Source: Opitutaceae bacterium (GTDB taxonomy: Bacteria > Verrucomicrobiota > Verrucomicrobiia > Opitutales > Opitutaceae). From it: a DNA stretch of 64,000 nt. The DNA lies in assembly GCA_030693515.1 (NCBI GenBank), contig JAUYAK010000119.1, positions 1 to 64,000 on the forward strand. The letters run 5' to 3'. A model generated the notes under the pieces. The model ran no database searches. It worked only from the letters and a program-made list of their open reading frames with translations, and was not told the origin of the DNA. Made by a program: the position numbers and the translations under genes. Shown here in pieces: positions 1 to 64,000 of the stretch (the stretch's first letter is position 1; every line of letters begins with the position of its first letter).

Positions 1-1085
1 GCGGCGGGCGCGGGCCCGGCGTCGAGTGCGGCGGGGATGAGGCGGGTGGCGGCGGTCTGCTGCCCGCGCAGCACGCGCGCGGCGATCTGTTCGCGGTCGA
101 TGGCGAGAGCGAGAGCGCGACGGACACGGATGTCGTCGAGCGGCTTGCGGGTGGTGTTGAATGCGAGGTAGCGCGTCTCGATCATCGGCGCGCGGTGCAG
201 TTCGGCGGAGCGATCACGCGCGTAGGTTTCCACTTTGCTCGACGGGACCGCCATCGTGGCGTCGAGCTGGCCGGCGCGGTAGGCGCGCTCCTCGCTGTCG
301 CCGTCGTCGAAGTGGAGGAACTGAATCTCGCCCAGCTGCACGCTTGCGGCGCCGTGCCACGACGGATTGCGGCGGACGACGATGCGCTGGTGGGCGCGCC
401 ACTCGGCGAGGCGGAAGGGGCCGTTGCCCACGAAGTTTTCCGGGCGCGTCCAGTTGCGGCCGTGTTGCGCGATGACATCGGCGCGCACGGGCAGCCACGG
501 GCCGCTCGCGACATAGTGCGGAAAACGCGGCGTCGGCTCGGCCAGGGTGACGACGAGCGTGTGCGCATCGGCGGCACGGAAACCGACCTCGGAAAAGTCC
601 GCGAGTGCACCCGTGACGAAGGCGCGCGCGTTTTTCACCGGGAAAAATACGCCCGCCTTGGGCGCGGCGGTGGCCGGCGTGAGCAGCCGGCGATACGCCT
701 CGACGAAGTGCGTGGCTGTGACCGGCTCGCCGTCGGACCAGCGGGCCTCGGGCCGCAGGTGAAAGGTGTAGGTGAGTCCGTCGGACGAGACCTCGTAGTT
801 TGTCGCGACTCCCGGCTGCGGGTCGCCGCCGTTGGCGCCAGGGATGAGCAGGCCCTCGAGCAGGGTGCGCTCAACGGCGAATTCGTCGGGCAGCGTGGTG
901 CGCGCCGGATCGAGCGAACCGGGCTCGTTGCGTTGGGAGAGGCGGAGGGTTTGCCCGGGAGCGGAGGCGGGGTCGCGTTTCGCGCAGCCGGGAAAAAGAA
1001 CGGACGCGAGCACCGCGACCGCGAGAGGCCGGATGAAGCCAGACAGGCGGGCGAGCAGGTTATTTTTTCGCTTTGGTGCGGACAC
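1..1085 (-). CDS. Peptide ABC transporter substrate-binding lipoprotein, partial (3' end outside window)
   Basis: Extracytoplasmic solute-binding protein of family 5 (OppA/DppA type), which captures oligopeptides for an ABC importer. The frame is open from the left window edge. It opens with a basic N-terminus, a hydrophobic stretch and a lipobox-like LFPGC followed by AKRD. After that come family hallmarks: RNEPGSLDPA, then DGLTYTFHLRPEARWSDGEP and an IRVRRALALAIDRE segment near the edge. No ATG fits, so the start taken is a GTG giving MSAPKRKNNLL. It is a paralogue of the protein at 1697-3325, sharing segment order and many motifs. No permease or ATPase gene is in view, so the peptide specificity is unknown. 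Confidence 0.85.
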   Translation of the reverse strand, partial: MSAPKRKNNLLARLSGFIRPLAVAVLASVLFPGCAKRDPASAPGQTLRLSQRNEPGSLDPARTTLPDEFAVERTLLEGLLIPGANGGDPQPGVATNYEVSSDGLTYTFHLRPEARWSDGEPVTATHFVEAYRRLLTPATAAPKAGVFFPVKNARAFVTGALADFSEVGFRAADAHTLVVTLAEPTPRFPHYVASGPWLPVRADVIAQHGRNWTRPENFVGNGPFRLAEWRAHQRIVVRRNPSWHGAASVQLGEIQFLHFDDGDSEERAYRAGQLDATMAVPSSKVETYARDRSAELHRAPMIETRYLAFNTTRKPLDDIRVRRALALAIDREQIAARVLRGQQTAATRLIPAALDAGPAPA

Positions 1086-1145
1086 GGGTCAGGCGGGGTG
1101 TCGGATGTTTGTCTATTGGGACGTCGGAAAAATCGCAGAAAGACG

Positions 1146-1219
1146 GGGCGGCTCTCCGAGCCGCCCGGAGTTTGTGCGGTGAATCACCCTTGAACCCAGG
1201 CCGGCTCGGAGAGCCGGCC
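1146..1219. repeat. Pair of inverted intergenic palindromes
   Basis: Two hairpins stand in inverted orientation: GGGCGGCTC-TCC-GAGCCGCCC at 1146-1166 and GGCCGGCTC-GGA-GAGCCGGCC at 1199-1219. The loop triplets are complementary, so the second is an inverted, slightly diverged copy of the first. They resemble the other GC-rich palindromes at gene ends in this window. The second lies inside the 3' end of the truncated DUF1016 frame. Confidence 0.75.
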
Positions 1220-1588
1220 CCACCTTTTTAGACGCCCTCTGACGGGCGGTTGGAGCATGTGTGTCACGGGCCGTGGCACAATTTCGATCGCCGCCCACGC
1301 CTCGGCGAACATGCGCATGTCGTTCAGGTTTCTGGCCGAGAACCCGCCCATCTCGGGGAACTCCGCGGTCAAATCCTTCGCCAATCGCTCCACGACCTTG
1401 GTGCCCCAGCCTTGGGCTTTTGGCGCACGCAAGATTTCCCGGCCGAGGTGCCAGTAGGGCAAAATCGGCTCGCGGTTGACCGACAGCGCGGCCTTCACCT
1501 GCGCGGTGCGGACGCGGGGCTTCAGGCCGGCGAGCAGCGGAGCGTAACCGGCTGCGAGGGCGGAGTTCTTCTTCTGGCGCGCCTTCAT
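1184..1588 (-). pseudogene. Truncated DUF1016 (YhcG-type nuclease) N-terminal domain
   Basis: The readable part is a DUF1016 N-terminal domain: LLAGLKPRVRTAQVKAALSV, REPILPYWHLGREIL, QGWGTKVVERLAKDL and PEMGGFSARNLNDMRMFAEAW. Complete family members continue from here into a PD-(D/E)XK nuclease-like domain of about 200 more residues. Here similarity stops after AEAW. The last 30 or so residues are low-quality sequence that reads through a palindromic repeat to a stop. The start used is ATG at 1588 (MKARQKK); an in-frame ATG lies 18 nt upstream. I read it as a degraded gene remnant between two solute-binding protein paralogues. A short expressed protein cannot be excluded. Confidence 0.65.
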
Positions 1589-1696
1589 GGGATACGAGCG
1601 GTTCAAACTGCCGGAGCGGGGTTGTCCTCTGAGGGGCGTGGAATCTGCACGGCCGGGTCGGCAGGGGAAGAGTCGTGGCGCGGGCCGGCCGTGAGC

Positions 1697-3325
1697 CTAT
1701 CGCTCCAGGGAAACGTGATCGTAGATGAGACTGTCGAGCGAGGTGGGCTCCCAATTTTTCACGACCGGCTGGATGAGGTAGGCGTGGGTGTTGTAATAGA
1801 GCGGGGAGATCGGCGCGGCATCGAGCAGCAGGACTTCCGCCTTTTGCAGCAGGGCGGAGCGGGCGGCCGGATCGAGGGTGCGCGCCGCGTTGGCGAGCAG
1901 GGCGTCGTAGTCGGCGTTTTTCCAGCCGGTGTGGTTGTTGCCCGAGTCGCTCAGGAACATGTCAAGAAACGTCGTGGCGTCGAAGTAATCGCCGATCCAG
2001 TCGGAGAGGAGGATCTGGTAGTTCCCGGCGCGGCGCTCGGCGTAGATCACCTTCTGGTCCTGCTTGAGCACGCGCACGTCGAGGCCGAGGTCGCGGCGCC
2101 AGAATTCCTGCACGGCTTCGCCGACGAGGGGGCCGCTGCCCTTCGTGGGGATGAGGAGCTCGATCGGGGGGAGGCGGCGGGCCTCGGTGTAGCCGGCCTC
2201 GGTGAGGAGGTCGCGGGCAGCCGCCAGATCGCTGAGCGGGCGCACGGGAGGCGTGTAGTCGGAGAGGCCGGGCGGGGTGAAGGCGGCGGCAGGCTGCTGG
2301 CCGGCGAGGAGAATTCTCGTGGTGAGGACCTGGCGGTCGAGGGCCAGCGAGAGCGCGCGGCGCACGCGCGGATCGTCGAACGGGGGGCGGCGAACGTTGA
2401 AGCGGAGGAAATAGGTGTTGAAGTAAGTGTCGGTGCGGAGGAGCTGCGACTGGTTGTTGCGGTAAGCGGCGACCTTGTTCATGGGGAACTGGTCGGTGAC
2501 GTGGAGCTGGCCGGCACGGAAGGCGCGTTCCTGTGTGTCGGCGCTTTCGATCGGGAAAAAGACCATCGCACGGAGGCGGACGTTGGCGGCGTTCCAGTAA
2601 GTTTCGGATTTTTCTATGCGGATGTGCTGGGCAGGAATCCATTCCTTCAGGGTGAAGGGACCGCTGGTCACCATTTTTCCAGGGCGGGTCCAGGCGGTGC
2701 CGCGGCGGTAGAGGTCGCCGTGGGCCGCGATGGCCCGCACGGGCAGGGGCGACCAGACGGACTGATCGAGGAGGCCGATGAAGTAAGGCAGCGGCCGCTC
2801 AAGGGTGATGCGCACGGTGTGAGCATCAAGGGCGGCGAGGCCGACGGCGGAGAAATCGCCGGTGGATTTGTTGAACGCCTCGGCGCCCTTGATGCAGTAG
2901 AACTGGTAGGCGTAGTCGGCAGCGAGCGAAGGCGTGAGCGCGCGGCGCCAGGAATCGATGCAGTCCTGCGCGGTGAGCGGTTCGCCGTTCGACCAGCGCG
3001 CGGTGGGGCGGAGGTGAAACGTGTAAACGAGGCCGTCGGCGGAAATGTCCCAGCGCTCGGCGAGGGCGGGAATGGGGCGGAGGGTTTTTCCGTCGGTGCG
3101 GACCAGACGATCAAAGAGTGCGGAGAAGATTTTCCCCTCGGCGATCCCGACGACGACGTGCGGATCGAGATCGGAGGGATCGACGTCGATGGCGCGGAGG
3201 ACGGTTTGCTCACGGAGGGCGCGGTCGACGGGCAGTTCACGCTTTGCGCAGGAGGTGGCGGACAGCAGCCAGAGGCCGGCAGCCAGAGGCCAGAGAAAGG
3301 AAAACGAGGGGCGGGAAAATTTCAT
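1697..3325 (-). CDS. Peptide ABC transporter substrate-binding lipoprotein (family 5)
   Basis: Periplasmic oligopeptide-binding protein of 542 residues, the usual length for OppA-type proteins. It has a lipoprotein signal (hydrophobic stretch ending LSATSCAKRE). The family 5 core follows: DVDPSDLDPHVVVGIAEGKI, then DGLVYTFHLRPTARWSNGEP, then DPRVRRALSLALDRQVLT. The C-terminal lobe contains NHTGWKNADYDALL. Its ATG overlaps the ispF stop as ATGA, so it is probably translationally coupled to the isoprenoid genes. The frame stays open well upstream of this ATG, but that stretch is antisense-like low-complexity sequence over ispF/ispD. No transporter subunits are adjacent. Confidence 0.9.
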   Translation of the reverse strand: MKFSRPSFSFLWPLAAGLWLLSATSCAKRELPVDRALREQTVLRAIDVDPSDLDPHVVVGIAEGKIFSALFDRLVRTDGKTLRPIPALAERWDISADGLVYTFHLRPTARWSNGEPLTAQDCIDSWRRALTPSLAADYAYQFYCIKGAEAFNKSTGDFSAVGLAALDAHTVRITLERPLPYFIGLLDQSVWSPLPVRAIAAHGDLYRRGTAWTRPGKMVTSGPFTLKEWIPAQHIRIEKSETYWNAANVRLRAMVFFPIESADTQERAFRAGQLHVTDQFPMNKVAAYRNNQSQLLRTDTYFNTYFLRFNVRRPPFDDPRVRRALSLALDRQVLTTRILLAGQQPAAAFTPPGLSDYTPPVRPLSDLAAARDLLTEAGYTEARRLPPIELLIPTKGSGPLVGEAVQEFWRRDLGLDVRVLKQDQKVIYAERRAGNYQILLSDWIGDYFDATTFLDMFLSDSGNNHTGWKNADYDALLANAARTLDPAARSALLQKAEVLLLDAAPISPLYYNTHAYLIQPVVKNWEPTSLDSLIYDHVSLER

Positions 3326-3801
3326 GAGCGGGAAAGGAGTGCGACGGCGTGGGCGGCGATGGCGAGGCCGCGGCCGAGATCGCCGACGCCTTCGTTGGTG
3401 GTGGCCTTGAGGCCGATCTCGTCGGGGAGGAGGCCGGTGGATTGGGCCAGGGCGGCCTTCATCGCGGCGAGGTGCGGATAGATTTTCGGTTTCTCGGCGA
3501 TGACGGTGGCGTCGATGTTCGAGAGGTTGAAGCCGAGCTGGGTGATCTCGGCGACGACGCGCTGAAGGAGGAGCTGCGAGTCGATGTTGCGGTAGGCCGG
3601 ATCGGTATTGGGAAAGAAGTGGCCGATGTCGGGCAGGCCGGCGGCGCCGAGGAGGGCATCGCAGATAGCGTGAGTGAGGCAGTCGGCATCGCTGTGGCCG
3701 TCGAGGCCGTAGTCGGTGTCGAACTTGACGCCGCCGAGCACGAGCGGCCGGCCCGCGACGAGGCGGTGGATGTCGTAGCCGTGGCCGATGCGAAACTTCA
3801 T
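3322..3801 (-). CDS. ispF: 2-C-methyl-D-erythritol 2,4-cyclodiphosphate synthase
   Basis: MEP-pathway enzyme that converts CDP-ME 2-phosphate to ME-cPP with release of CMP. The protein is 159 residues, the normal IspF length. Visible motifs are the metal-binding GYDIHRLVAGRPLVLGG near the N-terminus, DGHSDADCLTHAICDALLGA, and DIGHFFPNTDPAYRNIDS. The C-terminal KATTNEGVGDLGRG is the conserved T-T-E-x-GF/G-like segment. It overlaps ispD upstream (ATGA at 3798-3801) and the solute-binding protein downstream (ATGA), so the three are probably one transcript. ispD-ispF adjacency is common in bacteria. Confidence 0.97.
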   Translation of the reverse strand: MKFRIGHGYDIHRLVAGRPLVLGGVKFDTDYGLDGHSDADCLTHAICDALLGAAGLPDIGHFFPNTDPAYRNIDSQLLLQRVVAEITQLGFNLSNIDATVIAEKPKIYPHLAAMKAALAQSTGLLPDEIGLKATTNEGVGDLGRGLAIAAHAVALLSRS

Positions 3802-4484
3802 GGGGTGGCCGTTTCCCGTGAGAGCAGAAATTCCAAGTAGGCGAGGTCGGCCGGCGTGGTGAGCTTCGGATTCGGATGCGGGTTCTCGAGGAGCGCGATG
3901 GGGTGGTCGAGCTTTTCGACGGCCTGGGCGTCGTCGGTGATGGCGAGCTTCTTCTTGGCGACGCGAGCGTAGGCACGCTCGATGAGTTCGCGCGAGAAAA
4001 CCTGCGGGGTCTCCATCGCCCAGAGGCGGCTGCGATCGAGGGTGCGGAGGTGGCCGCCGCTGCGGTGCTTCTTGATCGTGTCGGTCACGCGGTGGGCGAG
4101 GACGACGGCGTGCTCGCGGCGGACGATCTTGTGGAGGGCGACGAGCTGCTCCGGGCGGACGAGCGGGCGGGCGCAGTCGTGGATGAAGACGTGCTCGATG
4201 TCGGCGGGCAGGACGGCGAGGGCGTTGCGCACGGAGTCCTGGCGTTCGCGGCCGCCCTGCACGAGCGTCGAGGGCGTCGGCGCGTAGGCGGAGAGTTCGA
4301 TCATCTGCTTCTGGTCGCGGTAAACGACGACGTAGAGGTCCGCGATCATGCTGCGCATGAAGGCGGCGGCGGAGTAGGCGAAGACGGGGCGGCCGGCCAG
4401 CGGGGCGAGGACTTTGTCGGTAACGGTGCCGGCCATGCGGGAGCCGTTGCCGGCGGCGAGGAGGATGGCGGCGGTGCGGGACAT
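3798..4484 (-). CDS. ispD: 2-C-methyl-D-erythritol 4-phosphate cytidylyltransferase
   Basis: Transfers CMP from CTP to MEP, the third step of the non-mevalonate isoprenoid pathway. The 228-residue protein begins with the nucleotide-binding AAILLAAGNGSRM and a conserved lysine in TDKVLAPLAGRPV. It continues with GGRERQDSVRNAL, FIHDCARPLV and the C-terminal TPADLAYLE typical of IspD. The ATG at 4484 is chosen because the family signature starts immediately after it. The open frame upstream overlaps pyrF and has no similarity. The stop overlaps the ispF start. Confidence 0.96.
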   Translation of the reverse strand: MSRTAAILLAAGNGSRMAGTVTDKVLAPLAGRPVFAYSAAAFMRSMIADLYVVVYRDQKQMIELSAYAPTPSTLVQGGRERQDSVRNALAVLPADIEHVFIHDCARPLVRPEQLVALHKIVRREHAVVLAHRVTDTIKKHRSGGHLRTLDRSRLWAMETPQVFSRELIERAYARVAKKKLAITDDAQAVEKLDHPIALLENPHPNPKLTTPADLAYLEFLLSRETATP

Positions 4485-4521
4485 GGGGTGAAATTGAAGG
4501 TTGAGAGACGGAAACAGAATC

Positions 4522-4541
4522 GCCCGCAAGCGGGCTCCTAC
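4522..4541. repeat. GTAGGAGCCCGC-type palindrome at the pyrF 3' end
   Basis: GCCCGC-AA-GCGGGC (4522-4535) followed by TCCTAC. On the minus strand it reads GTAGGAGCCCGCTTGCGGGC. The TAG in the flank is the stop codon of pyrF (4538-4540), so the repeat was either inserted at the gene end or supplies its terminus. Confidence 0.75.
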
Positions 4542-5233
4542 ACGGATCCGAGCTCGGCGAGAATCGCGCGGGCGGCGGCGGCGGGATCGGGGGCTTTGAA
4601 GATGGGACGGCCGACGACGATGTAGGTCGCGCCGGCGCGGGCGGCTTCGGCGGGCGTCATGATGCGCGTCTGGTCGTCGGCCTTGGCGTCGCGCGGGCGG
4701 ATGCCGGGGGTGACGAGCGCGACGCCTGGCGGCAGCACGGCGCGAAGCGGGGCGATCTCGAGCGGCGAGCAGACGAGACCGCGGAGGCCGGAATCGGCGG
4801 CGAGGCGGCCGAGGCGCACGACCTGTTTTTCGGGTGAATCGCTCGGGCCGGTCTCGGCGAGGCCGGCGGCGCTCATCGAGGTGAGCACGGTCACACCCAG
4901 CAGGAGCAGATCGGGTTTGTGCTGCTGCTGGGCTTTCACGGCCCACTGCATCATCTCGCGGCCGCCGCAGGTATGAAGCGTGAGCATGCCGATGGGGAGC
5001 TGGGCGCAGGACTCGACGGCTTTGGCGACGGTGTTGGGGATGTCGTGGAGCTTGAGATCGAGGAAGACGCTGAAGCCCAGGCCGGCGATTTCGCGGACGC
5101 AATCGGGGCCGCAGGCGGTGAACATCTCGAGGCCCACCTTGACCCAGCGCACGGTGCCTTGGAGCTGGCGGAGAACCGGAGCGACTTCGCGCGGGGATTG
5201 GGCGTCGAGGACGAGGATGAGATCGCAGGGCAT
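4538..5233 (-). CDS. pyrF: Orotidine-5'-phosphate decarboxylase
   Basis: Last step of de novo UMP synthesis, OMP to UMP plus CO2. The 231-residue protein is of the bacterial type 1 family. It shows LILVLDAQSPREV at the N-terminus, VKVGLEMFTACGPD, and the catalytic D-x-K-x-x-D element in VFLDLKLHDIPNTV. The phosphate-binding end is GATYIVVGRPIFKAPDPA. The start MPCDLILVLD at 5233 fits the family; an in-frame ATG 24 nt upstream would add an unsupported leader. The stop lies inside a palindromic repeat. ispD lies 53 bp downstream on the same strand. Confidence 0.95.
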   Translation of the reverse strand: MPCDLILVLDAQSPREVAPVLRQLQGTVRWVKVGLEMFTACGPDCVREIAGLGFSVFLDLKLHDIPNTVAKAVESCAQLPIGMLTLHTCGGREMMQWAVKAQQQHKPDLLLLGVTVLTSMSAAGLAETGPSDSPEKQVVRLGRLAADSGLRGLVCSPLEIAPLRAVLPPGVALVTPGIRPRDAKADDQTRIMTPAEAARAGATYIVVGRPIFKAPDPAAAARAILAELGSV

Positions 5234-5314
5234 CGGAGGGAGACCACTAATGAACACTAAAGGATACTAATGAAGGCTAAATTCGACGGTCTGGATTAGT
5301 GAACGCGAGTGTGC

Positions 5315-6214
5315 ATGAGTGGTTCATTCACCGTGGACGCCCTTTCGATTTTCGCTCCGGCCAAGCTCAACCTCTACCTCGCGGTCACCGGGCGGCGAGC
5401 CGATGGGTTTCACGATTTGGTGTCGGTCGTGTCACAAACTGATTTCGGCGATACGCTGCGGATCGAGCCGGCGGCGGGGTTTTCGCTCACCTGCGACGAT
5501 CCGGCGGTGCCGGCGGATGAGAGCAACTTGGTCCTCAAGGCCGCGCGGGCCTTTGCGGCGGCGACCGGATGGCGGGGCGGCGCGAAGTTTGCCCTGACGA
5601 AACGCATCCCGGCGGGCGCGGGTCTCGGGGGTGGGAGCAGCGATGCGGTCGCGGCGCTGCGCGGCCTCAACCAGCTCGCGGGCGAGCCGCTGGGCGCGGG
5701 CGAGTTGGAAAGGCTGGCGGCCCAACTGGGCTCCGATTGTCCGTTGTTCCTCCAGGCGGGGCCGGTCGTCTTGCGCGGGCGGGGCGAGCGCATCGCGGCG
5801 CTGCCGGTGGCCGCTGCGCGCCGATTGACCGGCCGCCGCGTGCTCGTGTTCAAGCCGGACTTCGGCATCGCCACGCCGTGGGCCTACGCGCGGCTGGCGG
5901 CGGCGGCACCGGCGAGCTACCGGCCCGCGGCCGAGGCGGAGACGCGGCTCGCGGCATGGATCGCCGAAGTCCAGGCCCCGGCGGAAAAACTGCTTTTCAA
6001 CAACATGGAGCCGCCCGCCTTTGCGAAGTTCCTTGCGCTGCCGGCGCTGCTGGCCGAGCTGCGGGTGACGTTTGGGTTGCAGCCGCGCATGAGTGGCAGC
6101 GGGAGCGCCTGCTTCGCGTTGCTCGGCGCCGATACGGATGCGGTGCCCATTGTGGCGGCGGTGCGCGCGGCGTGGGGTGGGTCGGCGTTTGTGACGGAGG
6201 CGCGGCTGACGTAG
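5315..6214 (+). CDS. ispE: 4-diphosphocytidyl-2-C-methyl-D-erythritol kinase
   Basis: GHMP-family kinase that phosphorylates CDP-ME in the MEP pathway. It is 299 residues from ATG 5315. It opens with the IspE signature APAKLNLYLAVTGRRADGFHDL, has the GHMP glycine-rich loop PAGAGLGGGSSDAVAALR and LGSDCPLFL, and ends with the C-terminal MSGSGSACFAL. It is divergent from pyrF/ispD/ispF across about 80 bp, which must hold promoters for both sides. All three middle MEP steps are therefore within 3 kb. Confidence 0.95.
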   Translation: MSGSFTVDALSIFAPAKLNLYLAVTGRRADGFHDLVSVVSQTDFGDTLRIEPAAGFSLTCDDPAVPADESNLVLKAARAFAAATGWRGGAKFALTKRIPAGAGLGGGSSDAVAALRGLNQLAGEPLGAGELERLAAQLGSDCPLFLQAGPVVLRGRGERIAALPVAAARRLTGRRVLVFKPDFGIATPWAYARLAAAAPASYRPAAEAETRLAAWIAEVQAPAEKLLFNNMEPPAFAKFLALPALLAELRVTFGLQPRMSGSGSACFALLGADTDAVPIVAAVRAAWGGSAFVTEARLT

Positions 6215-6303
6215 ATACAGGTTGACCCGTTTCATGCGCGCCGCGTTATCGTGCGGCGTCGCCTCGAAACCCCTCGGGGCCGCAATCGTCAGTTCAGCCC
6301 TTA

Positions 6304-8067
6304 ATGGATTCCCGCGCGAAGACCGAAACCACCATCGCAGGCATCGCCGCCTCGCCAGGAATCGCGTATGGGCAGATTTTTGTCTATTTGCAAAGTTCGG
6401 TCGAGGTGCCGAGCTACATCGTCGAGCCGGCGCAGCAGGCGGCGGAGGTGGAGCGCTTCGAGCGCGCGATCGTCGCGACCCGCCAGCAGATCTCGAAGAT
6501 TAAGCACGAGGTGGAGAAGAACATCGGCCCGGAGGAGGCCGCGATCTTCGACGCCCACCTGATGGTGCTCGACGATCCGGCGCTGATCGCCGAGACGGTG
6601 CGCGATCTCGAGACGACGGGGCAGAACATCGAGACCAGTTTCCAGCGGGTGGCCGGGCGCTACATCAAGGCCTTCTCGGAGTTCGAGGACCGGTTCCTCG
6701 CCGAGCGCGCGGTGGATTTGCGCGATGTCGCGCAGCGCCTGCTGAAGAACCTGATGGGCCATGACGAGACCTCGCTGCGGCACCTCGCCGGCCAGCGGAT
6801 CATCGTCGCGAGCGACATCGCGCCCTCGGAGTCCGCCACGCTGGATCGCTCGGCGGCGCTGGCGCTGGCGCTCAATTCCGGCAGCCGCACGAGCCACGCC
6901 GCGATCGTGGCGCGCTCGATGAAGATCCCGTCGGTCGTCGGCCTGCACGACCTCACGGCGCGCGTCCACAACGGCGACTGGGCCATCGTGGACGGCTACG
7001 ACGGCCTCGTGATCGTCAACCCGACGGAGAGCACGCTCTTCCGCTACGGAAAAATCCAGGAGAAGAAAAAATCCTTCGAGGCGCGCCTGCTGGAGAGCAA
7101 CCGCGAGCCCGCGGTGACGCTCGACGGCGTGGCGGTGACGCTGCTCGCCAACATCGAGAAGGCGGAGGAGGTCGCCGCGGCGAAGAGCTACCGCGCCGAG
7201 GGAGTCGGCCTTTACCGCACCGAGTTTTTGTTCCTCGCCGGCTCGCATATCCCGAGCGAGGAGGAGCAGTTCGCCGCCTACCGGGCCGCGGTCGAGGCCA
7301 TGGCGCCCCAGTCCGTGATTATCCGCACGCTCGACATCGGTGGCGACAAGCCGATGGCGGGCAAGTCGGACCTCTTCCCAAAGGAGAACAACCCCTTCAT
7401 GGGCTTCCGCGCGATCCGGTTCTGCCTCGCGCATCCGGATATTTTCAAGGACCAGCTCCGCGCGATCCTGCGGGCGAGCGCATTTGGCCGCGTGAAGATC
7501 ATGTATCCCATGATCAGCGGGGTGGGCGAACTCGCGCGCGCCAACGCCGTGCTGGCGGAGTGCCGCGACGAGCTGCGCGCAGGGGGCGTGCGGTTCGACG
7601 AGGCGATCGAGGTCGGCACGATGATCGAGATTCCGAGCGCGGCGATGACCGCGGACCTGCTCGCGAAACGCTGCGCGTTCTTCAGCATCGGCACCAACGA
7701 TCTCATCCAATACCTGCTCGCGATCGACCGGGTGAACGACCGGATCGCGCACCTCTACGAGCCCACCCACCCGGCGGTGATCCGCACGCTGCGGCACATC
7801 GTCCATGAGGCGCACGCGGGCAAAATTCCGGTGGGTGTGTGCGGCGAGATGGGCGGCGATCCGGTCTTTGCCCCGCTGCTGCTCGGGCTGGGGGTGGACA
7901 GCCTCAGCATGTCGCCCTCGTGGCTGCCCGCGGTGCGCTACATCGTCCGGGCGATGACGATGGCCGACGCGCGTGCGCTCGCCGCGGAAGCCCTGGCGCT
8001 GGACTCGGCGGCGGAGATCTACGCGCGGTGCGACGCCTTCTACCGCGCCCGGGTGAAAATCGACTAG
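6304..8067 (+). CDS. ptsI: Phosphoenolpyruvate-protein phosphotransferase (PTS enzyme I)
   Basis: Takes phosphate from PEP onto a histidine and passes it to HPr, the entry step of the PTS. The 587-residue length is normal for enzyme I. The N-terminal GIAASPGIAYGQ, the phospho-histidine site GSRTSHAAIVARSM and the PEP-binding TIM-barrel motifs are all present: GVGLYRTEFLFL, DIGGDKP, NPFMGFRAIR, FFSIGTNDLIQYLLAIDR and VGVCGEMGGDP. No HPr or enzyme II genes are nearby. In such bacteria enzyme I often serves a regulatory (HPr kinase-type) PTS, but nothing here decides this. Confidence 0.95.
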   Translation: MDSRAKTETTIAGIAASPGIAYGQIFVYLQSSVEVPSYIVEPAQQAAEVERFERAIVATRQQISKIKHEVEKNIGPEEAAIFDAHLMVLDDPALIAETVRDLETTGQNIETSFQRVAGRYIKAFSEFEDRFLAERAVDLRDVAQRLLKNLMGHDETSLRHLAGQRIIVASDIAPSESATLDRSAALALALNSGSRTSHAAIVARSMKIPSVVGLHDLTARVHNGDWAIVDGYDGLVIVNPTESTLFRYGKIQEKKKSFEARLLESNREPAVTLDGVAVTLLANIEKAEEVAAAKSYRAEGVGLYRTEFLFLAGSHIPSEEEQFAAYRAAVEAMAPQSVIIRTLDIGGDKPMAGKSDLFPKENNPFMGFRAIRFCLAHPDIFKDQLRAILRASAFGRVKIMYPMISGVGELARANAVLAECRDELRAGGVRFDEAIEVGTMIEIPSAAMTADLLAKRCAFFSIGTNDLIQYLLAIDRVNDRIAHLYEPTHPAVIRTLRHIVHEAHAGKIPVGVCGEMGGDPVFAPLLLGLGVDSLSMSPSWLPAVRYIVRAMTMADARALAAEALALDSAAEIYARCDAFYRARVKID

Positions 8068-8139
8068 CGGCGGTAACAGCGCCGTCACACCTCTGGATTT
8101 GCCATTTTCCGCGCGCCGCACAACTAGGGCGGGACACAG

Positions 8140-8811
8140 ATGAAATTCCCCGCTTGTCGCACTCGTTTGCCAGTCTGGGCCTTGGCCGCGGCCTTCGCCT
8201 GCACCGGCTTCGGCTGCCTCAGTATCTTGATGCCCAAGCACCGCGTGATCGTCGATGCGATCGCGGCGCCGGGCGTCGCCAAGCCCAGCGGCATGTCCTA
8301 CCGGCTGCTCGCGAAAAAATCCACCGTCGCGCAGTCCCAGATGCAGGTGGCCGCGGTCAAGGCGTGCATCGACGCGGGCTTGACCGGCATCGGGATGTTC
8401 GAGGCGCCGGCCAACGCGGCGCCGGATCTTTTCATCGAGGTGGGTTTCGGCACCTACACGGGCGGCCGCGTCGATCCCTCGGCGCGCGAGACGTTCCTGC
8501 AGCTCTCGGCGCGCGACAATCCCACCAAGGGCATCAACAGTGGCACGGGCCAGGAACTGTGGGATGTGCGCGTGGCGGTGTTTGGCGTGGCCGGGGCGGT
8601 CGAGGCGGTGATGCCGCTGCTTTCCACCGTCGCCTCGCAGAATGTGGCGACCGATTCGCGTTTCGAGACGAAGATCGAGGTGCCGAAAAATTCGCCGGTG
8701 GTAAAAGCCGTCCGGGAGACCGCGGTGAAAGCGCTGGAGGAGCAGAGCCCGACGCCTCCGGCTGGCGCTTCGGGTAGGCCGGCGGCCGCGCTGCCTCAGC
8801 CGGTGCGATAG
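8140..8811 (+). CDS. Predicted lipoprotein of unknown function (DUF4136-like)
   Basis: A 223-residue protein with a signal sequence ending in the lipobox-like TGFGC followed by LSILMP, so it is probably a lipoprotein. The body (YRLLAKKSTVAQSQMQVAAV, then IDAGLTGIGMFEAPANAAPD, IEVGFGTYTGG) recalls DUF4136 outer-membrane lipoproteins, but the match is by eye and weak. The C-terminus is alanine/proline-rich. It follows ptsI by 72 bp and converges with a glycosyltransferase. Both stop codons lie in one palindrome. Confidence 0.6.
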   Translation: MKFPACRTRLPVWALAAAFACTGFGCLSILMPKHRVIVDAIAAPGVAKPSGMSYRLLAKKSTVAQSQMQVAAVKACIDAGLTGIGMFEAPANAAPDLFIEVGFGTYTGGRVDPSARETFLQLSARDNPTKGINSGTGQELWDVRVAVFGVAGAVEAVMPLLSTVASQNVATDSRFETKIEVPKNSPVVKAVRETAVKALEEQSPTPPAGASGRPAAALPQPVR

Positions 8812-8824
8812 CGCGGCCGCGCTA
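8809..8824. terminator. Perfect 16-bp palindrome containing both convergent stop codons
   Basis: TAGCGCGGCCGCGCTA starts with the TAG stop of the plus-strand lipoprotein and ends with the TAG stop (as CTA) of the minus-strand glycosyltransferase. It could form a short bidirectional hairpin. There is no T tract, so intrinsic termination is uncertain. Confidence 0.5.
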
Positions 8825-9841
8825 GGCCAAGGCCGTCGCGAGCGCGTCCGCCGCTGCGCGCCAGGGTGGCAGCGGACGGACCAGGGCCTCGGACCCGAGG
8901 CGCGCGACGAGGGCGTCGTCGGTCACGATGCGGCGCAGCGCGTCCCGCCACGCGGCCCGATCATCGGCCGCCACGCCAAGGCAGCCGCCGGCGTCGGCGT
9001 TTTCGCGCAAGACCGGCAAATCACTGCAGACGCACGGCACGCCCTGCCACAGCGACTCGAGGAGCGGGAGGCCGCAGCCCTCGGCGATGGTGGGAAAAAG
9101 CGTCGCGCGGGCGGAGGCGTAGAGTGCGGCGACGGTGGCATCGTCGGCGGCCTCGTGGAAGTGGAGCAGCGTGCGCCGGGTGCGCCGCAGCGCGGCGATG
9201 CGCGCCACGAGGGGGCGGCCGAAGTGCGGGTTTACACGGCCGACGAGATGCAGTTCGAAGGCGAGGCCCTCGGCCCAGAGATCTTCGCAGACGTCGAGGA
9301 GCAGCGCTTGGTTTTTCCTGGGTTCGAGGATGCCGACGCAAAGGAGGCTTGGGACGCGGGGCGCGGGGCGCGGGGCGGTGACGCGGGGCGCGCCGTGGCC
9401 ATCCGCGCCCAGCGCGAGCACCGCGACGGGCGGCGGATTTTCGACGCCGGCCCAGCGCCAGTAGCCCAGCAGATCGGCGCGGCTGGCGGCGGAGACGGCC
9501 CACACGCGGTCGAACTGCGCGAGCAGCTTCATGTAGCCGGGGTGGCGGGCGACGGACTGCGGCCACGTGATGTGCGGCTGGCGGAGGGGAATCGCGTCGT
9601 GAAACACGGCCGCCTTCCGGCAGCGTCGGGCTGCGAGAAAGGCGGAGAATCCGGGGCGCTCCTCCTCGCAGAAAAGTTCGGTGGTGAGAAACCAGTCGCC
9701 GGGCCCGGCGCGGCGCGCGGCCTCTTCCCAGGCCGCGGGCGTGGCGCGCGGGCCGAGTTCGGCACGCAGGCGGGCGCTCACGCGGGTGAGGCCGGAGCGG
9801 TGGCCGGCGGCGCCGGTCTTGGTGGTGTCGAAAAAAATCAT
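8822..9841 (-). CDS. GT4-family glycosyltransferase
   Basis: A 339-residue GT-B glycosyltransferase. The C-terminal Rossmann half shows VPSLLCVGILEPRKNQALLL, FELHLVGRVNPHFG and the donor-binding ALYASARATLFPTIAEGCG followed by LPLLESLWQGVPCVCSDLPV. The N-terminal half has AVFHDAIPLRQ and FDRVWAVSAASRADLL. Acceptor and donor are unknown. Its ATG overlaps the stop of the next glycosyltransferase upstream (ATGA, 9838-9841), so the two are coupled. It is the last gene of the minus-strand locus that begins with the ACP-dehydratase at 15644. Confidence 0.87.
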   Translation of the reverse strand: MIFFDTTKTGAAGHRSGLTRVSARLRAELGPRATPAAWEEAARRAGPGDWFLTTELFCEEERPGFSAFLAARRCRKAAVFHDAIPLRQPHITWPQSVARHPGYMKLLAQFDRVWAVSAASRADLLGYWRWAGVENPPPVAVLALGADGHGAPRVTAPRPAPRVPSLLCVGILEPRKNQALLLDVCEDLWAEGLAFELHLVGRVNPHFGRPLVARIAALRRTRRTLLHFHEAADDATVAALYASARATLFPTIAEGCGLPLLESLWQGVPCVCSDLPVLRENADAGGCLGVAADDRAAWRDALRRIVTDDALVARLGSEALVRPLPPWRAAADALATALA

Positions 9842-11094
9842 GGCGCCGCGGCGGCGACGGGAGCGGCCGGCAATGGCTCCACCGGCGTGGCGAGCGTGCG
9901 CTCAAACTGGCTGAGCAGGCGGCGGGCGTTCTTGTGGGCGTCGAAGTTCTCCTCGACCCACCGGCGCGCGGCGGCGCGGAGTTTCTCCGCGAACCCATCG
10001 TCGTGCGCGAGCCGTCGCAGTGCCGAGACCCAGTCGGCGGGCTGCGTCACCGGCACCACGTAGCCCGTGATGCCTTGCGTCACGGCCTCGGTGGTGGCGG
10101 CGGCGGGCGAAGTGACGACGAGGACGCCCGCGGCCATGGCTTCGGGGATTACATTGGGGAGCCCGTCGCGATCGCCGCTGGGGGCGATGACGCCGGTGTG
10201 CAGCAGCGCGTCGGCCCAGACGAGCTGGCTCCAGACCTCGTGCTGGGCGAGATGGCCGGTGAAGGTGACCTGGCCCGCGACGCCGAGGTGGCCGGCGAGC
10301 CGCTCGAGATCGGCGCGCAGCGGACCATCGCCGATGATGCGCGCGGCGAACGGCACGCCTGCGGCCTGGAGCGCGGCGTAGATGCGCAACTGGTGATCGA
10401 GACCCTTTTTCTCGACGAGGCGCGCGACGCAGACGAGGTGGAGTGGCGTGCGACCGGCGCGCAGCGCTTTCATCACCGGCAGGCGATCGAGGCCGCGGCG
10501 GATGCAGAGGGCACGGTCGGCCGGCACACCGCGCTCGATCAGGCTGCGGCGGCCCATCTCAGTCGAGGTATGCACGAAGGCCGCGGGCGCGAGTTTTTCG
10601 TCGAGCCACCAGTCGCCGCCGTGCTCGTAGATGTCGTAGGCGTGGGCGGCGGCGCTGTAGCGGTGGCCGTCGAGCCGCCAGAGGAGCCAGGCGGCGGTCG
10701 CGGGCGCGCCCCCCCACGCGGCGTGGACGAGGGCCGGCGGGTCTCTCCGGAATTCGCGCGCGTAAAGGCAGGCGAAACCCGCGCCGAGCATGTTTTCCCA
10801 GAAATTCATCCAGGAGGGCGCACGCCGCGTGAAGAGCCCGTGCAGCACCTGGCGCAGCACGGCGGGCCGGCGCCACGATTCCGCCGGGATCATCCAGAGC
10901 AGGGTGAGGAGCCGCCACTTGTTGAAGGAGGCGACCGGGAGCCCCCGGAACGAGCCGCCGCCGCCCCACAGCGAGTAGATGCGGAGGTGGACCCCGTGCT
11001 GCCGCATCGCGATGATCTCGCGCTGGAGAAACGTCTCCGTGTTTTTCGGAAACGTGGTGAAGAGATAGGCGATGACGGGCGGCTCGGCGGACAA
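9838..11094 (-). CDS. GT4-family glycosyltransferase (colanic-acid WcaL-like)
   Basis: A 418-residue GT-B enzyme. The N-terminus VIAYLFTTFPKNTETFLQRE resembles exopolysaccharide glycosyltransferases such as WcaL/AmsK. The C-terminal domain has LHLVCVARLVEKKGLDHQLR, FAARIIGDGPLRADLERLAG, VTFTGHLAQHEV and the E-x7-E type segment DGLPNVIPEAMAAGVLVV. The retained EAMAAG block and KKG lysine indicate a normal donor site. The C-terminal tail is alanine/proline-rich. The acceptor is unknown. Context suggests decoration of a lipid or surface glycan. Confidence 0.87.
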   Translation of the reverse strand: MSAEPPVIAYLFTTFPKNTETFLQREIIAMRQHGVHLRIYSLWGGGGSFRGLPVASFNKWRLLTLLWMIPAESWRRPAVLRQVLHGLFTRRAPSWMNFWENMLGAGFACLYAREFRRDPPALVHAAWGGAPATAAWLLWRLDGHRYSAAAHAYDIYEHGGDWWLDEKLAPAAFVHTSTEMGRRSLIERGVPADRALCIRRGLDRLPVMKALRAGRTPLHLVCVARLVEKKGLDHQLRIYAALQAAGVPFAARIIGDGPLRADLERLAGHLGVAGQVTFTGHLAQHEVWSQLVWADALLHTGVIAPSGDRDGLPNVIPEAMAAGVLVVTSPAAATTEAVTQGITGYVVPVTQPADWVSALRRLAHDDGFAEKLRAAARRWVEENFDAHKNARRLLSQFERTLATPVEPLPAAPVAAAAP

Positions 11095-11160
11095 GGTGGC
11101 GCGACGTTAGAGGGCGGCGTGCGCCGCGGCCAAGCGGATTGATGGCGCGGTGAATAATGA

Positions 11161-11230
11161 AGGGCGGCTGTGACCCGCCCTCGGTTCGGAACACCGGCGC
11201 GTGAAAGGGCGGGGCGGAGACCCGCCCTAC
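11161..11230. repeat. Two AGGGCGGG-type palindromes
   Basis: Palindromes at 11161-11181 (AGGGCGG arms, loop CTGTGAC) and 11206-11228 (AGGGCGGG arms, loop GCGGAGA), the second followed by AC. The CTA at 11227-11229 in the second flank is the stop codon of the GT28-type gene. The same family recurs at 21873-21941. Confidence 0.75.
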
Positions 11231-12483
11231 GGGGCGGCCGGCCCGTCGATGAACGGCGCCCGCGAACTCGCGGGGCCGCCCGTGCGCTCGGGCGGAAACG
11301 GGAGGCGGCGCAGCTTGGCGCCGGCGACCTCGTTGCCGAGCGCGAGGAGTTCGTCGATGATCACGGTGGGATCCTCTTCGTAGCGGAGCTTGATAAAGTG
11401 GGCGCGCGTCGCGGCGTAGTCGGCGGGATCGGCCATCCAGCGATCAATGATGCGGGCGAAGTCGGCGGCATCCCCGATTTTCTGGGAAGCGGCGCCGTTG
11501 CGGAAAAATTTCCACGTGAGCGCCTCCTGCGGCATGATGCCGCCAAACGCATTGAAAATGATCGGGCAGCGGAAGTGCAGGGCCTTGGCGCAGGTGGTCG
11601 TGCCGCCGCGGGTGACAATCGCGTCGCTGGCCTGCATGAGAAGATGCACCTCGTCCGAGTAGCCTTCGATATGGCAGGTGAACTCGGGGTGCAGGGTGCG
11701 CCAGTGGATGAGTTCGTTGTAGGCCTCCTTGTTGCGGCCGCAGATGATGATCGCCTGCACGCGGGCGGCGTGGGCGAGGAGGGCGGAGAGGAGGGCGAGG
11801 TGGTTGTTGGCGCCGTTGCCGCCCGTGGCGAGGAAGACGGTGAAGCGATCCGGGTCGAGGCCGAGCCGGCGCGCGCGGAAAGTGCGGCGATCGGCGGGGC
11901 TCAGCACCTCCAGGTGCGAGCGCGGGCGCATGAGGGAGCCGCGCACGCGGGCCTTGTCCGGCGGGATGCCGCATTTGACCGCGTAATCGCGTGCCGTGGG
12001 CGTGCGCGACACATAGAGATCGGCGGTGGGCTCGATCCAGTTGCGCGAGTAGCCCCAGCCGCCGGAAAACTCGCCGCAATAGGTGGCGCAGCGCACGCGG
12101 TCGGGGCCCAGGGTTCGCCGCGCGAGCTGAAAGTAGCCGCGGTTGAGGCAATCGTGGACGCTGAACACCAGGTGCGGCCGGTAGTCGCGCAGCACTTCAA
12201 GGTAGTAGGCGGCGCCGAAGGTGACGCGGCGGCGGTTGAGCCAGCTGAGCACCTCGACGAGCGCGAAGAAGACTTTGTGCAGCCAGGGCGCGGCGCGCTG
12301 GATGCGGTTGTAGAGGTTTACGCCGGTGCGGTTCACGACGGAGGATTTTTCGAGCATCTGCTCGATGCGCACATCGACGTCGTGGCGGTAGAGCTGGAAG
12401 CACCACTCGGCGAACGCCTCCGCGCGGGCGTCGTGGCCACCGCCGGTGCTCGAAGTGAGGACGAGGATGCGAAGCTTGGGCAT
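11227..12483 (-). CDS. GT28-type (MGDG synthase-like) diacylglycerol glycosyltransferase
   Basis: A 418-residue protein related to MGDG synthase and processive diacylglycerol glucosyltransferases, which glycosylate membrane lipids at the inner leaflet. It begins ILVLTSSTGGGHDARAEAFA, the family's glycine-rich STGGGH acceptor loop. It has SVHDCLN, then FTVFLATGGNGANNHLALLS and IICGRNKEAYNEL. The donor-binding segment ASDAIVTRGGTTTCAKAL is followed by CPIIFNAFGGIMPQEALT. Its place directly downstream of the SDR and ketosynthase genes suggests it glycosylates the lipid they make. That link is inference. The stop codon lies within a palindrome. Confidence 0.85.
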   Translation of the reverse strand: MPKLRILVLTSSTGGGHDARAEAFAEWCFQLYRHDVDVRIEQMLEKSSVVNRTGVNLYNRIQRAAPWLHKVFFALVEVLSWLNRRRVTFGAAYYLEVLRDYRPHLVFSVHDCLNRGYFQLARRTLGPDRVRCATYCGEFSGGWGYSRNWIEPTADLYVSRTPTARDYAVKCGIPPDKARVRGSLMRPRSHLEVLSPADRRTFRARRLGLDPDRFTVFLATGGNGANNHLALLSALLAHAARVQAIIICGRNKEAYNELIHWRTLHPEFTCHIEGYSDEVHLLMQASDAIVTRGGTTTCAKALHFRCPIIFNAFGGIMPQEALTWKFFRNGAASQKIGDAADFARIIDRWMADPADYAATRAHFIKLRYEEDPTVIIDELLALGNEVAGAKLRRLPFPPERTGGPASSRAPFIDGPAAP

Positions 12484-12491
12484 GGGGATGA

Positions 12492-13310
12492 TCAGCCGGC
12501 GTCGAAGTAGCGGGCCTGCACACGGCGCCGGAGCGGGAGCGAGCCGAGGCGTGCGAGCAACGGTGCGGCCACGGCCTGCGAGAAGCGCCCCATGCGCACG
12601 GTGCCGCTGCGGCGGCGGAGCAGGGCACGGCGCAAGCTGGCGGCCGCATGAGCGGGCGCGTGGCCCTGGGTCATCATTTTTTCAAACGCGGCCCAGGCGC
12701 GGCGCATCCGCGGGGTGGGCGGCCGCTGCGGATGGCGCACGGAGGTGTCGATGGCGGTGCGGTAGTCGCCGGGGCGCACGTCGAGCACCACGACGCCGGT
12801 GCCCGCGGTCTCGGTGATGAGGCTCTCGCTGAACGCGGAGAGGCCGGCCTTGGCAATATTGTAGGCGCTCTGGAAAGGCAGGGGAAACTCGGCGGCCAGC
12901 GAGGAGATGTTGACGAGCGCGCCGCGGTTGCGCGCGAGCATCCCGGGCAGCGCCGCGTGGGCGAGGCGGGCGGGATTGAGGAGCATCACGGCGAGCTGCT
13001 CCTCCCAGACGGAAAAATCCGCGCCCGCGAACTCCGCGAACACGCCGAAGCCGGCATTGTTGATCACTACGTCGAAGTCGCCGGCCGCGCGTTCGGCGCG
13101 ATGAAAGATCTCCAGCGCGGCGGGGCCGTCGCGCAGATCGAGGGCCAGGGGCTCCAGACCCGTGATCGGGGCGAGGCGGGCCGGGTCGCGCGACGTGCCC
13201 CAAACGCGCACGCCCTCGGCGAGCAGCATCTCCGCAAAGGCGCGGCCGAGGCCGGTGCTCGCCCCGGTGACCAGCGCCGTGCGGTAGAAATCGGAGACGC
13301 GGGCGGGCAC
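12492..13310 (-). CDS. Short-chain dehydrogenase/reductase
   Basis: NAD(P)-dependent SDR of about 272 residues. It shows the cofactor loop ALVTGASTGLGRAFA, DVVINNAGFG, the catalytic serine in GALVNISSLAAEF and the Y-x-x-x-K pair in SAYNIAKAGLSAFSES. The GTG at 13310 is chosen as start because the Rossmann fold begins ten residues later and it leaves the upstream ketosynthase stop (13315) free. The open frame continues to 13352 but would overlap that gene. In this context it would act as the beta-ketoacyl reductase of the chain-building set. Its C-terminal third, basic and hydrophobic, is longer than in FabG. Confidence 0.85.
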   Translation of the reverse strand: MPARVSDFYRTALVTGASTGLGRAFAEMLLAEGVRVWGTSRDPARLAPITGLEPLALDLRDGPAALEIFHRAERAAGDFDVVINNAGFGVFAEFAGADFSVWEEQLAVMLLNPARLAHAALPGMLARNRGALVNISSLAAEFPLPFQSAYNIAKAGLSAFSESLITETAGTGVVVLDVRPGDYRTAIDTSVRHPQRPPTPRMRRAWAAFEKMMTQGHAPAHAAASLRRALLRRRSGTVRMGRFSQAVAAPLLARLGSLPLRRRVQARYFDAG

Positions 13311-13314
13311 GGCT

Positions 13315-14577
13315 TCAGGCGACCCGCTTGAACACCAGCGCGACGTTGGCACCGCCGAATCCGCTGCTGTTTTTCACGACGATCCCGGGCTGCCGGTTTT
13401 CGGTGGCGCGGGGGAGGTTGAGGTCCGCGCACTCGGGATCGACCTGGGTGAGGTGCGCGCAGCCGGGGATGAAGCCGTCGCGCAGGGCCAACGCGCAGAA
13501 GGCACTCTCCATCGCGCCGGCCAGCGAGAGGCCGTGGCCCGTGAGGGCCTTGGTGCTGCTGACGGCGACACGAGGGAGGTGGTCCTTGAAGACCGTGCGC
13601 AGCGCGCGGGCTTCGGAGACATCGCCGATGAGCGTGGAGGTGGCGTGGGCGTTGACGTAGTCCACCTGCGCGGGCGAGACCGCAGCGGCGCGGAGGGCGT
13701 TGGTCATCGACGCCGCGGAGCCGCTGCCCTCGGGGTGCGAGATGGCGACGTTCCAGCCATCGGAGGCCTGGCCCCAGCCGAGGACCTCGGCATAGGGCCG
13801 CACGCCGCGGCGGGCGACCTCGTCTTCGCTTTCGAGCACGAGGGTGACCGAGCCGCCGGTGCCCACGAAGCCGTCGCGCCCGGCGTCGAACGGCCGCGAG
13901 GCGAGGCTGGGATCGGTCTGGAGGGAAAGGGTCCGCATGCCGGCGAAGGGCAAAATGGCGTCCACGTTTCCGTCTTCCGCGCCGACCACAAACATCCGCT
14001 TCTGGCGGCCGAGCATGATGTCGTCGTAGGCGTAGCCGAGGGCGTGGGCCGAAGAAGCGCAGGCGGAGGAGAAGCCGCAGGAGGAGCCTTGGATCTTAAA
14101 AGCGGCGATGAGATTGAAATTCAGTGTGCCCGCAATTGATGCGACGATCCCGAGGGGCGAGCACCGCATCACGCCGACCTTGGTGAGGCGATCGTGGTGA
14201 TGGTGGAGGAGGTAGGGTGAGCCGGCCGAGGCGGCGTAGAGGCCGGTCTCGGGTTGTGAGATGTCGGCGTCGGCGAGCTTGGCGTCGGCGATGGCCTGAA
14301 CCATCGCGCAGTGGGCGAAGAGGCCGTTGGGCGCCATCGTGCGCAGCAGCTCGCGCTTGATCTTGTAGGCGGCGGGAAAGGTCCAGTCCTCGGGATCGGT
14401 GGAGTCGGTCGTGAACTCCTTGATGGTGCCGATGACTTTGACCGGGATGTCGGGCTTCTGGAAAGGCGGATAGACCTCGAAGCCGTGCCGGAGCTCGCGG
14501 AGATGGCGGGTGACGGTCGCGGTGTCGTTGCCGATGCTGGTGACGAAACCGAGGCCGGTGATGAAGACTCTGGGCAT
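13315..14577 (-). CDS. Beta-ketoacyl-ACP synthase (FabF/FabB-like)
   Basis: Condensing enzyme of 420 residues. The C-H-H-K set of a working ketosynthase is complete: Cys173 in FSSACASSAHALG, His311 in VNAHATST, Lys343 and His348 in STKALTGHG. The N-terminus VFITGLGFVTSIGND and C-terminus NSSGFGGANVALVF are typical of the FabF/KAS II fold. It differs from housekeeping FabF around residues 30-80, where the sequence is unlike it. It lies between the ACP-dehydratase fusion (about 80 bp upstream) and the SDR gene (4 bp downstream), which points to a dedicated, non-housekeeping acyl chain. Confidence 0.92.
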   Translation of the reverse strand: MPRVFITGLGFVTSIGNDTATVTRHLRELRHGFEVYPPFQKPDIPVKVIGTIKEFTTDSTDPEDWTFPAAYKIKRELLRTMAPNGLFAHCAMVQAIADAKLADADISQPETGLYAASAGSPYLLHHHHDRLTKVGVMRCSPLGIVASIAGTLNFNLIAAFKIQGSSCGFSSACASSAHALGYAYDDIMLGRQKRMFVVGAEDGNVDAILPFAGMRTLSLQTDPSLASRPFDAGRDGFVGTGGSVTLVLESEDEVARRGVRPYAEVLGWGQASDGWNVAISHPEGSGSAASMTNALRAAAVSPAQVDYVNAHATSTLIGDVSEARALRTVFKDHLPRVAVSSTKALTGHGLSLAGAMESAFCALALRDGFIPGCAHLTQVDPECADLNLPRATENRQPGIVVKNSSGFGGANVALVFKRVA

Positions 14578-14660
14578 GCGGCGTGGAAACACCGCAGTGA
14601 AGCCTTTGCTTCCTGTCGGTCAACGCGGGAGGCGGAATGGATATTCCGCGACCGGCGAGG

Positions 14661-15644
14661 TCAGGCGTTGATGGCCACGCGCAGAGGGGGCGTGGTGGCG
14701 GCGGAAGCGGTGCCGGTGGAACCGGGCGCGTGACCGATCGCGCTGATCGGCACGGGGGCCTCGGCTGCCTCGACGATCCCGAAGGTGAGGGTGATTTCCT
14801 CGGCGATGACGGCCTTTTCCTGGCCGACGCGAATCGAGCCTTCGAAGGTCGCCAGCGGCATCTTCATGCGCTTGGGCTTGATCGAGAGGGTGAGGATGTC
14901 GCCGGGCTTGCAGATCCGGTGGGCGCGCACGCCTTCACAGCCAGTGAAGAAAATGGTCTGCGGGCTGATGACCTTGCCCGGCTCGGTCGGCGCACCCTCG
15001 AGCAGATACAGCACGGCGAGCTGGCCGAGCGCCTCGAGCATGATCGAGGCGGGCATGACGGGGTTGTCCTTGAAGTGGCCCTGCAAGAAGAACTCCTGGC
15101 CGGTGATCTTGTATTTGCCGTTGGCGGAGGCGGAGCTGACCGAGGCCTCGTTGAGAAACAGGAACGGCGGCTGGATCGGCATCACGGCCGCCACGTGCTC
15201 AATGGGGATGAACTTCGTGGGCTTGGGGAGGGGCAGGCCGCGAATCTTGCAGTCGATGAAGGTCTTCACGTCGCCGACGGTGCGCAGGTTGCGCAGCTCA
15301 TCGTTGTTGATCGTCATCTGGAGGACGTCCTCCACCAAAATGACGATTTCCATCATCGTCAGGGAATCGATACCCAGATCCTCAATGAGCCGGAGATCAT
15401 CGTCGGCGTCCTTGAGCTTCATCCGCAGATCGGGTTCCACGAAACGCTCGATCACGCCGATCACGACGGCGGGAACGTGCTCGGGATTGGCCGTCTTGCG
15501 GAACTGCACCGCCGCTTCAAAGGTGGATGGAGAGCAGCGTTTTAACGCCTCGCGCAATGCCACTTCATCCTCAGGGGCGAACGGCTTCGGCGTCATCGGG
15601 GCCGTTTTTTGTGCGCCCGCACTGGTTGAAACTGCATCTGGCAT
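14661..15644 (-). CDS. Acyl carrier protein-dehydratase (FabZ/FabA-like) fusion
   Basis: Two domains on one chain. Residues about 30-130 form an acyl carrier protein with the phosphopantetheine serine at Ser94 in LGIDSLTMMEIVILVED. Residues about 150-315 form a hot-dog dehydratase with the catalytic His190 in FFLQGHFKDNPVMP and the acidic partner in IMLEALGQLAV. The PHRYPF-type segment of FabZ is altered to PIQPPFLF. The tail is alanine/threonine-rich. The start is uncertain: ATG 15644 (MPDAVST) is used, but ATG 15677 and an internal ATG at MTPKPF also fit. It is the first gene of the minus-strand locus. Confidence 0.88.
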   Translation of the reverse strand: MPDAVSTSAGAQKTAPMTPKPFAPEDEVALREALKRCSPSTFEAAVQFRKTANPEHVPAVVIGVIERFVEPDLRMKLKDADDDLRLIEDLGIDSLTMMEIVILVEDVLQMTINNDELRNLRTVGDVKTFIDCKIRGLPLPKPTKFIPIEHVAAVMPIQPPFLFLNEASVSSASANGKYKITGQEFFLQGHFKDNPVMPASIMLEALGQLAVLYLLEGAPTEPGKVISPQTIFFTGCEGVRAHRICKPGDILTLSIKPKRMKMPLATFEGSIRVGQEKAVIAEEITLTFGIVEAAEAPVPISAIGHAPGSTGTASAATTPPLRVAINA

Positions 15645-15777
15645 TGTTCGTTCGTTGTATGAAACCGGGGGGAGCATTGTAAACCCCTTATTTCGGGCCG
15701 CAGTGTAACCCTAAAGTCACCCGCGGTATGGGCATTGCCTGACGGCGGCCGATCGACTCGATGTTTCACGCTCGACG

Positions 15778-16974
15778 ATGGCGCGGGCTGTGCCACTTCC
15801 GAACTCGCGCATGAGCGCCGTCGCCTTAGTCCCTCCCGCGGCCCAGCCGGTCTATTTGATCACGCACGAATTTTACCCGAAGCGTGGTGGCATTGCTACG
15901 TTTACGGAGGAAATTGCGCGGGCCTCGGCGGCGCTGGGCTACGATGTCGAGGTCTGGGCGCAGTCCGCGCCGGCGGGGGCGGAGAAGACTGACTGGCCGT
16001 TTCGCCTGCGGCGCCTGCCCTTGAAGGGCACCCACGACCTGGGCTGCCAGTTCCGGCTGGCGCGCGAACTCATCCGGCACCGGCGGGGCCTGCGGCACGC
16101 CACGGTCTATCTGCCGGAGCCGGGGCCGATGCTGGCGATGATGCTGCTCCAGTTCTTCCGCGCGTTCCGGCCCCGGCGGCTGGTCCTGACGTTTCACGGC
16201 TCGGAAATCCTCAAGTTTGCCGGCAGCCCGTGGCGGCGGTGGCTGGCGCGCGGCCTCATCCGGCACGCGACGCGCATCAGCACGCTCAGCACCTACACGC
16301 AGGAGTTGTTGCTCGGGCATTTTCCGGAGGCGGCGGACAAAACCTATCTCACCCCCGGTGCGCTCCGGTCGGACTTTGCGGTCGTGCCGACACGACCCGC
16401 CGCGGACCGCCCCAAGATCGTCGTGCTGACCGTGGGCCGGCTGCATCCGCGCAAGGGCCAGCTGCTCACCCTGCAGGCACTCCAGATGCTGCCGCCCGCG
16501 GTGCGCGCACGGCTCGAGTATTGGATCGTGGGCGGCCAGAGCAAAGGCAACTACGAGCGCCAGCTTCGCGCGGCGGCGGCGGCGCAGCCGGACCTGGCGG
16601 TGCGGTTTTTCGGCAATCTCCCGGACGAGGAGCTGGCCGGCATCTACGAGGGCGCGGACATCTTTGCGATGACGAGCGTCAACCACGGCCGCAGCGTCGA
16701 GGGCTTCGGCCTGGTCTATCTTGAGGCGGCGGCCCACGGGCTGCCCGTCGTGGCGCACGATGTCGGCGGCGTGGCTGATGCGGTGGCCGACGGCGTCACA
16801 GGACTGCTCGTGCCGCCGGATCGGCCGGTGCAGCTCGCGGCCGCGTTCGAAAAATTGATCCACGATGCGCCCCTGCGGAAAAAACTCGGCGCCGCCGGCC
16901 GCGAGTGGGCGAAGCGCAACTGTTGGAAGGTCTCCGCTGCCGCGCTCTTCAACCCCGCGCTGAATGCACCATGA
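15778..16974 (+). CDS. GT4-family glycosyltransferase
   Basis: A GT-B glycosyltransferase of up to 398 residues. The N-terminus VYLITHEFYPKRGGIATFTE is the acceptor-side glycine loop typical of GT4. Further on are LVLTFHGSEILKF, VVLTVGRLHPRKGQ, YWIVGGQSKGNYERQL and the donor site GFGLVYLEAAAHGLPVVAHD. The start may be ATG 15778 or ATG 15811 (MSAVALV); no ribosome site decides. It is divergent from the ACP-dehydratase gene across about 130 bp and overlaps the thioesterase by ATGA, so it belongs to the same lipid/glycolipid locus. Confidence 0.88.
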   Translation: MARAVPLPNSRMSAVALVPPAAQPVYLITHEFYPKRGGIATFTEEIARASAALGYDVEVWAQSAPAGAEKTDWPFRLRRLPLKGTHDLGCQFRLARELIRHRRGLRHATVYLPEPGPMLAMMLLQFFRAFRPRRLVLTFHGSEILKFAGSPWRRWLARGLIRHATRISTLSTYTQELLLGHFPEAADKTYLTPGALRSDFAVVPTRPAADRPKIVVLTVGRLHPRKGQLLTLQALQMLPPAVRARLEYWIVGGQSKGNYERQLRAAAAAQPDLAVRFFGNLPDEELAGIYEGADIFAMTSVNHGRSVEGFGLVYLEAAAHGLPVVAHDVGGVADAVADGVTGLLVPPDRPVQLAAAFEKLIHDAPLRKKLGAAGREWAKRNCWKVSAAALFNPALNAP

Positions 16975-17372
16975 TCATCTCGCGCACACAGATTGTCGTC
17001 CGCTACGCGGAGACGGACATGATGGGGGTCGTCTATCACGGCAATTTCCTGCCGTGGTTCGAGGTCGGCCGCACCACGCTGCTCAAGGAGCTGGGCCTGC
17101 CGTATCGCCAGCTGGAAGCCGAGGGTTACCGCCTGCCTGTGCTGGAAGTCGGGGTGAAATACCTCCGCCCTGCGCTCTACGACGACACCGTGACCATTGT
17201 GACGACGCTGCGGGAGAAACCGCTGCTCCGCATCCGGCTCGAGTATGAGGCGCGCCGCGGGAACGAGTTGCTCGCGACCGGCCACACGGTCCACGCCTTC
17301 ATCGATCTCGAGGGGAAACCGGTGCGCCCGCCGGCTTCGGCGGTGGCGGTGTTTGGCGCGGCCTTCAAGTAG
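16971..17372 (+). CDS. Acyl-CoA/ACP thioesterase (YbgC/4-hydroxybenzoyl-CoA type)
   Basis: A 133-residue hot-dog thioesterase. The family signature is complete: YAETDMMGVVYHGNFLPWFE with the catalytic aspartate at position 16. The C-terminal part has GHTVHAFIDLEGKPVRPP. The ATG at 16971 overlaps the glycosyltransferase stop (ATGA). A longer frame starting at 16905 would lie inside that gene and is not supported. Such small thioesterases occur in aryl-polyene and other iterative lipid clusters, where they are thought to edit or release chains. Its substrate here is unknown. Confidence 0.9.
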   Translation: MIISRTQIVVRYAETDMMGVVYHGNFLPWFEVGRTTLLKELGLPYRQLEAEGYRLPVLEVGVKYLRPALYDDTVTIVTTLREKPLLRIRLEYEARRGNELLATGHTVHAFIDLEGKPVRPPASAVAVFGAAFK

Positions 17373-18501
17373 CCGCGGCCTCCGCGGTTAACTCCGCGAG
17401 CACGAGCGGATCCGTTTCGGTCGCGGCGGCGGCGGCGAGCGCAGGGCCGCCGCCGAGGCGAAACACCGCCCACACCGCGTGGGCGCGCACGAGCGGCGCG
17501 GCGTGCGCCGTAGCGAGCGCGGTGAGCTGCGGGAGCAGCGAGGCGTCGCCGCTGTTGCCGGCGACGATGCAGGCGTTGCGCAGCAGGCCGGTGAGCTTGA
17601 GGCGCTTCATCGGCGTGCGGCGAAAGACCTCGGCAAACCGCTCCGGCGTGAGCGCGAGGATTTCCTCCAGCGCCAGCTCCGCGAGATCGTGGCGCGCGGC
17701 GAGGAGGAGCCGCCGGCCCTCACGGGCGAAACGGTTCCACGGGCAGACTTCGAGGCACACGTCGCATCCATAGATGCGGTGGCCGATGCCGGCGCGCAGC
17801 TCGCGCGGGATCACGCCCTTGTTCTCGATCGTCTGGTAGGAGATGCAGCGGCGGGCATCGACGACGCCGGGCGCGGGAAACGCTCCCGTCGGGCACGCAT
17901 CCAGGCAGCGCGTGCAACGGCCGCAGAGCGTGCCGATATCGCGCGCGTGAAAATCGTTCTTCACCGGCGCGTCGGGCGCGAATTCGAGGCGCGTGAGAAT
18001 CGCGGCGAGGAAGAGCCAGTTGCCGTGGCGGCGCGAGATGAGCATCGCATTTTTCCCGGTGAAACCGAGCCCCGCGCGCGCGGCCCACGAGCGTTCGAGC
18101 ACGGGGCCGGTGTCGACGTAGGCGCGGTAGTCGTCGCGCGTCGCGCCGTAGAGTTCGCCGAGGAGGCGGCCGGCCGCTTCAAGCGCAGGTGCGAGGGTGT
18201 CGTGGTAGTCTTCGTGCAGGGCGTAGCGCGCCCAGACCGGGCGGCCGGCGGGCGCGGTCTTTTCCGACCAGTAGTTCACGCCGAGCATCACGATGGATTT
18301 CGCCTCCGGCACCACGAGCCGCGGATTGAGGCGTTTCTCTGCCGTGCGCTCCATCCAGTGCATGTCGGCGTGATGGCCGGCGGCGAGCCACGCGCGGAGC
18401 GGGGCGGTCGGAGCCTCGTCGAGGCGCGCAAACCGCACGTCGTCGAAGCCCAGCGCCGTCAGGCGGCGGCGCAGTTCCTCCTGGCGTTCGTCCGCGCTCA
18501 C
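17365..18501 (-). CDS. queG: Epoxyqueuosine reductase
   Basis: Reduces epoxyqueuosine to queuosine in the wobble position of tRNAs, using cobalamin and two [4Fe-4S] clusters. The 378-residue length is normal. The cluster ligands are CGRCTRCLDACP (residues 193-204) and CDVCLEVCPW (246-255). The N-terminal region has LAAGHHADMHWMERTAEKRL and AKSIVMLGVNYW. The C-terminus is the HEAT-like extension of the longer QueG form. The start is GTG 18501, which overlaps the aroK stop as GTGA. The upstream open frame lies inside aroK. It converges with the thioesterase, overlapping it by 8 bp. Confidence 0.94.
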   Translation of the reverse strand: MSADERQEELRRRLTALGFDDVRFARLDEAPTAPLRAWLAAGHHADMHWMERTAEKRLNPRLVVPEAKSIVMLGVNYWSEKTAPAGRPVWARYALHEDYHDTLAPALEAAGRLLGELYGATRDDYRAYVDTGPVLERSWAARAGLGFTGKNAMLISRRHGNWLFLAAILTRLEFAPDAPVKNDFHARDIGTLCGRCTRCLDACPTGAFPAPGVVDARRCISYQTIENKGVIPRELRAGIGHRIYGCDVCLEVCPWNRFAREGRRLLLAARHDLAELALEEILALTPERFAEVFRRTPMKRLKLTGLLRNACIVAGNSGDASLLPQLTALATAHAAPLVRAHAVWAVFRLGGGPALAAAAATETDPLVLAELTAEAAAT

Positions 18502-19043
18502 GGGTGCGCGCGCGCGAAATCCGCGGCGTCGCGCCGCCACGCGCGCAGCACATGGGCCGCGATGTCGGTGAGCGGCCGGCCGTCGGTCAGGATGACCGTG
18601 CCCGACTGCTTGTAGATCGGCTCACGTGCGGCGTAGAGCGTGCGGACGCGTTCCTCGGGATTATCGACCTCGAGCAGCGGCCGGTTGCGCTGGCGCGCGG
18701 TGCGCGCGAGGATGGTGTCGAGCGAAGCGTGCAGGCAGACGACGACACCCTTCGATTTCAGGAGCTCCAGCATGCCGGGCTGCACCACGAGGCCGCCGCC
18801 GCAGGCCACGAGCGTGCGCTGCGCCGGGTGCCCGCCTTCGATGAATTCCCGCTCCATCGCGCGGAATGCCGGCTCGCCGTCCTGCGCGAAGATTTCCGGG
18901 ATCGTCTTCCCCTGCTGCCGCTCGATCTCGTGGTCGCTGTCGAGGGCGTGGAAGCCGGTCCGATGCGCGACGGCACGGCCCACGGTGGTCTTGCCGGTGC
19001 CCATGAAGCCGACGAGGTAGAGGTTGACGTCCGCTGGATTCAT
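18498..19043 (-). CDS. aroK: Shikimate kinase
   Basis: Phosphorylates shikimate in aromatic amino acid biosynthesis. It is 181 residues. It has the P-loop VGFMGTGKTTVGRAVA, the shikimate-binding DSDHEIE, the FRAMEREFIE segment, ACGGGLVV and the adenine-side RNRPLLEVDNPEERV. The stop overlaps the queG GTG start, so the two genes are coupled. The ATG at 19043 gives the classical short N-terminus MNPADVNLYLVG. Confidence 0.94.
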   Translation of the reverse strand: MNPADVNLYLVGFMGTGKTTVGRAVAHRTGFHALDSDHEIERQQGKTIPEIFAQDGEPAFRAMEREFIEGGHPAQRTLVACGGGLVVQPGMLELLKSKGVVVCLHASLDTILARTARQRNRPLLEVDNPEERVRTLYAAREPIYKQSGTVILTDGRPLTDIAAHVLRAWRRDAADFARAHP

Positions 19044-19100
19044 CGCGTGCGTTTCGAGCAGAAACGTGCGCGTCGCAAATTGCCAGACCCCAAAATCCCC

Positions 19101-20144
19101 ATGACGCGCGCCGCGAACTTCGCCTTTGCGAGCGACAACACCGCCGGCGTCTGCCCCGAGGCGCTCGCCGCGATCCGCGACGCCAATCCCGGCCGCGCGC
19201 CGAGCTATGGCGACGATGCCCACACGGCGGAGGCGAAGCGCCTGCTCGCGCAGATCTTCGAGGCGGAGTGCGAGGTGTTCTTCGTCTGCAATGGCACGGC
19301 GGCCAACGCGCTCGTGCTCGCCGCGCTCTGCCAGCGGCACCACGCCGTGCTCTGCCACGCGCTCGCGCACATCGAGACCGACGAGTGCGGCGCGCCGGAA
19401 TTCTTCACCGGCGGCGCCAAGCTCCTCCCGCTCGCGGGCGAGCACGCGAAGCTCTGTCCCGCTGATCTCGCTCCGGCGCTCGCCCGCGGGCATGGCGTGC
19501 ATTTCCCCAAGGCCCGCGCGCTCTCGCTCACGCAGGCGACGGAACTCGGCACACTCTACACGCCGGCGGAGCTGCGCGCGCTATCGGACTTCGCGCACGC
19601 GCGCGGACTCGCGGTGCACGTGGATGGCGCGCGTTTCGCCAACGCTGCCGCGGCGCTCGCCCCGCGCGGCGTGGCGCCGGCCGACCTCACGTGGCGGGCG
19701 GGCGTCGATGTGCTGTGCCTGGGCGGGACGAAGAACGGCCTGCTCGGCACCGAGGCCGTCGTCTTCTTCAACCGCACGCTCGCGGCTGAGTTCGACTACC
19801 GCGTGAAGCAGGCCGGGCAGCTCGCCTCGAAGCTGCGCTTCGCCGCCGCGCAGTGGGTTGCGGTGCTGCGCGACGGCGCGTGGCTGCGGCACGCGGCGCA
19901 CGCCAACGGACAGGCGCAAAAATTATCCGCGGGCCTGCGCGAGCTGGGCTTTGCGCTCGTGACGCCCACGGAGGCCAACGGCGTGTTCGTCGAGCTGCCG
20001 CCGCGTGTCGTGGCGGCGCTCGAGGCGCGCGGCTGGCATTTCTACCAATTCGTCGGCGAGCACGGCTATCGCTTCATGTGCGCCTGGGACACGTCGGACG
20101 CGGACATCGCGGCGCTGCTCGCGGATGTGCGGGCGGTGCAGTAG
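19101..20144 (+). CDS. Threonine aldolase family PLP enzyme
   Basis: PLP-dependent lyase of 347 residues that cleaves L-threonine or L-allo-threonine to glycine and acetaldehyde. It shows FASDNTAGVCPEALAAI, SYGDDAHTAEAKRLLAQIF, VHVDGARFANAAAAL and the PLP lysine in VLCLGGTKNGLLG. This is the low-specificity bacterial type, also close to beta-eliminating lyases. The ATG at 19101 is chosen because similarity begins at once; the frame is open further upstream only as antisense to aroK. The TAG stop lies inside a palindromic repeat (GTAGGGCCTCAG). Confidence 0.9.
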   Translation: MTRAANFAFASDNTAGVCPEALAAIRDANPGRAPSYGDDAHTAEAKRLLAQIFEAECEVFFVCNGTAANALVLAALCQRHHAVLCHALAHIETDECGAPEFFTGGAKLLPLAGEHAKLCPADLAPALARGHGVHFPKARALSLTQATELGTLYTPAELRALSDFAHARGLAVHVDGARFANAAAALAPRGVAPADLTWRAGVDVLCLGGTKNGLLGTEAVVFFNRTLAAEFDYRVKQAGQLASKLRFAAAQWVAVLRDGAWLRHAAHANGQAQKLSAGLRELGFALVTPTEANGVFVELPPRVVAALEARGWHFYQFVGEHGYRFMCAWDTSDADIAALLADVRAVQ

Positions 20145-20195
20145 GGCCTCAGCTCGCTGAGGCCGTTGAGGGGAAGGCCTGAGCAAGCTCAGGCC
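20145..20195. repeat. Two GGCCT-type palindromes after the threonine aldolase
   Basis: GGCCTCAG-CTCG-CTGAGGCC at 20145-20164 and GGCCTGAGC-AA-GCTCAGGCC at 20176-20195. The second is nearly identical to the palindrome at 24526-24545. The preceding GTAG supplies the stop codon of the threonine aldolase gene. Confidence 0.75.
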
Positions 20196-20218
20196 CTGCT
20201 ATGATACGGGATTTTCCC

Positions 20219-21262
20219 TCACGCGCGCGCCAGCGCCCGCGGCTTCAGCAGTCCCTCGCGCACCATCAGCTCGGCGTTCTGAATCGCATTGAGCGCGGCG
20301 CCTTTCCAGAGGTTGTCGCCGCTCACCCAGAGCGCGAGGCCGTTGTCGAGCGCGGTGTCGAGGCGGATGCGGCCGACGCCGCACTTCACCTTCTTGCTGA
20401 AATCGAGCGGCGTGGGATAGCCCTGCTTCGCCGGATCATCGACCAGCTCCGCGCCGGCAAAGGCCGCGACCGCGGCCCGCGCGGCTTCGACGGAGACCGG
20501 GCGCTCGAACTCCGCGTTGATCGAGATGGAGTGGGCGCGCACGACCGGCACGCGGACCGTGGTGGCCGAGACCTTCAGGTTCGGAAGGCCCATGATCTTG
20601 CGGCTCTCGAGCATCATCTTGGTCTCCTCGCCCGTGTAGCCGTTGGGTCCGAAGGAATCGACCTGCGGGATCACGTTGAAGGCGATCTGGTAGGCATAGA
20701 CCTTCTTCGCGATCGGTTCGCCCTTGGCGTAGGACTGGATCTGATCCTCGAGCTCGCGCACGGCTTCGGCGCCGGTGCCGGAGACGGACTGGTAGGTGCT
20801 GGCGAAATAGCGCTTCAGGCCGAAGGCTTGGTGCAGCGGCCACAGCGCCATGAGCGTCACCGCCGTGGAGCAATTCGGGTTGGCAATGATGCCCTTGTGC
20901 TGGCGCAGACCCTCGGGATTGATCTCGGGGATGACGAGCGGGACCTCCGGGTCCATGCGGTAGTGCGAGCTTTTGTCGATCACGAGACAGCCATCCTTCA
21001 CCGCATCGGGCGCGAGGGCGCGTGTCGTGGCGCCGCCAGCGGCGAAGAACGCCACGTCCACGCCCGCAAACGCGCCGGGCTTGGCTTCCTCGACCGTGTA
21101 GGTGTGACCCGCGCAGGCGAGGACCTTGCCCGCCGACCGCGCCGAGGCGTAGAGCCGCAGCGAGGCCATCGGGAACTTGCGCTCGTGCAGGAGCCGGAGC
21201 AGTTCTTGACCCACGGCGCCCGTGGCGCCGACGATACCGACAATGATGGATGCGTTGTTCAC
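20219..21262 (-). CDS. asd: Aspartate-semialdehyde dehydrogenase
   Basis: Converts aspartyl phosphate to aspartate semialdehyde for lysine/diaminopimelate, threonine and methionine synthesis. About 347 residues. The NADP-binding N-terminus IIVGIVGATGAVGQELLRLL, the catalytic cysteine at about 131 in IANPNCSTAVTLMAL, the QSVSGTGAEAV loop and VRVPVVRAHSISI are all in place. The start is taken as GTG 21262 because GGGAG sits 8 nt upstream. An in-frame ATG at 21277 (MGDKLV) is possible, but it would overlap the start codon of the divergent L,D-transpeptidase gene and has no ribosome site. Confidence 0.93.
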   Translation of the reverse strand: MNNASIIVGIVGATGAVGQELLRLLHERKFPMASLRLYASARSAGKVLACAGHTYTVEEAKPGAFAGVDVAFFAAGGATTRALAPDAVKDGCLVIDKSSHYRMDPEVPLVIPEINPEGLRQHKGIIANPNCSTAVTLMALWPLHQAFGLKRYFASTYQSVSGTGAEAVRELEDQIQSYAKGEPIAKKVYAYQIAFNVIPQVDSFGPNGYTGEETKMMLESRKIMGLPNLKVSATTVRVPVVRAHSISINAEFERPVSVEAARAAVAAFAGAELVDDPAKQGYPTPLDFSKKVKCGVGRIRLDTALDNGLALWVSGDNLWKGAALNAIQNAELMVREGLLKPRALARA

Positions 21263-21270
21263 GAGTTTGT

Positions 21271-21275
21271 CTCCC
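21271..21275 (-). promoter_or_regulatory. Ribosome binding site deciding the asd start
   Basis: On the minus strand GGGAG is followed by ACAAACTC and then GTG at 21262, an 8-nt spacing. It supports the GTG over the ATG at 21277, of which these bases are almost the immediate continuation. Confidence 0.55.
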
Positions 21276-21806
21276 ATGGAGCAGGTTAACCAAGCCTGTG
21301 CGCGCCTCGGCATCAAGCCCGGAGAGCGTTTCCTCGCCGTGCGGATCAGCACAGCGACGATGCAGTTTTACCGGCGAGGTGAGCTGGTGCGCAGCTACGG
21401 CGTCTCCACGTCCAAGCGCCCGCCCTCCAACGTGAAAAATTCCCTCGGCACGCCGCGCGGCCTGCACGAGATCGCGGAGCGCATCGGGGCGGGGCAGCCG
21501 CCGGGCATCGTGTTCAAGAGCCGCGTGCCCACCGGCCGCGATTTCCACGAACATCTCGCGCGCCACCCGGACGCCGACGACAACCTTATCACAGGCCGCA
21601 TCCTCTGGCTCCGCGGCCTCGAGCCCGGGGTGAACCGGGGCGGGAACGTCGACACCTACGAGCGCTACGTTTACATCCACGGCACCAACCACGAGGACCG
21701 CATCGGCGAGCCGCTGAGCGCCGGCTGCGTGCTGATGCGCAACCTCGAGATCGTGCAGCTTTACGAGGAAGTCCGCGCCGGCGATCTCGTGTGGATCGCG
21801 GATTGA
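21276..21806 (+). CDS. L,D-transpeptidase (YkuD domain)
   Basis: Cell-wall enzyme that forms 3-3 peptidoglycan cross-links or anchors proteins. The 176-residue protein has the YkuD active site: YVYIHGTNHE (His135) and GEPLSAGCVLMRN (Cys151), plus SLGTPRGLHEIAERIGAG. It starts MEQVNQACAR with no signal peptide, so it is probably cytoplasmic or uses another export route unless the real start differs. It is divergent from asd with no intergenic space: the two 5' ends are 13 bp apart. Promoters must lie within the opposite genes. Confidence 0.87.
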   Translation: MEQVNQACARLGIKPGERFLAVRISTATMQFYRRGELVRSYGVSTSKRPPSNVKNSLGTPRGLHEIAERIGAGQPPGIVFKSRVPTGRDFHEHLARHPDADDNLITGRILWLRGLEPGVNRGGNVDTYERYVYIHGTNHEDRIGEPLSAGCVLMRNLEIVQLYEEVRAGDLVWIAD

Positions 21807-21872
21807 TGCCAGCGCGATTTACCGGGACTCGCGTTCTATTCTGACCAAACGCGCACGATGGACGGGGTTGGG

Positions 21873-21941
21873 GTAGGGCGGGTCTGTGACCCGCCCTTTC
21901 GCGCGATGAGTCTTCGAGGGCGGGTCACAGACCCGCCCTAC
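21873..21941. repeat. Inverted pair of GTAGGGCGGG palindromes
   Basis: AGGGCGGGT-CTGTG-ACCCGCCCT at 21875-21897 and its exact inverted copy with loop CACAG at 21917-21939, separated by 19 bp. GT precedes the first and AC follows the second, so the unit as a whole is a larger palindrome. It lies in the 225-bp gap between the L,D-transpeptidase and ThuA genes, in which I see nothing else. Confidence 0.85.
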
Positions 21942-22031
21942 TGCCGGCGGTCAGCGTCCCTTGATGACGCGAGACTCGATGTTACGCCACGGCTGGCTGG
22001 CGTGCGCTATTACCAGGGATGGGAAGCGGGC

Positions 22032-22901
22032 CTATTTACCCTGCGGGCCGTAGCCCTTGGCGGGCGTGCCGTTGGCGTTGAGCTTGCCCGCGGCCCAGAG
22101 GAGGCCGCGCGTCACGAGGTCGAGGTAGCGCGCATCGGCGACGGTTTCGTTGTTGTGGCCGATGGTGGTGCTGAAGACGCGGGTCTTTTTCGGGCCAAAC
22201 TCATTGGTCCAGACGACGACCGCTTCCGCTTCCTTTTTCGTGCCGTCCTTCGCCGTCGTGATCTGGCGGCCGGTGGCGAGCGCGCGGTGGCCGGGGTAGT
22301 TTTTCGGGTCCTGCACGTTGTTGTAGAGTTCCTCGTTGCCCGTCACCCAGACCGCCATGCCGCGCGTGATCGGGCCGGCGTCCTGGGCAAACGTGATCGT
22401 GATTGGCTCCTTGGGGCCGTGGGCGCTCGACTGGAGGCCGAGGTAGTCGAACCAGCTCGCGCCTTCGCTGCCGGGCTTGAGCGCCTGGCGAAAATCCTTC
22501 GAGACGCGGTAGCTGTGCATCGCGCAGTGGAGGTTCACGCCGGGGATGCCGTCGAGGTGCGGCTGGAGGACGTTGCGCAGCGCCGCGGGATCGTCGATCG
22601 CGGCGGCGCATTCGTCGTGGATGATCACGTCATAGCCCTTGCCGTAGTTCGCGACGGTGTGCAGCGGGAGCGGCGGCTTGGTGGTTTTGTCCGGCGTGTG
22701 CATGTGCTCGACGACGACATGCGCGCGCGCCTCGAGGCCGGCCTTGAGGAGGTCTTTCTGCGCGGCGTAGTCGTGGCAGCAGCCGCCGGTGACGAGCAGC
22801 ACGCGGAGGGGCTTGGAAACGACCGAAATCGGCACGCAGGAGGTGAGCACGAGCAGCGCGAGGATGGGCGCAAGCGCATGGCGGAGGCGAAGGGGGAGCA
22901 T
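22032..22901 (-). CDS. ThuA-domain lipoprotein
   Basis: A 289-residue protein with a lipoprotein signal (LALLVLTSCVPIS) and a ThuA-like class-I glutamine amidotransferase fold. Visible are LRVLLVTGGCCHDYAAQKDLL, YDVIIHDECAAA, VNLHCAMHSYR and AVVVWTNEFGPKKTRVFSTT followed by IGHNNET. In this fold the glutamine amidotransferase cysteine is usually lost. ThuA proteins are linked to trehalose and other 3-keto-sugar metabolism in Verrucomicrobiota and Planctomycetota. The exact reaction is not known. The next minus-strand gene upstream is a small secreted protein. Confidence 0.85.
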   Translation of the reverse strand: MLPLRLRHALAPILALLVLTSCVPISVVSKPLRVLLVTGGCCHDYAAQKDLLKAGLEARAHVVVEHMHTPDKTTKPPLPLHTVANYGKGYDVIIHDECAAAIDDPAALRNVLQPHLDGIPGVNLHCAMHSYRVSKDFRQALKPGSEGASWFDYLGLQSSAHGPKEPITITFAQDAGPITRGMAVWVTGNEELYNNVQDPKNYPGHRALATGRQITTAKDGTKKEAEAVVVWTNEFGPKKTRVFSTTIGHNNETVADARYLDLVTRGLLWAAGKLNANGTPAKGYGPQGK

Positions 22902-22945
22902 GATGGGTGGGTGCGGCTGGCAGGGTTGAGGGGGAAAGGACCTGG

Positions 22946-23035
22946 CATTCTGAGGGCAGCGAAGCGTCCAGCAGAAGCTTCGATGCTCTCCTTCGCTGGG
23001 AGTGTCCGAGTGGATTCTTCGCTACGCTCAGAATG
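22946..23035. repeat. Long imperfect inverted repeat
   Basis: Outer arms CATTCTGAG (22946-22954) and CTCAGAATG (23027-23035) extend inward through AGCGAAG/CTTCGCT and TCC/GGA to about 24 nt per arm. The interior is about 40 nt. The arms read CATTCTGAGG and CTACGCTCAGAATG, a motif often met between genes in environmental bacteria. No gene is present in this gap. Confidence 0.65.
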
Positions 23036-23064
23036 ACAATCAGGAGAATCTTTTTGATGCCTTC

Positions 23065-23676
23065 TCAGGGCTGCGTCGCGATGGTGAGGTCGGTCACGGG
23101 TTTGCCGGCGGCGTCGAGGAAGCGGACGCTGCCCTGCCAGTTGTTCTCCTCGTTGGCGACTTTCAGCACGAGCACGTTGACGCCTTTCTTGAGGGTGACG
23201 TTCTTCGCCGCGTCTTCCGCGTCCTTCTCGAGCGTGCGGGTGTCCATGAATTTCACGAGCTCCTTGCCGTTGAGCCAGACCTTGCCCTGGTCGTTGCTGT
23301 TCATGCGGAGGGTGAGGCCGGTCTTCTCGGCGGCGCAGACGACATACGCGACGGCCCAGCCGACGACCTGCTCGCCCTGCGAGGGATGCAGCTCCCGGAA
23401 ATCGATGTAGAACTGCTTGGTCGTGACCTTTTCCCAGGTGAGCTCCTTGCCGCCGGCCTGCTGGGTGCCGCCTTCCTTGGCGCCGGGCATGGCTTCGTTG
23501 GCAAACTGCTTTTTGTCGATGGCCTCCGCGCCGCCGCCTTCGCCGATGGAGAGTGGCGCGAGGATGAGCCAGTCGCGGATGAAGCCCTCGGCGTCGGGTT
23601 TGCCGTTTTGGGCAAAGGCCGGCAGCGCGAGCGCGGCGGCGAGGAGCGAGGCGGAGACACAGTGGCGGAGGTGCAT
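23065..23676 (-). CDS. Secreted protein with jelly-roll sugar-binding-like C-terminus
   Basis: A 203-residue protein with a clear Sec signal (LLAAALALPAFAQ). The first half contains RDWLILAPLSIGEGGGAEAI, a phrase seen in secreted Verrucomicrobiota and Planctomycetota proteins. The second half (TLRMNSNDQGKVWLNGKEL, LKKGVNVLVLKVANEENNW) looks like the galactose-binding-type jelly-roll found at the ends of glycoside hydrolases. No catalytic domain is present. It is on the same strand as the ThuA lipoprotein, so a joint role in sugar handling is possible. Function unknown. Confidence 0.7.
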   Translation of the reverse strand: MHLRHCVSASLLAAALALPAFAQNGKPDAEGFIRDWLILAPLSIGEGGGAEAIDKKQFANEAMPGAKEGGTQQAGGKELTWEKVTTKQFYIDFRELHPSQGEQVVGWAVAYVVCAAEKTGLTLRMNSNDQGKVWLNGKELVKFMDTRTLEKDAEDAAKNVTLKKGVNVLVLKVANEENNWQGSVRFLDAAGKPVTDLTIATQP

Positions 23677-23785
23677 GGGGGGAGGGGTTGCGCGGGAGTC
23701 AGGCGGGAGCGCGGCCCAAATTCAACTCCCGATGCGGCGCAGAAACCGGGTTGCCGCGCCGCGGCCGGCGGCCAGTGTCGCCGGC

Positions 23786-24457
23786 ATGAGCACCTGCCCC
23801 GCCCCTCGTCTTTCGTTTGCCGCCGCGCTGCGTGTCGTCGCTTTGCTGGCCGTGGTTGCCGCCGCAGCCTTGCCCGCGCGCGCCCAGCTCGGCGCCCGCA
23901 CCACGGGAGAGTGGCTGAAGACCCTCGATGCGCAGAACCGCGTCGCAAAGCTGAAGGTGGACGAAGCCGTGGCGCTGCTAAAACTCAAACCCACCGACGT
24001 GGTCGCCGACATCGGCGCGGGCTCGGGGGTCTTCACGTTGCCGCTGGCCAAGGCGGTCGCTGCCGGGCGCGTGTATGCCGTCGATATTGACCAGGGCCTC
24101 GTGGACCACATCGCGGCGAAGGCCAAGGAGGCCAAGGCCGACCACGTGCGGCCGGTGCTCGGCAAGTTCACGGACCCGAACCTGCCGGCGCGCGATGTGG
24201 ACGTGGCTTTCATCTACGACGTGCTGCACCACATCGAGGACCGCGCGGAGTATCTCAAGAATCTCGCGCCCTACCTCAAACCCGGCGGCCGCATCGCCGT
24301 GATCGATTTTTTCCCGGAGCTCGGGCCGCACAAAAGCGACCCCAAGCTGCAAATCACGCGCGAGCAGACAAAGGCGTGGATGGCCGCCGCCGGCCTCAAG
24401 GTCCTCGCCGAGCACAAGCTCTATGACGACAAGTGGTATGTCGTCTACGGGCGGTGA
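23786..24457 (+). CDS. Exported class I SAM-dependent methyltransferase
   Basis: A 223-residue protein with an N-terminal signal (AAALRVVALLAVVAAAALPA, then RAQ) followed by a complete Rossmann methyltransferase core. Motif I is VVADIGAGSGVFTLPLA. Next come the acidic end of strand 2 in VYAVDIDQ and DVAFIYDVLHHIEDR, then LKPGGRIAVIDFF. The enzyme type is methyltransferase family 11/25. The target is unknown. The signal peptide is odd because SAM is cytoplasmic. Either the leader is a membrane anchor facing inward or the true start is later, but no good later start is seen. Confidence 0.82.
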   Translation: MSTCPAPRLSFAAALRVVALLAVVAAAALPARAQLGARTTGEWLKTLDAQNRVAKLKVDEAVALLKLKPTDVVADIGAGSGVFTLPLAKAVAAGRVYAVDIDQGLVDHIAAKAKEAKADHVRPVLGKFTDPNLPARDVDVAFIYDVLHHIEDRAEYLKNLAPYLKPGGRIAVIDFFPELGPHKSDPKLQITREQTKAWMAAAGLKVLAEHKLYDDKWYVVYGR

Positions 24458-24481
24458 TTCGTAGCGGCTTTGCTTTTTGTA

Positions 24482-24545
24482 GGGCTCGACCTTGGTCGAT
24501 GCCCGGCTGGAGTTTCCCGCCTTAAGGCCTGAGCTAGCTCAGGCC
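24482..24545. repeat. Two palindromes between the methyltransferase and aldo/keto reductase genes
   Basis: A hairpin at 24482-24504 (GGGCTCGACC, loop TT, GGTCGATGCCC with one bulge, preceded by GTA) and a perfect 20-bp palindrome at 24526-24545 (GGCCTGAGC-TA-GCTCAGGCC). The second repeats the element at 20176-20195. Confidence 0.75.
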
Positions 24546-24575
24546 CTGCAGTTCAGAAGGGATGGGCCGTTGGTC

Positions 24576-25562
24576 TCAGTCGAAAATCGGCATGAAGGTG
24601 TTGAATGCCTTCTCGCCGAAGTGGCCCGGGTCGTTGAAGCGGCGGTGCCGGTCGAGCCGGTCGATGGCCGCCATCTCCTCGGCGGTGAGCGCGAAGTCGA
24701 ACAGCGCGAGGTTCTCCGCCAGCCGCGCGGGCGTCTGCGTTTTCGGAATCACCGCGCAGCCGCGTTGCACACCCCAGCGCAGCACGATCTGCGCGGGCGT
24801 GCGGCGGTGGCGCGCGGCGAGTGCGGTGACGACGGGGTCGCGGAGCACGTTCTCCTCGGCGGTCGCCATACCGATGGACTCGTAGGACGGCGACCCGAGC
24901 GGCGAGAAGGCGGTCACGGCGATGTTTTCCTGCGCGCAGTAGCGCAGCATCCGCGGCTGCGTGAGATACGGGTGCAGCTCGATCTGGTGGACCGCGGGGC
25001 GGATGGCGGCGTAGCTCAGCACATCGCGCAGCGCGGAGATGTTCAGGTTGCACACGCCGATGCGCTGCACGAGGCCGGCGCGCTGCAGCTCCTCCATCGC
25101 GCCCCACGTGTCGGCGTAGGGCACCTTGATGGGCTGCATCGCGGGCCGCGCGGCCTTGGGATCGTGAAGCCACTCGGGCGGGTAGCGCACGTCGAACGGC
25201 ACAAACGCGAGCGCGATGGGGAAATGCACGAGGTAGAGATCGAGCGTGTCGAGCCGCAGGTCGCGCAACGAGCGCTCGCAGGCGGCGCGCACGTGCTTGG
25301 GCTCGTGGTAGGTGTTCCAGAGCTTGGAGGTCACCCACAGATCCTCGCGGCGGCAGAGGCCGTCGCGCAGCGCGGCGGCGAGGCCTTCGCCGACCTGCCG
25401 CTCGTTGCCGTAGTCGCACGCGCAATCGAGGTGCCGGTAGCCGGCGCGAATCGCCTCATGCACGAGCGCGGGCGTCGTGGGCTGCGGCATTTTCCAAAAA
25501 CCGAGGCCGACGGCGGGAAACTGGCCGCCATCGGGGAGGGTGAGCGCGGGGACGGGGGACAT
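24576..25562 (-). CDS. Aldo/keto reductase (xylose reductase-like)
   Basis: NADPH-dependent carbonyl reductase of 328 residues. The catalytic tetrad is visible: Asp46 and Tyr51 in HLDCACDYGNE, Lys80 in WVTSKLWNT and His113 in YLVHFPIAL. Cofactor-side SPLGSPSYES and IPKTQTPARLAENLALFDF are also present. The long loop with DVRYPPEWLHDPKAARP resembles yeast xylose reductase. No catabolic operon adjoins it, so the natural substrate is open. Confidence 0.92.
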   Translation of the reverse strand: MSPVPALTLPDGGQFPAVGLGFWKMPQPTTPALVHEAIRAGYRHLDCACDYGNERQVGEGLAAALRDGLCRREDLWVTSKLWNTYHEPKHVRAACERSLRDLRLDTLDLYLVHFPIALAFVPFDVRYPPEWLHDPKAARPAMQPIKVPYADTWGAMEELQRAGLVQRIGVCNLNISALRDVLSYAAIRPAVHQIELHPYLTQPRMLRYCAQENIAVTAFSPLGSPSYESIGMATAEENVLRDPVVTALAARHRRTPAQIVLRWGVQRGCAVIPKTQTPARLAENLALFDFALTAEEMAAIDRLDRHRRFNDPGHFGEKAFNTFMPIFD

Positions 25563-25866
25563 GGCGCGGGAGTTAGCGCAGTCCGCGTGGTCGCGTCACG
25601 GCGGAAGTGGGGCGGCGGCCGCCTCCACCCGCGTCGGCGCTTTCATTCCGCCGGCGATGGCCCGAAATAATCCCGGTGAGGAAACGCGGCCCTCGGCGTT
25701 CGCAGGCGGCAGGTGGGCGACGCGCTTTTGTTTCCCGCCTCTTTCTGGGTGCGCAGCGGTTGGGCAACGCCCAACGTCAAAGGCTAGGCATTTAGCCAGA
25801 CAGACCAACGAGATACGCAATCCGGCGAGGTGCGCATGACACGCGGTTGACAACCCAACCAAAGTC
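25563..25866. other. Intergenic region left of the integrase
   Basis: About 300 bp without a gene. It holds two short hairpins: GTTGGGC-AAC-GCCCAAC at 25759-25775 and GGCTA/TAGCC at 25782-25797. A site for the integrase would be expected near here. I compared it by eye with the sequence around 30,600-30,850 and found no direct repeat, so the left attachment site is not defined. Confidence 0.4.
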
Positions 25867-27108
25867 ATGAGCCAACCCATCGTCCTCACCAACGGACAAC
25901 ACGAAATCAAAATCTACACGGTCCAAAATCGGGGCCGTTCTGTCTTCCAACTCTCGTATTACGAAGGCGGTCATCGTCAGCGTCAGACGTGCGGCAAACT
26001 GTCCGACGCGCGCCGCGAAGCCAAGGTTGTTCTCGGCCGGCTCGCGATCAACACCCACGAGGCCGATGAACTCTCCATCGCCGACATGGAAAGCTACGTC
26101 ATCGCGCGCAAACACATCGCGGCGACCGGACTGCCGCTGCACGTTTGCGCGGAGCTATTCGCCCAGGCGCACACGAAGCTCGGCGGGCGCTCGTTGCTCG
26201 ATGCCGCGGAGTTTTTCACGGACTACCACCCGACCGATGTCGTCTGCAAGCCACTCACCGAGTTGATCAACGACTTTGCCGAACGCCGGAAGGCGATGAG
26301 CGTTCATTCGGACTACATCGCGGACATTCGCCGACAGCTCGGCCGCCTTGCGGTGGCGAATCCCGGCCGCAGTCTCGCGCAACTCCGCACCGCGGACGTC
26401 GACCGCTGGCTCGGCGGCCAGGTCTGGCATCCGATCACGAAGAACAACGTGCGAAAAATTCTGATCACGTTTGGCAATTGGGCGAAGGCGAACCGTTACC
26501 TGCCGGCGAATCGCCCGACCGAATTTGACGGGCTCATGATCTACAAGGAGCCGCCGACAAAAGTCGAAATCTACACCCCAGCCGAACTCGGGACGATGTT
26601 TACAACGGTCGAGGCGCGCCGCCCGGAGCTGCTGCCGTGGCTCGCGTGTGCGGCCTACACCGGGGCGCGCGTATCCGAGATCGACCATCTCGCGTGGGAG
26701 AACATCAACTTCGCCCGCAACTTTGTGGAGATTGAGTCCAGCAAGGTCCGCACGAAAGCCCGCCGGTTGGTGCCGCTCCAAGACGCCTTGAAAAATCGAT
26801 TGCTACCCTATCGCCGCGATCTCGGTCCAATCAATGTCTATGTCGATCCACAGGCCGCCCTCAAACGCATCGCCGCCGAAGTCGGACTCGAACTGAAGGC
26901 GAACGGCTTTCGTCACAGCTACATCAGCTATCGGCTCGCCGCGATCAACGACACTGCCCGCGTCGCACTGGAAGCGGGCAATTCGCCGGAGGTTATTTTC
27001 CAGCACTACCGGGAATTGGTCTCTCCCGAGGACGCTGCCCAATGGTTTGCCAATGAACTGCCCACCGTCGCGAAGCCGGACAACGTCATCACCATCAAAT
27101 CGGCCTGA
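25867..27108 (+). CDS. Tyrosine site-specific recombinase (integrase)
   Basis: A 413-residue integrase with an N-terminal arm-binding part, a core-binding SAM-like domain at about 130-225 and a catalytic domain at about 235-400. Catalytic residues seen are Arg268 in YTGARVSEIDHLAW, probable Lys293, Arg349 in NGFRHSYISYR and nucleophile Tyr381 in FQHYRELV. The usual histidine of the HxxRH box is Asn346, and the GHS motif is GNS. The GNSPxxIxxHYRELV form looks like a subfamily trait rather than damage. It is followed at 36 bp by the HTH gene. Confidence 0.9.
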   Translation: MSQPIVLTNGQHEIKIYTVQNRGRSVFQLSYYEGGHRQRQTCGKLSDARREAKVVLGRLAINTHEADELSIADMESYVIARKHIAATGLPLHVCAELFAQAHTKLGGRSLLDAAEFFTDYHPTDVVCKPLTELINDFAERRKAMSVHSDYIADIRRQLGRLAVANPGRSLAQLRTADVDRWLGGQVWHPITKNNVRKILITFGNWAKANRYLPANRPTEFDGLMIYKEPPTKVEIYTPAELGTMFTTVEARRPELLPWLACAAYTGARVSEIDHLAWENINFARNFVEIESSKVRTKARRLVPLQDALKNRLLPYRRDLGPINVYVDPQAALKRIAAEVGLELKANGFRHSYISYRLAAINDTARVALEAGNSPEVIFQHYRELVSPEDAAQWFANELPTVAKPDNVITIKSA

Positions 27109-27143
27109 GAAGCGGACCTAACTTGACAGCGGCGGCTTGATGA

Positions 27144-27407
27144 ATGGCCGAAGATCAAGCTACCGCTTCTCCTGAAATTCACGGAACACCTGAAACGCTC
27201 TGGACGGTTTCCAATGTCGCGAGGTTTTTCGGCTGCACCGTGCGGCACGTGATCAATCTTCAAGCGAACGGCTTGCCGCACTTCTATCTTGGCCGGCTCG
27301 TGCGGTTCGATCCCGCCGAGGTGCGTGAATTTCTCAAGACCAACCGCCGAATCGCTGCGACTAAATCGCGACGTGCGGCGCGCTCCCATTCCGTCCCGTC
27401 GGACTAA
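27144..27407 (+). CDS. Small helix-turn-helix (excisionase-like) protein
   Basis: An 87-residue protein with a MerR/excisionase-like HTH: WTVSNVARFFGCTVRHVINL, then LPHFYLGRLVRFDPAEVREF. A basic tail follows. It is directly downstream of the integrase on the same strand, the usual place for a recombination directionality factor, so that is the likely role. A purely regulatory role is also possible. It overlaps the end of the convergent gene by 4 bp. Confidence 0.75.
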   Translation: MAEDQATASPEIHGTPETLWTVSNVARFFGCTVRHVINLQANGLPHFYLGRLVRFDPAEVREFLKTNRRIAATKSRRAARSHSVPSD

Positions 27408-28099
27408 TTCGCGCCGGGGTCGCCCGGCGGACATGCCGTGTTTGCCAGCACGGTGGCGCGCATCGTGTCCAGAAATCTGGTGAGCGGCTGGAGTTCTTCG
27501 AGCGCAAGCCCGGCGGTGGATGCCGGCCAGCGCGTCCAGACGCTGCGCAGTTGTTCTGCCGCTCGGGCGGCGGCGCGCAGTTCACGCATGAGACGGAACC
27601 CCGGCGCCGACTCCGCGGCGGGGGTGTCGCGGGGAGACGTTGCGACGTGAAGTCGGATGCGACGACGCAGTTCCGCGGTTGCGACTTTTTCATGTTCCGC
27701 CATCGCGAGCCAGTGCTCGATCTTCTCAGGGTCCGCGAAAGCCAACCCGACCTCGCAGTGATGACTCCAGCTCAGGGCATCATGTCGCCGAGACAGAGGG
27801 ATCCGCAGACAGACCATCTTGGCATTGCGGAGGGTGCCGGCGTCGAGGCCGGTCGCGGCGGCAAATTCTGCAATCTGGCCATGTCGAAGCCACCCACCAT
27901 AGGCCAGCAAATCGCCGAGCCATGTGGTCACGGTGTGACGTTCGCCTGTCGCTGACCGTGCCAACCTCGACAACTGCGAGACAAGTTCGCGTCGCGCCCC
28001 AGGCTCCAATTTCGGAGTCAGGGCAAGCCCCAGTCGCGTTGCATGCACCACGGCGGCTCCCGGCAACGACGCGATGAGCTGGTTCAGGTCAGTTTGCAT
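27404..28099 (-). CDS. Unknown protein of the mobile block, HTH-like
   Basis: A 231-residue protein without a recognised family. The middle contains HGQIAEFAAATGLDAGTLRN, which could be a helix-turn-helix. It is followed by DALSWSHHCEVGLAFADPEK and IEHWLAMAEHEKVATAELRR. That SWSHH...WL..A pattern recalls plasmid- and phage-borne DNA-binding proteins. The C-terminal third is helical and arginine-rich. It is the last of three overlapping genes (11-bp overlap with the upstream one), so they are probably co-translated. Confidence 0.6.
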   Translation of the reverse strand: MQTDLNQLIASLPGAAVVHATRLGLALTPKLEPGARRELVSQLSRLARSATGERHTVTTWLGDLLAYGGWLRHGQIAEFAAATGLDAGTLRNAKMVCLRIPLSRRHDALSWSHHCEVGLAFADPEKIEHWLAMAEHEKVATAELRRRIRLHVATSPRDTPAAESAPGFRLMRELRAAARAAEQLRSVWTRWPASTAGLALEELQPLTRFLDTMRATVLANTACPPGDPGAN

Positions 28100-28481
28100 C
28101 GTGGCACTGCATCGGCCGGCACGGCAGGTTCACCCGGCGCTGCATTGCGATAACATGCTGCCGGAAACCCTCCGGCGTAAGGCCGTGCTTGCGCGCGTAG
28201 TCGCGCAGGCTCAGGCAGTCGAATTCCGCGACGCCTGTCGCGTGGATCAGCACATCCACCGCGAGGTCGCGGTTTCTCGCCCCGGCCAACTCGTAGACAA
28301 GATCGCGCACCGCGCGTATGGCGGCGGCACCATCACTCGGCGATTCCGCGTCGAGGGCAGCGCGTAGGTCGTCCAGCAGGCCCGCCTCGGCGCAATCCTT
28401 CAGAACATCCCCTACGCCAAGCCGAGCGGCGAATCCGACCGTTCCGGGGCGCTTAATGTGGTCGTATGTCAGCCGCGTCAT
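28089..28481 (-). CDS. Unknown small protein of the mobile block
   Basis: 130 residues, no recognised family. The C-terminal LSLRDYARKHGLTPEGFRQH, continuing VIAMQRRVNLP, reads like a sigma-factor or transposon-type helix-turn-helix, so DNA binding is possible. It overlaps the upstream gene by ATGA (28478-28481) and the downstream gene by 11 bp. Compact overlap and consistent strand are the main evidence that it is real. Confidence 0.55.
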   Translation of the reverse strand: MTRLTYDHIKRPGTVGFAARLGVGDVLKDCAEAGLLDDLRAALDAESPSDGAAAIRAVRDLVYELAGARNRDLAVDVLIHATGVAEFDCLSLRDYARKHGLTPEGFRQHVIAMQRRVNLPCRPMQCHDAN

Positions 28482-28816
28482 GGCTTCTGTCCCACTGACG
28501 GCGCAATCAGTTTTTCAGCTTGATGTTTTTCCCAGCGCGCGCGGACGGCCGCGAGTGTGGCTTCGCACTCGATGAGCTTGGAGTCTACGAATGCCTCGAA
28601 TTGATCGAGTTCGCGTCGATTGATCCATGTTGGTGCCTGCGCGAGCCAGGCGAGCCGCCCGGCGATGTCACCAAGCTCGTCATCCAAATCGGCGACGCCC
28701 TGATTCATCGTCTCCATCGACTGGAGGGCGAACTCGTAAGTCGGATCACCCGGCGTCACACCACGGTCCGCCAGATCCTGCCTGATTTTCCGACTTATCT
28801 CTTCGCGTGTCGCCAT
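28478..28816 (-). CDS. Unknown small helical protein of the mobile block
   Basis: 112 residues from ATG 28816 (MATREEISRKIRQDLADRG). It is rich in charged residues and probably helical: MNQGVADLDDELGDIAGRLA, then LDQFEAFVDSKLIECEATLA. No family was recognised. The open frame upstream of this ATG runs through the 20-bp tandem repeat and is not supported as coding. It is the first gene of the overlapping trio. Confidence 0.55.
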   Translation of the reverse strand: MATREEISRKIRQDLADRGVTPGDPTYEFALQSMETMNQGVADLDDELGDIAGRLAWLAQAPTWINRRELDQFEAFVDSKLIECEATLAAVRARWEKHQAEKLIAPSVGQKP

Positions 28817-28840
28817 GACTTGACTTCGAATGACAACCTC

Positions 28841-28880
28841 TTGCCGTGGTGCCGTCCGTCTTGCCGTGGTGCCGTCCGTC
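28841..28880. repeat. Perfect 20-bp tandem direct repeat
   Basis: The 20-bp unit TTGCCGTGGTGCCGTCCGTC occurs twice head to tail at 28841-28860 and 28861-28880, starting 25 bp upstream of the first gene of the unknown operon. Each unit itself contains two CCGT-containing sub-blocks. It could be a recent duplication or a double binding site. Confidence 0.85.
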
Positions 28881-28881
28881 G

Positions 28882-29196
28882 TCAGTTCCGGCTTACATCC
28901 TCCGGATGGACCGACCGTAACGCGCGGAGCCCGCCACCGGCCTTCATTTCGCGCGATGGTTGCCGCGGTTTGCGCGGGAGCGCTACACGCACGCGGCGGC
29001 GCGCGGCGCAATCGCCGATGCAGTCGAAATAGTCCTTCGCGATGCCACCCGGTGTGCGGTTTATCAGTTGAAATTGGATCAGCGCGACGGCGTTGGGCGC
29101 GTCAGCGCCGCATTCTTTGCGCACAAGGCGGGCGGCGAGGACGAATATTCGGTAGTGGCTGCGAAGGACAGAGACGTGGATCGTGGTCGATTTCAT
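28882..29196 (-). CDS. Possible small protein of the mobile block
   Basis: A 104-residue frame beginning MKSTTIHVSVLRSHYRIFVL and continuing AARLVRKECGADAPNAVALI. No family recognised. Composition is plausible for a protein in the first two thirds, but the last third is arginine-rich and could be non-coding. It has the same strand as the trio but is separated from it by the tandem repeat. The 210 bp between its start and the AraC gene show no feature. Confidence 0.35.
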   Translation of the reverse strand: MKSTTIHVSVLRSHYRIFVLAARLVRKECGADAPNAVALIQFQLINRTPGGIAKDYFDCIGDCAARRRVRVALPRKPRQPSREMKAGGGLRALRSVHPEDVSRN

Positions 29197-29406
29197 GTTG
29201 GCGGGAGTTTTGCATTTCGTGGTTGGGAACGCATCGCCACTGCTACCATTGGTCGTGATATAGAATTTCGACCCGCGCTGGCCCGCTCCACCCGGCTTGA
29301 CCGGGGTGGAACCATCGCGGTGTGGCGGGTTGTCGAAGAACGGCCTCAGTCTATCATTAACCTACTGCCGCCGTCTCGGCGACCCGCCCGAAAATTTCGG
29401 CCAAGC

Positions 29407-30312
29407 TCACGGTCGGGCGGCGTCACGCACCTCGCTTGGAATAGTGTGTCGCAGCTCCCAAAACCAGCGCGCCATCTGCGTCTGATCGCAAAAACCGCAC
29501 TGCGTGGCGATGTCGATGGCCTTCAAATCGGTGGTCTGGAGCAACACGATGGCGTGCTCCACCTGACACCCGCGAAAATAGGCACGCGGCGTCTGGGCCA
29601 ACGATTTTTCAAACAGTCGGCAAAAATGATTGCGGCTGAAGCCGGCGATTCGCGCCAGTGCAGTGAGATCGTAGTCTTCGTGATAGTGGGCGTCGATGTG
29701 CGCGATTACACGCTGAAGCGCCTCGATCGGGAGTCCGCCGCGTCGGTCAATGGGCGCTTCTCCATCGAAGAGACTATGCAGGACATGCGTTGCCAATACG
29801 GTCCCGATACATTCGACATAGAGCGCGGTCGGCCGCTTTTCCCCGCGACAAAAGCTGCGGAGGGCGTCGGCCGATTGAACGATTAACGCGGCCCGGCGAC
29901 CAAGCAGGGTGACATCCCCGGTCGTCACTCCTCCGATTTCCGCTTTCGCGGTTTCATGCACGAATCGGGGCTCGAGCAGCAGCGTAGCTACATGGTCGTC
30001 GCTGGACCAGCTTAGCAAATGTGACACCCACGCTCCGATCACGATCACCTTGGGTCCTTCGAAGCGCTGCTTTCGCCACGCGCCGTCCGGGGTCTGATGT
30101 GAAATCTCGCACCAAGCTGAAGCGTCGAGCAGCGCCAAGATGCGCGTTTGCGCGCAGCTCGTTGGGCTTTCGTCGGAGGTTCGTGCGCCGATTTGCACAC
30201 TGACGCCACGGCCGGGAATCAGCCAGGCTTCGATGCTCTTGCCGGCAGGCGCAACCGCGGCAGCGGCGAGCGAATCTTTGTTGGTGTCTTGGGATGGTGT
30301 TAGGTCGGGCAT
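29407..30312 (-). CDS. AraC-family transcriptional regulator
   Basis: A 301-residue regulator with the double HTH of AraC/XylS proteins at the C-terminus: DYDLTALARIAGFSRNHFCR, LFEKSLAQTPRAYFRG and the second helix-turn-helix IDIATQCGFCDQTQMARWFW. The N-terminal 190 residues are an effector domain with LDASAWCEISHQTP and similar strands, of the type seen in regulators that sense small phenolics or fatty acids. The family normally has PxxYFR; PRAYFR is present. A strong hairpin ends only 4 bp upstream of the ATG. The target genes are unknown. Confidence 0.87.
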   Translation of the reverse strand: MPDLTPSQDTNKDSLAAAAVAPAGKSIEAWLIPGRGVSVQIGARTSDESPTSCAQTRILALLDASAWCEISHQTPDGAWRKQRFEGPKVIVIGAWVSHLLSWSSDDHVATLLLEPRFVHETAKAEIGGVTTGDVTLLGRRAALIVQSADALRSFCRGEKRPTALYVECIGTVLATHVLHSLFDGEAPIDRRGGLPIEALQRVIAHIDAHYHEDYDLTALARIAGFSRNHFCRLFEKSLAQTPRAYFRGCQVEHAIVLLQTTDLKAIDIATQCGFCDQTQMARWFWELRHTIPSEVRDAARP

Positions 30313-30316
30313 ACGA

Positions 30317-30349
30317 AAAATGCCCGCGCCGCCGCCCCGCGGGCATTTT
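30317..30349 (-). terminator. Strong bidirectional hairpin with A/T flanks
   Basis: An 11-bp stem AAAATGCCCGC / GCGGGCATTTT with an 11-nt GC-rich loop. On the minus strand the right arm runs into ATTTTTCG, the form of an intrinsic terminator. It could end transcripts arriving from the truncated dehydrogenase operon. It also sits in the immediate 5' leader of the AraC gene, whose ATG is 4 bp away. Confidence 0.65.
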
Positions 30350-30624
30350 GGTAACCCTAGCAGACGAATCCTTGGAAGTATCGGCTCGGCGCACCTTTGT
30401 CTCGGCTGCGCACACCATGATCAGGCACGCCGCCGGTGGTTGACGCCGGGTTGCCTCGGCACCACCAAAGACTTCGAGGTGCGCCTGACGAACTCGTGTC
30501 AAATTGGAAATGGATAGCCGCCGATGAAAGTGGTGCGACGTGACTGGGCTGCATGGACAACAACCGACCGGATGAAACAAGGATCTATCGGACGGAAGTA
30601 TTGGAGGACGCAGCGTCATGTCGT
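30350..30624. other. Region without recognisable genes
   Basis: Several short frames are open but none has coding character. The base composition is visibly less GC-rich than the flanks. A GTGTCG/CGACAC hairpin at 30675-30691, just inside the neighbouring frame, resembles the end of a mobile element, but no transposase is near. I see no promoter I can defend. Confidence 0.4.
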
Positions 30625-31239
30625 CTATCTGGTGCCCTGCCGAAACGAGGTTGAAGTGAAACGAGCACAGCAAAGTGTCGTGGCCCGACACACTTGAGCC
30701 GCCGCCCCACTAACAATGACCGGAGGCTGCGAGGGGAAATGGCCAGATGAATTAGCAGTGGTCGCGGCAGGTGTGTCGCAACCGGTGATGGGGAGATGCG
30801 GCATATCAATGGTATTTGATCGTGCTAAGACTCCGCCGCGCCAGACGGCGATGCCGTTGGGAAAAGTCAGTCCGCTCGCAAACACCGTGCGCCGCTCGCA
30901 GCGCCCGTCGCCGTCGCGATCCTCCAGCAGCACCACCTGCCCTTCGGTCACGGCTGGCGCACCCTCCGCCGGCTCGGGATAGCCCCGCCCTTCGCCGACG
31001 AAGAGACGGCGCTCGTCGTCGAACGCGACCGCGACCGGGGCGACCACCTGCGGTTCGGCGGTGACAAGCTCGATCCGCAGGCCGGCCTCGAGCCGAAACG
31101 CCGCCAGCGCTTCCGTTGGCAACAAGGCACGGGACCGGTCGGCGCCAACAAGCGGCGCGGAAATGAGGCTCGTTGTAAGGGCGATCCAGCCGACGGATGC
31201 GAACCACCGTTGTCGGCCAAGGATGGCACGAGCTTTCAT
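30625..31239 (-). pseudogene. Truncated PVC-type heme-binding dehydrogenase
   Basis: Residues 1 to about 135 are the N-terminus of a large PVC-type membrane-bound dehydrogenase: a signal sequence, then FRLEAGLRIELVTAEPQVVA, VAFDDERRLFVGEGRGYPEP, VVLLEDRDGDGRCERRTVFA and SGLTFPNGIAVWRGGVL. Intact relatives continue for hundreds of residues to a CxxCH cytochrome domain. Here similarity stops near 30,830 and about 65 unrelated residues (NTIDMPHLPITGCDTPAATT and on) lead to a stop. The ATG overlaps the stop of the DUF1080 gene, so it was once the last or a middle gene of that operon. Confidence 0.8.
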
Positions 31240-32075
31240 TTCGCTGACGGGCGGGAGCTGGTTAGCGGATGCAGTTCGATGCGGCGGAAATAAATCTCTG
31301 CGCCTTCCGATTGGAAGAGGAGTGGGCCTTCACTAAGACTCAAGTGCGTGCCCTCGTTGACGACGACGCCGTTGAGCACATTGCGCACGGAGCCGCCGTC
31401 GCAGGTGATTTCGATGCGGTTCCACTCGCCGGGCGGCTTCTCGACATCGTTCGCGCCGCGAAAGCCGAGCACGTCCTTCCATGAAGGGTCGCGCCCATAC
31501 CAGTCGATCCTGACGCCCGCGAATTTCATGGGGGTCCCGTTGGGTTTCCAGACCTTGGTGAGGCCGTCGGTGGTGGCGGTCAGTTCGGGCGAGATTTTCT
31601 CGCCGCCTTTCTTGTCGTAGCCGGCAACAAGGATGATGTCGCCGGTGCCGCCCTCAATGATCTGATACTCGACCGAGCGCAGCCAAGGCCCGGTGAAGTC
31701 GTCCTTGAAATTACCGAACGGGCCCTGGCAGTGAAGCAAGATGCCACTGTCGCGCGCGCGATTTTTCCGGGGTTCCCACGTCACGGCGCCCCAGCGAAAC
31801 TCCACCACAAGGCGATAGTTGGTGTAACGCTCCTTGGTGGCAATCCCACCCCAATGCTGGCCGCTGATCCGGATGGCCGGTGCGCCGTCGATTTGGTCGA
31901 CGACGGTAAAAACCTTATCGAGGTCGCGGTGCTGGGATGGGGCGAGCCACGTGACGAAGGTGGACAGATCCTTGCCGTTGAACAGCGGTATGACCTTGTC
32001 GGGCGTGATGGGTGCCTGCGCGCCAGCGTGAACGGCGACGAACAGGGTAAGGCAGCCGAGAGGGATGAGTTTCAT
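31236..32075 (-). CDS. DUF1080 (3-keto-disaccharide hydrolase-like) secreted protein
   Basis: A 279-residue protein with a Sec signal (LTLFVAVHAGAQA) and a DUF1080 concanavalin-like fold. It has VIPLFNGKDLSTFVTWL, then RYTNYRLVVEFRWGAVTWEP, ARDSGILLHCQGP, SVEYQIIEGGTGDI and the C-terminal GPLLFQSEGAEIYFRRIEL. Family members have been described as 3-keto-disaccharide hydrolases, acting after oxidation of a sugar at C3. The start MKLIPLG at 32075 gives the signal peptide. It lies 31 bp downstream of the PVC heme protein and overlaps the truncated dehydrogenase by ATGA. Confidence 0.9.
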   Translation of the reverse strand: MKLIPLGCLTLFVAVHAGAQAPITPDKVIPLFNGKDLSTFVTWLAPSQHRDLDKVFTVVDQIDGAPAIRISGQHWGGIATKERYTNYRLVVEFRWGAVTWEPRKNRARDSGILLHCQGPFGNFKDDFTGPWLRSVEYQIIEGGTGDIILVAGYDKKGGEKISPELTATTDGLTKVWKPNGTPMKFAGVRIDWYGRDPSWKDVLGFRGANDVEKPPGEWNRIEITCDGGSVRNVLNGVVVNEGTHLSLSEGPLLFQSEGAEIYFRRIELHPLTSSRPSAK

Positions 32076-32106
32076 GCAGGGAGTGGGCGAAGGGCGATGG
32101 GGCAAA

Positions 32107-35100
32107 TCATTTTAGGCTCCGCAAGTATGCGACGAGATCGGCGAGGCTCCTGGGGTCGAGCGCCCGGTCGAGTCCGGCGGGCATGAGCGAGGTAGGAATG
32201 GGCTCCAGCTTCACGATGCCGGCGCGGGCCACGGGAACCTCGTTGCCGTCGCCGGTGGCGACGATGAGTTCGTTGGTCGTTTCGCGCGGAATGGTGCCAA
32301 CGAAGGATTCGCCGGACTTCGTCTCGATGCTGAACGTTTCGTAACCACGGGCAAAGGTGGCGCTGGGAAACGCGATCGCTTCAAGCAGGTCGCGGGTCTC
32401 GCGGATGCGCCCGATCTGGGTGAGGTCGGGGCCAATCTTCCCGCCGATCTCGCCGACGCGGTGGCAGCTCATGCACGCGCCTGCGCCGGCCAAGAATGCC
32501 AGGCGACCGCGCGTCGCGTCGCCACCTTCAGCGAGTTTTTCGAGCTCCGTCAGCCGACGATTTTTCTCCACGGCTTGGTTCAGGATTTCGGAAATCATGG
32601 GCACCGCGTTCTCCGGCGCCGGGGCCGGGAACGGGCGGAAGAGGGCGTGCAAATCGGCGCCGGCCAGCGACCATCGCGCGGGCGTTTCCTTGAGCCGGGC
32701 GAGCAACGCGGCGGCGATGCCGGCATCGGCGGGAGCGCGCTGAAAGGCCTTGAGCAGCTGCGGCAGTTCGACGGGGCCGGCTGCGGGCAGCCGGGCGGCG
32801 AGCTGCAAAAATTGCTCACGGTCCAACCGCGCTCCGGCCAGCACCGCGGCGGCCTGCTGCCGGCCCTCGGCCGAACCGCCGGTCACGAACGGTTCCAGCA
32901 GCATCTTGAACGAATCGGCATCCAGCCGCTGGTCTCCACCTGTCGCCGCCTGAAGCGCGGCCACCCGCAACGCGGCCGGCCGCGTGGTCGCGTGCGCGAC
33001 CTCGCGGAGCGCGACCGCGAAATCGTGGGCGCGGTGAACCGCGACGGCGCGCAGCGCGGCTTGCGCGAGCGCGAGGTCGTCGGAGCGCAACGCGGACAGC
33101 AAGGGCGCGCGCCACGCCTCGTCCCACGTGCCGGTCGCGGCGGCGATCGTCTCCACCGCGATCCGTGAATCGAGGGCGGAGGCACCGGCGGGCGCGGCGA
33201 GCTGGGTGCGCAGCCAGGCGCGCACTGCGGGGGCCGCGACAAAGGCGGAGAGGATGCGCGTGCCCGTATCCGTGAAGGAGGTTTTCCCTGGAGGGGAAAA
33301 CGCAAACGTGACATACTCCGCCGCCTCGCGGCCCCACGAGAGGTGCTTCACCGCGATGGACAAGGCGGCCGAGCGGAGCTCGAGGTCGGATGATTTGAGC
33401 GCAGCGAAGACGACTTCCGCCGTGAGATTTCCAGCGGGCATCTGATCGAGCGCGATCAGGCCGGCGCGGCGGACGAATGGAGTTTGATGAGCCAGGAGTT
33501 TCCTGGTTTCCGCCGGATGCCCGATTTCGATCAAGGCGAAGATCAAGGCGTGGGTGAGGACCGGGTCGTTTTCCGTCGTAGCGATGGCGGCGGCAAGAAA
33601 TGGGATCGCGGCGGGATTGCGGAGCCGGCCGAGGGCGCGGGCGGCTTCGCGCTTCACGGCGAGCGATTCGTCCGTCAGGAGCTGGAGGAGGGGAGTGAAC
33701 GCGTCGCGATCATTCGTGGCGAACGCACTTTGAGCGGCGGCTTCGCGCACGCGCGGGTCGGAATCGCCGAGGGCGCGACGGGCGGCCGCGCGGGCTTCGG
33801 TCGAAGCGATTCGAGTGAGTGCCCACACGGCGTTGCTCCGCGCGAGGTAGCGGCGGTCGCCGAGCGCCGGGGAGAGGGCGGCCACGGCGGCGGCGGATTT
33901 TTTGGCGAGTTCGGTGACGGCGCGATCACGCACGGCCGGGCGGGAATCGGCGAGGAAGTCGATCATCCTCTCCGGCGGAAGTTGCGCCCACGGGATTGAG
34001 AGACCGCGGGGATCGGCGGGCGGTTTCGTCCCAGTTCGTCGGATGCGGTAGATGCCACCGAGGATTTGGGGCCGCGAGACGCCCGACGTCGGGCAGCCGA
34101 GGCGAAACCATTCGCCGGTGTCGATGACGAGCAGGCTGCCGTCGGCATCCTCGATCACGTCGGTGAAGTGAACCCCGGGATCGGTCGTGGTGGCGAAGAC
34201 TTCGGGCCGCCCACGAAACGTGGCCCCATCGGGGGTGAGCGCGACGCGCATGATCCGGCGGGTGTTGAATTCCGCGAGGAACAGGTTGGCGCGGTAGTCG
34301 GGGCCCCACGATTCGTTTTTCACGAGGGTGGTGCCGGCGGGGGCAACGTGGCCGAGCAGCGTGATCGGCGCGAGCAAATCGCCGGTGCGCTTAAATTCGC
34401 CCAGGACGCGCTCTTGATCGACGCGGGGATAGACGCCGCCGTAGACCCAATGCACCACCGCATCGGCGCGCGGGTTGGCGAGAAACAGATCGACGGTGCC
34501 GAAGATATTGCCCTCTTGATCAAAAGTGACCTCGGGCGGGTTGTCGAAGCCGCCGCCGGCGTGGACTTGAATGTCGGTGCCGTCCGGCCGGCACGACCAA
34601 ATGCGCGCACCAAGTCCCTTCGAGACGAGGGTGCCGTCGGTTTGGAAAACTTCATGGCCCTTGCGGCCGTGGCACCAGTAGAGCCGGCCGTTGGGGTGGA
34701 GAAACGGGCCGTGCACATCGGCGGCGTTGCCGGTGGATTTGAAACCGCTGACAATTTCCCTCCGCGTATCCGCGCGGCCGTCACCGTCGGTGTCTTCGAA
34801 GCGCCAGATCGACGGGGGCGAGGCGACGTAGAGCGCGCCGTCGAGCCATTGCACGCCTTGGGGAAACGTAAGCCGGTCCGCGAAAATCGTGGAGCGGTCG
34901 AAGATGCCGTCGCCATCGATGTCCTCAAGCATGCGGATGTGGCTAGGCGGGTCGGCGGCGAGGGCCTTGGCGTCGAGGTTTACGCCGGCGTTTTCGGCGA
35001 CGAACAGGCGGCCGCGATCGTCGAAACCGCCGAGCATCGGAAAGCCGACCAAGGGTGGCGCGGCCACGCGCATGACTTCAAAGCCGGGGGGAACTTGGAT

Positions 35101-35223
35101 GAGCGCTGGCGGCGGCGTTTGCGCGGGCGCGCAAAAAGCCACGCCAGCGAAAACGATGGTGCCGAATCGGCGTAACGCGCGCGCTACGCGCGGAGCAGGT
35201 GAAAAGGAACAATCGAAGTGCAT
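32107..35223 (-). CDS. PVC-type heme-binding dehydrogenase with HEAT repeats
   Basis: A 1038-residue exported protein. After the signal (TIVFAGVAFCAPAQ) comes a beta-propeller sugar-dehydrogenase-like domain (about 30-400): GGFDDRGRLFVAENAGVNLD, RMLEDIDGDGIFDRSTIFAD, DVHGPFLHPNGRLYWCHGRK. HEAT-like helical repeats follow (about 420-850, for example DSDPRVREAAAQSAF). The end is a cytochrome c domain with heme site CMSCH at residues 917-921 and LMPAGLDRALDPRSLADLVA. The family is typical of Verrucomicrobiota and Planctomycetota and is thought to oxidise carbohydrates in the periplasm and pass electrons to heme. Start 35223 is preferred; 35259 is possible. Confidence 0.88.
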   Translation of the reverse strand: MHFDCSFSPAPRVARALRRFGTIVFAGVAFCAPAQTPPPALIQVPPGFEVMRVAAPPLVGFPMLGGFDDRGRLFVAENAGVNLDAKALAADPPSHIRMLEDIDGDGIFDRSTIFADRLTFPQGVQWLDGALYVASPPSIWRFEDTDGDGRADTRREIVSGFKSTGNAADVHGPFLHPNGRLYWCHGRKGHEVFQTDGTLVSKGLGARIWSCRPDGTDIQVHAGGGFDNPPEVTFDQEGNIFGTVDLFLANPRADAVVHWVYGGVYPRVDQERVLGEFKRTGDLLAPITLLGHVAPAGTTLVKNESWGPDYRANLFLAEFNTRRIMRVALTPDGATFRGRPEVFATTTDPGVHFTDVIEDADGSLLVIDTGEWFRLGCPTSGVSRPQILGGIYRIRRTGTKPPADPRGLSIPWAQLPPERMIDFLADSRPAVRDRAVTELAKKSAAAVAALSPALGDRRYLARSNAVWALTRIASTEARAAARRALGDSDPRVREAAAQSAFATNDRDAFTPLLQLLTDESLAVKREAARALGRLRNPAAIPFLAAAIATTENDPVLTHALIFALIEIGHPAETRKLLAHQTPFVRRAGLIALDQMPAGNLTAEVVFAALKSSDLELRSAALSIAVKHLSWGREAAEYVTFAFSPPGKTSFTDTGTRILSAFVAAPAVRAWLRTQLAAPAGASALDSRIAVETIAAATGTWDEAWRAPLLSALRSDDLALAQAALRAVAVHRAHDFAVALREVAHATTRPAALRVAALQAATGGDQRLDADSFKMLLEPFVTGGSAEGRQQAAAVLAGARLDREQFLQLAARLPAAGPVELPQLLKAFQRAPADAGIAAALLARLKETPARWSLAGADLHALFRPFPAPAPENAVPMISEILNQAVEKNRRLTELEKLAEGGDATRGRLAFLAGAGACMSCHRVGEIGGKIGPDLTQIGRIRETRDLLEAIAFPSATFARGYETFSIETKSGESFVGTIPRETTNELIVATGDGNEVPVARAGIVKLEPIPTSLMPAGLDRALDPRSLADLVAYLRSLK

Positions 35224-35271
35224 GACGAGTTCGGCTGCGAGAGGTGTGCCTGTGCTCACGGGGAGACGGCG

Positions 35272-36729
35272 TCAGCTGCGGGGCATTGGCACCGGACCGT
35301 CGGAAATGGGCATGGGCGCGTAGTCGGGGCTGCGAAGGCCGCGGACGAGGCTGGCGATCTCGACGGGTTGCTTTGTCACGAAGCAGCGGTTGGCGGCCAT
35401 GCCGATGAGAGCCGAGGCGGCGCCGGCGCGTTCGTCGGCGACGCGGAGATATTTGTCGGCCGGATGCGAAGGCAGAAATAAATCTTCGAGCATCTTGCGA
35501 TCACCGCCCTGGTGAGCACCGGTGCCGGTCCACGTCTCGATCTCGCGAGTGGCTCCGCGGATGGGAATCACTGCGGTGCGGTAAACGTCGCGCCGGCTCT
35601 TGCCGTCCGCCGTGGGCGAGGCACCGGAACTGTGCTCCAGGCGGCCTTTGGAACCGTTGAAGGCGATCGTGTAGCCTTCCCACGCATTGAAGGCGTTGAG
35701 CGAATAGGCGAGCGTGGCGCCGGTGTGGTAACGGACGAGGACGTTCATGGTGTCCTCGATGTCGATCTCGGGCCGGAAGAGGCAACGGTCGCGGAAGTAG
35801 CCGTCGTGGTTTTCGTGGTCGAGGTAGAGGGACTTGAGGGTGGCGTCTTTGGCGAGGTCCAGGTAGAATCCGCATCGGCTTTTTTCCGGACAGGTGCGGC
35901 AGCGCTCGTGAGCGCCGGTAAGACCCATGCGCTTCGCCATTTTCGGCGTGTAGAATTCGCGTTTGCCGGTGGCGAAAACGGATTCGGGCATGGCACCGAG
36001 CCACCAGTTCACGAGATCGAAATGGTGCGAGGCCTTGTGGATCATGAGGCCGCCGGAGTTCTTCTTCTCCCCGTGCCAGCGGCGGAAATAGTCGGCGCCG
36101 TGGCGGGTATCGAGCATCCAATGGAAATCGACGGAGAGCACATCGCCGATCTCGCCGCTCATCAGAATATCTTTCACTTGGGCGCACGGTGGCGCGTAGC
36201 GCAGATTGAAGGTCACGCGGCAGCTCCGGCCGGTCCGGGCGCGGGCATCGACGATGCGCTGGCATTTTTCCGGCGTGGTGGTGAGGGGTTTTTCCGAGAT
36301 GGCATCGCAGCCGGCCTCCATGGCGCGGACGATATAGTCGTCGTGCGTGCCGTCGGGAGTGGTGACGATCACGAATTCCGGTTTCGTGGCCGCGATCATT
36401 TTCTCGAAGTCGGCGGGGGCGAAAGTCGCCGGCTGGTGGCCACCCAGACGCTGGGAGCGATCACGCGCGAGCCGCAGGCGGCCGGGGTTGACGTCGCAGA
36501 GGCCGACGAGTTCGGCGTGTTCGCGGAAATCGGTCTCGATGGCGTTTTGATACATCAGGCTGCGCACGCCGTTGCCGACGATGGCATAGCGGCGGCGGCG
36601 CGGCGTGGATTCGGCAGCGAGGGAGTGGGCGGCGCCAAGGGCGAGACCCAAGCCGAGTGTCGAGGCGCCTTTGAGAAAGGATCGGCGGTCAAGAGACGAA
36701 GGGCCGGCAATGTGGGGAGGAGTGTTCAT
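35272..36729 (-). CDS. Tat-exported Gfo/Idh/MocA oxidoreductase
   Basis: A 485-residue protein with a twin-arginine signal (SLDRRSFLKGASTLGLGLAL) and a Gfo/Idh/MocA NAD(P)-dependent sugar oxidoreductase body. It shows YAIVGNGVRSLMYQNA, LVGLCDVNPGRL, VIVTTPDGTHDDYIVRAMEA, the catalytic-lysine motif AISEKPLTTT and GGLMIHKASHHFDLVNWWLG. A cysteine group CRTCPEKSRCGFY around residue 275 could bind a metal. Export through Tat implies that the protein folds with tightly bound cofactor before secretion. An operator-like palindrome sits 87-109 bp upstream. It is followed by the PVC heme protein at 48 bp. Confidence 0.9.
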   Translation of the reverse strand: MNTPPHIAGPSSLDRRSFLKGASTLGLGLALGAAHSLAAESTPRRRRYAIVGNGVRSLMYQNAIETDFREHAELVGLCDVNPGRLRLARDRSQRLGGHQPATFAPADFEKMIAATKPEFVIVTTPDGTHDDYIVRAMEAGCDAISEKPLTTTPEKCQRIVDARARTGRSCRVTFNLRYAPPCAQVKDILMSGEIGDVLSVDFHWMLDTRHGADYFRRWHGEKKNSGGLMIHKASHHFDLVNWWLGAMPESVFATGKREFYTPKMAKRMGLTGAHERCRTCPEKSRCGFYLDLAKDATLKSLYLDHENHDGYFRDRCLFRPEIDIEDTMNVLVRYHTGATLAYSLNAFNAWEGYTIAFNGSKGRLEHSSGASPTADGKSRRDVYRTAVIPIRGATREIETWTGTGAHQGGDRKMLEDLFLPSHPADKYLRVADERAGAASALIGMAANRCFVTKQPVEIASLVRGLRSPDYAPMPISDGPVPMPRS

Positions 36730-36815
36730 CGGATGGAATGAGGAGGAGACGCAGAAGGCGGAGGAGAAACCGAGCTCAAGGCGGAGGCGTCGGGACGATC
36801 GGTTTGGTTCTTTGT

Positions 36816-36838
36816 TTCGAGAAAATTTCTTGGTAACT
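36816..36838 (-). promoter_or_regulatory. Operator-like palindrome upstream of the Gfo/Idh gene
   Basis: On the plus strand TTTC-G-AGAAAATTTCT-TGG-TAAC. The core AGAAAATTTCT (36821-36831) is a palindrome with a single central mismatch. The same sequence, 19 of 23 positions identical, occurs at 40590-40612 in front of the NagB-like gene, in the same orientation. This is the form expected of a LacI-family site, and the LacI gene lies between the two. Confidence 0.65.
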
Positions 36839-36912
36839 CCCCATGCAAAAATAGCCGCTATTGGCAGGCCGGAAATGTTTAGGCGCGGGCGGGAACGGAG
36901 CGCGTGGTGCGA

Positions 36913-37941
36913 CTAGCCTGCTGCAGGCGCGGCCGGCGGCCCGACGGAAGATCGAGGGACGAGCTGTGTGGGGAAGGTAATTTCCTGGGTGACGCGATCA
37001 GGGTCTTGCAGACGCTGGAGGGCGAATTCCGCCATGTGGCGGCCCAATTCTTCGGGGAACTCACGGACGCTGGTCAGTGGCGGGAAGAGGAGACTCCCCT
37101 GCGTGTCGTTGAAGCCGACGACACTCATCTTTGCCGGGATTTCTATGTTCATTTCACGCAGCGCTTCGTAAACGCCGGCGGCCACTTGGTCCGAGCCGGC
37201 GAGGATCGCGGTCAGGTCGCGGTGCTTGGACAAGATCGCTTTGGTGGCGAGGTAGCCGAGTTGGCTGCCATCGGAACGGAAATCGACGGTGCGCGGCGCG
37301 AGGCCGGCGGCGGCCATGGCCCGCTCGTAACCGATCGAGCAGCGATTAAACCACGGCAGTTGCAGGTTGCCGATGTAGGCAATGGAGCGGTGGCCTTTCG
37401 AGATCAGGTGCGCGGTGGCGTCGCTCGCACCGGCGATGTCGTCGGAGAAGGCGACGTCGCAATTCGCCGGTTTCCATTCGCCGAGGATATTGTTGCCCAG
37501 CACGGCGTAGGGGAGGCCGCGGGTTTCGAGGGCTTGGAAGAGATTGGGAAAATTGCTGCCGCCGAGGATGACAGCGCGGGCGTTGGTGCGATTGCTGAGG
37601 AGTTGAGGGAGGTGCAGCGCGTCGGGCGGCGTTTCCGGCGCGTAGCGAAACGACATGAAGAGCAGTTCCCAGTTGTGCTGCGTGCAGTAGTTCTCTGCGC
37701 CGAGGAGCACGCGCGCCTGAAAACTGTGGAGCACGTCGCGGTTCGCCAGAAGGAAGGCGAGCACCTTGGACTTGTCCTTGCGTTTTTCCTCAAGGCTGAT
37801 CCCGAGTTTTTTCGCCGCGCGTTCCACCTGCCGGCGCATGGCGGGATCGACGGAGGGATTGCCGGCGACGACGCGGGAAACGGTGGCGGGGCTGACATTC
37901 GCGGCGCGGGCCAAGTCGCGCAGTCTGGGTTTTTTTGCCAT
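36913..37941 (-). CDS. LacI-family transcriptional regulator
   Basis: A 342-residue repressor. The N-terminal HTH is intact (RLRDLARAANVSPATVSRVV) and is followed by the hinge AGNPSVDPAMRRQVERAAKK. The periplasmic-binding-protein-like domain runs from about 65 to the end: VLAFLLANRDVLHSFQARVL, AYIGNLQLPWFNRCSIGYER, DLTAILAGSDQVAAGVYEAL, MSVVGFNDTQGSLLFPPLTS. The effector is probably a sugar. It lies between the symporter (35 bp) and the Gfo/Idh gene. Two matching palindromes upstream of the flanking transcripts are its likely operators. The start is ATG 37941, just before the HTH. Confidence 0.92.
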   Translation of the reverse strand: MAKKPRLRDLARAANVSPATVSRVVAGNPSVDPAMRRQVERAAKKLGISLEEKRKDKSKVLAFLLANRDVLHSFQARVLLGAENYCTQHNWELLFMSFRYAPETPPDALHLPQLLSNRTNARAVILGGSNFPNLFQALETRGLPYAVLGNNILGEWKPANCDVAFSDDIAGASDATAHLISKGHRSIAYIGNLQLPWFNRCSIGYERAMAAAGLAPRTVDFRSDGSQLGYLATKAILSKHRDLTAILAGSDQVAAGVYEALREMNIEIPAKMSVVGFNDTQGSLLFPPLTSVREFPEELGRHMAEFALQRLQDPDRVTQEITFPTQLVPRSSVGPPAAPAAG

Positions 37942-37976
37942 GGTCGCGGGAGAATGAAAGCGGAGGCGGCGGTCAG

Positions 37977-39680
37977 TCACGCGCGAATCGCGAGGGCAAA
38001 GGCCAGGATGAGCGCGCCAATAAGCGCACTGCCGATGACAAAACCCTTGAGGTCGGTGCGATACGCACGCAGCAGCGGAACACCGCACGCGGAACGGCGC
38101 AGCGAGAGCAGATTTACGAGCAGAAGCAGGCGACCGTTCATGGCATGTTTTCGGCGGACAGTTTCAGTCTGCAACGCGCCGGAGTTTTGGTCATCCGCAT
38201 CGGAATCGGACGGAGTTTGCAGGCGATTGAAAAACGCCGCGGTGCGTTTTTCGTCCTCGGGCGGCGTCAGCAGGCTGACAACCACGAGTGCGATGATCCC
38301 AACGCCGAGGGCACTGAGAAAAATAGTGGGGTCCCAATGATCGAAACGCCGGCCGGTAAGAGCGTAGCCGGAGAAGTTGGCGATCATGGCGGCGGCGATG
38401 CTCGCGACGGCTCCCCAGCGGTTGGCGCGCGGCCACATGATGCCGCCGAGCACCCCGACGCCGACGAAGGTCGCCATCGTCTCGGTGAGGAGAAACGAGT
38501 AGAGCACGCGCTTAATGAGAAAAACCGAATAGAGGACGGCGCAGGCGACGACGAGGACTCCGCCGAGGCGACCGATGAGGAGGCAGCGCTGGTCGCTCGC
38601 GCTGCGATTCACGTATTTCCGATAAATGCCGTTGGTGAGCAACGCGCCGGAGTTGATCATGAAGGCGGAGCAACCGGCCATGTTGGCGGCGAGGAGCGCC
38701 GCGATCAGCAGGCCAATGCCGCCGGGAAACAACAGGTGGCGACACGCATAGCCAAATGCCTCCTCGGGATCGCGGAGGCTCGTGTCGCCGAAGACGCCGC
38801 GCGCGATGATCGCGGCAGTCATGAGGCCGACGATGGCCCAACCGATCGTGCAGACGCGTTTCACAAGATTGCCATAGAAGTGGCCGACGCGACAGGCGTT
38901 CTCGTCCCGGCCGGTGCCGACGGAGGCGATGAGGTGCGGTTGCGCGACGATGCCGACGAGGCCGTTGATCGTGAGGACGACGATGGTCCAGAGTCCGATC
39001 CCGTCGGGCGTGGCTAGGAGGAATTTCTGCGCGCCGAGCGTGGCTTTCATCCCGTCCATGCCGCCGACGTAGTGCCAGCCGAGGGGAATCAGCATGAATG
39101 AGAGCGCGATGATCAGGAAGCCCTGAATGAAATCGCTCCACGCGGTCGCGAGCAGTCCGCCGGCAAAACTGTAGATGACGAACACGCAGGTCATCCCGAT
39201 CACGATCAGGTCGACGGGCAGGCCACCGCCGAGAGCCTGATCGATGACCTTGGCGGCCCCCTTCAACATGCTGGCGAGATTGATGGTGAAGAACAGCAGG
39301 GCAAAGACCGTGTAGATCGCCCCCATCCAAGGGCCGTAGCGGTCGTCGAAAACTTCCGACATGGTCGTGCGGCGAAACCGGCGGAAAAGCGGCGCAAGCA
39401 GCCAGTAGAACGGCGTGACAAAGAGATTTTTCCACTGAAACCAGATGCCCGAGAGACCGATGTTGTAAACGGCGCCGGCAAGCGAAACGGGCATTTCGGC
39501 ATGCGTGCCGGTGCCGAAACTCTGGCCGATCATGATCCATTTGCTGAATTTTCGGCCGCCCAAAAAAAAGTGATCGGCGCTTTTGATCTGGCGGGAGGCG
39601 ATGAAGCCGATGGCCAGGACAACAATGAGGTAGCCGACAAGGACAGCGGTATCTGCGAGGGTGAGGTGAATGGAGGTCAT
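37977..39680 (-). CDS. Sodium:solute symporter (SLC5/SSS family)
   Basis: A 567-residue inner-membrane transporter with about 13 hydrophobic segments. Conserved SSS features include VGYLIVVLAIGFIASRQIKS, the GGRKFSKWIMIGQSFGTGTH segment, VYSFAGGLLATAWSDFIQGF-like transmembrane sequence and LLAANMAGCSAFMINSGALL. Relatives carry sugars, sialic acid or organic acids with sodium. Its place between the NagB-like deaminase and LacI genes suggests a sugar or amino sugar. The C-terminal extension (about 500-567), hydrophilic and then hydrophobic, is longer than usual. Confidence 0.9.
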   Translation of the reverse strand: MTSIHLTLADTAVLVGYLIVVLAIGFIASRQIKSADHFFLGGRKFSKWIMIGQSFGTGTHAEMPVSLAGAVYNIGLSGIWFQWKNLFVTPFYWLLAPLFRRFRRTTMSEVFDDRYGPWMGAIYTVFALLFFTINLASMLKGAAKVIDQALGGGLPVDLIVIGMTCVFVIYSFAGGLLATAWSDFIQGFLIIALSFMLIPLGWHYVGGMDGMKATLGAQKFLLATPDGIGLWTIVVLTINGLVGIVAQPHLIASVGTGRDENACRVGHFYGNLVKRVCTIGWAIVGLMTAAIIARGVFGDTSLRDPEEAFGYACRHLLFPGGIGLLIAALLAANMAGCSAFMINSGALLTNGIYRKYVNRSASDQRCLLIGRLGGVLVVACAVLYSVFLIKRVLYSFLLTETMATFVGVGVLGGIMWPRANRWGAVASIAAAMIANFSGYALTGRRFDHWDPTIFLSALGVGIIALVVVSLLTPPEDEKRTAAFFNRLQTPSDSDADDQNSGALQTETVRRKHAMNGRLLLLVNLLSLRRSACGVPLLRAYRTDLKGFVIGSALIGALILAFALAIRA

Positions 39681-39709
39681 GAGGGGTGAAAACGTCTTGC
39701 AATTTGCCC

Positions 39710-39730
39710 CTCGGATGCTGCGCATCCGAG
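39710..39730. repeat. Hairpin between the NagB-like and symporter genes
   Basis: CTCGGATGC-TGC-GCATCCGAG, a 9-bp stem with a 3-nt loop. There is no T tract. It may partly uncouple the two genes or stabilise an mRNA end. Confidence 0.6.
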
Positions 39731-39753
39731 AGACTATGCGAAAAATCTTCGAG

Positions 39754-40590
39754 TTAGCTTGCCGAAGGGAGGACTGCGGTCCGACGGCTTAGCTTGGAAG
39801 CAGAGTCGCGATCCAGATAGACGAAGGCACTCGGATGAGTCCGAACGAGCGTGGCGGGGCAGGACGTGGAGAGCGGAGTTTCGAGGGCGTTCCTTACGGC
39901 GTCGGCCTTGCGCAGTTCCGGCACCGAGCAGACCCAGTTGGCCGCCCGCATCAGGCCGGTGCAAGTCACCGAGAGCGCCTCACGCGGCACACTGGCGTCA
40001 TCCGGAAAATGCCCCTCGCGCACCTGTTGGGCGCGGCACGCCGGGTCGAGTTCGACGCGCTTGACGATCAAGGGATCGTTGAAATCGGCGGCGTGCGGGT
40101 CGTTGAATGCGATGTGGCCATTTTCGCCGAAGCCCACGAATGCGAGGTCTATCGGTCCTTCCATCAGCAGTTCGGAGTAGCGCGCCGCCTCGGCGTCGGC
40201 ATTGCAGGCGTCGCCGTGGATATAGTGCATCGAACGGGGATGAACTTTCTCCGCAAAACGGGTGCGAAGCCAAAGCCGGAAACTGGCCGGATGATGCGCA
40301 CTCATGCCCACGTATTCATCTAAGTGAAATCCATCGACCTTGCCCCAGTCCAATTTCATGGCGGCGAGGTGTTTGATGAGGTTCAACTGGGAGTTGCCGG
40401 TGGCGACCAGAATCCGGGCGTGGCCCCGGGCGGAAATTGCCGCGTTGATGATTTCCGCCGATTTCACGGCGGCGTTTCGGCCAAGATCATCCGGCGTGGA
40501 ATGAATCGAGACGTTCGGTTCGAAATGAGGCGCGAGGGTCGATTGAGCGGGTGGCATAAAATCCGGAGTGAGTGAGCGAAGTGTTTCCAT
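39754..40590 (-). CDS. Glucosamine-6-phosphate deaminase-like protein
   Basis: A 278-residue NagB/SOL-fold protein. The family pattern is clear: ILVATGNSQLNLIKHLAAMK, VDGFHLDEYVGMSAHHPASF with the catalytic aspartate (91), and AFVGFGENGHIAFNDPHAAD with His159. Compared with E. coli NagB the motif NDGHIAFNEP reads ENGHIAFNDP, so the general acid/base set is altered (Asp to Asn157, Glu to Asp164). It probably acts on an amino-sugar phosphate, but a related isomerisation cannot be excluded. The start ATG 40590 lies within the operator-like palindrome region, suggesting direct repression. Confidence 0.85.
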   Translation of the reverse strand: METLRSLTPDFMPPAQSTLAPHFEPNVSIHSTPDDLGRNAAVKSAEIINAAISARGHARILVATGNSQLNLIKHLAAMKLDWGKVDGFHLDEYVGMSAHHPASFRLWLRTRFAEKVHPRSMHYIHGDACNADAEAARYSELLMEGPIDLAFVGFGENGHIAFNDPHAADFNDPLIVKRVELDPACRAQQVREGHFPDDASVPREALSVTCTGLMRAANWVCSVPELRKADAVRNALETPLSTSCPATLVRTHPSAFVYLDRDSASKLSRRTAVLPSAS

Positions 40591-40612
40591 TTCAAGAAAA
40601 TTTCTCAATAAC
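40590..40612 (-). promoter_or_regulatory. Operator-like palindrome at the NagB-like gene start
   Basis: On the plus strand TTTC-A-AGAAAATTTCT-CAA-TAAC, with core 40595-40605 immediately upstream of the start codon. It matches the site at 36816-36838. A repressor bound here would cover the ribosome site and the start, so it would act as a roadblock or on a promoter just upstream. Confidence 0.65.
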
Positions 40613-41142
40613 GGGCATTTCATCTCACGTGCAACCGCGCCTCCATTCTGCGATTGCAGGAGGTATTCCACGTCGGGAAATTGCCATGAGCACCCGCTGC
40701 AAACAAGCGGTTTCACTGTGAAAATATCCGCTTTAAGCCGTTTTTTGAAACTGCGCAGAAGAATTTCGCCGCGAAGCGTCGCAGCTGGATGAAATGTAGT
40801 TGGTGGCCGCCCCTCCGTTCCAGCCTCTTTGTATCAGAATTATTTCTTGACACTAGAAATTATTCCTAGCGTTTATTCGCCCATGAGGTCTTCCCCACTT
40901 CCTGTCACGGTGTATGTCTCCACGCCCCCACGTCCTTCACTGCTAGAACAGCGATGTGCAGGCGATCCCCCGGGAGTCTGGTTCTTGGTTTTGAGAAACT
41001 ATTTTCACAGGTTTCAACCGCCAGCCACGACGGTCGAGAAATCTTCCCCGTCTCAACGGCGACCGGCGGTAATCCCGGCAACCAGCAACGACCCCAGGCT
41101 CATTTGAAATTCAATCCGCCCCCTAGCATCCCACCTGAACCC
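40613..41142. other. Intergenic region between divergent NagB-like and TonB-receptor genes
   Basis: About 530 bp with promoters for both directions expected. I see the -35-like/palindrome element at 40847-40869 (listed separately). Plus-strand frames such as one opening at 40829 or the receptor frame extended back to 40954 have no signal peptide or similarity. No RNA gene was recognised. Confidence 0.5.
40847..40869 (+). promoter_or_regulatory. Possible promoter and operator of the TonB-receptor gene
   Basis: TTGACA at 40847-40852 matches a -35 box and is followed at once by the imperfect 17-bp palindrome CTAGAAATTATTCCTAG (40853-40869), which would fill the spacer. A -10 box is not clear (GTTTAT-like sequence follows). 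The GAAATTATTCC core is loosely like the AGAAAATTTCT sites of the LacI locus. Confidence 0.35.
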
Positions 41143-44100
41143 ATGAGAACTATGAACCTAAGACACCGCGCCGGCTGGCCCACCAGCCTGTTTCTATTCG
41201 TCGTCGTCGCGTATCCGGCCACCGCCCAGTCGGTCGCCCCCGCCCCCACCGAACCAGCCAAAGCAGCGTCCCCTCGCGACAAAGAACTGGCCAAGGCCCT
41301 CGCTCCTTCCGCCAACGCCCCCGCCCCGTCTGCCAACGCCGCGGTCGAGCTATCGCCGTTTGTCGTCAACGACAGCAAGGACAGCGGCTATCAAGCGCTC
41401 TCGACGCTGGCGGGCACCCGACTCGACACTCCGCTCAAGGATCTGGGGGGTGCGATCTCGATCTACACCAAGGATTTCCTCGACGACATCAATGCCACCA
41501 GTTCCAGCGATTTCCTGCTTTACGCGACGGGCATGGATGCGTCGGGGCCGGGCGGCAATTTCAGCGGCGCCAACTCCGACGTCAACGCCACCTTCTCGGA
41601 GGGAAGCTCGTATCGCCGGGACCCGCAGAACGAGGGTGCCCGCTCGCGTGGCCTCGCCGCGCCGACATTTACTCGGAACTTTGTCAAAACCCTCATTCCA
41701 GGAGACAGCTACAGCACCGAGCGTGTGACGGTGCTCCGCGGTCCCAATGCCGCGCTCTTCGGCGTGGCCAGCCCGGCAGGCGTGGTCGACACCACCAGTC
41801 TCCGCGCCGACCTCCGGAAAGATAAGAACAACATTTCGTTTCGTTACGGCAACAACGACAGCACGCGCACCGTGGTCGATTTCAATCGCGTGCTGATCAA
41901 AGACAAACTCGCCGCGCGCATCGCCGGGCTCACAGCAAATGAACAATACAATCAGCGGCCCGCGTTCGAGAAAAAGGACCGTATCTACGGCACCTTGACC
42001 TACAAGCCCTACGAATCCACATCGCTGCGGGTGAATTTCGAGTCCGGGGTGCAAAAAGCCAACCGCCCTTTCCCCGTGATTACCCCCCTCAAGAGTATAC
42101 CGGATGAGTGGTTTACGTCGGGTCGGCCGAGTTTCGACTGGACCTTCTATGACGATCCGGCCCGCAATCCGCTGGCGGCGTCACAAGTGTCCAGCACCAT
42201 ACTCGGCAACAACCTCCTCCAGCGACAAGCCCAGCTGCAGTCCGGTTCAATTTTTTGGAATTCCGCCAACCAACAAACGAGTTCGTTTGCCATCCGACCG
42301 GCTCCCCCGAGCACCAACGTCAGCACGGTCGCCGACGCCATCCTCAACTCGCTTTTTCATCCCCAGCTCAACCGCGACCTTGCGGTCGACGCCCCGGTTT
42401 TTTCCCAAACGAGAAATATCCGGGAGGTTCCCAGCGCCTATTGGACCGGCACGCGTCTCTACCCCGGACAACAGCCCGGGTTTGCGCCGGCCGTCGTCAA
42501 GTTTCAGAGTTTTACGGACTTCAGCGCTTTCGACTGGGCCAATCAGATGATCGACGAGTCGTCCCGGCAGAATGACAACTTCCACTCCTTCAATGTCACG
42601 CTTGAGCAGCGCGCGTGGAAGAACCGTGTGGGCTTCGAACTCTCGCTCGACCAGCAGCGCAAGGACACGCGCACGCGCTCATCCTATTTTGGCGGCGGCA
42701 CCGCCACATCCCACATCCGCATCGACACCAGCGTCGTTGGCCCCACCGGTCTGCCGAACCCCAACCTCGGCCGCCCGTATGTGACGATGACCTTTGGCGG
42801 CAGTTATTACCATATCAGCTCCGACCAGCAAACCGTCCGGGCCAGCGGCTACCTCAAATACGATTTCAAAGACACGGGCAAATCGTGGACCAAGTGGCTG
42901 GGCAGCCACACGCTGAGTGGCGTGGGCGAGCGATTCGAGACGAGAGCGCTCAATTATCAGACCCGTCTCGTGTTTGACGGCCCGCTGGCCGATCGTATCC
43001 AGCCTTCGGTGCTTGGACGCGAACTTACGACCGTCGTTTACATGGGGCCGTCCTTGATCGGCAATAACAACCCGCTGAAGCTTGAGGCGATCAAAGTCCC
43101 GTTGTTGGATGTCGGGCCGCACGGCAACGTGTCGTCCTTCGTCCGTCTCGGCAACGCCACAGATCCGGGCGCGTTTGTGGATAGCCCGCTTGAGATCAAT
43201 CACATCAATGTCAACGGCGGGGCCGTTCGCGAGGTCATCGAATCGCAGGCGTTCACACTTCAAAGCAACTGGCTGCAGCACCACATCGTCACCGTGTTCG
43301 GCTGGCGACGTGACACGGATTACTTCGGCAGACAGTCGACTAATACCGTGGCGGACCCAAATAACGTGGGAAATTTCGGGAAGATTTTTTGGGGTCTAAA
43401 TGATATCGACGCCATCTTTCCCCACACCCCACCACGCCGCATGGCCTCGGAAAGCAAGAGCGCCAGTGTCGTCGCCTACTGGCCGCAAAAGCTGATCAAA
43501 CTCCCCAGAGGCACCGATCTGAGCGTGTTTTATAATCAATCCGAGAATTTCACGCCGATCGGCGGGCGCGTCAGCTATTTCAACGCGCCGATTCCCCCGC
43601 CTAGGGGCAAGACCAAGGAGTATGGCCTCAATTTCTCGGCCTTCAACGAGAAGCTTACGGTGCGCTACAACCAGTTCGAAACTAAGAGTCAGGGCCTGAG
43701 TGGGCAAGGCACGTTGGGCAACCCCGTCGGCAACTACTGGGCTACAATCGCCCAACGCTGGTTAGTGGAGGCCAATACCAACCCACATCTCCAAGCGATG
43801 CGCAACGCCGACATCGCTTTGATCCAGAAACTTGTCCCCGCCCAGGATTTCATGACGATTTACAACGTCCAGGTAAATGGGACGGCGCCGAACCTGACGG
43901 CCAGCGTAGCGGGACTTGCGGGTTCGAACGATACGACGGATTTCGTCGCCAAGGGCCACGAGCTCGACCTCATTTTCAACCCGACTTCACATTGGCGAGT
44001 TTTGTTCAATGTCGCCCACCAAGAGACGGTGAAGAGCAATATCGCGCCCAATGCGCAGTTGCTCTACGCCATGGACCTAAAGGTCATCGAGCAATTGGGC

Positions 44101-44643
44101 GGTCGCTCGCTCGGCCCGTATCCGGTTGGCTGGCAGATCGGCGATCCGCTGCCCGCCGGCTGGAGCACGCTCGGATCGGATTTCGACGGGCGCATCAGAG
44201 TGCCCTATGCCGTCGACCGCGCCACGGAGGGAGACCCCAGCGCCGAGCAGCGCAATTGGCGCGCCAATATGGCTGCCAACTATAAGTTCGGTCGCGACTC
44301 GTTCCTCGGTGAAAAAATGAACGGCTGGGCCATCGGCGGCGGGGTGCGCTGGCAGAGCAAGATGAACATTGCCTATCCGTCGGCCCGCAGCACCACCGGC
44401 GTAATCACCTTCGACCGCGCTCACCCCTGGACGGCGCCGGCCGAAACCAACGTGGATGCGAATATGAGCTACTCCCGCAAGATCTGGAAGAACCGGATCG
44501 ACTGGAAGGTGCAGCTCAATGTGTCGAACCTCTGGCAGGAGCGGAAGCTGATCACGGTCGCCGTGCAGCCCTGGGGTGAAGTTGCCTCAGCGCGCGTTGC
44601 TCCCGAGCGCCGCTGGTATTTGAACAACAGCTTCAGCTTCTAA
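41143..44643 (+). CDS. TonB-dependent outer membrane receptor
   Basis: An 1166-residue outer-membrane transporter. It has a Sec signal (LFLFVVVAYPATAQS), an alanine/proline-rich linker, a TonB-box region VELSPFVVNDSKDSGYQALS and a plug domain with ERVTVLRGPNAALFGVASPA. A long beta-barrel follows and ends in the aromatic C-terminus YLNNSFSF. There is no carboxypeptidase-like N-terminal domain. The ELSPF opening is common in Opitutaceae receptors. ATG 41143 is chosen for its signal peptide; the frame is open back to 40954. It is divergent from the LacI-controlled catabolic operon, so a glycan or oligosaccharide ligand is likely but unproven. Confidence 0.9.
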   Translation: MRTMNLRHRAGWPTSLFLFVVVAYPATAQSVAPAPTEPAKAASPRDKELAKALAPSANAPAPSANAAVELSPFVVNDSKDSGYQALSTLAGTRLDTPLKDLGGAISIYTKDFLDDINATSSSDFLLYATGMDASGPGGNFSGANSDVNATFSEGSSYRRDPQNEGARSRGLAAPTFTRNFVKTLIPGDSYSTERVTVLRGPNAALFGVASPAGVVDTTSLRADLRKDKNNISFRYGNNDSTRTVVDFNRVLIKDKLAARIAGLTANEQYNQRPAFEKKDRIYGTLTYKPYESTSLRVNFESGVQKANRPFPVITPLKSIPDEWFTSGRPSFDWTFYDDPARNPLAASQVSSTILGNNLLQRQAQLQSGSIFWNSANQQTSSFAIRPAPPSTNVSTVADAILNSLFHPQLNRDLAVDAPVFSQTRNIREVPSAYWTGTRLYPGQQPGFAPAVVKFQSFTDFSAFDWANQMIDESSRQNDNFHSFNVTLEQRAWKNRVGFELSLDQQRKDTRTRSSYFGGGTATSHIRIDTSVVGPTGLPNPNLGRPYVTMTFGGSYYHISSDQQTVRASGYLKYDFKDTGKSWTKWLGSHTLSGVGERFETRALNYQTRLVFDGPLADRIQPSVLGRELTTVVYMGPSLIGNNNPLKLEAIKVPLLDVGPHGNVSSFVRLGNATDPGAFVDSPLEINHINVNGGAVREVIESQAFTLQSNWLQHHIVTVFGWRRDTDYFGRQSTNTVADPNNVGNFGKIFWGLNDIDAIFPHTPPRRMASESKSASVVAYWPQKLIKLPRGTDLSVFYNQSENFTPIGGRVSYFNAPIPPPRGKTKEYGLNFSAFNEKLTVRYNQFETKSQGLSGQGTLGNPVGNYWATIAQRWLVEANTNPHLQAMRNADIALIQKLVPAQDFMTIYNVQVNGTAPNLTASVAGLAGSNDTTDFVAKGHELDLIFNPTSHWRVLFNVAHQETVKSNIAPNAQLLYAMDLKVIEQLGGRSLGPYPVGWQIGDPLPAGWSTLGSDFDGRIRVPYAVDRATEGDPSAEQRNWRANMAANYKFGRDSFLGEKMNGWAIGGGVRWQSKMNIAYPSARSTTGVITFDRAHPWTAPAETNVDANMSYSRKIWKNRIDWKVQLNVSNLWQERKLITVAVQPWGEVASARVAPERRWYLNNSFSF

Positions 44644-44681
44644 CGAAAGGTTGAAACGTGTTTCGAGGCGTCCTGCGCCTT

Positions 44682-44715
44682 CCTTCCCTTGGTCAAGCAC
44701 CGAGCGGAGGGAAGG
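44682..44715. terminator. Hairpin downstream of the TonB-receptor gene
   Basis: CCTTCCCT (44682-44689) pairs with AGGGAAGG (44708-44715) across an 18-nt loop, 38 bp after the stop. No T tract follows, so it is at best a weak terminator. A GCCTGC-TT-GCAGGC palindrome of the intergenic repeat class is at 44830-44843 in the same 250-bp gap. Confidence 0.35.
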
Positions 44716-44894
44716 CGGCGGTGCCTACTGGCTGCACAAGACCAACCGCATCCTTGGCCTCGTTCCCTTCTCCCCCGATTTCCCACTTATACCAACGTTA
44801 CATGAGATTTTGACCATTCATTGTAGTCAGCCTGCTTGCAGGCGCTCTGAGCGTCCGTGGCGCCCTGACGCCCCGCACGCATAGCAAGATACGC

Positions 44895-47800
44895 ATGACC
44901 GAACCCATCGCCAGTTCACCTCACGGCCATCTTTTCGCCGTCGCCACGACAATTTCGCCTTGGTCGAAAGCGGTGCTTTTGGCGACTGCGCTATCGCTCT
45001 CCTGCGCTGGGACTGCCCAAGCCACAGTGCCGAAGCTGCTTTATCTGAATGGGAGCAGTTGGCGCAACATGACTCCCCAAAATGTCGCCAACAACACTTC
45101 GGTCCTGCGGAACACCGTAACAAAATTTCCCTTCGACGGGATCGTGATTTATTCCGTGGCAGGGAGCGGAATATTCGATCCCGTCAGGGTTGCGGTTCCC
45201 CGAACCGCCGCTCCGACCGGAGCGGATTACGCGGCGGTCTGCGCGACCGAGTTCGCCCCGCTCAGCTCCGCCACGTTTGCGGGCACCGACCTGCAGCACA
45301 ACTTGGCTGGCATCAACACCTACGCCCCGGTGGGTGGTGATCCTTTTGTAGGCGACCCGGTGATTTGGACGACGACCTTGAGTCGGATGTCCACGTTTGC
45401 GTCCAGGATCGATGCCCAGGGATTCAAGGGATTTTGGATCGACATCGAAGACTATGCGGCGGGGACCCAACTCTTTGTTTGGCCTCGGCTCAGCCAGCCG
45501 ACCTACACCGCCAGTTATCCCAACACCGTCGTGGCGACCGCGCGCCGACGCGGCCGGGAAATCATGGCGGCAATCCGGGCGGGGTTCCCCAATGAGGGAG
45601 CGGACAAAGTCGTCATGACCACGTCCGGCCTGCATCGTTATATTAACGGAAATTACTACGCCGACCCGGCCAACAACAACAGCCCGCGGAAGGTCACGCC
45701 AGCGGAGAATCAAGCGGCGCAGCAGAAAGTGACCTTGGGAAATGCGACGACCGACGATCAATTGAGAATCACCGCGTTCAAACGGCAGATGAACGCGGCG
45801 CTCCAGGCGGCCTTTTTCGTCGGGTTGGTCGAGGGTCGAGGGCCCGTCAAGGTCGTGGACGGCATGGAGGGCTATTCGCAAAAATCCTGGGCCGATTTCG
45901 ACCCCTACTATTACCAACGCACCAAATATTCGTGGCCGTTGACGAACAGCCTGACCGGCACGAGCAATCCGGACTGGCCGCTGAACATCATTCCCAGCGA
46001 CATGGTGCCGACTTGGCCGGAAAACGTAAGCATTGGCAATGCGACCAACGATCTGTCCGACACGTTGCGGGCCCGTGATCCCGTTTCGGTGGTTCAGGCT
46101 CAGATCACCTACGGTATGAGGAGAGCAGATGACTACGCGTGGTATTACAGCGAAGGCAACTACCCTCCTGCTGCGGCCGGCTTCGACCTGACCCTCCCGC
46201 CCAATTTTGCGGACGGACGGATAAATCCCGACCCCTTGGCGCCGAGTGCCGCCTTGATCGCCGCGATTCGCGACGGACGTGCGACCGCCCTCGCTGGCAT
46301 CACCAGTAGAAATCCCGGCCAAGTTTGGTTAGGCGCCAATTTTGAGTCCCCCAACACGGCCGCAGACTTGGCGGAGTTTTTGCCGGCACCGACCACAGGG
46401 ACTTGGGTCACTCAAGCGACGACCCGCCTTGGTGCAGCGACCACGGCGATCAGGTGCGATACGACCGGAGTGGCGGTAGTTGCGGCCAGCTCCACCCCGA
46501 ACGGCAGGCTCACTTGGACGGACTATGAAGTGACCGCGTGGGTGCGGGCGGACAACACGCTCGGTGACCGGGGTATTTTGGGCAGATACAAGGACGCCAA
46601 TAACTATTTTCAACTGGTGCTCCTGAACGGCACCGAGTGGGCCCTGTATAAGAGAATCGGTGGCACGGTGACGCTCTTGCATGCGCAGCCCTACCCTTGG
46701 ATTGCTGGCGTGTGGTATAATCTAAAGCTCAGCTTCAACGGGCGTGATATTTCCGTTTCGATTTCGACTGACGGAGTCAACTTCACACCTCCGGTCATCA
46801 AGCGCGACCACGCGCTGACCTCGGGAACAGTGGCGCTGAAGACCAGCAACTCCACCGCCAGTTTCGACGACGTAGTGGTCCGCGTCGCCGCGGAACCGGC
46901 CTTGTCGGACCCCTCCGCTCAAGCACCGGTTTTCGCCAGTCAACCGGTATCACAATCCATCGGCACCGGCAGCACCGTGGTCTTCAACGCCGTCGCCACC
47001 GGTGCCGCGAGTTATCGGTGGCAGCGCGACGGCGTCGATCTCGCCAACGCCACCTCCGCCTATCTCGTCATCAAGGGCGCCACCGCCGCCCACGCCGGCA
47101 CCTACACCGTGGTCGTCGCCAATTCCTCCGGCTCGACCACCAGCGCCGCCGCCACGCTCACGGTGAGCAACGTCGCCCCTGCCGATCTCGGTCGCCTCAT
47201 CAATCTCTCGATCCTCACCAACGCTGGCGCGGGCGCGAAAGTTCTCACGGTCGGCGCGGTTGCAGGCCCGCCGGAATTGTCAGACGGGCTCCCGCTCGTA
47301 GTCCGTGCGGTCGGCCCGACGCTCAATTCCGCCTTCGGCCTCGCCGCCGTTCTGCGTGATCCCGTCATGACAGTTAACGCCGTCGGCGTCACCGCGCCGA
47401 TTGTCATCAACGACAACTGGGGTGGCGGCGCCACCATGCGCGACGCCTTCAAGGCGGTCGGGGCCTTTGAGCTGCCCACCGCGAGCCTCGACAGTGCCGC
47501 GTTACTCAACGCCACCGCCGGCGGCTACACGGTCCAAATCGCCGGCAAGGGCGGCGATACCGGGCTCGTCATCGCCGAAATTTACGATGGCAGCATAGCG
47601 CGCTCTGTCGCCAGTCCGCGCCTCGTCAACCTCTCGACCCTGGCCCAAATTGAGCCCGGCGCGAGCCTCACCGCCGGCTTTGTTCTCCAGGGCGCGACCG
47701 GCCGCACCGTGCTCGTGCGCGGCGTCGGCCCGTCGCTCGGCCGCAGCTTCGGAATCGCCGGGGCGATGACCGATCCCACGCTCGAACTTTTCCGCAACGC

Positions 47801-48014
47801 CACCGGCGCGAAGATCGCGGAGAACAACGATTGGGGCGGGGATGGGCGGCTCGCCGACATCACGGCGTCCGTCGGCGCCTTCGCGCTGGCCGGCGCCGAT
47901 TCCAAGGACGCCGTCCTCCTCGTCACCCTCTCTCCCGGTGCCTACAGCGCCCGCGTGAACGGCAATGGCGCGAGCGTCGGCACGGCCATCGTCGAAATCT
48001 ACGAGGTGCCGTAG
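44895..48014 (+). CDS. Large secreted protein: putative hydrolase-like N-terminus, LamG-like, Ig-like and C-terminal tandem module
   Basis: 1039 residues. A Sec signal ends near SLSCAGTAQA. Residues about 45-470 resemble a TIM-barrel glycoside-hydrolase-like domain (GFKGFWIDIEDY, VKVVDGMEGYSQKSWADFDP), but no family is assigned and catalysis is unproven. About 480-665 is a concanavalin/LamG-like domain (GRLTWTDYEVTAWVRADNTL, FDDVVVRVA). About 676-755 is an Ig-like domain ending AGTYTVVVANSSGSTTSAAA. About 765-905 and 907-1039 are two copies of one module (RLINLS/RLVNLS, VVRAVGPTL/LVRGVGPSL, NDNWGG/NNDWGG, IAEIYD/IVEIYE). It sits between two TonB receptors, as surface glycan-processing proteins do. 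Confidence 0.8.
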   Translation: MTEPIASSPHGHLFAVATTISPWSKAVLLATALSLSCAGTAQATVPKLLYLNGSSWRNMTPQNVANNTSVLRNTVTKFPFDGIVIYSVAGSGIFDPVRVAVPRTAAPTGADYAAVCATEFAPLSSATFAGTDLQHNLAGINTYAPVGGDPFVGDPVIWTTTLSRMSTFASRIDAQGFKGFWIDIEDYAAGTQLFVWPRLSQPTYTASYPNTVVATARRRGREIMAAIRAGFPNEGADKVVMTTSGLHRYINGNYYADPANNNSPRKVTPAENQAAQQKVTLGNATTDDQLRITAFKRQMNAALQAAFFVGLVEGRGPVKVVDGMEGYSQKSWADFDPYYYQRTKYSWPLTNSLTGTSNPDWPLNIIPSDMVPTWPENVSIGNATNDLSDTLRARDPVSVVQAQITYGMRRADDYAWYYSEGNYPPAAAGFDLTLPPNFADGRINPDPLAPSAALIAAIRDGRATALAGITSRNPGQVWLGANFESPNTAADLAEFLPAPTTGTWVTQATTRLGAATTAIRCDTTGVAVVAASSTPNGRLTWTDYEVTAWVRADNTLGDRGILGRYKDANNYFQLVLLNGTEWALYKRIGGTVTLLHAQPYPWIAGVWYNLKLSFNGRDISVSISTDGVNFTPPVIKRDHALTSGTVALKTSNSTASFDDVVVRVAAEPALSDPSAQAPVFASQPVSQSIGTGSTVVFNAVATGAASYRWQRDGVDLANATSAYLVIKGATAAHAGTYTVVVANSSGSTTSAAATLTVSNVAPADLGRLINLSILTNAGAGAKVLTVGAVAGPPELSDGLPLVVRAVGPTLNSAFGLAAVLRDPVMTVNAVGVTAPIVINDNWGGGATMRDAFKAVGAFELPTASLDSAALLNATAGGYTVQIAGKGGDTGLVIAEIYDGSIARSVASPRLVNLSTLAQIEPGASLTAGFVLQGATGRTVLVRGVGPSLGRSFGIAGAMTDPTLELFRNATGAKIAENNDWGGDGRLADITASVGAFALAGADSKDAVLLVTLSPGAYSARVNGNGASVGTAIVEIYEVP

Positions 48015-48229
48015 CGGCGCACGCCCTCCATCGAAAAACATTTTGATATCGCACCTATCGGCGTCGAACCAACCACCCCTCCCGCTCAAGTCCGCGCAAC
48101 GCGTCCGCCACGAATTCGAATCACGTGCCTAAACCACTTCCCTCCGCTTGTTCCTGCCTCCTGAAAATCCTCACTCCGCGAGCCGACCCGCATCTCTGTT
48201 TTTCCTCTGTTAGCTGACCTGACTAAACC

Positions 48230-51200
48230 ATGAAAACTCACCCATTCCATTCGTTCTTCCGGCGCAGCCTCGCTGCCGTCGGCGTCCTTTTGTTGGCCGC
48301 CGTGCTCGGCGCCCAGACTCCGGCGACCGGCACCATCGAGGGCCGCGTCCTCGATGTCCGTCGTGGCGAGTATCTCGAAAAAGCCCGTCTAACCTTGGAC
48401 GGTTCGACGCAGGAAGCCTTCACCGACGCCATCGGCCAGTATCGTTTCGTCAATGTGCCTGCTGGCGCCGCGACGATCCGGGTTTTCTACACCGGCGTCG
48501 GCTCTCACCGCGAGACGGTCACCGTTGCTCCCGGCCAGATCGCGGAGCGCGATATCACGGTTTCCAATCTGACTGCGCCCAAGGGTCCGTCCATCGCGGA
48601 TGGCACCGTGAAGCTCGACTCCTTCGTCGTCTCCTCCTCAAAGGAAATGGACGGCGCCGCCATCGCGATTAACGAGCAGCGTTTTGCCCGCAATATCGTG
48701 AACGTCGTCTCCGCCGATGAGTTCGGCACCATCGCCGACGGCAGCCCGGGCGAGCTCTTGAAATTTCTTCCCGGTATGACGATCAGCTATACCGGTGGCG
48801 ACGCCCGCTCGATCTCCATGAATGGCGTCCCGCCGGACAATGTCCCGGTATCGATGGGCGGCTTCGATCTGGCCAACTCTGGCAACCCCACCGGTCGCGA
48901 AACCCAGCTCACGCACGTTTCCAGCAGCAGCATCGCCCGGGTCGAAGTCAGCCATTCACCCACGGCTGAGTCGCCGGGCGCCGCGCTGGCGGGAACCGTG
49001 AATTTCGTGCCGCGCAGTTCCTTTGAGCGCAACAAGCCGCTCTACACCTACAGCTTCTTCTTCAACATGCGGGACTCCGAGCGCTCCTTCCTGCGCAAGT
49101 CCCCCGGACCGGCGTGGGAACCCACCTACAAGATTCACCCCAGTTTCGACCTGTCGGCCATCGTGCCCGTGAACAAAAACTTCGGCTTTACCTTCTCCGC
49201 CGGATACTCGAAGCAGCATGTCGTGCAGGCCTTCGCGCAAAATACCCGGCGCGGAGGAAATGCGCCCACGACCGGACTCACGGCGGGCAACGCCGCGCAA
49301 TTCCCCGACACCACGTTCGACAGCCCCTATCTCACCGCCTTCAACCTGCGCGACGGCGGCAAATGGATGGAGCGCTATAATTTCGTCGCCACGGTCGACT
49401 ACCGGTTCACGCGCCACGACCGCCTCTCGTTCGGCATGAGCTACGGCCATTTCAACGAGCATTTTTCGAATCATAACATTAACTTCGCCATCAACCGCGT
49501 CGAACCCGGCGGCTGGACTCGCACCAGCACGACGGGCGCGACCAGCACGCCCACCGTCAACGCCGGCCAGCTCGATATTACCGGCGGTGCGCGTTACAGC
49601 CCGAGCCACACACTCTCTCCCACGCTCGTCTGGCGGCACAACGGACCGCTGTGGAAGATGGAAACCGGCCTGAGCCACTCGAACTCGTCTCAGGTCAATC
49701 AAGACGTCGATAAGGGCGCCTTCAGCGGCGTCACCGCGCGCCGCACCAATGTCACGGTGAGTTTTTCTGACATCTTCTATCTCCGGCCCGGCCGTATCAC
49801 GGTGACCGACCCGGCCGGCAACACGGTCGATCCTTACAAACTCGAGAACTACTCGCTCGTAAACGCCACCAGCCTGCGCAACCGCAACAGCGACACGCGG
49901 CGCCAAGCTTACGCCAATGTGCGCCGCGATCTGGTGGTGCGCGACATTCCCGTCTCGCTCAAGACGGGCGTTGATGTCCGAACCACCCGCAAAGACGTTC
50001 GCGGCCTCGGGACGGAGAACTACAATTATGTCGGCGCCGACGGCGTCGGCAGCAGCACGCCGGTCTCCGCCGCCGGCGTGACCAACGACGACAGCGCCGC
50101 CCGCGTGATCGACGAAAGTTTTTCCACCCGCGTGCCCGGCTACGGCTTTCCGCCCATTCAGTGGATTCAGAGTGAGGAGTATCTGGCGTTGTTCCGATCA
50201 AATCCCGCCTATTTCACGCGAAGCGCGACGGGCGACTACACCCAGCGGGTCAATAATTCCAAGCGCGCGGAGGAAACCATCTCGTCCGCTTACTTCCGCG
50301 CCGACGTGGGACTTTTCAGCAACCGCCTGAAACTCGTCGGCGGCCTCCGCGCCGAGCAGACGAACATCGAGGCCGAGGGGCCGCTGACCGACCCGACGCG
50401 CAACTTTCAGCGCGACGCCAGCGGCAAGGTGATCTTTGGACCCACCGGCATTCCGCTCCCTGTGACCACCGACTCGCTCGCCGCGCTCCAGCGGACGCTC
50501 GTCGACCGCGGCTACCATGCGAAGAAGGAATACCTCCGGCTGTTCCCGAATCTCAACGCCAGCTACAACATTTCCGAGAACCTGATCGCGCGGGCGGCGT
50601 ATTATCAGTCGGTGGGCCGGCCCAATTTCAATCAGTTCGCCGGTGGCATTTCGCTCCCCAACACCGAACTCCCCCCGAGCCCCGGCAACCGCTTGGTCGT
50701 GAGCAACGCCTCGATCAAGTCCTGGCAGGCCGAAACGTTCCGAGTGCGCCTGGAGTATTATTTCCTGAAGATTGGGCAGATTTCCTTCGGCGCCTTTCAA
50801 CGCGACATCAAGGACTTCTTCGGCACCGTCCAGACGCTCGTCACGCCGGAATTCCTCGAGGCCTACGGGCTCGATGAGAGCACCTACGGCGCCTACGATG
50901 TGCAGACGCAATTCAACCTCCCCGGCACCGTGCGGATGAGGGGCTTCGAGTTCGACTACAAACAGGCGCTCACCTTCCTGCCGAACTGGGCTCGCGGCGT
51001 GCAGGTCTTCGCCAACGTCAGCTCCCAGCGCGCGACGGGGACGGATACTTTTCCCAATATGACGCCTTTCACCGCCAACTACGGTATCAGCCTGACCCGG
51101 CCGAAGTGGAATCTCCGCATCAATGAAAACTATCGGGGTCTACAGCGGACCACTCCCATCGCCGGCCGCAGCATCGAACCCGGATCCTACAACTACCGTC

Positions 51201-51397
51201 CGAAGCAACTGTTGATCGATGTGAGTGGCGAGTATTACTTCAAGCGGTCGCTCGGTGTTTTCTTTGCGATCCGGAATTTGAACAACGCCTTCGACGACCG
51301 CAAAGCCTACGGCCCGAGCACGCCGAAATGGGGGAATTTCGTGCAGCGCCAGGATTACGCTGCGCTGTGGACCGCCGGCATCAAAGGCTCGTTTTGA
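48230..51397 (+). CDS. TonB-dependent receptor with carboxypeptidase-like N-terminal domain
   Basis: A 1055-residue receptor. A Sec signal (AAVGVLLLAAVLGAQTPA) is followed by a carboxypeptidase-regulatory-like domain: GTIEGRVLDVRRGEYLEKAR, then AFTDAIGQYRFVNVPAGAAT. The plug has LDSFVVSSSKEMDGAAIAIN, LLKFLPGMTISYTGGDARSI and RVEVSHSPTAESPGAALAGT. The barrel ends AALWTAGIKGSF with a terminal phenylalanine. This type resembles the carbohydrate receptors of Xanthomonas and Caulobacter. It precedes the flavin oxidoreductase/hydrolase operon by 160 bp and probably feeds it. Confidence 0.92.
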   Translation: MKTHPFHSFFRRSLAAVGVLLLAAVLGAQTPATGTIEGRVLDVRRGEYLEKARLTLDGSTQEAFTDAIGQYRFVNVPAGAATIRVFYTGVGSHRETVTVAPGQIAERDITVSNLTAPKGPSIADGTVKLDSFVVSSSKEMDGAAIAINEQRFARNIVNVVSADEFGTIADGSPGELLKFLPGMTISYTGGDARSISMNGVPPDNVPVSMGGFDLANSGNPTGRETQLTHVSSSSIARVEVSHSPTAESPGAALAGTVNFVPRSSFERNKPLYTYSFFFNMRDSERSFLRKSPGPAWEPTYKIHPSFDLSAIVPVNKNFGFTFSAGYSKQHVVQAFAQNTRRGGNAPTTGLTAGNAAQFPDTTFDSPYLTAFNLRDGGKWMERYNFVATVDYRFTRHDRLSFGMSYGHFNEHFSNHNINFAINRVEPGGWTRTSTTGATSTPTVNAGQLDITGGARYSPSHTLSPTLVWRHNGPLWKMETGLSHSNSSQVNQDVDKGAFSGVTARRTNVTVSFSDIFYLRPGRITVTDPAGNTVDPYKLENYSLVNATSLRNRNSDTRRQAYANVRRDLVVRDIPVSLKTGVDVRTTRKDVRGLGTENYNYVGADGVGSSTPVSAAGVTNDDSAARVIDESFSTRVPGYGFPPIQWIQSEEYLALFRSNPAYFTRSATGDYTQRVNNSKRAEETISSAYFRADVGLFSNRLKLVGGLRAEQTNIEAEGPLTDPTRNFQRDASGKVIFGPTGIPLPVTTDSLAALQRTLVDRGYHAKKEYLRLFPNLNASYNISENLIARAAYYQSVGRPNFNQFAGGISLPNTELPPSPGNRLVVSNASIKSWQAETFRVRLEYYFLKIGQISFGAFQRDIKDFFGTVQTLVTPEFLEAYGLDESTYGAYDVQTQFNLPGTVRMRGFEFDYKQALTFLPNWARGVQVFANVSSQRATGTDTFPNMTPFTANYGISLTRPKWNLRINENYRGLQRTTPIAGRSIEPGSYNYRPKQLLIDVSGEYYFKRSLGVFFAIRNLNNAFDDRKAYGPSTPKWGNFVQRQDYAALWTAGIKGSF

Positions 51398-51558
51398 ACA
51401 CTTAATCCGTGACCACGCAGCTTTTCTTCAGGCAAAGCGTGGCCGGCAGGAGTGGAGCGCGTCGCTGGGGTTTCCCGTCGACGAGCCCACTCCGTCCGCG
51501 CCGGTAGCGTGGTTACGGAAAATCTCGGAATCAACTCCCGCCGCCAGCCAATATCCCC

Positions 51559-53067
51559 ATGAACATCCACGCAGGAAACTCGCCCGCTTCAAGTTCCCTC
51601 GCGGCACCGTCCGGGATAATCTTTACCCGGCGGAAAGCGCTGCGGTCCGGCGCACTGCTTGTGGCCGGTTTGACCGTGGCGAAGGCCGCCGTCGCACCTC
51701 CGCGCGCCCAGCGGGTCGTCATCGTGGGCGGCGGCATCGGCGGGTTGTGCTGCGCCTATGAACTGATGGAACGGGGACACGACGTCACGCTCCTTGAGGC
51801 GTCGCGGCGCACCGGCGGCCACGTGAAAACGATCCGCGACCCGCTGCCGGACGGGTTGTATGCCGACGTGGGCGCGGAACATTTCACCAACCCAGGCTAC
51901 GACGACTACCGTCGGTATGTGGAGAAATTCGATCTCCCCGTGCTGCCCTGGGCCCGCCGGCAGCAGATGTATAAACGGATCGACGGCCGGTGGTTCACCG
52001 AGGAACAGCTCGCCGACAAGGCCGTGCTCGGTGGCTTCGGTTTCAACGCGCGCGAAATCGACTACATTCGCGAGCACGGTTTCCGCGAGCTGCCGACACT
52101 CTACCTCGCGCCGTATCTGGCGAAGTTCAGGGACGAGTATCAGCCCTTCGGCGTCGGCCTGGATGAGTGCGACCACCTGCCGCTGGGCGACGTGCTGGCG
52201 GACGCGGGCCTGTCCGCCGCGGCCGTGCGGTTTCTCAGCGCGCAGCGCAGCCGGCCCAACGAGAAGCCCGCCGCCGGCAGCTCCGCGCTCTTTCGCATCT
52301 GGCAGGCGGCCATCGTGAAAATGCGCGGGCTGCCCGTCTTCAAGCGCGAGGTTTTTCACCTCAAGGGCGGCAACCAACGGCTGCCGGACGCCTTCGCCGA
52401 GCGGCTCGGCGAACGGGTGCGGCGCAACTGCGAGGCGACCGCCATTCATCGCGGCGACACATCCGTCACGGTGCGTTTCAAGCAGGCGGACGCGGAGCAC
52501 ACGCTCACCGCCGATCACGCCGTGCTGTGTGTCTCGCCCCTGGTGCTCCCACGCATTCAGATCACGCCCGCGTGGCCGGAAGCCAAGGCGTATGCGTTGC
52601 AAAACACCTCGATGAACATGCAATCGCGCGTCCTACTTGTGACTCGCGATGCCTTCTGGAAAGAAGACGTGCCCAGCATCAATCTCGAAACGGCCGACCC
52701 GAAGATGTATTTCGTGTGCGAGACCGCGTCCGAAGTGCCCGGACCGCGCCGGCTCCTGATGGGCAGTGGCTCGCCCGCGCAGACGCCGGAGGAGACCATC
52801 GCGGCCTTCCGCAAATTTTATCCCGGCAAGAAACCGGACACGATCGAGCAGTGCATCGTGCACCAGTGGTGGAAGGAGGAGCCGCTCGCCTTTGGCTGCG
52901 AACGCAATCCGTTTCCCTTCGGCCAGCTCGCCAAAATCTGGCCTCATCTCATCGAACCGGTCGGTCGCATTCATTTTGCCGGAGCCGCCTACGACAATCT
53001 TCCGTGGGGCCAGGATGCGGCCACCCGCTCCGCCAACCGCGTCGCGCGGCAGATTCACGCGTCGTGA
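51559..53067 (+). CDS. Tat-exported FAD-dependent oxidoreductase (amine-oxidase fold), copy 1
   Basis: A 502-residue flavoprotein. The N-terminus has a twin-arginine-like signal (FTRRKALRSGALLVAGLTVA). The FAD-binding GxGxxG follows (RVVIVGGGIGGLCCAYELME) with LLEASRRTGGHVKTI in place of the usual GGR of amine oxidases. The C-terminal FAD motif is IHFAGAAYDNLPWGQDAATR. It is paralogous along its whole length to the protein at 55600-57063. The family covers amine oxidases and protoporphyrinogen or carotenoid oxidases. With this context a sugar or amino-sugar substrate is conceivable, but nothing in the sequence shows it. Confidence 0.87.
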   Translation: MNIHAGNSPASSSLAAPSGIIFTRRKALRSGALLVAGLTVAKAAVAPPRAQRVVIVGGGIGGLCCAYELMERGHDVTLLEASRRTGGHVKTIRDPLPDGLYADVGAEHFTNPGYDDYRRYVEKFDLPVLPWARRQQMYKRIDGRWFTEEQLADKAVLGGFGFNAREIDYIREHGFRELPTLYLAPYLAKFRDEYQPFGVGLDECDHLPLGDVLADAGLSAAAVRFLSAQRSRPNEKPAAGSSALFRIWQAAIVKMRGLPVFKREVFHLKGGNQRLPDAFAERLGERVRRNCEATAIHRGDTSVTVRFKQADAEHTLTADHAVLCVSPLVLPRIQITPAWPEAKAYALQNTSMNMQSRVLLVTRDAFWKEDVPSINLETADPKMYFVCETASEVPGPRRLLMGSGSPAQTPEETIAAFRKFYPGKKPDTIEQCIVHQWWKEEPLAFGCERNPFPFGQLAKIWPHLIEPVGRIHFAGAAYDNLPWGQDAATRSANRVARQIHAS

Positions 53068-53089
53068 CCCACCGCACTGCCTCAACTAT

Positions 53090-54340
53090 TTGAAATCAAA
53101 TTATCGCATATTCTCAAAACGCTTCGCCGTTGGAGCGTTGCTTGGCGGGCTGGCTGCGGGCCCGATGTGCGGGCAGTCAGCGCGCACCGAGAGCTTCCTC
53201 GGGAATCTCGCGCCCATCGTAAACTCGATCCACGCCGAGCGCGGGTTCCCGCTGGCCTTTGAGCATCGCGGGGCTTTGTCAGTCGGCGAGTGGCGGCGCC
53301 AAGGTAGAGCGGAGATTGAGCGCACGCTTTCGTATGCCCCAAAGGACGTGCCGCTCGATGTCCGGGTTGACGAGGTGCTTCAGCGTCCGGGTTATGAGAT
53401 TCGGCGCATCTCGTTCGCCGGTTCGCCGCACTACCGGGTGCCCGCCTTCCTGCTGGTGCCGACCACGGGGAAGGGGCCTTACCCTGCGGTCGTCGCGCTG
53501 CACGATCATGGCGGCTGGTATTTTCACGGGAAGGAAAAGCTGGTGTGGATCGAAGGCGAGCACGCGGCGCTCAAGGACTATCGAGCGCGCTACTACGGCG
53601 CCCGCACCTTCGCCGACGAATTGGCGAAGCGCGGATTCGTCGTCATCGTGCCGGATGCGTTTTATTGGGGAGAGCGACGCCTACAGTATGAGCAGCCGCC
53701 GGCCGCGCTGACGGAACGTCTGAATGGGCTGAGGCCGGAGACGTATGATTTTGTGAAGGCGACGAACCGGTATTTGGACGAACGCGTGCATGACTTGAAC
53801 ACCTGCCTGGCGTTCGCCGGCACGAGTTGGATGGGCATCGTGAACCACGACGACCGGCGGAGCGTGTCGGTGCTCGCGGCGATGCCGGAGGTGGACCCGC
53901 AGCGGCTGGGGTGCATCGGTCTCTCCGGCGGGGGCTACCGCGCGACTTACCTCACCGGCACCGAGCCGAGAATGCGCGCCGCGGCGATCGTGGGCTGGAT
54001 GACGTCGCTCCCGAGCACGCTTGCCATCACCTATGAAACTCACGCCGGGCTGTTCGACGCCTTTGGCCTGCATGCCAGCCTGGATCACCCGGACATCGCC
54101 TCGCTCGCCGCGCCGGACACTGCGGTGTTGGTGCAAAACTGCTCTCGGGACCGGCTGTTCACGCGTGCCGGGATGGAGGACTCCTCGATCAAGATTCAAA
54201 AGGTCTATCAAGCCCTCGGCCACCCGGAGAAATATCGGTTCAAATTTTACGACGTGCCGCATCGCTTCGACGCGGAAATGCAGGACGACGCGTTTGCGTG
54301 GTTGGAGCAATGGCTGAACCGGCCGGCCACGGGCAAGTAG
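53090..54340 (+). CDS. Exported alpha/beta hydrolase (dienelactone hydrolase/acetyl-xylan-esterase-like)
   Basis: About 416 residues. It has a hydrophobic leader (FAVGALLGGLAAGPMCGQSA). The fold is alpha/beta-hydrolase of the large dienelactone-hydrolase/Abhydrolase_7 type: YPAVVALHDHGGWYFHGKEK, FVVIVPDAFYWGERRL, the nucleophile elbow CIGLSGGGYRATYL and C-terminal His in YDVPHRFDAEMQ. Probably an esterase that removes acetyl or similar groups from a sugar. The start is uncertain: a TTG at 53090 preserves the signal peptide; the first ATG (53165) would cut into it. Confidence 0.82.
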   Translation: MKSNYRIFSKRFAVGALLGGLAAGPMCGQSARTESFLGNLAPIVNSIHAERGFPLAFEHRGALSVGEWRRQGRAEIERTLSYAPKDVPLDVRVDEVLQRPGYEIRRISFAGSPHYRVPAFLLVPTTGKGPYPAVVALHDHGGWYFHGKEKLVWIEGEHAALKDYRARYYGARTFADELAKRGFVVIVPDAFYWGERRLQYEQPPAALTERLNGLRPETYDFVKATNRYLDERVHDLNTCLAFAGTSWMGIVNHDDRRSVSVLAAMPEVDPQRLGCIGLSGGGYRATYLTGTEPRMRAAAIVGWMTSLPSTLAITYETHAGLFDAFGLHASLDHPDIASLAAPDTAVLVQNCSRDRLFTRAGMEDSSIKIQKVYQALGHPEKYRFKFYDVPHRFDAEMQDDAFAWLEQWLNRPATGK

Positions 54341-54346
54341 GACGCC

Positions 54347-55564
54347 ATGAATTCTCCTCCCAAGTGCCCACCCTCCACTGCCGCGGCCCCCTCGCCGCGG
54401 CTCTACTCCTTGGATGCCTATCGCGGCTTCGTAATGCTGCTCATGATGGGCGAGGTCTTGAAATTGCCCGCCGTGGCGAAGGCGCTGCCCGACAGCCGGC
54501 TCTGGGCGTTTCTGGCGTATCATCAGACGCACGTCGCATGGATCGGTGCTTCCCTCCATGATCTGATTCAGCCGTCGTTTTCGTTCATCGTCGGCGTCGC
54601 CCTGCCGTTTTCCATCTCGGCGCGGCTGGCGCGCGGTCACGCGGTGACCGGCCTGACACTCCACGCGGCCTGGCGCGCAGTGCTCCTGATCGCGTTGGGC
54701 CTATTCCTGCGCAGCGTGGGCCGGCCGCAGACCCTGTTCTCGTTTACCGACACGCTGATTCAGATTGGCGCCGGCTACACGTTTCTGTTCATGCTGGGCT
54801 TTCGTTCCGTGCGCACCCAGTGGATTGCCTTTGCCGCCATCCTAGTGGGCACTTGGCTGGCCTTTGCGCTCTATCCGCTGCCGGGACCGGGGTTCGACTT
54901 TGCGAAAGTGGGCGTAAGTCCCGCGTGGTTTTCCCAACACGGGCTCAGCGGCTTCGAGGCGCATTGGAACAAGAACAGCCATATCGCGTGGGCGTTCGAT
55001 ACCTGGTTCCTCAATCTCTTCCCGCAGGCGTCGCGCTGGGAGTTCAATGGCGGCGCGACGAGCACGTTGAACTTCATCCCCACGCTGGCGCTGATGATCC
55101 TCGGCCTCATCGCCGGTGAGACTTTGCGCGGAGACCGCTCCCCGATGCAAAAAGTGCGCTGGCTGGCTGTGGCCGGTGTTGCGGCCCTCGCGGCGGGATG
55201 GGGTCTCGGCGCGATCGGTGTCTGCCCAGTGGTGAAGCGCCTGTGGACGCCGAGTTGGACGCTCTACAGCGGGGGCTGGTGTCTCCTGCTGATGGCTCTG
55301 TTCTACCTCGTGATTGACCTCTGGCAGCGACGCGCCTGGACCTTCCCGTTGGTCGTCGTCGGGCTCAACTCCATCGCGGCCTACGCCATGTCCTATCTGA
55401 TCGAGGACTTCACCCGCTCCTCGCTCAAAACGCATCTCGGGCAAAACGCGTTCGCGTTCCTCGGCCAAGCCTATGAGCCCCTGCTGCTCGGTGCCGCCAC
55501 GCTCCTCGTGATGTGGCTGCTGCTCTTCTGGATGTATCGGAGGAAAATTTTCCTTCGCATTTGA
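54347..55564 (+). CDS. DUF5009/HGSNAT-like membrane protein (NagX-like)
   Basis: A 405-residue inner-membrane protein with about ten transmembrane segments. It opens with the family signature RLYSLDAYRGFVMLLMMGEV and has HDLIQPSFSFIVGVALPFSI and NSIAAYAMSYLIEDFTRSSL. Relatives are the lysosomal heparan-alpha-glucosaminide N-acetyltransferase, which moves acetyl groups across a membrane onto glucosamine, and bacterial NagX proteins of N-acetylglucosamine gene clusters. A role in (N-acetyl)glucosamine handling is therefore the best guess. It starts 6 bp after the hydrolase stop. Confidence 0.85.
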   Translation: MNSPPKCPPSTAAAPSPRLYSLDAYRGFVMLLMMGEVLKLPAVAKALPDSRLWAFLAYHQTHVAWIGASLHDLIQPSFSFIVGVALPFSISARLARGHAVTGLTLHAAWRAVLLIALGLFLRSVGRPQTLFSFTDTLIQIGAGYTFLFMLGFRSVRTQWIAFAAILVGTWLAFALYPLPGPGFDFAKVGVSPAWFSQHGLSGFEAHWNKNSHIAWAFDTWFLNLFPQASRWEFNGGATSTLNFIPTLALMILGLIAGETLRGDRSPMQKVRWLAVAGVAALAAGWGLGAIGVCPVVKRLWTPSWTLYSGGWCLLLMALFYLVIDLWQRRAWTFPLVVVGLNSIAAYAMSYLIEDFTRSSLKTHLGQNAFAFLGQAYEPLLLGAATLLVMWLLLFWMYRRKIFLRI

Positions 55565-55599
55565 TCCGGCCATTCCGGATCTCGACCCAAATTTTACTC

Positions 55600-57063
55600 A
55601 TGAAAAAGCAATCCACTTCCCTCACTCGGCGCGATCTGCTCAAAGCTTCCGCCGTCACGCTCCTTGCCAGCTCAGTCAACCTGCCCGCCGCGCAGCCGGC
55701 GAAGAAACGAGTCATCGTCATCGGCGCCGGTATCGGCGGATTGAGCTGCGCCTACGATCTCATGGAACGTGGGCACGACGTGACCGTGCTGGAAGGATCA
55801 AGGCGCGTCGGCGGCCATGTGAAGACCATCCGCGAACCGCTGGCCGACGGGCTCTATGCGGACGTGGGCGCCGAGCAGTTCTTGAAACATGGTTACAAGG
55901 CCTACTGGCATTGGGTGAAGAAGTTTGACCTGCCTTGGATGGATTATCCGAAGCGCAACGACATGTATAGCTTCATGCGGGGCAAATGGCGCACGGACGC
56001 GGACCTCGCGGACGCCAAATTGCAGCGCGAGTTCGGCTACAACGAGCGCGAGGTCGCCTACATGCAGGCCCACGGATTTAAGGAAGTGCAGCGGCTGTAT
56101 CTCGGCCTTCATGCCGCCAAGTTTAAGGATGAAACCCAGCCCTTCGGACTCGGTCTGGATGAACTGGATCAGGTCACCCTCGGCGACTGGCTCGCGGAAC
56201 AGGGAGCCTCGGCCTCGGCCGGCGCGCGCCGCACGACCAAGGAAAAGCCCGCGACCGAGGGCGATGTTTCCGCGCTCTACCGCATCTGGCAGGATGCCGT
56301 CGTGCAGATGCGCGGGCTGCCGATCTTCTCACGAGAAGTGTGCCGGCTCAAGGGCGGCAACGATCTTCTGACAGACACTTTCGCCCGGCACCTCGGTGAT
56401 CGGGTGCGGAAGAACTGCCGGGTGTCCGCCGTCGCGCACGATGCCGCCGGCTGCACCGTGACCTTCGCCGAGGCTCCCGAGGCGCCGCCGCAGACGCTTA
56501 AGGCCGACTACGTGGTATTCTCCGTCTCGCCGATGGTGATCGCGGGCATTGCCGTGACGCCCGCGTTTCCCGCGAACAAGCAATACGCCCTGACGCACAC
56601 CCCGATGGACATGTATTCCCGGGTGGTTTTGCAAACCAAGACGCCTTTCTGGAAGGGCGACCACATTCCCAGCATCAATCTGATCACCGGGGATCGGCAC
56701 ATGACCTACGTCTGGGAAATGGCCGAGGAGGTGCCCGGCGAGCGCCGCATTCTCATGGGCTACGGCCAGGTGGCAGATGAGCCGGCGGCGGTGCTGGCGG
56801 CATTTCGCAAATTCTATCCCGGCAAGCAGCAGGAGACGCTGGAGCAAGCCATCGTGCACCAGTGGTGGAAAGAAGAGCCGCTCGCCGTCGGCTGCGAGCG
56901 CACCGGGTTCCCCTTCGGCAAGCTCGCGCAAGTCTGGCCGCATCTTATCCGGCCGGTGGGCCGGCTCCATTTCGCCGGTGCCGCCTATGACACCCTTCGC
57001 TTCGGCCAGGATGCCGCGACGCTCTCCGCCCGCCGCACGGCCGAGGCAATCAATGGAGCGTGA
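55600..57063 (+). CDS. Tat-exported FAD-dependent oxidoreductase (amine-oxidase fold), copy 2
   Basis: A 487-residue flavoprotein with a classical Tat signal (LTRRDLLKASAVTLLASSVN). It has the FAD loop VIVIGAGIGGLSCAYDLMER, LEGSRRVGGHVKTIREPLAD and the C-terminal LHFAGAAYDTLRFGQDAATL. The middle part (IVHQWWKEEPLAVGCERTGF) is nearly identical to that of the 51559-53067 protein, so the two arose by duplication within the operon. The ATG at 55600 gives the Tat signal directly. The stop overlaps the next start as TGATG. Confidence 0.88.
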   Translation: MKKQSTSLTRRDLLKASAVTLLASSVNLPAAQPAKKRVIVIGAGIGGLSCAYDLMERGHDVTVLEGSRRVGGHVKTIREPLADGLYADVGAEQFLKHGYKAYWHWVKKFDLPWMDYPKRNDMYSFMRGKWRTDADLADAKLQREFGYNEREVAYMQAHGFKEVQRLYLGLHAAKFKDETQPFGLGLDELDQVTLGDWLAEQGASASAGARRTTKEKPATEGDVSALYRIWQDAVVQMRGLPIFSREVCRLKGGNDLLTDTFARHLGDRVRKNCRVSAVAHDAAGCTVTFAEAPEAPPQTLKADYVVFSVSPMVIAGIAVTPAFPANKQYALTHTPMDMYSRVVLQTKTPFWKGDHIPSINLITGDRHMTYVWEMAEEVPGERRILMGYGQVADEPAAVLAAFRKFYPGKQQETLEQAIVHQWWKEEPLAVGCERTGFPFGKLAQVWPHLIRPVGRLHFAGAAYDTLRFGQDAATLSARRTAEAINGA

Positions 57064-58403
57064 TGATCCGGCCCATGAAAATCCACCTCTTGGCGTTCGT
57101 CATTCTCGGAGGCCTCGCCAGTGCCTGCGTCGGCGCGGAGACGCCCGTTGTTCCCGCGCTGAAGTTTGAAGCCCGCACGGAACGCGCCAGCGCCACCTAC
57201 AAGACAGGCGAGGACGTCAGCTTCCTCATCAGCCTCACGCGCGACGGCCAGCCGGTGGACGGGCCGATCCGTTGGATCCTCACGAAAGACGGCGTGGCAC
57301 CACGCCGTGAAGGCACCGGCAGCCTGACCGCCGGCAAGTTCATCCTGCGCGGCCGGCTCGATGAACCGGGCTTTCTCCAGTGCCGCGTCACTTTTCAAGA
57401 CCACCCGGAGGAGGATAAATCACCCGGCCTCGTCGCTCTCGCTGGCACAGCGATCGACCCGTTGCTCATCAAGCCGAGCCTGCCGGTGCCGGATGATTTC
57501 ACCGCGTTCTGGGCCGCGCAGAAACAAAAGCTCGCGCTCGTGCCCGTGAACGCGCGCGTCACACCCGTGCCCACGAAAGAGAAGGGTGTCGAAGCCTTCG
57601 ACGTGCAGGCCGACAGCATCGGGGCCCCGGTGTCCGCTTACTTCGCCAAGCCCAGCAACGCCCAGCCCAAATCACTGCCCGCCTACCTGTTCGTCCACGG
57701 TGCGGGAGTGATCAGTTCCACGCTCAGCCACGCCGTCAACTGGAGCACGAAGGGCGCGCTCGCGATGAACCTGAACGCCCACGGGGTGCCCAATGGCCAG
57801 CCTGTCGCGTTCTACACCGATCTCCTTAACGGCGAACTCAAGGACTACCGTTACCGGGGCCGCGATGATCGTGAGACCTGTTACTTTCTCGGCATGTTTT
57901 TGCGCCTCGTCCGCGCGATCGACTTCCTCACCGCGCAACCCGAGTGGAACGGCCGCGACGTGATCGTGTATGGCCACAGTCAGGGTGGATACCAAGCCTT
58001 CGCCGCTGCCGGCATCGACGAGCGCGTCACCTTTTTCGCCGCGGGAGTCCCTGCGGGTTGCGACCACACCGGCAGCACCGTCGGCCGCATCAACGGCTGG
58101 CCGAAACTGGTGCCCAACTTGCCCGACGGCACCCCCGACCCACGAGTGCAGCAGACCGCGCGCTACTTTGATTGCGTCAATTTCGCCGCGCACACTCACG
58201 CGAAAGCGGCCATCGTCAGCGTTGGTTTCATCGACTGGGTCTGCCCGCCCACCTCGGTTTACGCCGCCTACAACGCGCTGCCCATTCCCAAGCAAATCTT
58301 CGACGACATCCCCACCGCCCACGTCGTGTCCCCCGCAGCCACCAAAATCATGGAGGCCGCGGTGCTCAAAGCCCTCCAGTCAAACTTTCTCACGCACCAG
58401 TAA
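57063..58403 (+). CDS. Acetyl xylan esterase-family (AXE1) hydrolase, exported
   Basis: About 446 residues with a Sec signal ([20 protein letters not shown]). An N-terminal beta-sandwich-like part ([20 protein letters not shown]) precedes the AXE1 catalytic domain. The domain shows [15 protein letters not shown], the nucleophile in [18 protein letters not shown], the acidic region [18 protein letters not shown] and His in [13 protein letters not shown]. This is the cephalosporin-C deacetylase/acetyl xylan esterase family, which deacetylates oligosaccharides. Candidate starts are ATG 57063 (overlapping the upstream stop, GGAG 4 nt before) and ATG 57075. Confidence 0.88.
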
Positions 58404-58414
58404 GCACTCCTCCT

Positions 58415-59281
58415 ATGAACGCTTCCCTCTCTCGTTCCGCCATCCTCCACCGACTCCGTGAAAAGCTCACCCACGGTATTCCCATCATCGGCGCTGGCGC
58501 CGGCACCGGCCTCTCGGCCAAGTGCGAGGAAGCCGGCGGCGTCGATCTCATCGTGATCTACAATTCCGGTCGTTATCGTATGGCCGGCCGCGGCTCGCTC
58601 GCCGGCCTGCTGGCTTACGGCAACGCGAACGAGATTGTGAAGGATATGGCGCGTGAAGTCCTCACCGCCGTGAAGCACACGCCGGTGCTCGCGGGCGTGA
58701 ACGGAACCGATCCCTTCCTGTTGCGCGGGCCGTTTCTCCGCGAACTGCGCGAGCTCGGTTTTGCCGGCATTCAGAATTTCCCCACGGTCGGCCTCATCGA
58801 CGGCACGTTTCGCGCCAATCTTGAGGAGACGGGCATGAGCTACGAGCTTGAGGTCGAGCTGATCGCCGCCGCGCGCGCGATGGATCTGCTCACCACGCCC
58901 TACGTTTTCAACGTGGATGAGGCGCGGCGCATGACCGCCGCCGGTGCCGATATCGTCGTCGCCCACATGGGCCTGACCACCGGTGGCGCCATCGGGGCCG
59001 AAACCGCCAAAACGCTCGATCACTGTGTGGGTGAAGTAGCGGCCATCGCCGCAGCGGCCAAGGCCACGCATTCGGATGTGCTTGTGCTCTGCCACGGCGG
59101 CCCCATCGCGACGCCGGAAGATGCGCAGTTCGTCCTGCAAAAATGCCCTGGTGTCGATGGGTTCTACGGGGCGAGTTCGATGGAGCGACTGCCGACCGAA
59201 AAAGCGCTCACGGCCGAAGTGAGGAAATTTACCGCGCTGCGCCGGCCGGGTAACACCGCCGCCGGTTGCGCCACTGCCTGA
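58415..59281 (+). CDS. PEP-hydrolase-family TIM-barrel protein
   Basis: A 288-residue protein of the phosphoenolpyruvate hydrolase-like family (PF09370 type). It has [80 protein letters not shown] and [20 protein letters not shown]. It is cytoplasmic with no leader. Homologues form the C-terminal half of the tomato Tm-1 protein, and the N-terminal half is encoded by the next gene, 16 bp downstream. The bacterial function is not established. Confidence 0.9.
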
Positions 59282-59297
59282 CCCTCACTTCTTTGCC

Positions 59298-60551
59298 ATG
59301 AAGACAATCGCCGTCATTGGAACGTTTGACACCAAAGGGGCCGAACACGCCTTCGTCGCCGAAATTATCCGCGGGGCAGGGCATCAGACCTTGCTCATCG
59401 ACGTGGGTGGACTCCGCGAACCCCAAGTCACTCCCGATATCTCAAGCGAGGAAGTGGCTGCCGCCGGCGGCATCGATTTACCTGTGCTCGTGCTGAAAGC
59501 GGATCGCGGCGCAATGATTGCCGCGCTCGCCCAGGCGGCGCCAGCGTTGCTCTTGCGGCTCGCCGCTCGTGGGAAAATCCATGGTGTGATTGCCCTCGGC
59601 GGCACGGGAGGCACCGCCATTGGCACCGCCGCCATGCGCGCCCTCCCGCTGGGTTTTCCCAAGGTCATGGTGTCGACGGTCGCCAGTGGCAACGTCGCCC
59701 CCTACGTCGGGGTGAAAGACATTGTGATGATCCCGAGCATCGTCGATATCGCCGGACTCAACCGGCTCTCGCGGCAGATTTTCATTCAAGCGGCCGGCGC
59801 GATCTGCGGGATGGTCTCAGCCGTGGCGAAGGCCGCTGCCTCGGCTCCAGCGAGTGGCGCCGCCACCACCAAGCCGCTGATTGTCGCATCGATGTTTGGC
59901 AACACGACCAAGGCGGTCGAACGCGCGCGCGCGGTCCTCGAGTCCGCCGGTTATGAAGTGCTCGTGTTTCACGCCACGGGCACGGGTGGCCGCACCATGG
60001 AATCGCTCATCGAGACGGGCCTCGTCGCCGGCGTGCTCGATCTCACGACGACGGAGTGGGCCGACGAACTGGTCGGCGGCGTGTTCAGCGCCGGCCCCTC
60101 GCGGCTCGAAGCCGCGGCGCGCCACGGCGTGCCCGCGATCATCGCGCCCGGCTGTCTCGACATGGTGAATTTCGGCGCGCCGGATTCCGTGCCGGCGAAA
60201 TTCGCGCGCCGGATTTTATATCAGCACAACCCGCAGGTTACTCTCATGCGCACCACGCCCGCCGAGTGCGCCGAACTCGGCCGCATCATCGCAGAGAAAG
60301 TCAATCTCTCCACCGGCCCGGTGACCGTGCTGCTACCGCTCCGCGCGATCAGCGTCATCAGTGAGCCCGGCGGCGCGTTTCACGATCCCGCGGCCGATGC
60401 TGCTCTCTTCGGCGCGCTGAAGGAAAACCTCCGCCGCGACATCCCGGTCGTCGAACTCGACTGCACGATCAACGCCCCCGAGTTCGCCGAAGCCTGTGCC
60501 GGCGAGCTGCTCGCCAACCTCGCTCAAAAACCCGCCGCCATCCTCCCATGA
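59298..60551 (+). CDS. UPF0261 / Tm-1-like ATP-binding protein
   Basis: A 417-residue cytoplasmic protein of the UPF0261 family. It has KTIAVIGTFDTKGAEHAFVA, LIDVGGLREPQVTPDISSEE, VIALGGTGGTAIGTAAMRAL, FPKVMVSTVASGNVAPYVGV and IIAPGCLDMVNFGAPDSVP. The Tm-1 N-terminal domain of tomato has this fold and binds ATP. The gene follows the PEP-hydrolase-family gene and overlaps the PVC heme protein by ATGA, so it is firmly inside the catabolic operon. The enzymatic reaction is unknown. Confidence 0.9.
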   Translation: MKTIAVIGTFDTKGAEHAFVAEIIRGAGHQTLLIDVGGLREPQVTPDISSEEVAAAGGIDLPVLVLKADRGAMIAALAQAAPALLLRLAARGKIHGVIALGGTGGTAIGTAAMRALPLGFPKVMVSTVASGNVAPYVGVKDIVMIPSIVDIAGLNRLSRQIFIQAAGAICGMVSAVAKAAASAPASGAATTKPLIVASMFGNTTKAVERARAVLESAGYEVLVFHATGTGGRTMESLIETGLVAGVLDLTTTEWADELVGGVFSAGPSRLEAAARHGVPAIIAPGCLDMVNFGAPDSVPAKFARRILYQHNPQVTLMRTTPAECAELGRIIAEKVNLSTGPVTVLLPLRAISVISEPGGAFHDPAADAALFGALKENLRRDIPVVELDCTINAPEFAEACAGELLANLAQKPAAILP

Positions 60552-62989
60552 ATCCAAAATACTTTCTCACCCTGTTTATGAGCGCCGCCCTGCTTTCCGC
60601 CGCCGAGCCATCGCGGATGAAGGGCATCCAGATGCTCGTCCCCGGCTTCACGATTCGCGAGCTGCCGGTGCAGCTCACCAGCATCAACAACCTCGAATAT
60701 GCCCCCGATGGCCGGCTCTTCGCCGGCGGCTACGACGGGCGCTTTCATGTGTTGCGCGACACCGATGGCGACGGCCTCGAAGACAAAGTCGATACGTTCT
60801 CCAGCAAACCCAGTCCCGATTATCCGCTCGGCGTCGCCGTGAAAAACGGCGAGCCGTATTTCGTCCTCACCAGCGAAGTCATCCGGTTTCGCGACCTCGA
60901 CGGAGACGGCGTGCCCGAGACCCGAGAGGTGTTCGCGAGCGGGTTCGACCTTCCCGAACTAGCCAAGGCCCCATGGCTCCTCCATCGCCGCGTGGACAAC
61001 GCCATGGCCGTCGCCTTCGGCCCCGACGGCGCGCTCTACCTCACGATGGGGAACGCCGGTTACAGCAACGCCTATTGGAAGGACAAGGAGGGCACCAATC
61101 ATTATTCGCCCGACAAACGCCGCGGCTGTCTCCTCCGCATCACGCCCGACGGCAAAGTCGAGCAGCTCGCCAGCGGCCTCCGCTACATCATGTCGCTCCA
61201 GTGGAACCGCCACGGCGATCTCTTCGGCAGCGATCAGGAGGGCGCGACCTGGGTGCCCAATGGCAACCCGCTCGACGAACTTCTCCACCTCCAAGCGGGC
61301 CGACACTACGGGTTCCCGCCCCGCCACCCTGTGCATCTCCCCAACGTGATCGACGAGCCGAGTGTGTGGGACTACGCGCCGCAGCACCAAAGCACGTGCG
61401 GCTTCCGCTTCAACGGCCCGACTCCCGGTCGCGGTCGCTTTGGCCCCGACTTCTGGGGCGACGATGCCATCGTGACCGGCGAATCTCGCGGGAAGCTCTG
61501 GCGCACCAAACTGGCGAAGACCGCCGCCGGCTACGTCGCGCGCACGGACCTCATCGCGAATCTCGGCCTGCTCGCCGTCGATTGCGCGATTTCGCCAACG
61601 GGCGATCTGGTCGTCTGCTGCCACACCGGCGCGCCCGACTGGGGCAACGGACCGACCGGCGAGGGTCGCATTTTCAAAATCAGTTTTTCCGACCGATCCG
61701 CCCCACAACCGGTCCTCACGTGGCCGGCGAGTGAAACGGAAACCGTCATCGCGTTTGATCGTCCGCTCGCCGCCGCCGCGTGGGCCGAAGCCGCCGCACA
61801 CACGAAAATCGACTCCGGCCGCTACGTCTCCGCCGCCGACCGGCTCGAAGCCATCCGCCCCGGCTACGCCGTCGTCAAGGCGCAGCAAAACGAGCCGCGC
61901 GGCGCGGTCGCCGTGAAGTCCGCCCGCCTCTCCGCCGACCGTCGCAACGTCACGCTCACGACCGCGCCCCGCGCCTCCGCCGTCAACTACGCGATCGCGC
62001 TCCCTGAAGAACTCGACGTCGCCCACGATCTGTCCGGCCTCGCCGCTGATTGGCGCGATGCCCGTGGCGTCGCGTGGAGCGGTTGGCTGCCACACGCCGA
62101 TTTCACCGCCGCGCGCGACTTCACGCGCGTCAGCGCCATGCACGACGACCTGTGGAAAAAATCCGTCACCGCCGGCACGCTGACCCTCCGCACGCAGCTC
62201 GACCTCTGGCAGATGCTCCAGCCCGCCACGCAACCGGGTGCGCAACTCGACTACACCCCTGAGCCCGAGACCGTGACCGTCGTCTTCCTCAGCGACGCCA
62301 CCCTCGCGGTGACGGCGCCCGGCGCCACGCTCCTGCGGGTGAGCGACCGTGAAACCCACGTCACCGTTGCGGCCGTGAGCGAAGAAAAATGGCTGCCACT
62401 CACGCTCACCGTCACCACTCCCGCGCGCACCCTTGATGTGTCCTACCATACGACGCGAGATCCGCGCCCGCGCGCCCTCGGCACGCGTCGCTTCCTCGTG
62501 CCCTTCGCGAAACCCGGCGCGCACGATCTCGCTCCGCGCGAAATCGCCGAGATCGTCGGCGGCAACTGGCCGGCCGGTCGCGCGCTGTTCAACGGCAAAG
62601 CCGCCTGCGCCACGTGTCACCAGCTCCGCGGCGACGGCAAGCGCGTCGGCCCCGAACTCGGCAACCTCGTCCACCGCGATTACGCCAGCGTGCTCCGCGA
62701 CATCGCCGAACCCAACGCCGCGATCAATCCCGACGGTGTCGGCTACGTCATCACGATGAAAGACGGCTCGACGACCGTCGGCACCCGCCTCGGCGAATCC
62801 GCCTACGAACTCCAGATCGGGCAGGTCGGTGGCGCCGTCGCCAAACTCAAGAAAAGCGACATCGCGAGAACCGAGCCGATGACGGTTTCGCTCATGCCGC
62901 CAGGCCTCGAAAAAAGTCTCAACGCCACCGAACTGCGCGACCTAATGACCTTCCTCCTCACCACCCCGACCGAATCATCCAAGCCCTGA
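60548..62989 (+). CDS. PVC-type heme-binding dehydrogenase-like protein
   Basis: An 813-residue exported protein with a short signal (YFLTLFMSAALLSAAEPS). A beta-propeller (about 25-400) has NNLEYAPDGRLFAGGYDGRF, LRDTDGDGLEDKVDTF, AVAFGPDGALYLTMGNAGYS and MSLQWNRHGDLFGSDQEGAT. A beta-sandwich middle part (about 400-660) follows. The cytochrome c domain has CATCH at 687-691 and ends LMPPGLEKSLNATELRDLMT. There are no HEAT repeats, unlike the protein at 32107-35223. It probably oxidises a sugar in the periplasm. It overlaps the upstream UPF0261 gene by ATGA. Confidence 0.88.
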   Translation: MNPKYFLTLFMSAALLSAAEPSRMKGIQMLVPGFTIRELPVQLTSINNLEYAPDGRLFAGGYDGRFHVLRDTDGDGLEDKVDTFSSKPSPDYPLGVAVKNGEPYFVLTSEVIRFRDLDGDGVPETREVFASGFDLPELAKAPWLLHRRVDNAMAVAFGPDGALYLTMGNAGYSNAYWKDKEGTNHYSPDKRRGCLLRITPDGKVEQLASGLRYIMSLQWNRHGDLFGSDQEGATWVPNGNPLDELLHLQAGRHYGFPPRHPVHLPNVIDEPSVWDYAPQHQSTCGFRFNGPTPGRGRFGPDFWGDDAIVTGESRGKLWRTKLAKTAAGYVARTDLIANLGLLAVDCAISPTGDLVVCCHTGAPDWGNGPTGEGRIFKISFSDRSAPQPVLTWPASETETVIAFDRPLAAAAWAEAAAHTKIDSGRYVSAADRLEAIRPGYAVVKAQQNEPRGAVAVKSARLSADRRNVTLTTAPRASAVNYAIALPEELDVAHDLSGLAADWRDARGVAWSGWLPHADFTAARDFTRVSAMHDDLWKKSVTAGTLTLRTQLDLWQMLQPATQPGAQLDYTPEPETVTVVFLSDATLAVTAPGATLLRVSDRETHVTVAAVSEEKWLPLTLTVTTPARTLDVSYHTTRDPRPRALGTRRFLVPFAKPGAHDLAPREIAEIVGGNWPAGRALFNGKAACATCHQLRGDGKRVGPELGNLVHRDYASVLRDIAEPNAAINPDGVGYVITMKDGSTTVGTRLGESAYELQIGQVGGAVAKLKKSDIARTEPMTVSLMPPGLEKSLNATELRDLMTFLLTTPTESSKP

Positions 62990-63032
62990 CATTTTCGGCT
63001 TTCGTTTCAATCACCTCCCAGCACTCCCTCCC

Positions 63033-64000
63033 ATGTCCGAAAAGAAAATCAACCTCGCCATCGTCGGGCTCGGCTTCGGCGCCGAGTTCATCCCGATCTT
63101 TCAAACGCACCCCAACGCCAATCTCGTCGCCGTCTGCCAGCGCGATCCGAAAAAGCTGAAGGCCATCCAGGACGCCTTCGGCATTCCGAAGGGCTACACC
63201 GACTACGACGAGCTGCTCCGCGATCCCGAGATCGACGCCGTCCACATCAATACCCCGATCCCCGATCACGCGCGCCAGTCGATCGCCGCGCTAAGGGCGG
63301 GCAAGCACGTCGCCTGCACCGTCCCGATGGCCACCTCCATCGCCGATTGCAAACGCATCGTCGATCTCACGCAGAAGACCGGCCTGAAATACATGATGAT
63401 GGAGACGGTCGTCTACGCCCGCGAATACCTCTACATCAAGGAACTCTACGACCGCGGCGAGCTGGGCAAAATCCAGTTCCTCCAAGCGAGCCACCAGCAG
63501 GACATGGACGGGTGGCCCAACTACTGGCCCGGCCTCCCGCCGATGTGGTATGCCACGCACTGCGTCGGCCCGATGCTCGCGCTCACCGATGCCACCGCGG
63601 AATACGTCTCCTGCTTCGGCTCCGGCACGATTCGCAAGGAACTCATCAAGCACTACGGCTCGCCCTTCGCGGTCGAGACCGCGCACATCAAGTTCAAGGA
63701 CTCCGATCTCACCGCGCGCATCATCCGTTCGCTCTTCGATGTCGCGCGCCAATATCGCGAGAGCATCGACGTCTACGGCTCGAAGAAATCCTTCGAGTGG
63801 ACGCTCATCGAGCACGAGCAACACGTGCTGCACACCGCGAAGCTCCCCGAGCACAAGATACCAAAAAAGATCACCGTCCCCGACTACGCGAAACGCCTGC
63901 CAAAAGGCATCCAGAAGTTCACGACCAAGGGCGTCTACGATCTCGGGAAGAAGACGCACCTCAGCTTCACGCAAGGCGCCGGCCACGGCGGCTCGCACCC
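63033..64000 (+). CDS. Gfo/Idh/MocA oxidoreductase, partial (3' end outside window)
   Basis: The first 322 residues of a cytoplasmic sugar dehydrogenase without a leader. The NAD(P) fold is INLAIVGLGFGAEFIPIFQT. Next come VHINTPIPDHARQSIAALRA, GKHVACTVPMATSIADCKRI (the EKP motif of the family reads TVPMA here) and PPMWYATHCVGPMLALTDAT. The frame is open to the right edge. Replacement of the usual catalytic-lysine EKP by VPM is unusual and may mean a different reaction. It lies 43 bp after the PVC heme protein and is probably in the same operon. Confidence 0.88.
   Translation, partial: MSEKKINLAIVGLGFGAEFIPIFQTHPNANLVAVCQRDPKKLKAIQDAFGIPKGYTDYDELLRDPEIDAVHINTPIPDHARQSIAALRAGKHVACTVPMATSIADCKRIVDLTQKTGLKYMMMETVVYAREYLYIKELYDRGELGKIQFLQASHQQDMDGWPNYWPGLPPMWYATHCVGPMLALTDATAEYVSCFGSGTIRKELIKHYGSPFAVETAHIKFKDSDLTARIIRSLFDVARQYRESIDVYGSKKSFEWTLIEHEQHVLHTAKLPEHKIPKKITVPDYAKRLPKGIQKFTTKGVYDLGKKTHLSFTQGAGHGGSH

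Follow-up and report, generated by a model that had tools for sequence, protein, structure and literature searches.

The nearest precedent for the locus described here is the sphinganine cluster of Pseudomonas fluorescens MYb115, PfSgaAB, which, in the part of the report on which we draw (PMC12134224), has a core of two genes, for one iterative type I PKS and an SPT-type oxoamine synthase, together with a KDSR-like SDR. A second system, AcpR/AasR/SPT of Rhodobacteria including E. coli B, provides SPT with a dedicated ACP; in the section of PMC9386255 cited here, AasR loads free fatty acid and CerR lies in the cluster. For Verrucomicrobiota, the relevant part of a Black Sea survey gives Spt-like proteins in 22 MAGs, and for other phyla (33 Cloacimonadota MAGs) it reports that neither bCerS nor CerR lies 10 ORFs or fewer from the Spt-like gene (PMC11334938). 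The portion of PMC5673642 used here concerns Verrucomicrobia enzymes that act on glycosphingolipids, synthesis not being its subject. The cluster itself was not named in the results of searches of an open-access library, which also gave no paper on Opitutus with serine palmitoyltransferase.

The window is the whole 64,000-nucleotide stretch analysed, from an Opitutaceae bacterium (contig JAUYAK010000119.1). Positions 8822–17372 encode an ACP-dehydratase (ACP-DH) fusion, a ketosynthase (KS), an SDR, a 4HBT thioesterase, one GT28 and three GT4 glycosyltransferases (Table 1), and the Pfam and NCBIfam searches recovered each gene where an earlier note, made from the sequence letters, had placed it. 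As that note had claimed, the locus contains no enoyl reductase recognised by these models and its minus-strand unit reaches 8822, the end of GT4a. The note had also described two divergent, overlapping transcripts; the divergent arrangement stands, but the units lie about 100 bp apart and overlaps occur only inside each of them. The thioesterase ORF spans 16905–17372, with its domain beginning near an ATG at about 16968. On balance, we consider it probable that this locus contributes chain building and glycosylation to a sphingolipid-type glycolipid pathway, in which an acyl line of discrete enzymes feeds SPT.

Table 1. Genes of the locus, with their positions in the window and the matches on which their annotation rests
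Feature	Position	Strand	Evidence
GT4a glycosyltransferase	8822..9841	-	PF13692/PF00534
GT4b glycosyltransferase, EpsE/WcaL-like	9838..11094	-	PF00534; far under EpsE/WcaL model cut-offs
GT28, MGDG-synthase / processive diacylglycerol glucosyltransferase-like	11227..12483	-	PF04101; NF010135 75 bits; PDB 4wyi, 9wde
Classical SDR; candidate 3-ketosphinganine reductase or ketoreductase; start codon uncertain	12492..13352	-	PF00106
Ketosynthase (KS)	13315..14592	-	PF00109/PF02801; top PDB match FabB 7pps, 262 bits
ACP-dehydratase fusion: N-terminal extension, ACP (DSL motif), FabA/FabZ-like hot-dog	14661..15677	-	PF00550 + PF07977; FabZ and ACP models
GT4c glycosyltransferase, divergent unit	15778..16974	+	PF00534/PF13439
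4HBT hot-dog thioesterase	16968..17372	+	PF13279/PF03061; TIGR00051 73 bits, cut-off 68.7

The dehydratase half of the fusion belongs to the FabA-like Pfam family, with FabZ as its top models, and its catalytic pair, H201/E215, is invariant in an alignment of 19 rows; we take this His/Glu pair to be of the FabZ type. The AlphaFold2 model of the fusion was poor (mean pLDDT 50.7). The KS has the complete C-H-H-K set announced in the earlier note, residues C178, H316, K348 and H353 being invariant in 18 aligned KSs. The KS tree contained four long-branch rows (two Ape KSs and two KSs of the same genome), and we rely on it only for the locus clade and for how this pairs with FabB. In this tree, the locus KSs formed a deep, separate clade (100/100) paired with FabB (97/95), for which there was one reference only. 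The note had suggested such a tree, and the position of the clade beside FabB and outside FabF excludes housekeeping FabF as the identity of the KS; the genome encodes two further KSs, 45–47% identical to E. coli FabF.

The pairing with FabB and the FabA-like family of the dehydratase recall the FabA/FabB system of E. coli. The pairing would fit a line making unsaturated chains that the MGDG-synthase-like GT28 turns into glyceroglycolipids, SPT being a mere neighbour with a separate role. The GT28 is in keeping with such a line, since its only PDB matches at E <= 0.1 were the diacylglycerol-using enzymes MGDG synthase (60 bits) and processive diacylglycerol glucosyltransferase (47 bits). The earlier view of a lipid-glycosylation locus with acyl-chain enzymes of its own is supported. 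However, unlike FabA/FabB, the window dehydratase has Glu rather than Asp in its catalytic pair, which together with its FabZ top models speaks against a FabA-type dehydratase/isomerase, the KS is 38.8% identical to E. coli FabB, and the ACP is fused, whereas bulk unsaturated chains need no dedicated ACP. Given also the linkage to SPT described below, we regard glyceroglycolipids as an unlikely product.

A single oxoamine synthase was found in the genome of the window, an SPT-like protein (C123:2183–3385); it lies on a different contig from the locus and was therefore not visible in the window alone. Its top PDB match was a Sphingobacterium-type SPT (320 bits, versus 266 for the best BioF/KBL entry) and its best NCBIfam model was SPT (393.5 versus 332.6 for bioF, all under their cut-offs). 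In a tree in which E. coli BioF, E. coli B SPT and one paralogue were long branches, the SPT clade (100/100) grouped with E. coli B SPT and a canonical SPT (95/86 and 96/88), apart from KBL and BioF. No biotin synthase scored over the cut-off in this genome (25 versus 225 bits). The tree, the models and the absence of BioB thus disfavour BioF or KBL as the identity of the partner, which is SPT-like as judged from models, PDB matches and tree. The invariant PLP-enzyme residues were not used for this call, because the SPT, BioF and KBL families share them.

Conservation was assessed in blind sets of 387 Verrucomicrobiota genomes, 57 relatives and 80 loci, the last being the best 80 of 374 relatives in a contig scan; these loci are 75–89% identical to the query and are therefore uninformative on distant taxa. 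The loci L255–L258, L263, L265 and L267–L270 were chosen with their ACP-DH or SPT already established, and so do not count as blind. Within the genus, 26 of 27 genomes carry ACP-DH; of the 57 relatives, 47 have it, whether fused or split (E <= 1e-35). The gene order, a check also suggested at the outset, is conserved across the family. Both observations argue that the locus is more than a chance assembly, and neither outcome that the note had named as refuting its reading (a KS inside FabF in a genome with no other FabF, or a gene order that relatives do not share) was observed. The KS was found in 46 of the 47 genomes having ACP-DH, in seven of them off the ACP-DH contig. Among the best 80 of 374 relatives, GT4c and the thioesterase were each present in all 69 loci with enough flank, the SDR was absent from 16 of 53 loci, and GT4b, GT4a and SPT were absent from the stretch in 12 of the 39 loci with full flanks.

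SPT belongs with the locus and is its frequent neighbour in relatives: among the same best 80 of 374, picked by ACP-DH alone, it occurred in 29 of 53 Opitutaceae loci with 8 kb downstream. With shared ancestry ignored, the 387 genomes comprised 44 with both ACP-DH and SPT (within 20 kb of each other in 24), five with ACP-DH only, one with SPT only and 337 with neither; the corresponding counts in the 57 relatives were 41, six, two and eight. The ACP-DH genomes in which SPT was not found (G056, G211, G276, G055 and G051 of the 387; G024, G035, G045, G051, G055 and G056 of the 57) favour the glyceroglycolipid alternative. Against it, SPT, GT4b, GT28, SDR, KS, ACP-DH and GT4c are kept within 14–17 kb in two genomes of other orders (G305 and G132), and none of eight flanking genes tested is present in either, so that the SPT linkage persisted where other neighbours were lost.

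A few loci would suit the decoration of LPS or exopolysaccharide, with a special acyl group from ACP-DH and KS going to a sugar rather than to SPT. A KDO-transferase-like gene follows the KS in L064, in L052 and L054 a GT9 gene separates SPT from GT4b, and GT4b itself is EpsE/WcaL-like. Nevertheless, no acyltransferase gene was recognised in the window locus and the recurrent partner is SPT, and we find this reading very improbable.

The earlier note had favoured an unsaturated or polyene-like acyl chain, which the MGDG-synthase-like enzyme would glycosylate to a possible glycolipid or pigment. KS, DH, SDR, ACP and thioesterase without enoyl reductase are indeed shared with the aryl polyene (APE) cluster of E. 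coli CFT073, and an aryl-polyene-type KS on contig C22 of the same genome is a paralogue within the locus KS clade (55.5% identical). However, Pfam and NCBIfam models identified no chain-length factor, ligase, acyltransferase, MMPL or LolA in the ten proteins encoded at 8.1–18.5 kb, and the locus differs from the CFT073 cluster in its SPT partner and four glycosyltransferases. C22 has an APE-type set with CLF-like KS, MMPL, LolA-like and GT2 genes, and is the better candidate for a standard APE cluster, which gene content excludes here, as the note had already said. The polyene reading is therefore weak, and we think it improbable. A FabI-like protein is encoded elsewhere in the genome (C89:15132–15872; 30% identical to E. 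coli FabI, 107 bits), adjoining a FabA/FabZ-family match (C89:14676–15059).

For the sphingolipid-type pathway, we infer substrate hand-over, order of steps, product and location from gene content, conservation, linkage, co-occurrence with SPT and the tree positions of KS and SPT. The KS and the ACP-DH fusion would form an acyl chain on a carrier of their own, with the SDR or housekeeping FabG as ketoreductase and the FabI-like enzyme taking part if the chain is to be saturated. The SPT-type alpha-oxoamine synthase would then join the acyl-ACP to serine or a related amino acid, giving a 3-keto long-chain base, the ketone of which would probably be reduced by the SDR. The window SDR matched the KdsR (3-ketodihydrosphingosine reductase) model at 100.6 bits, ranked seventh behind several generic SDR models, and had only generic and FabG-like PDB matches; KdsR was the top model (160 bits) for its G132 orthologue, and all 16 SDRs were matched by nine SDR models, KdsR among these. 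GT28 and the GT4 enzymes may add sugars to yield a glycosylated long-chain-base or ceramide lipid, and the thioesterase may clear stalled carriers. The predicted product is a glycosphingolipid-like lipid. Several observations count against this pathway: SPT and the locus lie on separate contigs in the genome of the window, some ACP-DH genomes and loci are without this SPT, the SDR is absent from some loci and generic models match that of the window better than KdsR does, the KS is at times off the ACP-DH contig, and in G051 a KDO-transferase-like gene comes after DH and KS.

No homologue of bCerS (query E. coli B YghO, the bCerS homologue, E <= 1e-5) or CerR (E. coli B query, E <= 1e-15) was found in the genome of the window, in searches that distant homologues could escape, and this counts against the pathway at its N-acyl step; at the same thresholds, YghO had matches in seven and CerR in nine of the 57 relatives. 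This lack, together with an ACP fused to a dehydratase and travelling with a KS, distinguishes the locus from AcpR/AasR/SPT, with which it would share a dedicated ACP acting with SPT (PMC9386255, in the part cited). With PfSgaAB, as far as the cited part of PMC12134224 describes it, it would share ketosynthase chemistry feeding an SPT-type oxoamine synthase, two components linked in relatives and not in the genome of the window; it differs in its discrete KS, ACP-DH and SDR, its GT28 and several GT4 enzymes, and its occurrence in Verrucomicrobiota.

The cluster would represent a variant of bacterial sphingolipid synthesis not described before, in which a dedicated fatty-acid line is tied to SPT in a way that the open-access papers searched did not show. 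Within one conserved unit it offers candidate genes for building the chain, reducing the ketone and adding sugars. More tentatively, and at somewhat less than even chances, we suggest that Opitutales and a few other Verrucomicrobiota use a discrete-enzyme line hard-wired to SPT through the ACP-dehydratase fusion to make long-chain-base lipids bearing several sugars, the known bacterial ceramide synthase and reductase taking no part. If true, this would be another entry into bacterial sphingolipids, with a product that is a common envelope lipid in a phylum little studied so far.

The earlier note's claim of ACP-DH, KS, SDR, thioesterase, GT28 and GT4 genes was confirmed at 8822–17372. From ACP-DH to GT4a, the gaps between successive minus-strand genes are 68 bases, none (38-base overlap), 8, 132 and none (4-base overlap). 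The flank opposite QueG carries ispE, ptsI and an ORF (lp8140) without a Pfam or NCBIfam match, which occurs at three of the four loci from the genus but at none of the 28 others compared.

Features of the locus, its flanks and related genes elsewhere in the same genome
Feature	Position	Strand	Remark
ORF lp8140	8140-8811	plus	between ptsI and locus
GT4a (GT4)	8822-9841	minus	
GT4b (GT4)	9838-11094	minus	
GT28	11227-12483	minus	
SDR	12492-13352	minus	
KS	13315-14592	minus	
ACP-DH	14661-15677	minus	
GT4c (third GT4)	15778-16974	plus	
4HBT thioesterase (TE)	end at 17372	plus	
QueG	17365-18540		after thioesterase
Partner SPT	C123:2183-3385		other contig
C22 gene set	about 5.9-16.7 kb of C22 (L071:3893-14666)		aryl-polyene- or flexirubin-like

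The ACP-DH protein comprises a conserved N-terminal extension (predicted helices at residues 35–79, in an otherwise poor model), an ACP with a DSL motif and a hot-dog domain with H201 and E215. A second ACP in the window genome (C108:49385-49765; L065:9290-9889), 56% identical to the ACP half, has the same extension but no dehydratase; an SDR lies nearby (L065:10450-11196), and this ACP type also occurs in genome G018. The KS retains C178, H316, K348 and H353 and is one of nine PF00109 matches in the genome. In the tree, the locus KSs and one paralogue formed a clade (100/100) pairing with Escherichia coli FabB (97/95), and two other KSs of the genome are 45–47% identical to E. coli FabF, so the KS is not the housekeeping enzyme.

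The interpretation previously proposed was partly supported, its polyene-like product being the weak part: a pigment role better fits another gene set of this genome than the window locus. A KS paralogue (55.5% identity) on contig C22 is accompanied by an ACP, a chain-length-factor-like KS, GT2, LolA-like, MMPL and tryptophan-halogenase-like genes, and this set is the natural pigment candidate. The missing local enoyl reductase is not proof of a polyene, because FabI-like and FabZ-like proteins are encoded on contig C89.

Fused or split ACP-DH (E ≤ 1e-35) was found in 47 of the 57 relatives. Across the phylum, the fused form scored ≥ 280 bits in 45 of the 387 genomes sampled, three of them outside the order (G305, G132 and G063), and four more had split or partial forms (G340, G276, G055 and G051). 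A KS matching that of the window at E ≤ 1e-105 was present in 46 of the 47 ACP-DH relatives (not G037) and none of the other 10; in 39 of these 46 genomes the KS and ACP-DH genes shared a contig, and some of the remaining matches may be the C22-type paralogue. Gene order, which the earlier note had proposed to check, was conserved in the family. Among 80 Opitutaceae loci picked by ACP-DH alone, GT4c and TE were found in all 69 that extended 4 kb upstream; of the 53 that extended 8 kb downstream, 52 had KS and GT28, 39 had GT4a and GT4b, 37 had SDR and 29 had SPT.

This last gene belongs to an orthologue cluster of alpha-oxoamine synthases closest to serine palmitoyltransferase (SPT), which adjoins GT4a or GT4b, or lies one gene off, in 9 of 26 first stretches (window counted). 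In the oxoamine synthase tree, it grouped with E. coli B SPT and a canonical SPT, apart from KBL and BioF. It is the sole oxoamine synthase of the window genome at E ≤ 1e-3, and no biotin synthase over the cut-off was found there. It sits behind another GT4 gene, as in genome G022. Among the 39 full-flank loci, 22 contained SPT (a further GT4 being next in 21), five had the window arrangement with lp8140 and ptsI, and 12 lacked GT4b, GT4a and SPT from the stretch; the window genome therefore most likely carries a rearranged form of the locus.

Oxoamine synthases in general are common (some match at E ≤ 1e-60 in 245 of 387 genomes), so only the locus-type SPT clade (≥ 576 bits) was counted. ACP-DH and SPT occurred together in 44 genomes, ACP-DH alone in five (G056, G211, G276, G055 and G051), SPT alone in one and neither in 337; the corresponding counts for the 57 relatives were 41, 6, 2 and 8, and the tests on both samples ignore shared ancestry and thus overstate significance. 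The single SPT-alone genome of the 387 (G206) keeps KS, SDR, GT28, GT4b and an ACP, and the two SPT-only relatives (G020 and G052) are 70% and 50% complete. In 24 of the 44 joint genomes the two genes are ≤ 20 kb apart, in four they share a contig at 70 kb to 1.8 Mb, and in 16 they are on different contigs. At order level, SPT was found in 4 of 12 loci picked by ACP-DH alone (L052, L053, L054 and L059), some stretches being short. The comparison outside the order is more telling than these counts: G305 and G132 hold SPT, GT4b, GT28, SDR, KS, ACP-DH and GT4c together (36–55% identity), and G063 keeps GT4c, ACP-DH, KS and SDR, with SPT 70 kb off, while pyrF, ispE, ptsI, lp8140, queG, asd, aroK and the aldolase-like neighbour occur in none of these three class-level loci.

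Clusters of more distant genomes (L255, L256 and L265) add a class III aminotransferase, and the first two also have in common an MJ1255-like glycosyltransferase and a roughly 330-residue protein with no assignment; the added aminotransferase and glycosyltransferase hint at variant products outside the order. Some genomes retain ACP-DH and KS without locus-type SPT, and in one of them, G051, a KDO-transferase-like gene directly follows DH and KS (L064:10236-12780); the pair may therefore have other uses too. In G049, OleD-like and OleC-like genes (long-chain olefin synthesis) directly adjoin ACP-DH (L052:10790-13464). Some Opitutaceae carry, apart from this locus, a sphingolipid cluster of canonical appearance that includes bCerS-like, CerR-like and SPT genes (L252 in G013; L251 in G034, with an SPT piece at the stretch edge and an AasR-like gene).

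By analogy, KS and ACP-DH would make or alter an acyl chain carried by the fused ACP. SPT would condense this chain and an amino acid, the SDR would reduce the 3-ketone, and GT28 and the GT4 enzymes would glycosylate the product; we infer every substrate hand-over between them. Two published systems offer precedents: in one, SPT receives its acyl chains from a dedicated ACP (PMC9386255); in the other, a cluster of PKS, SPT and KDSR-like SDR yields sphinganines (PMC12134224). KdsR is the best NCBIfam model for the SDR orthologue of G132 (160 bits); the window SDR scores 100.6 bits against it, with six models ahead, and eight further SDR models match all 16 SDRs. No homologue of the known bacterial ceramide synthase (bCerS) or reductase (CerR) was found in the window genome, so the lipid would either not be N-acylated or be N-acylated by an enzyme of another kind. 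The description that suits the locus best is a novel form of sphingolipid or glycolipid biosynthesis in bacteria, with a predicted product.
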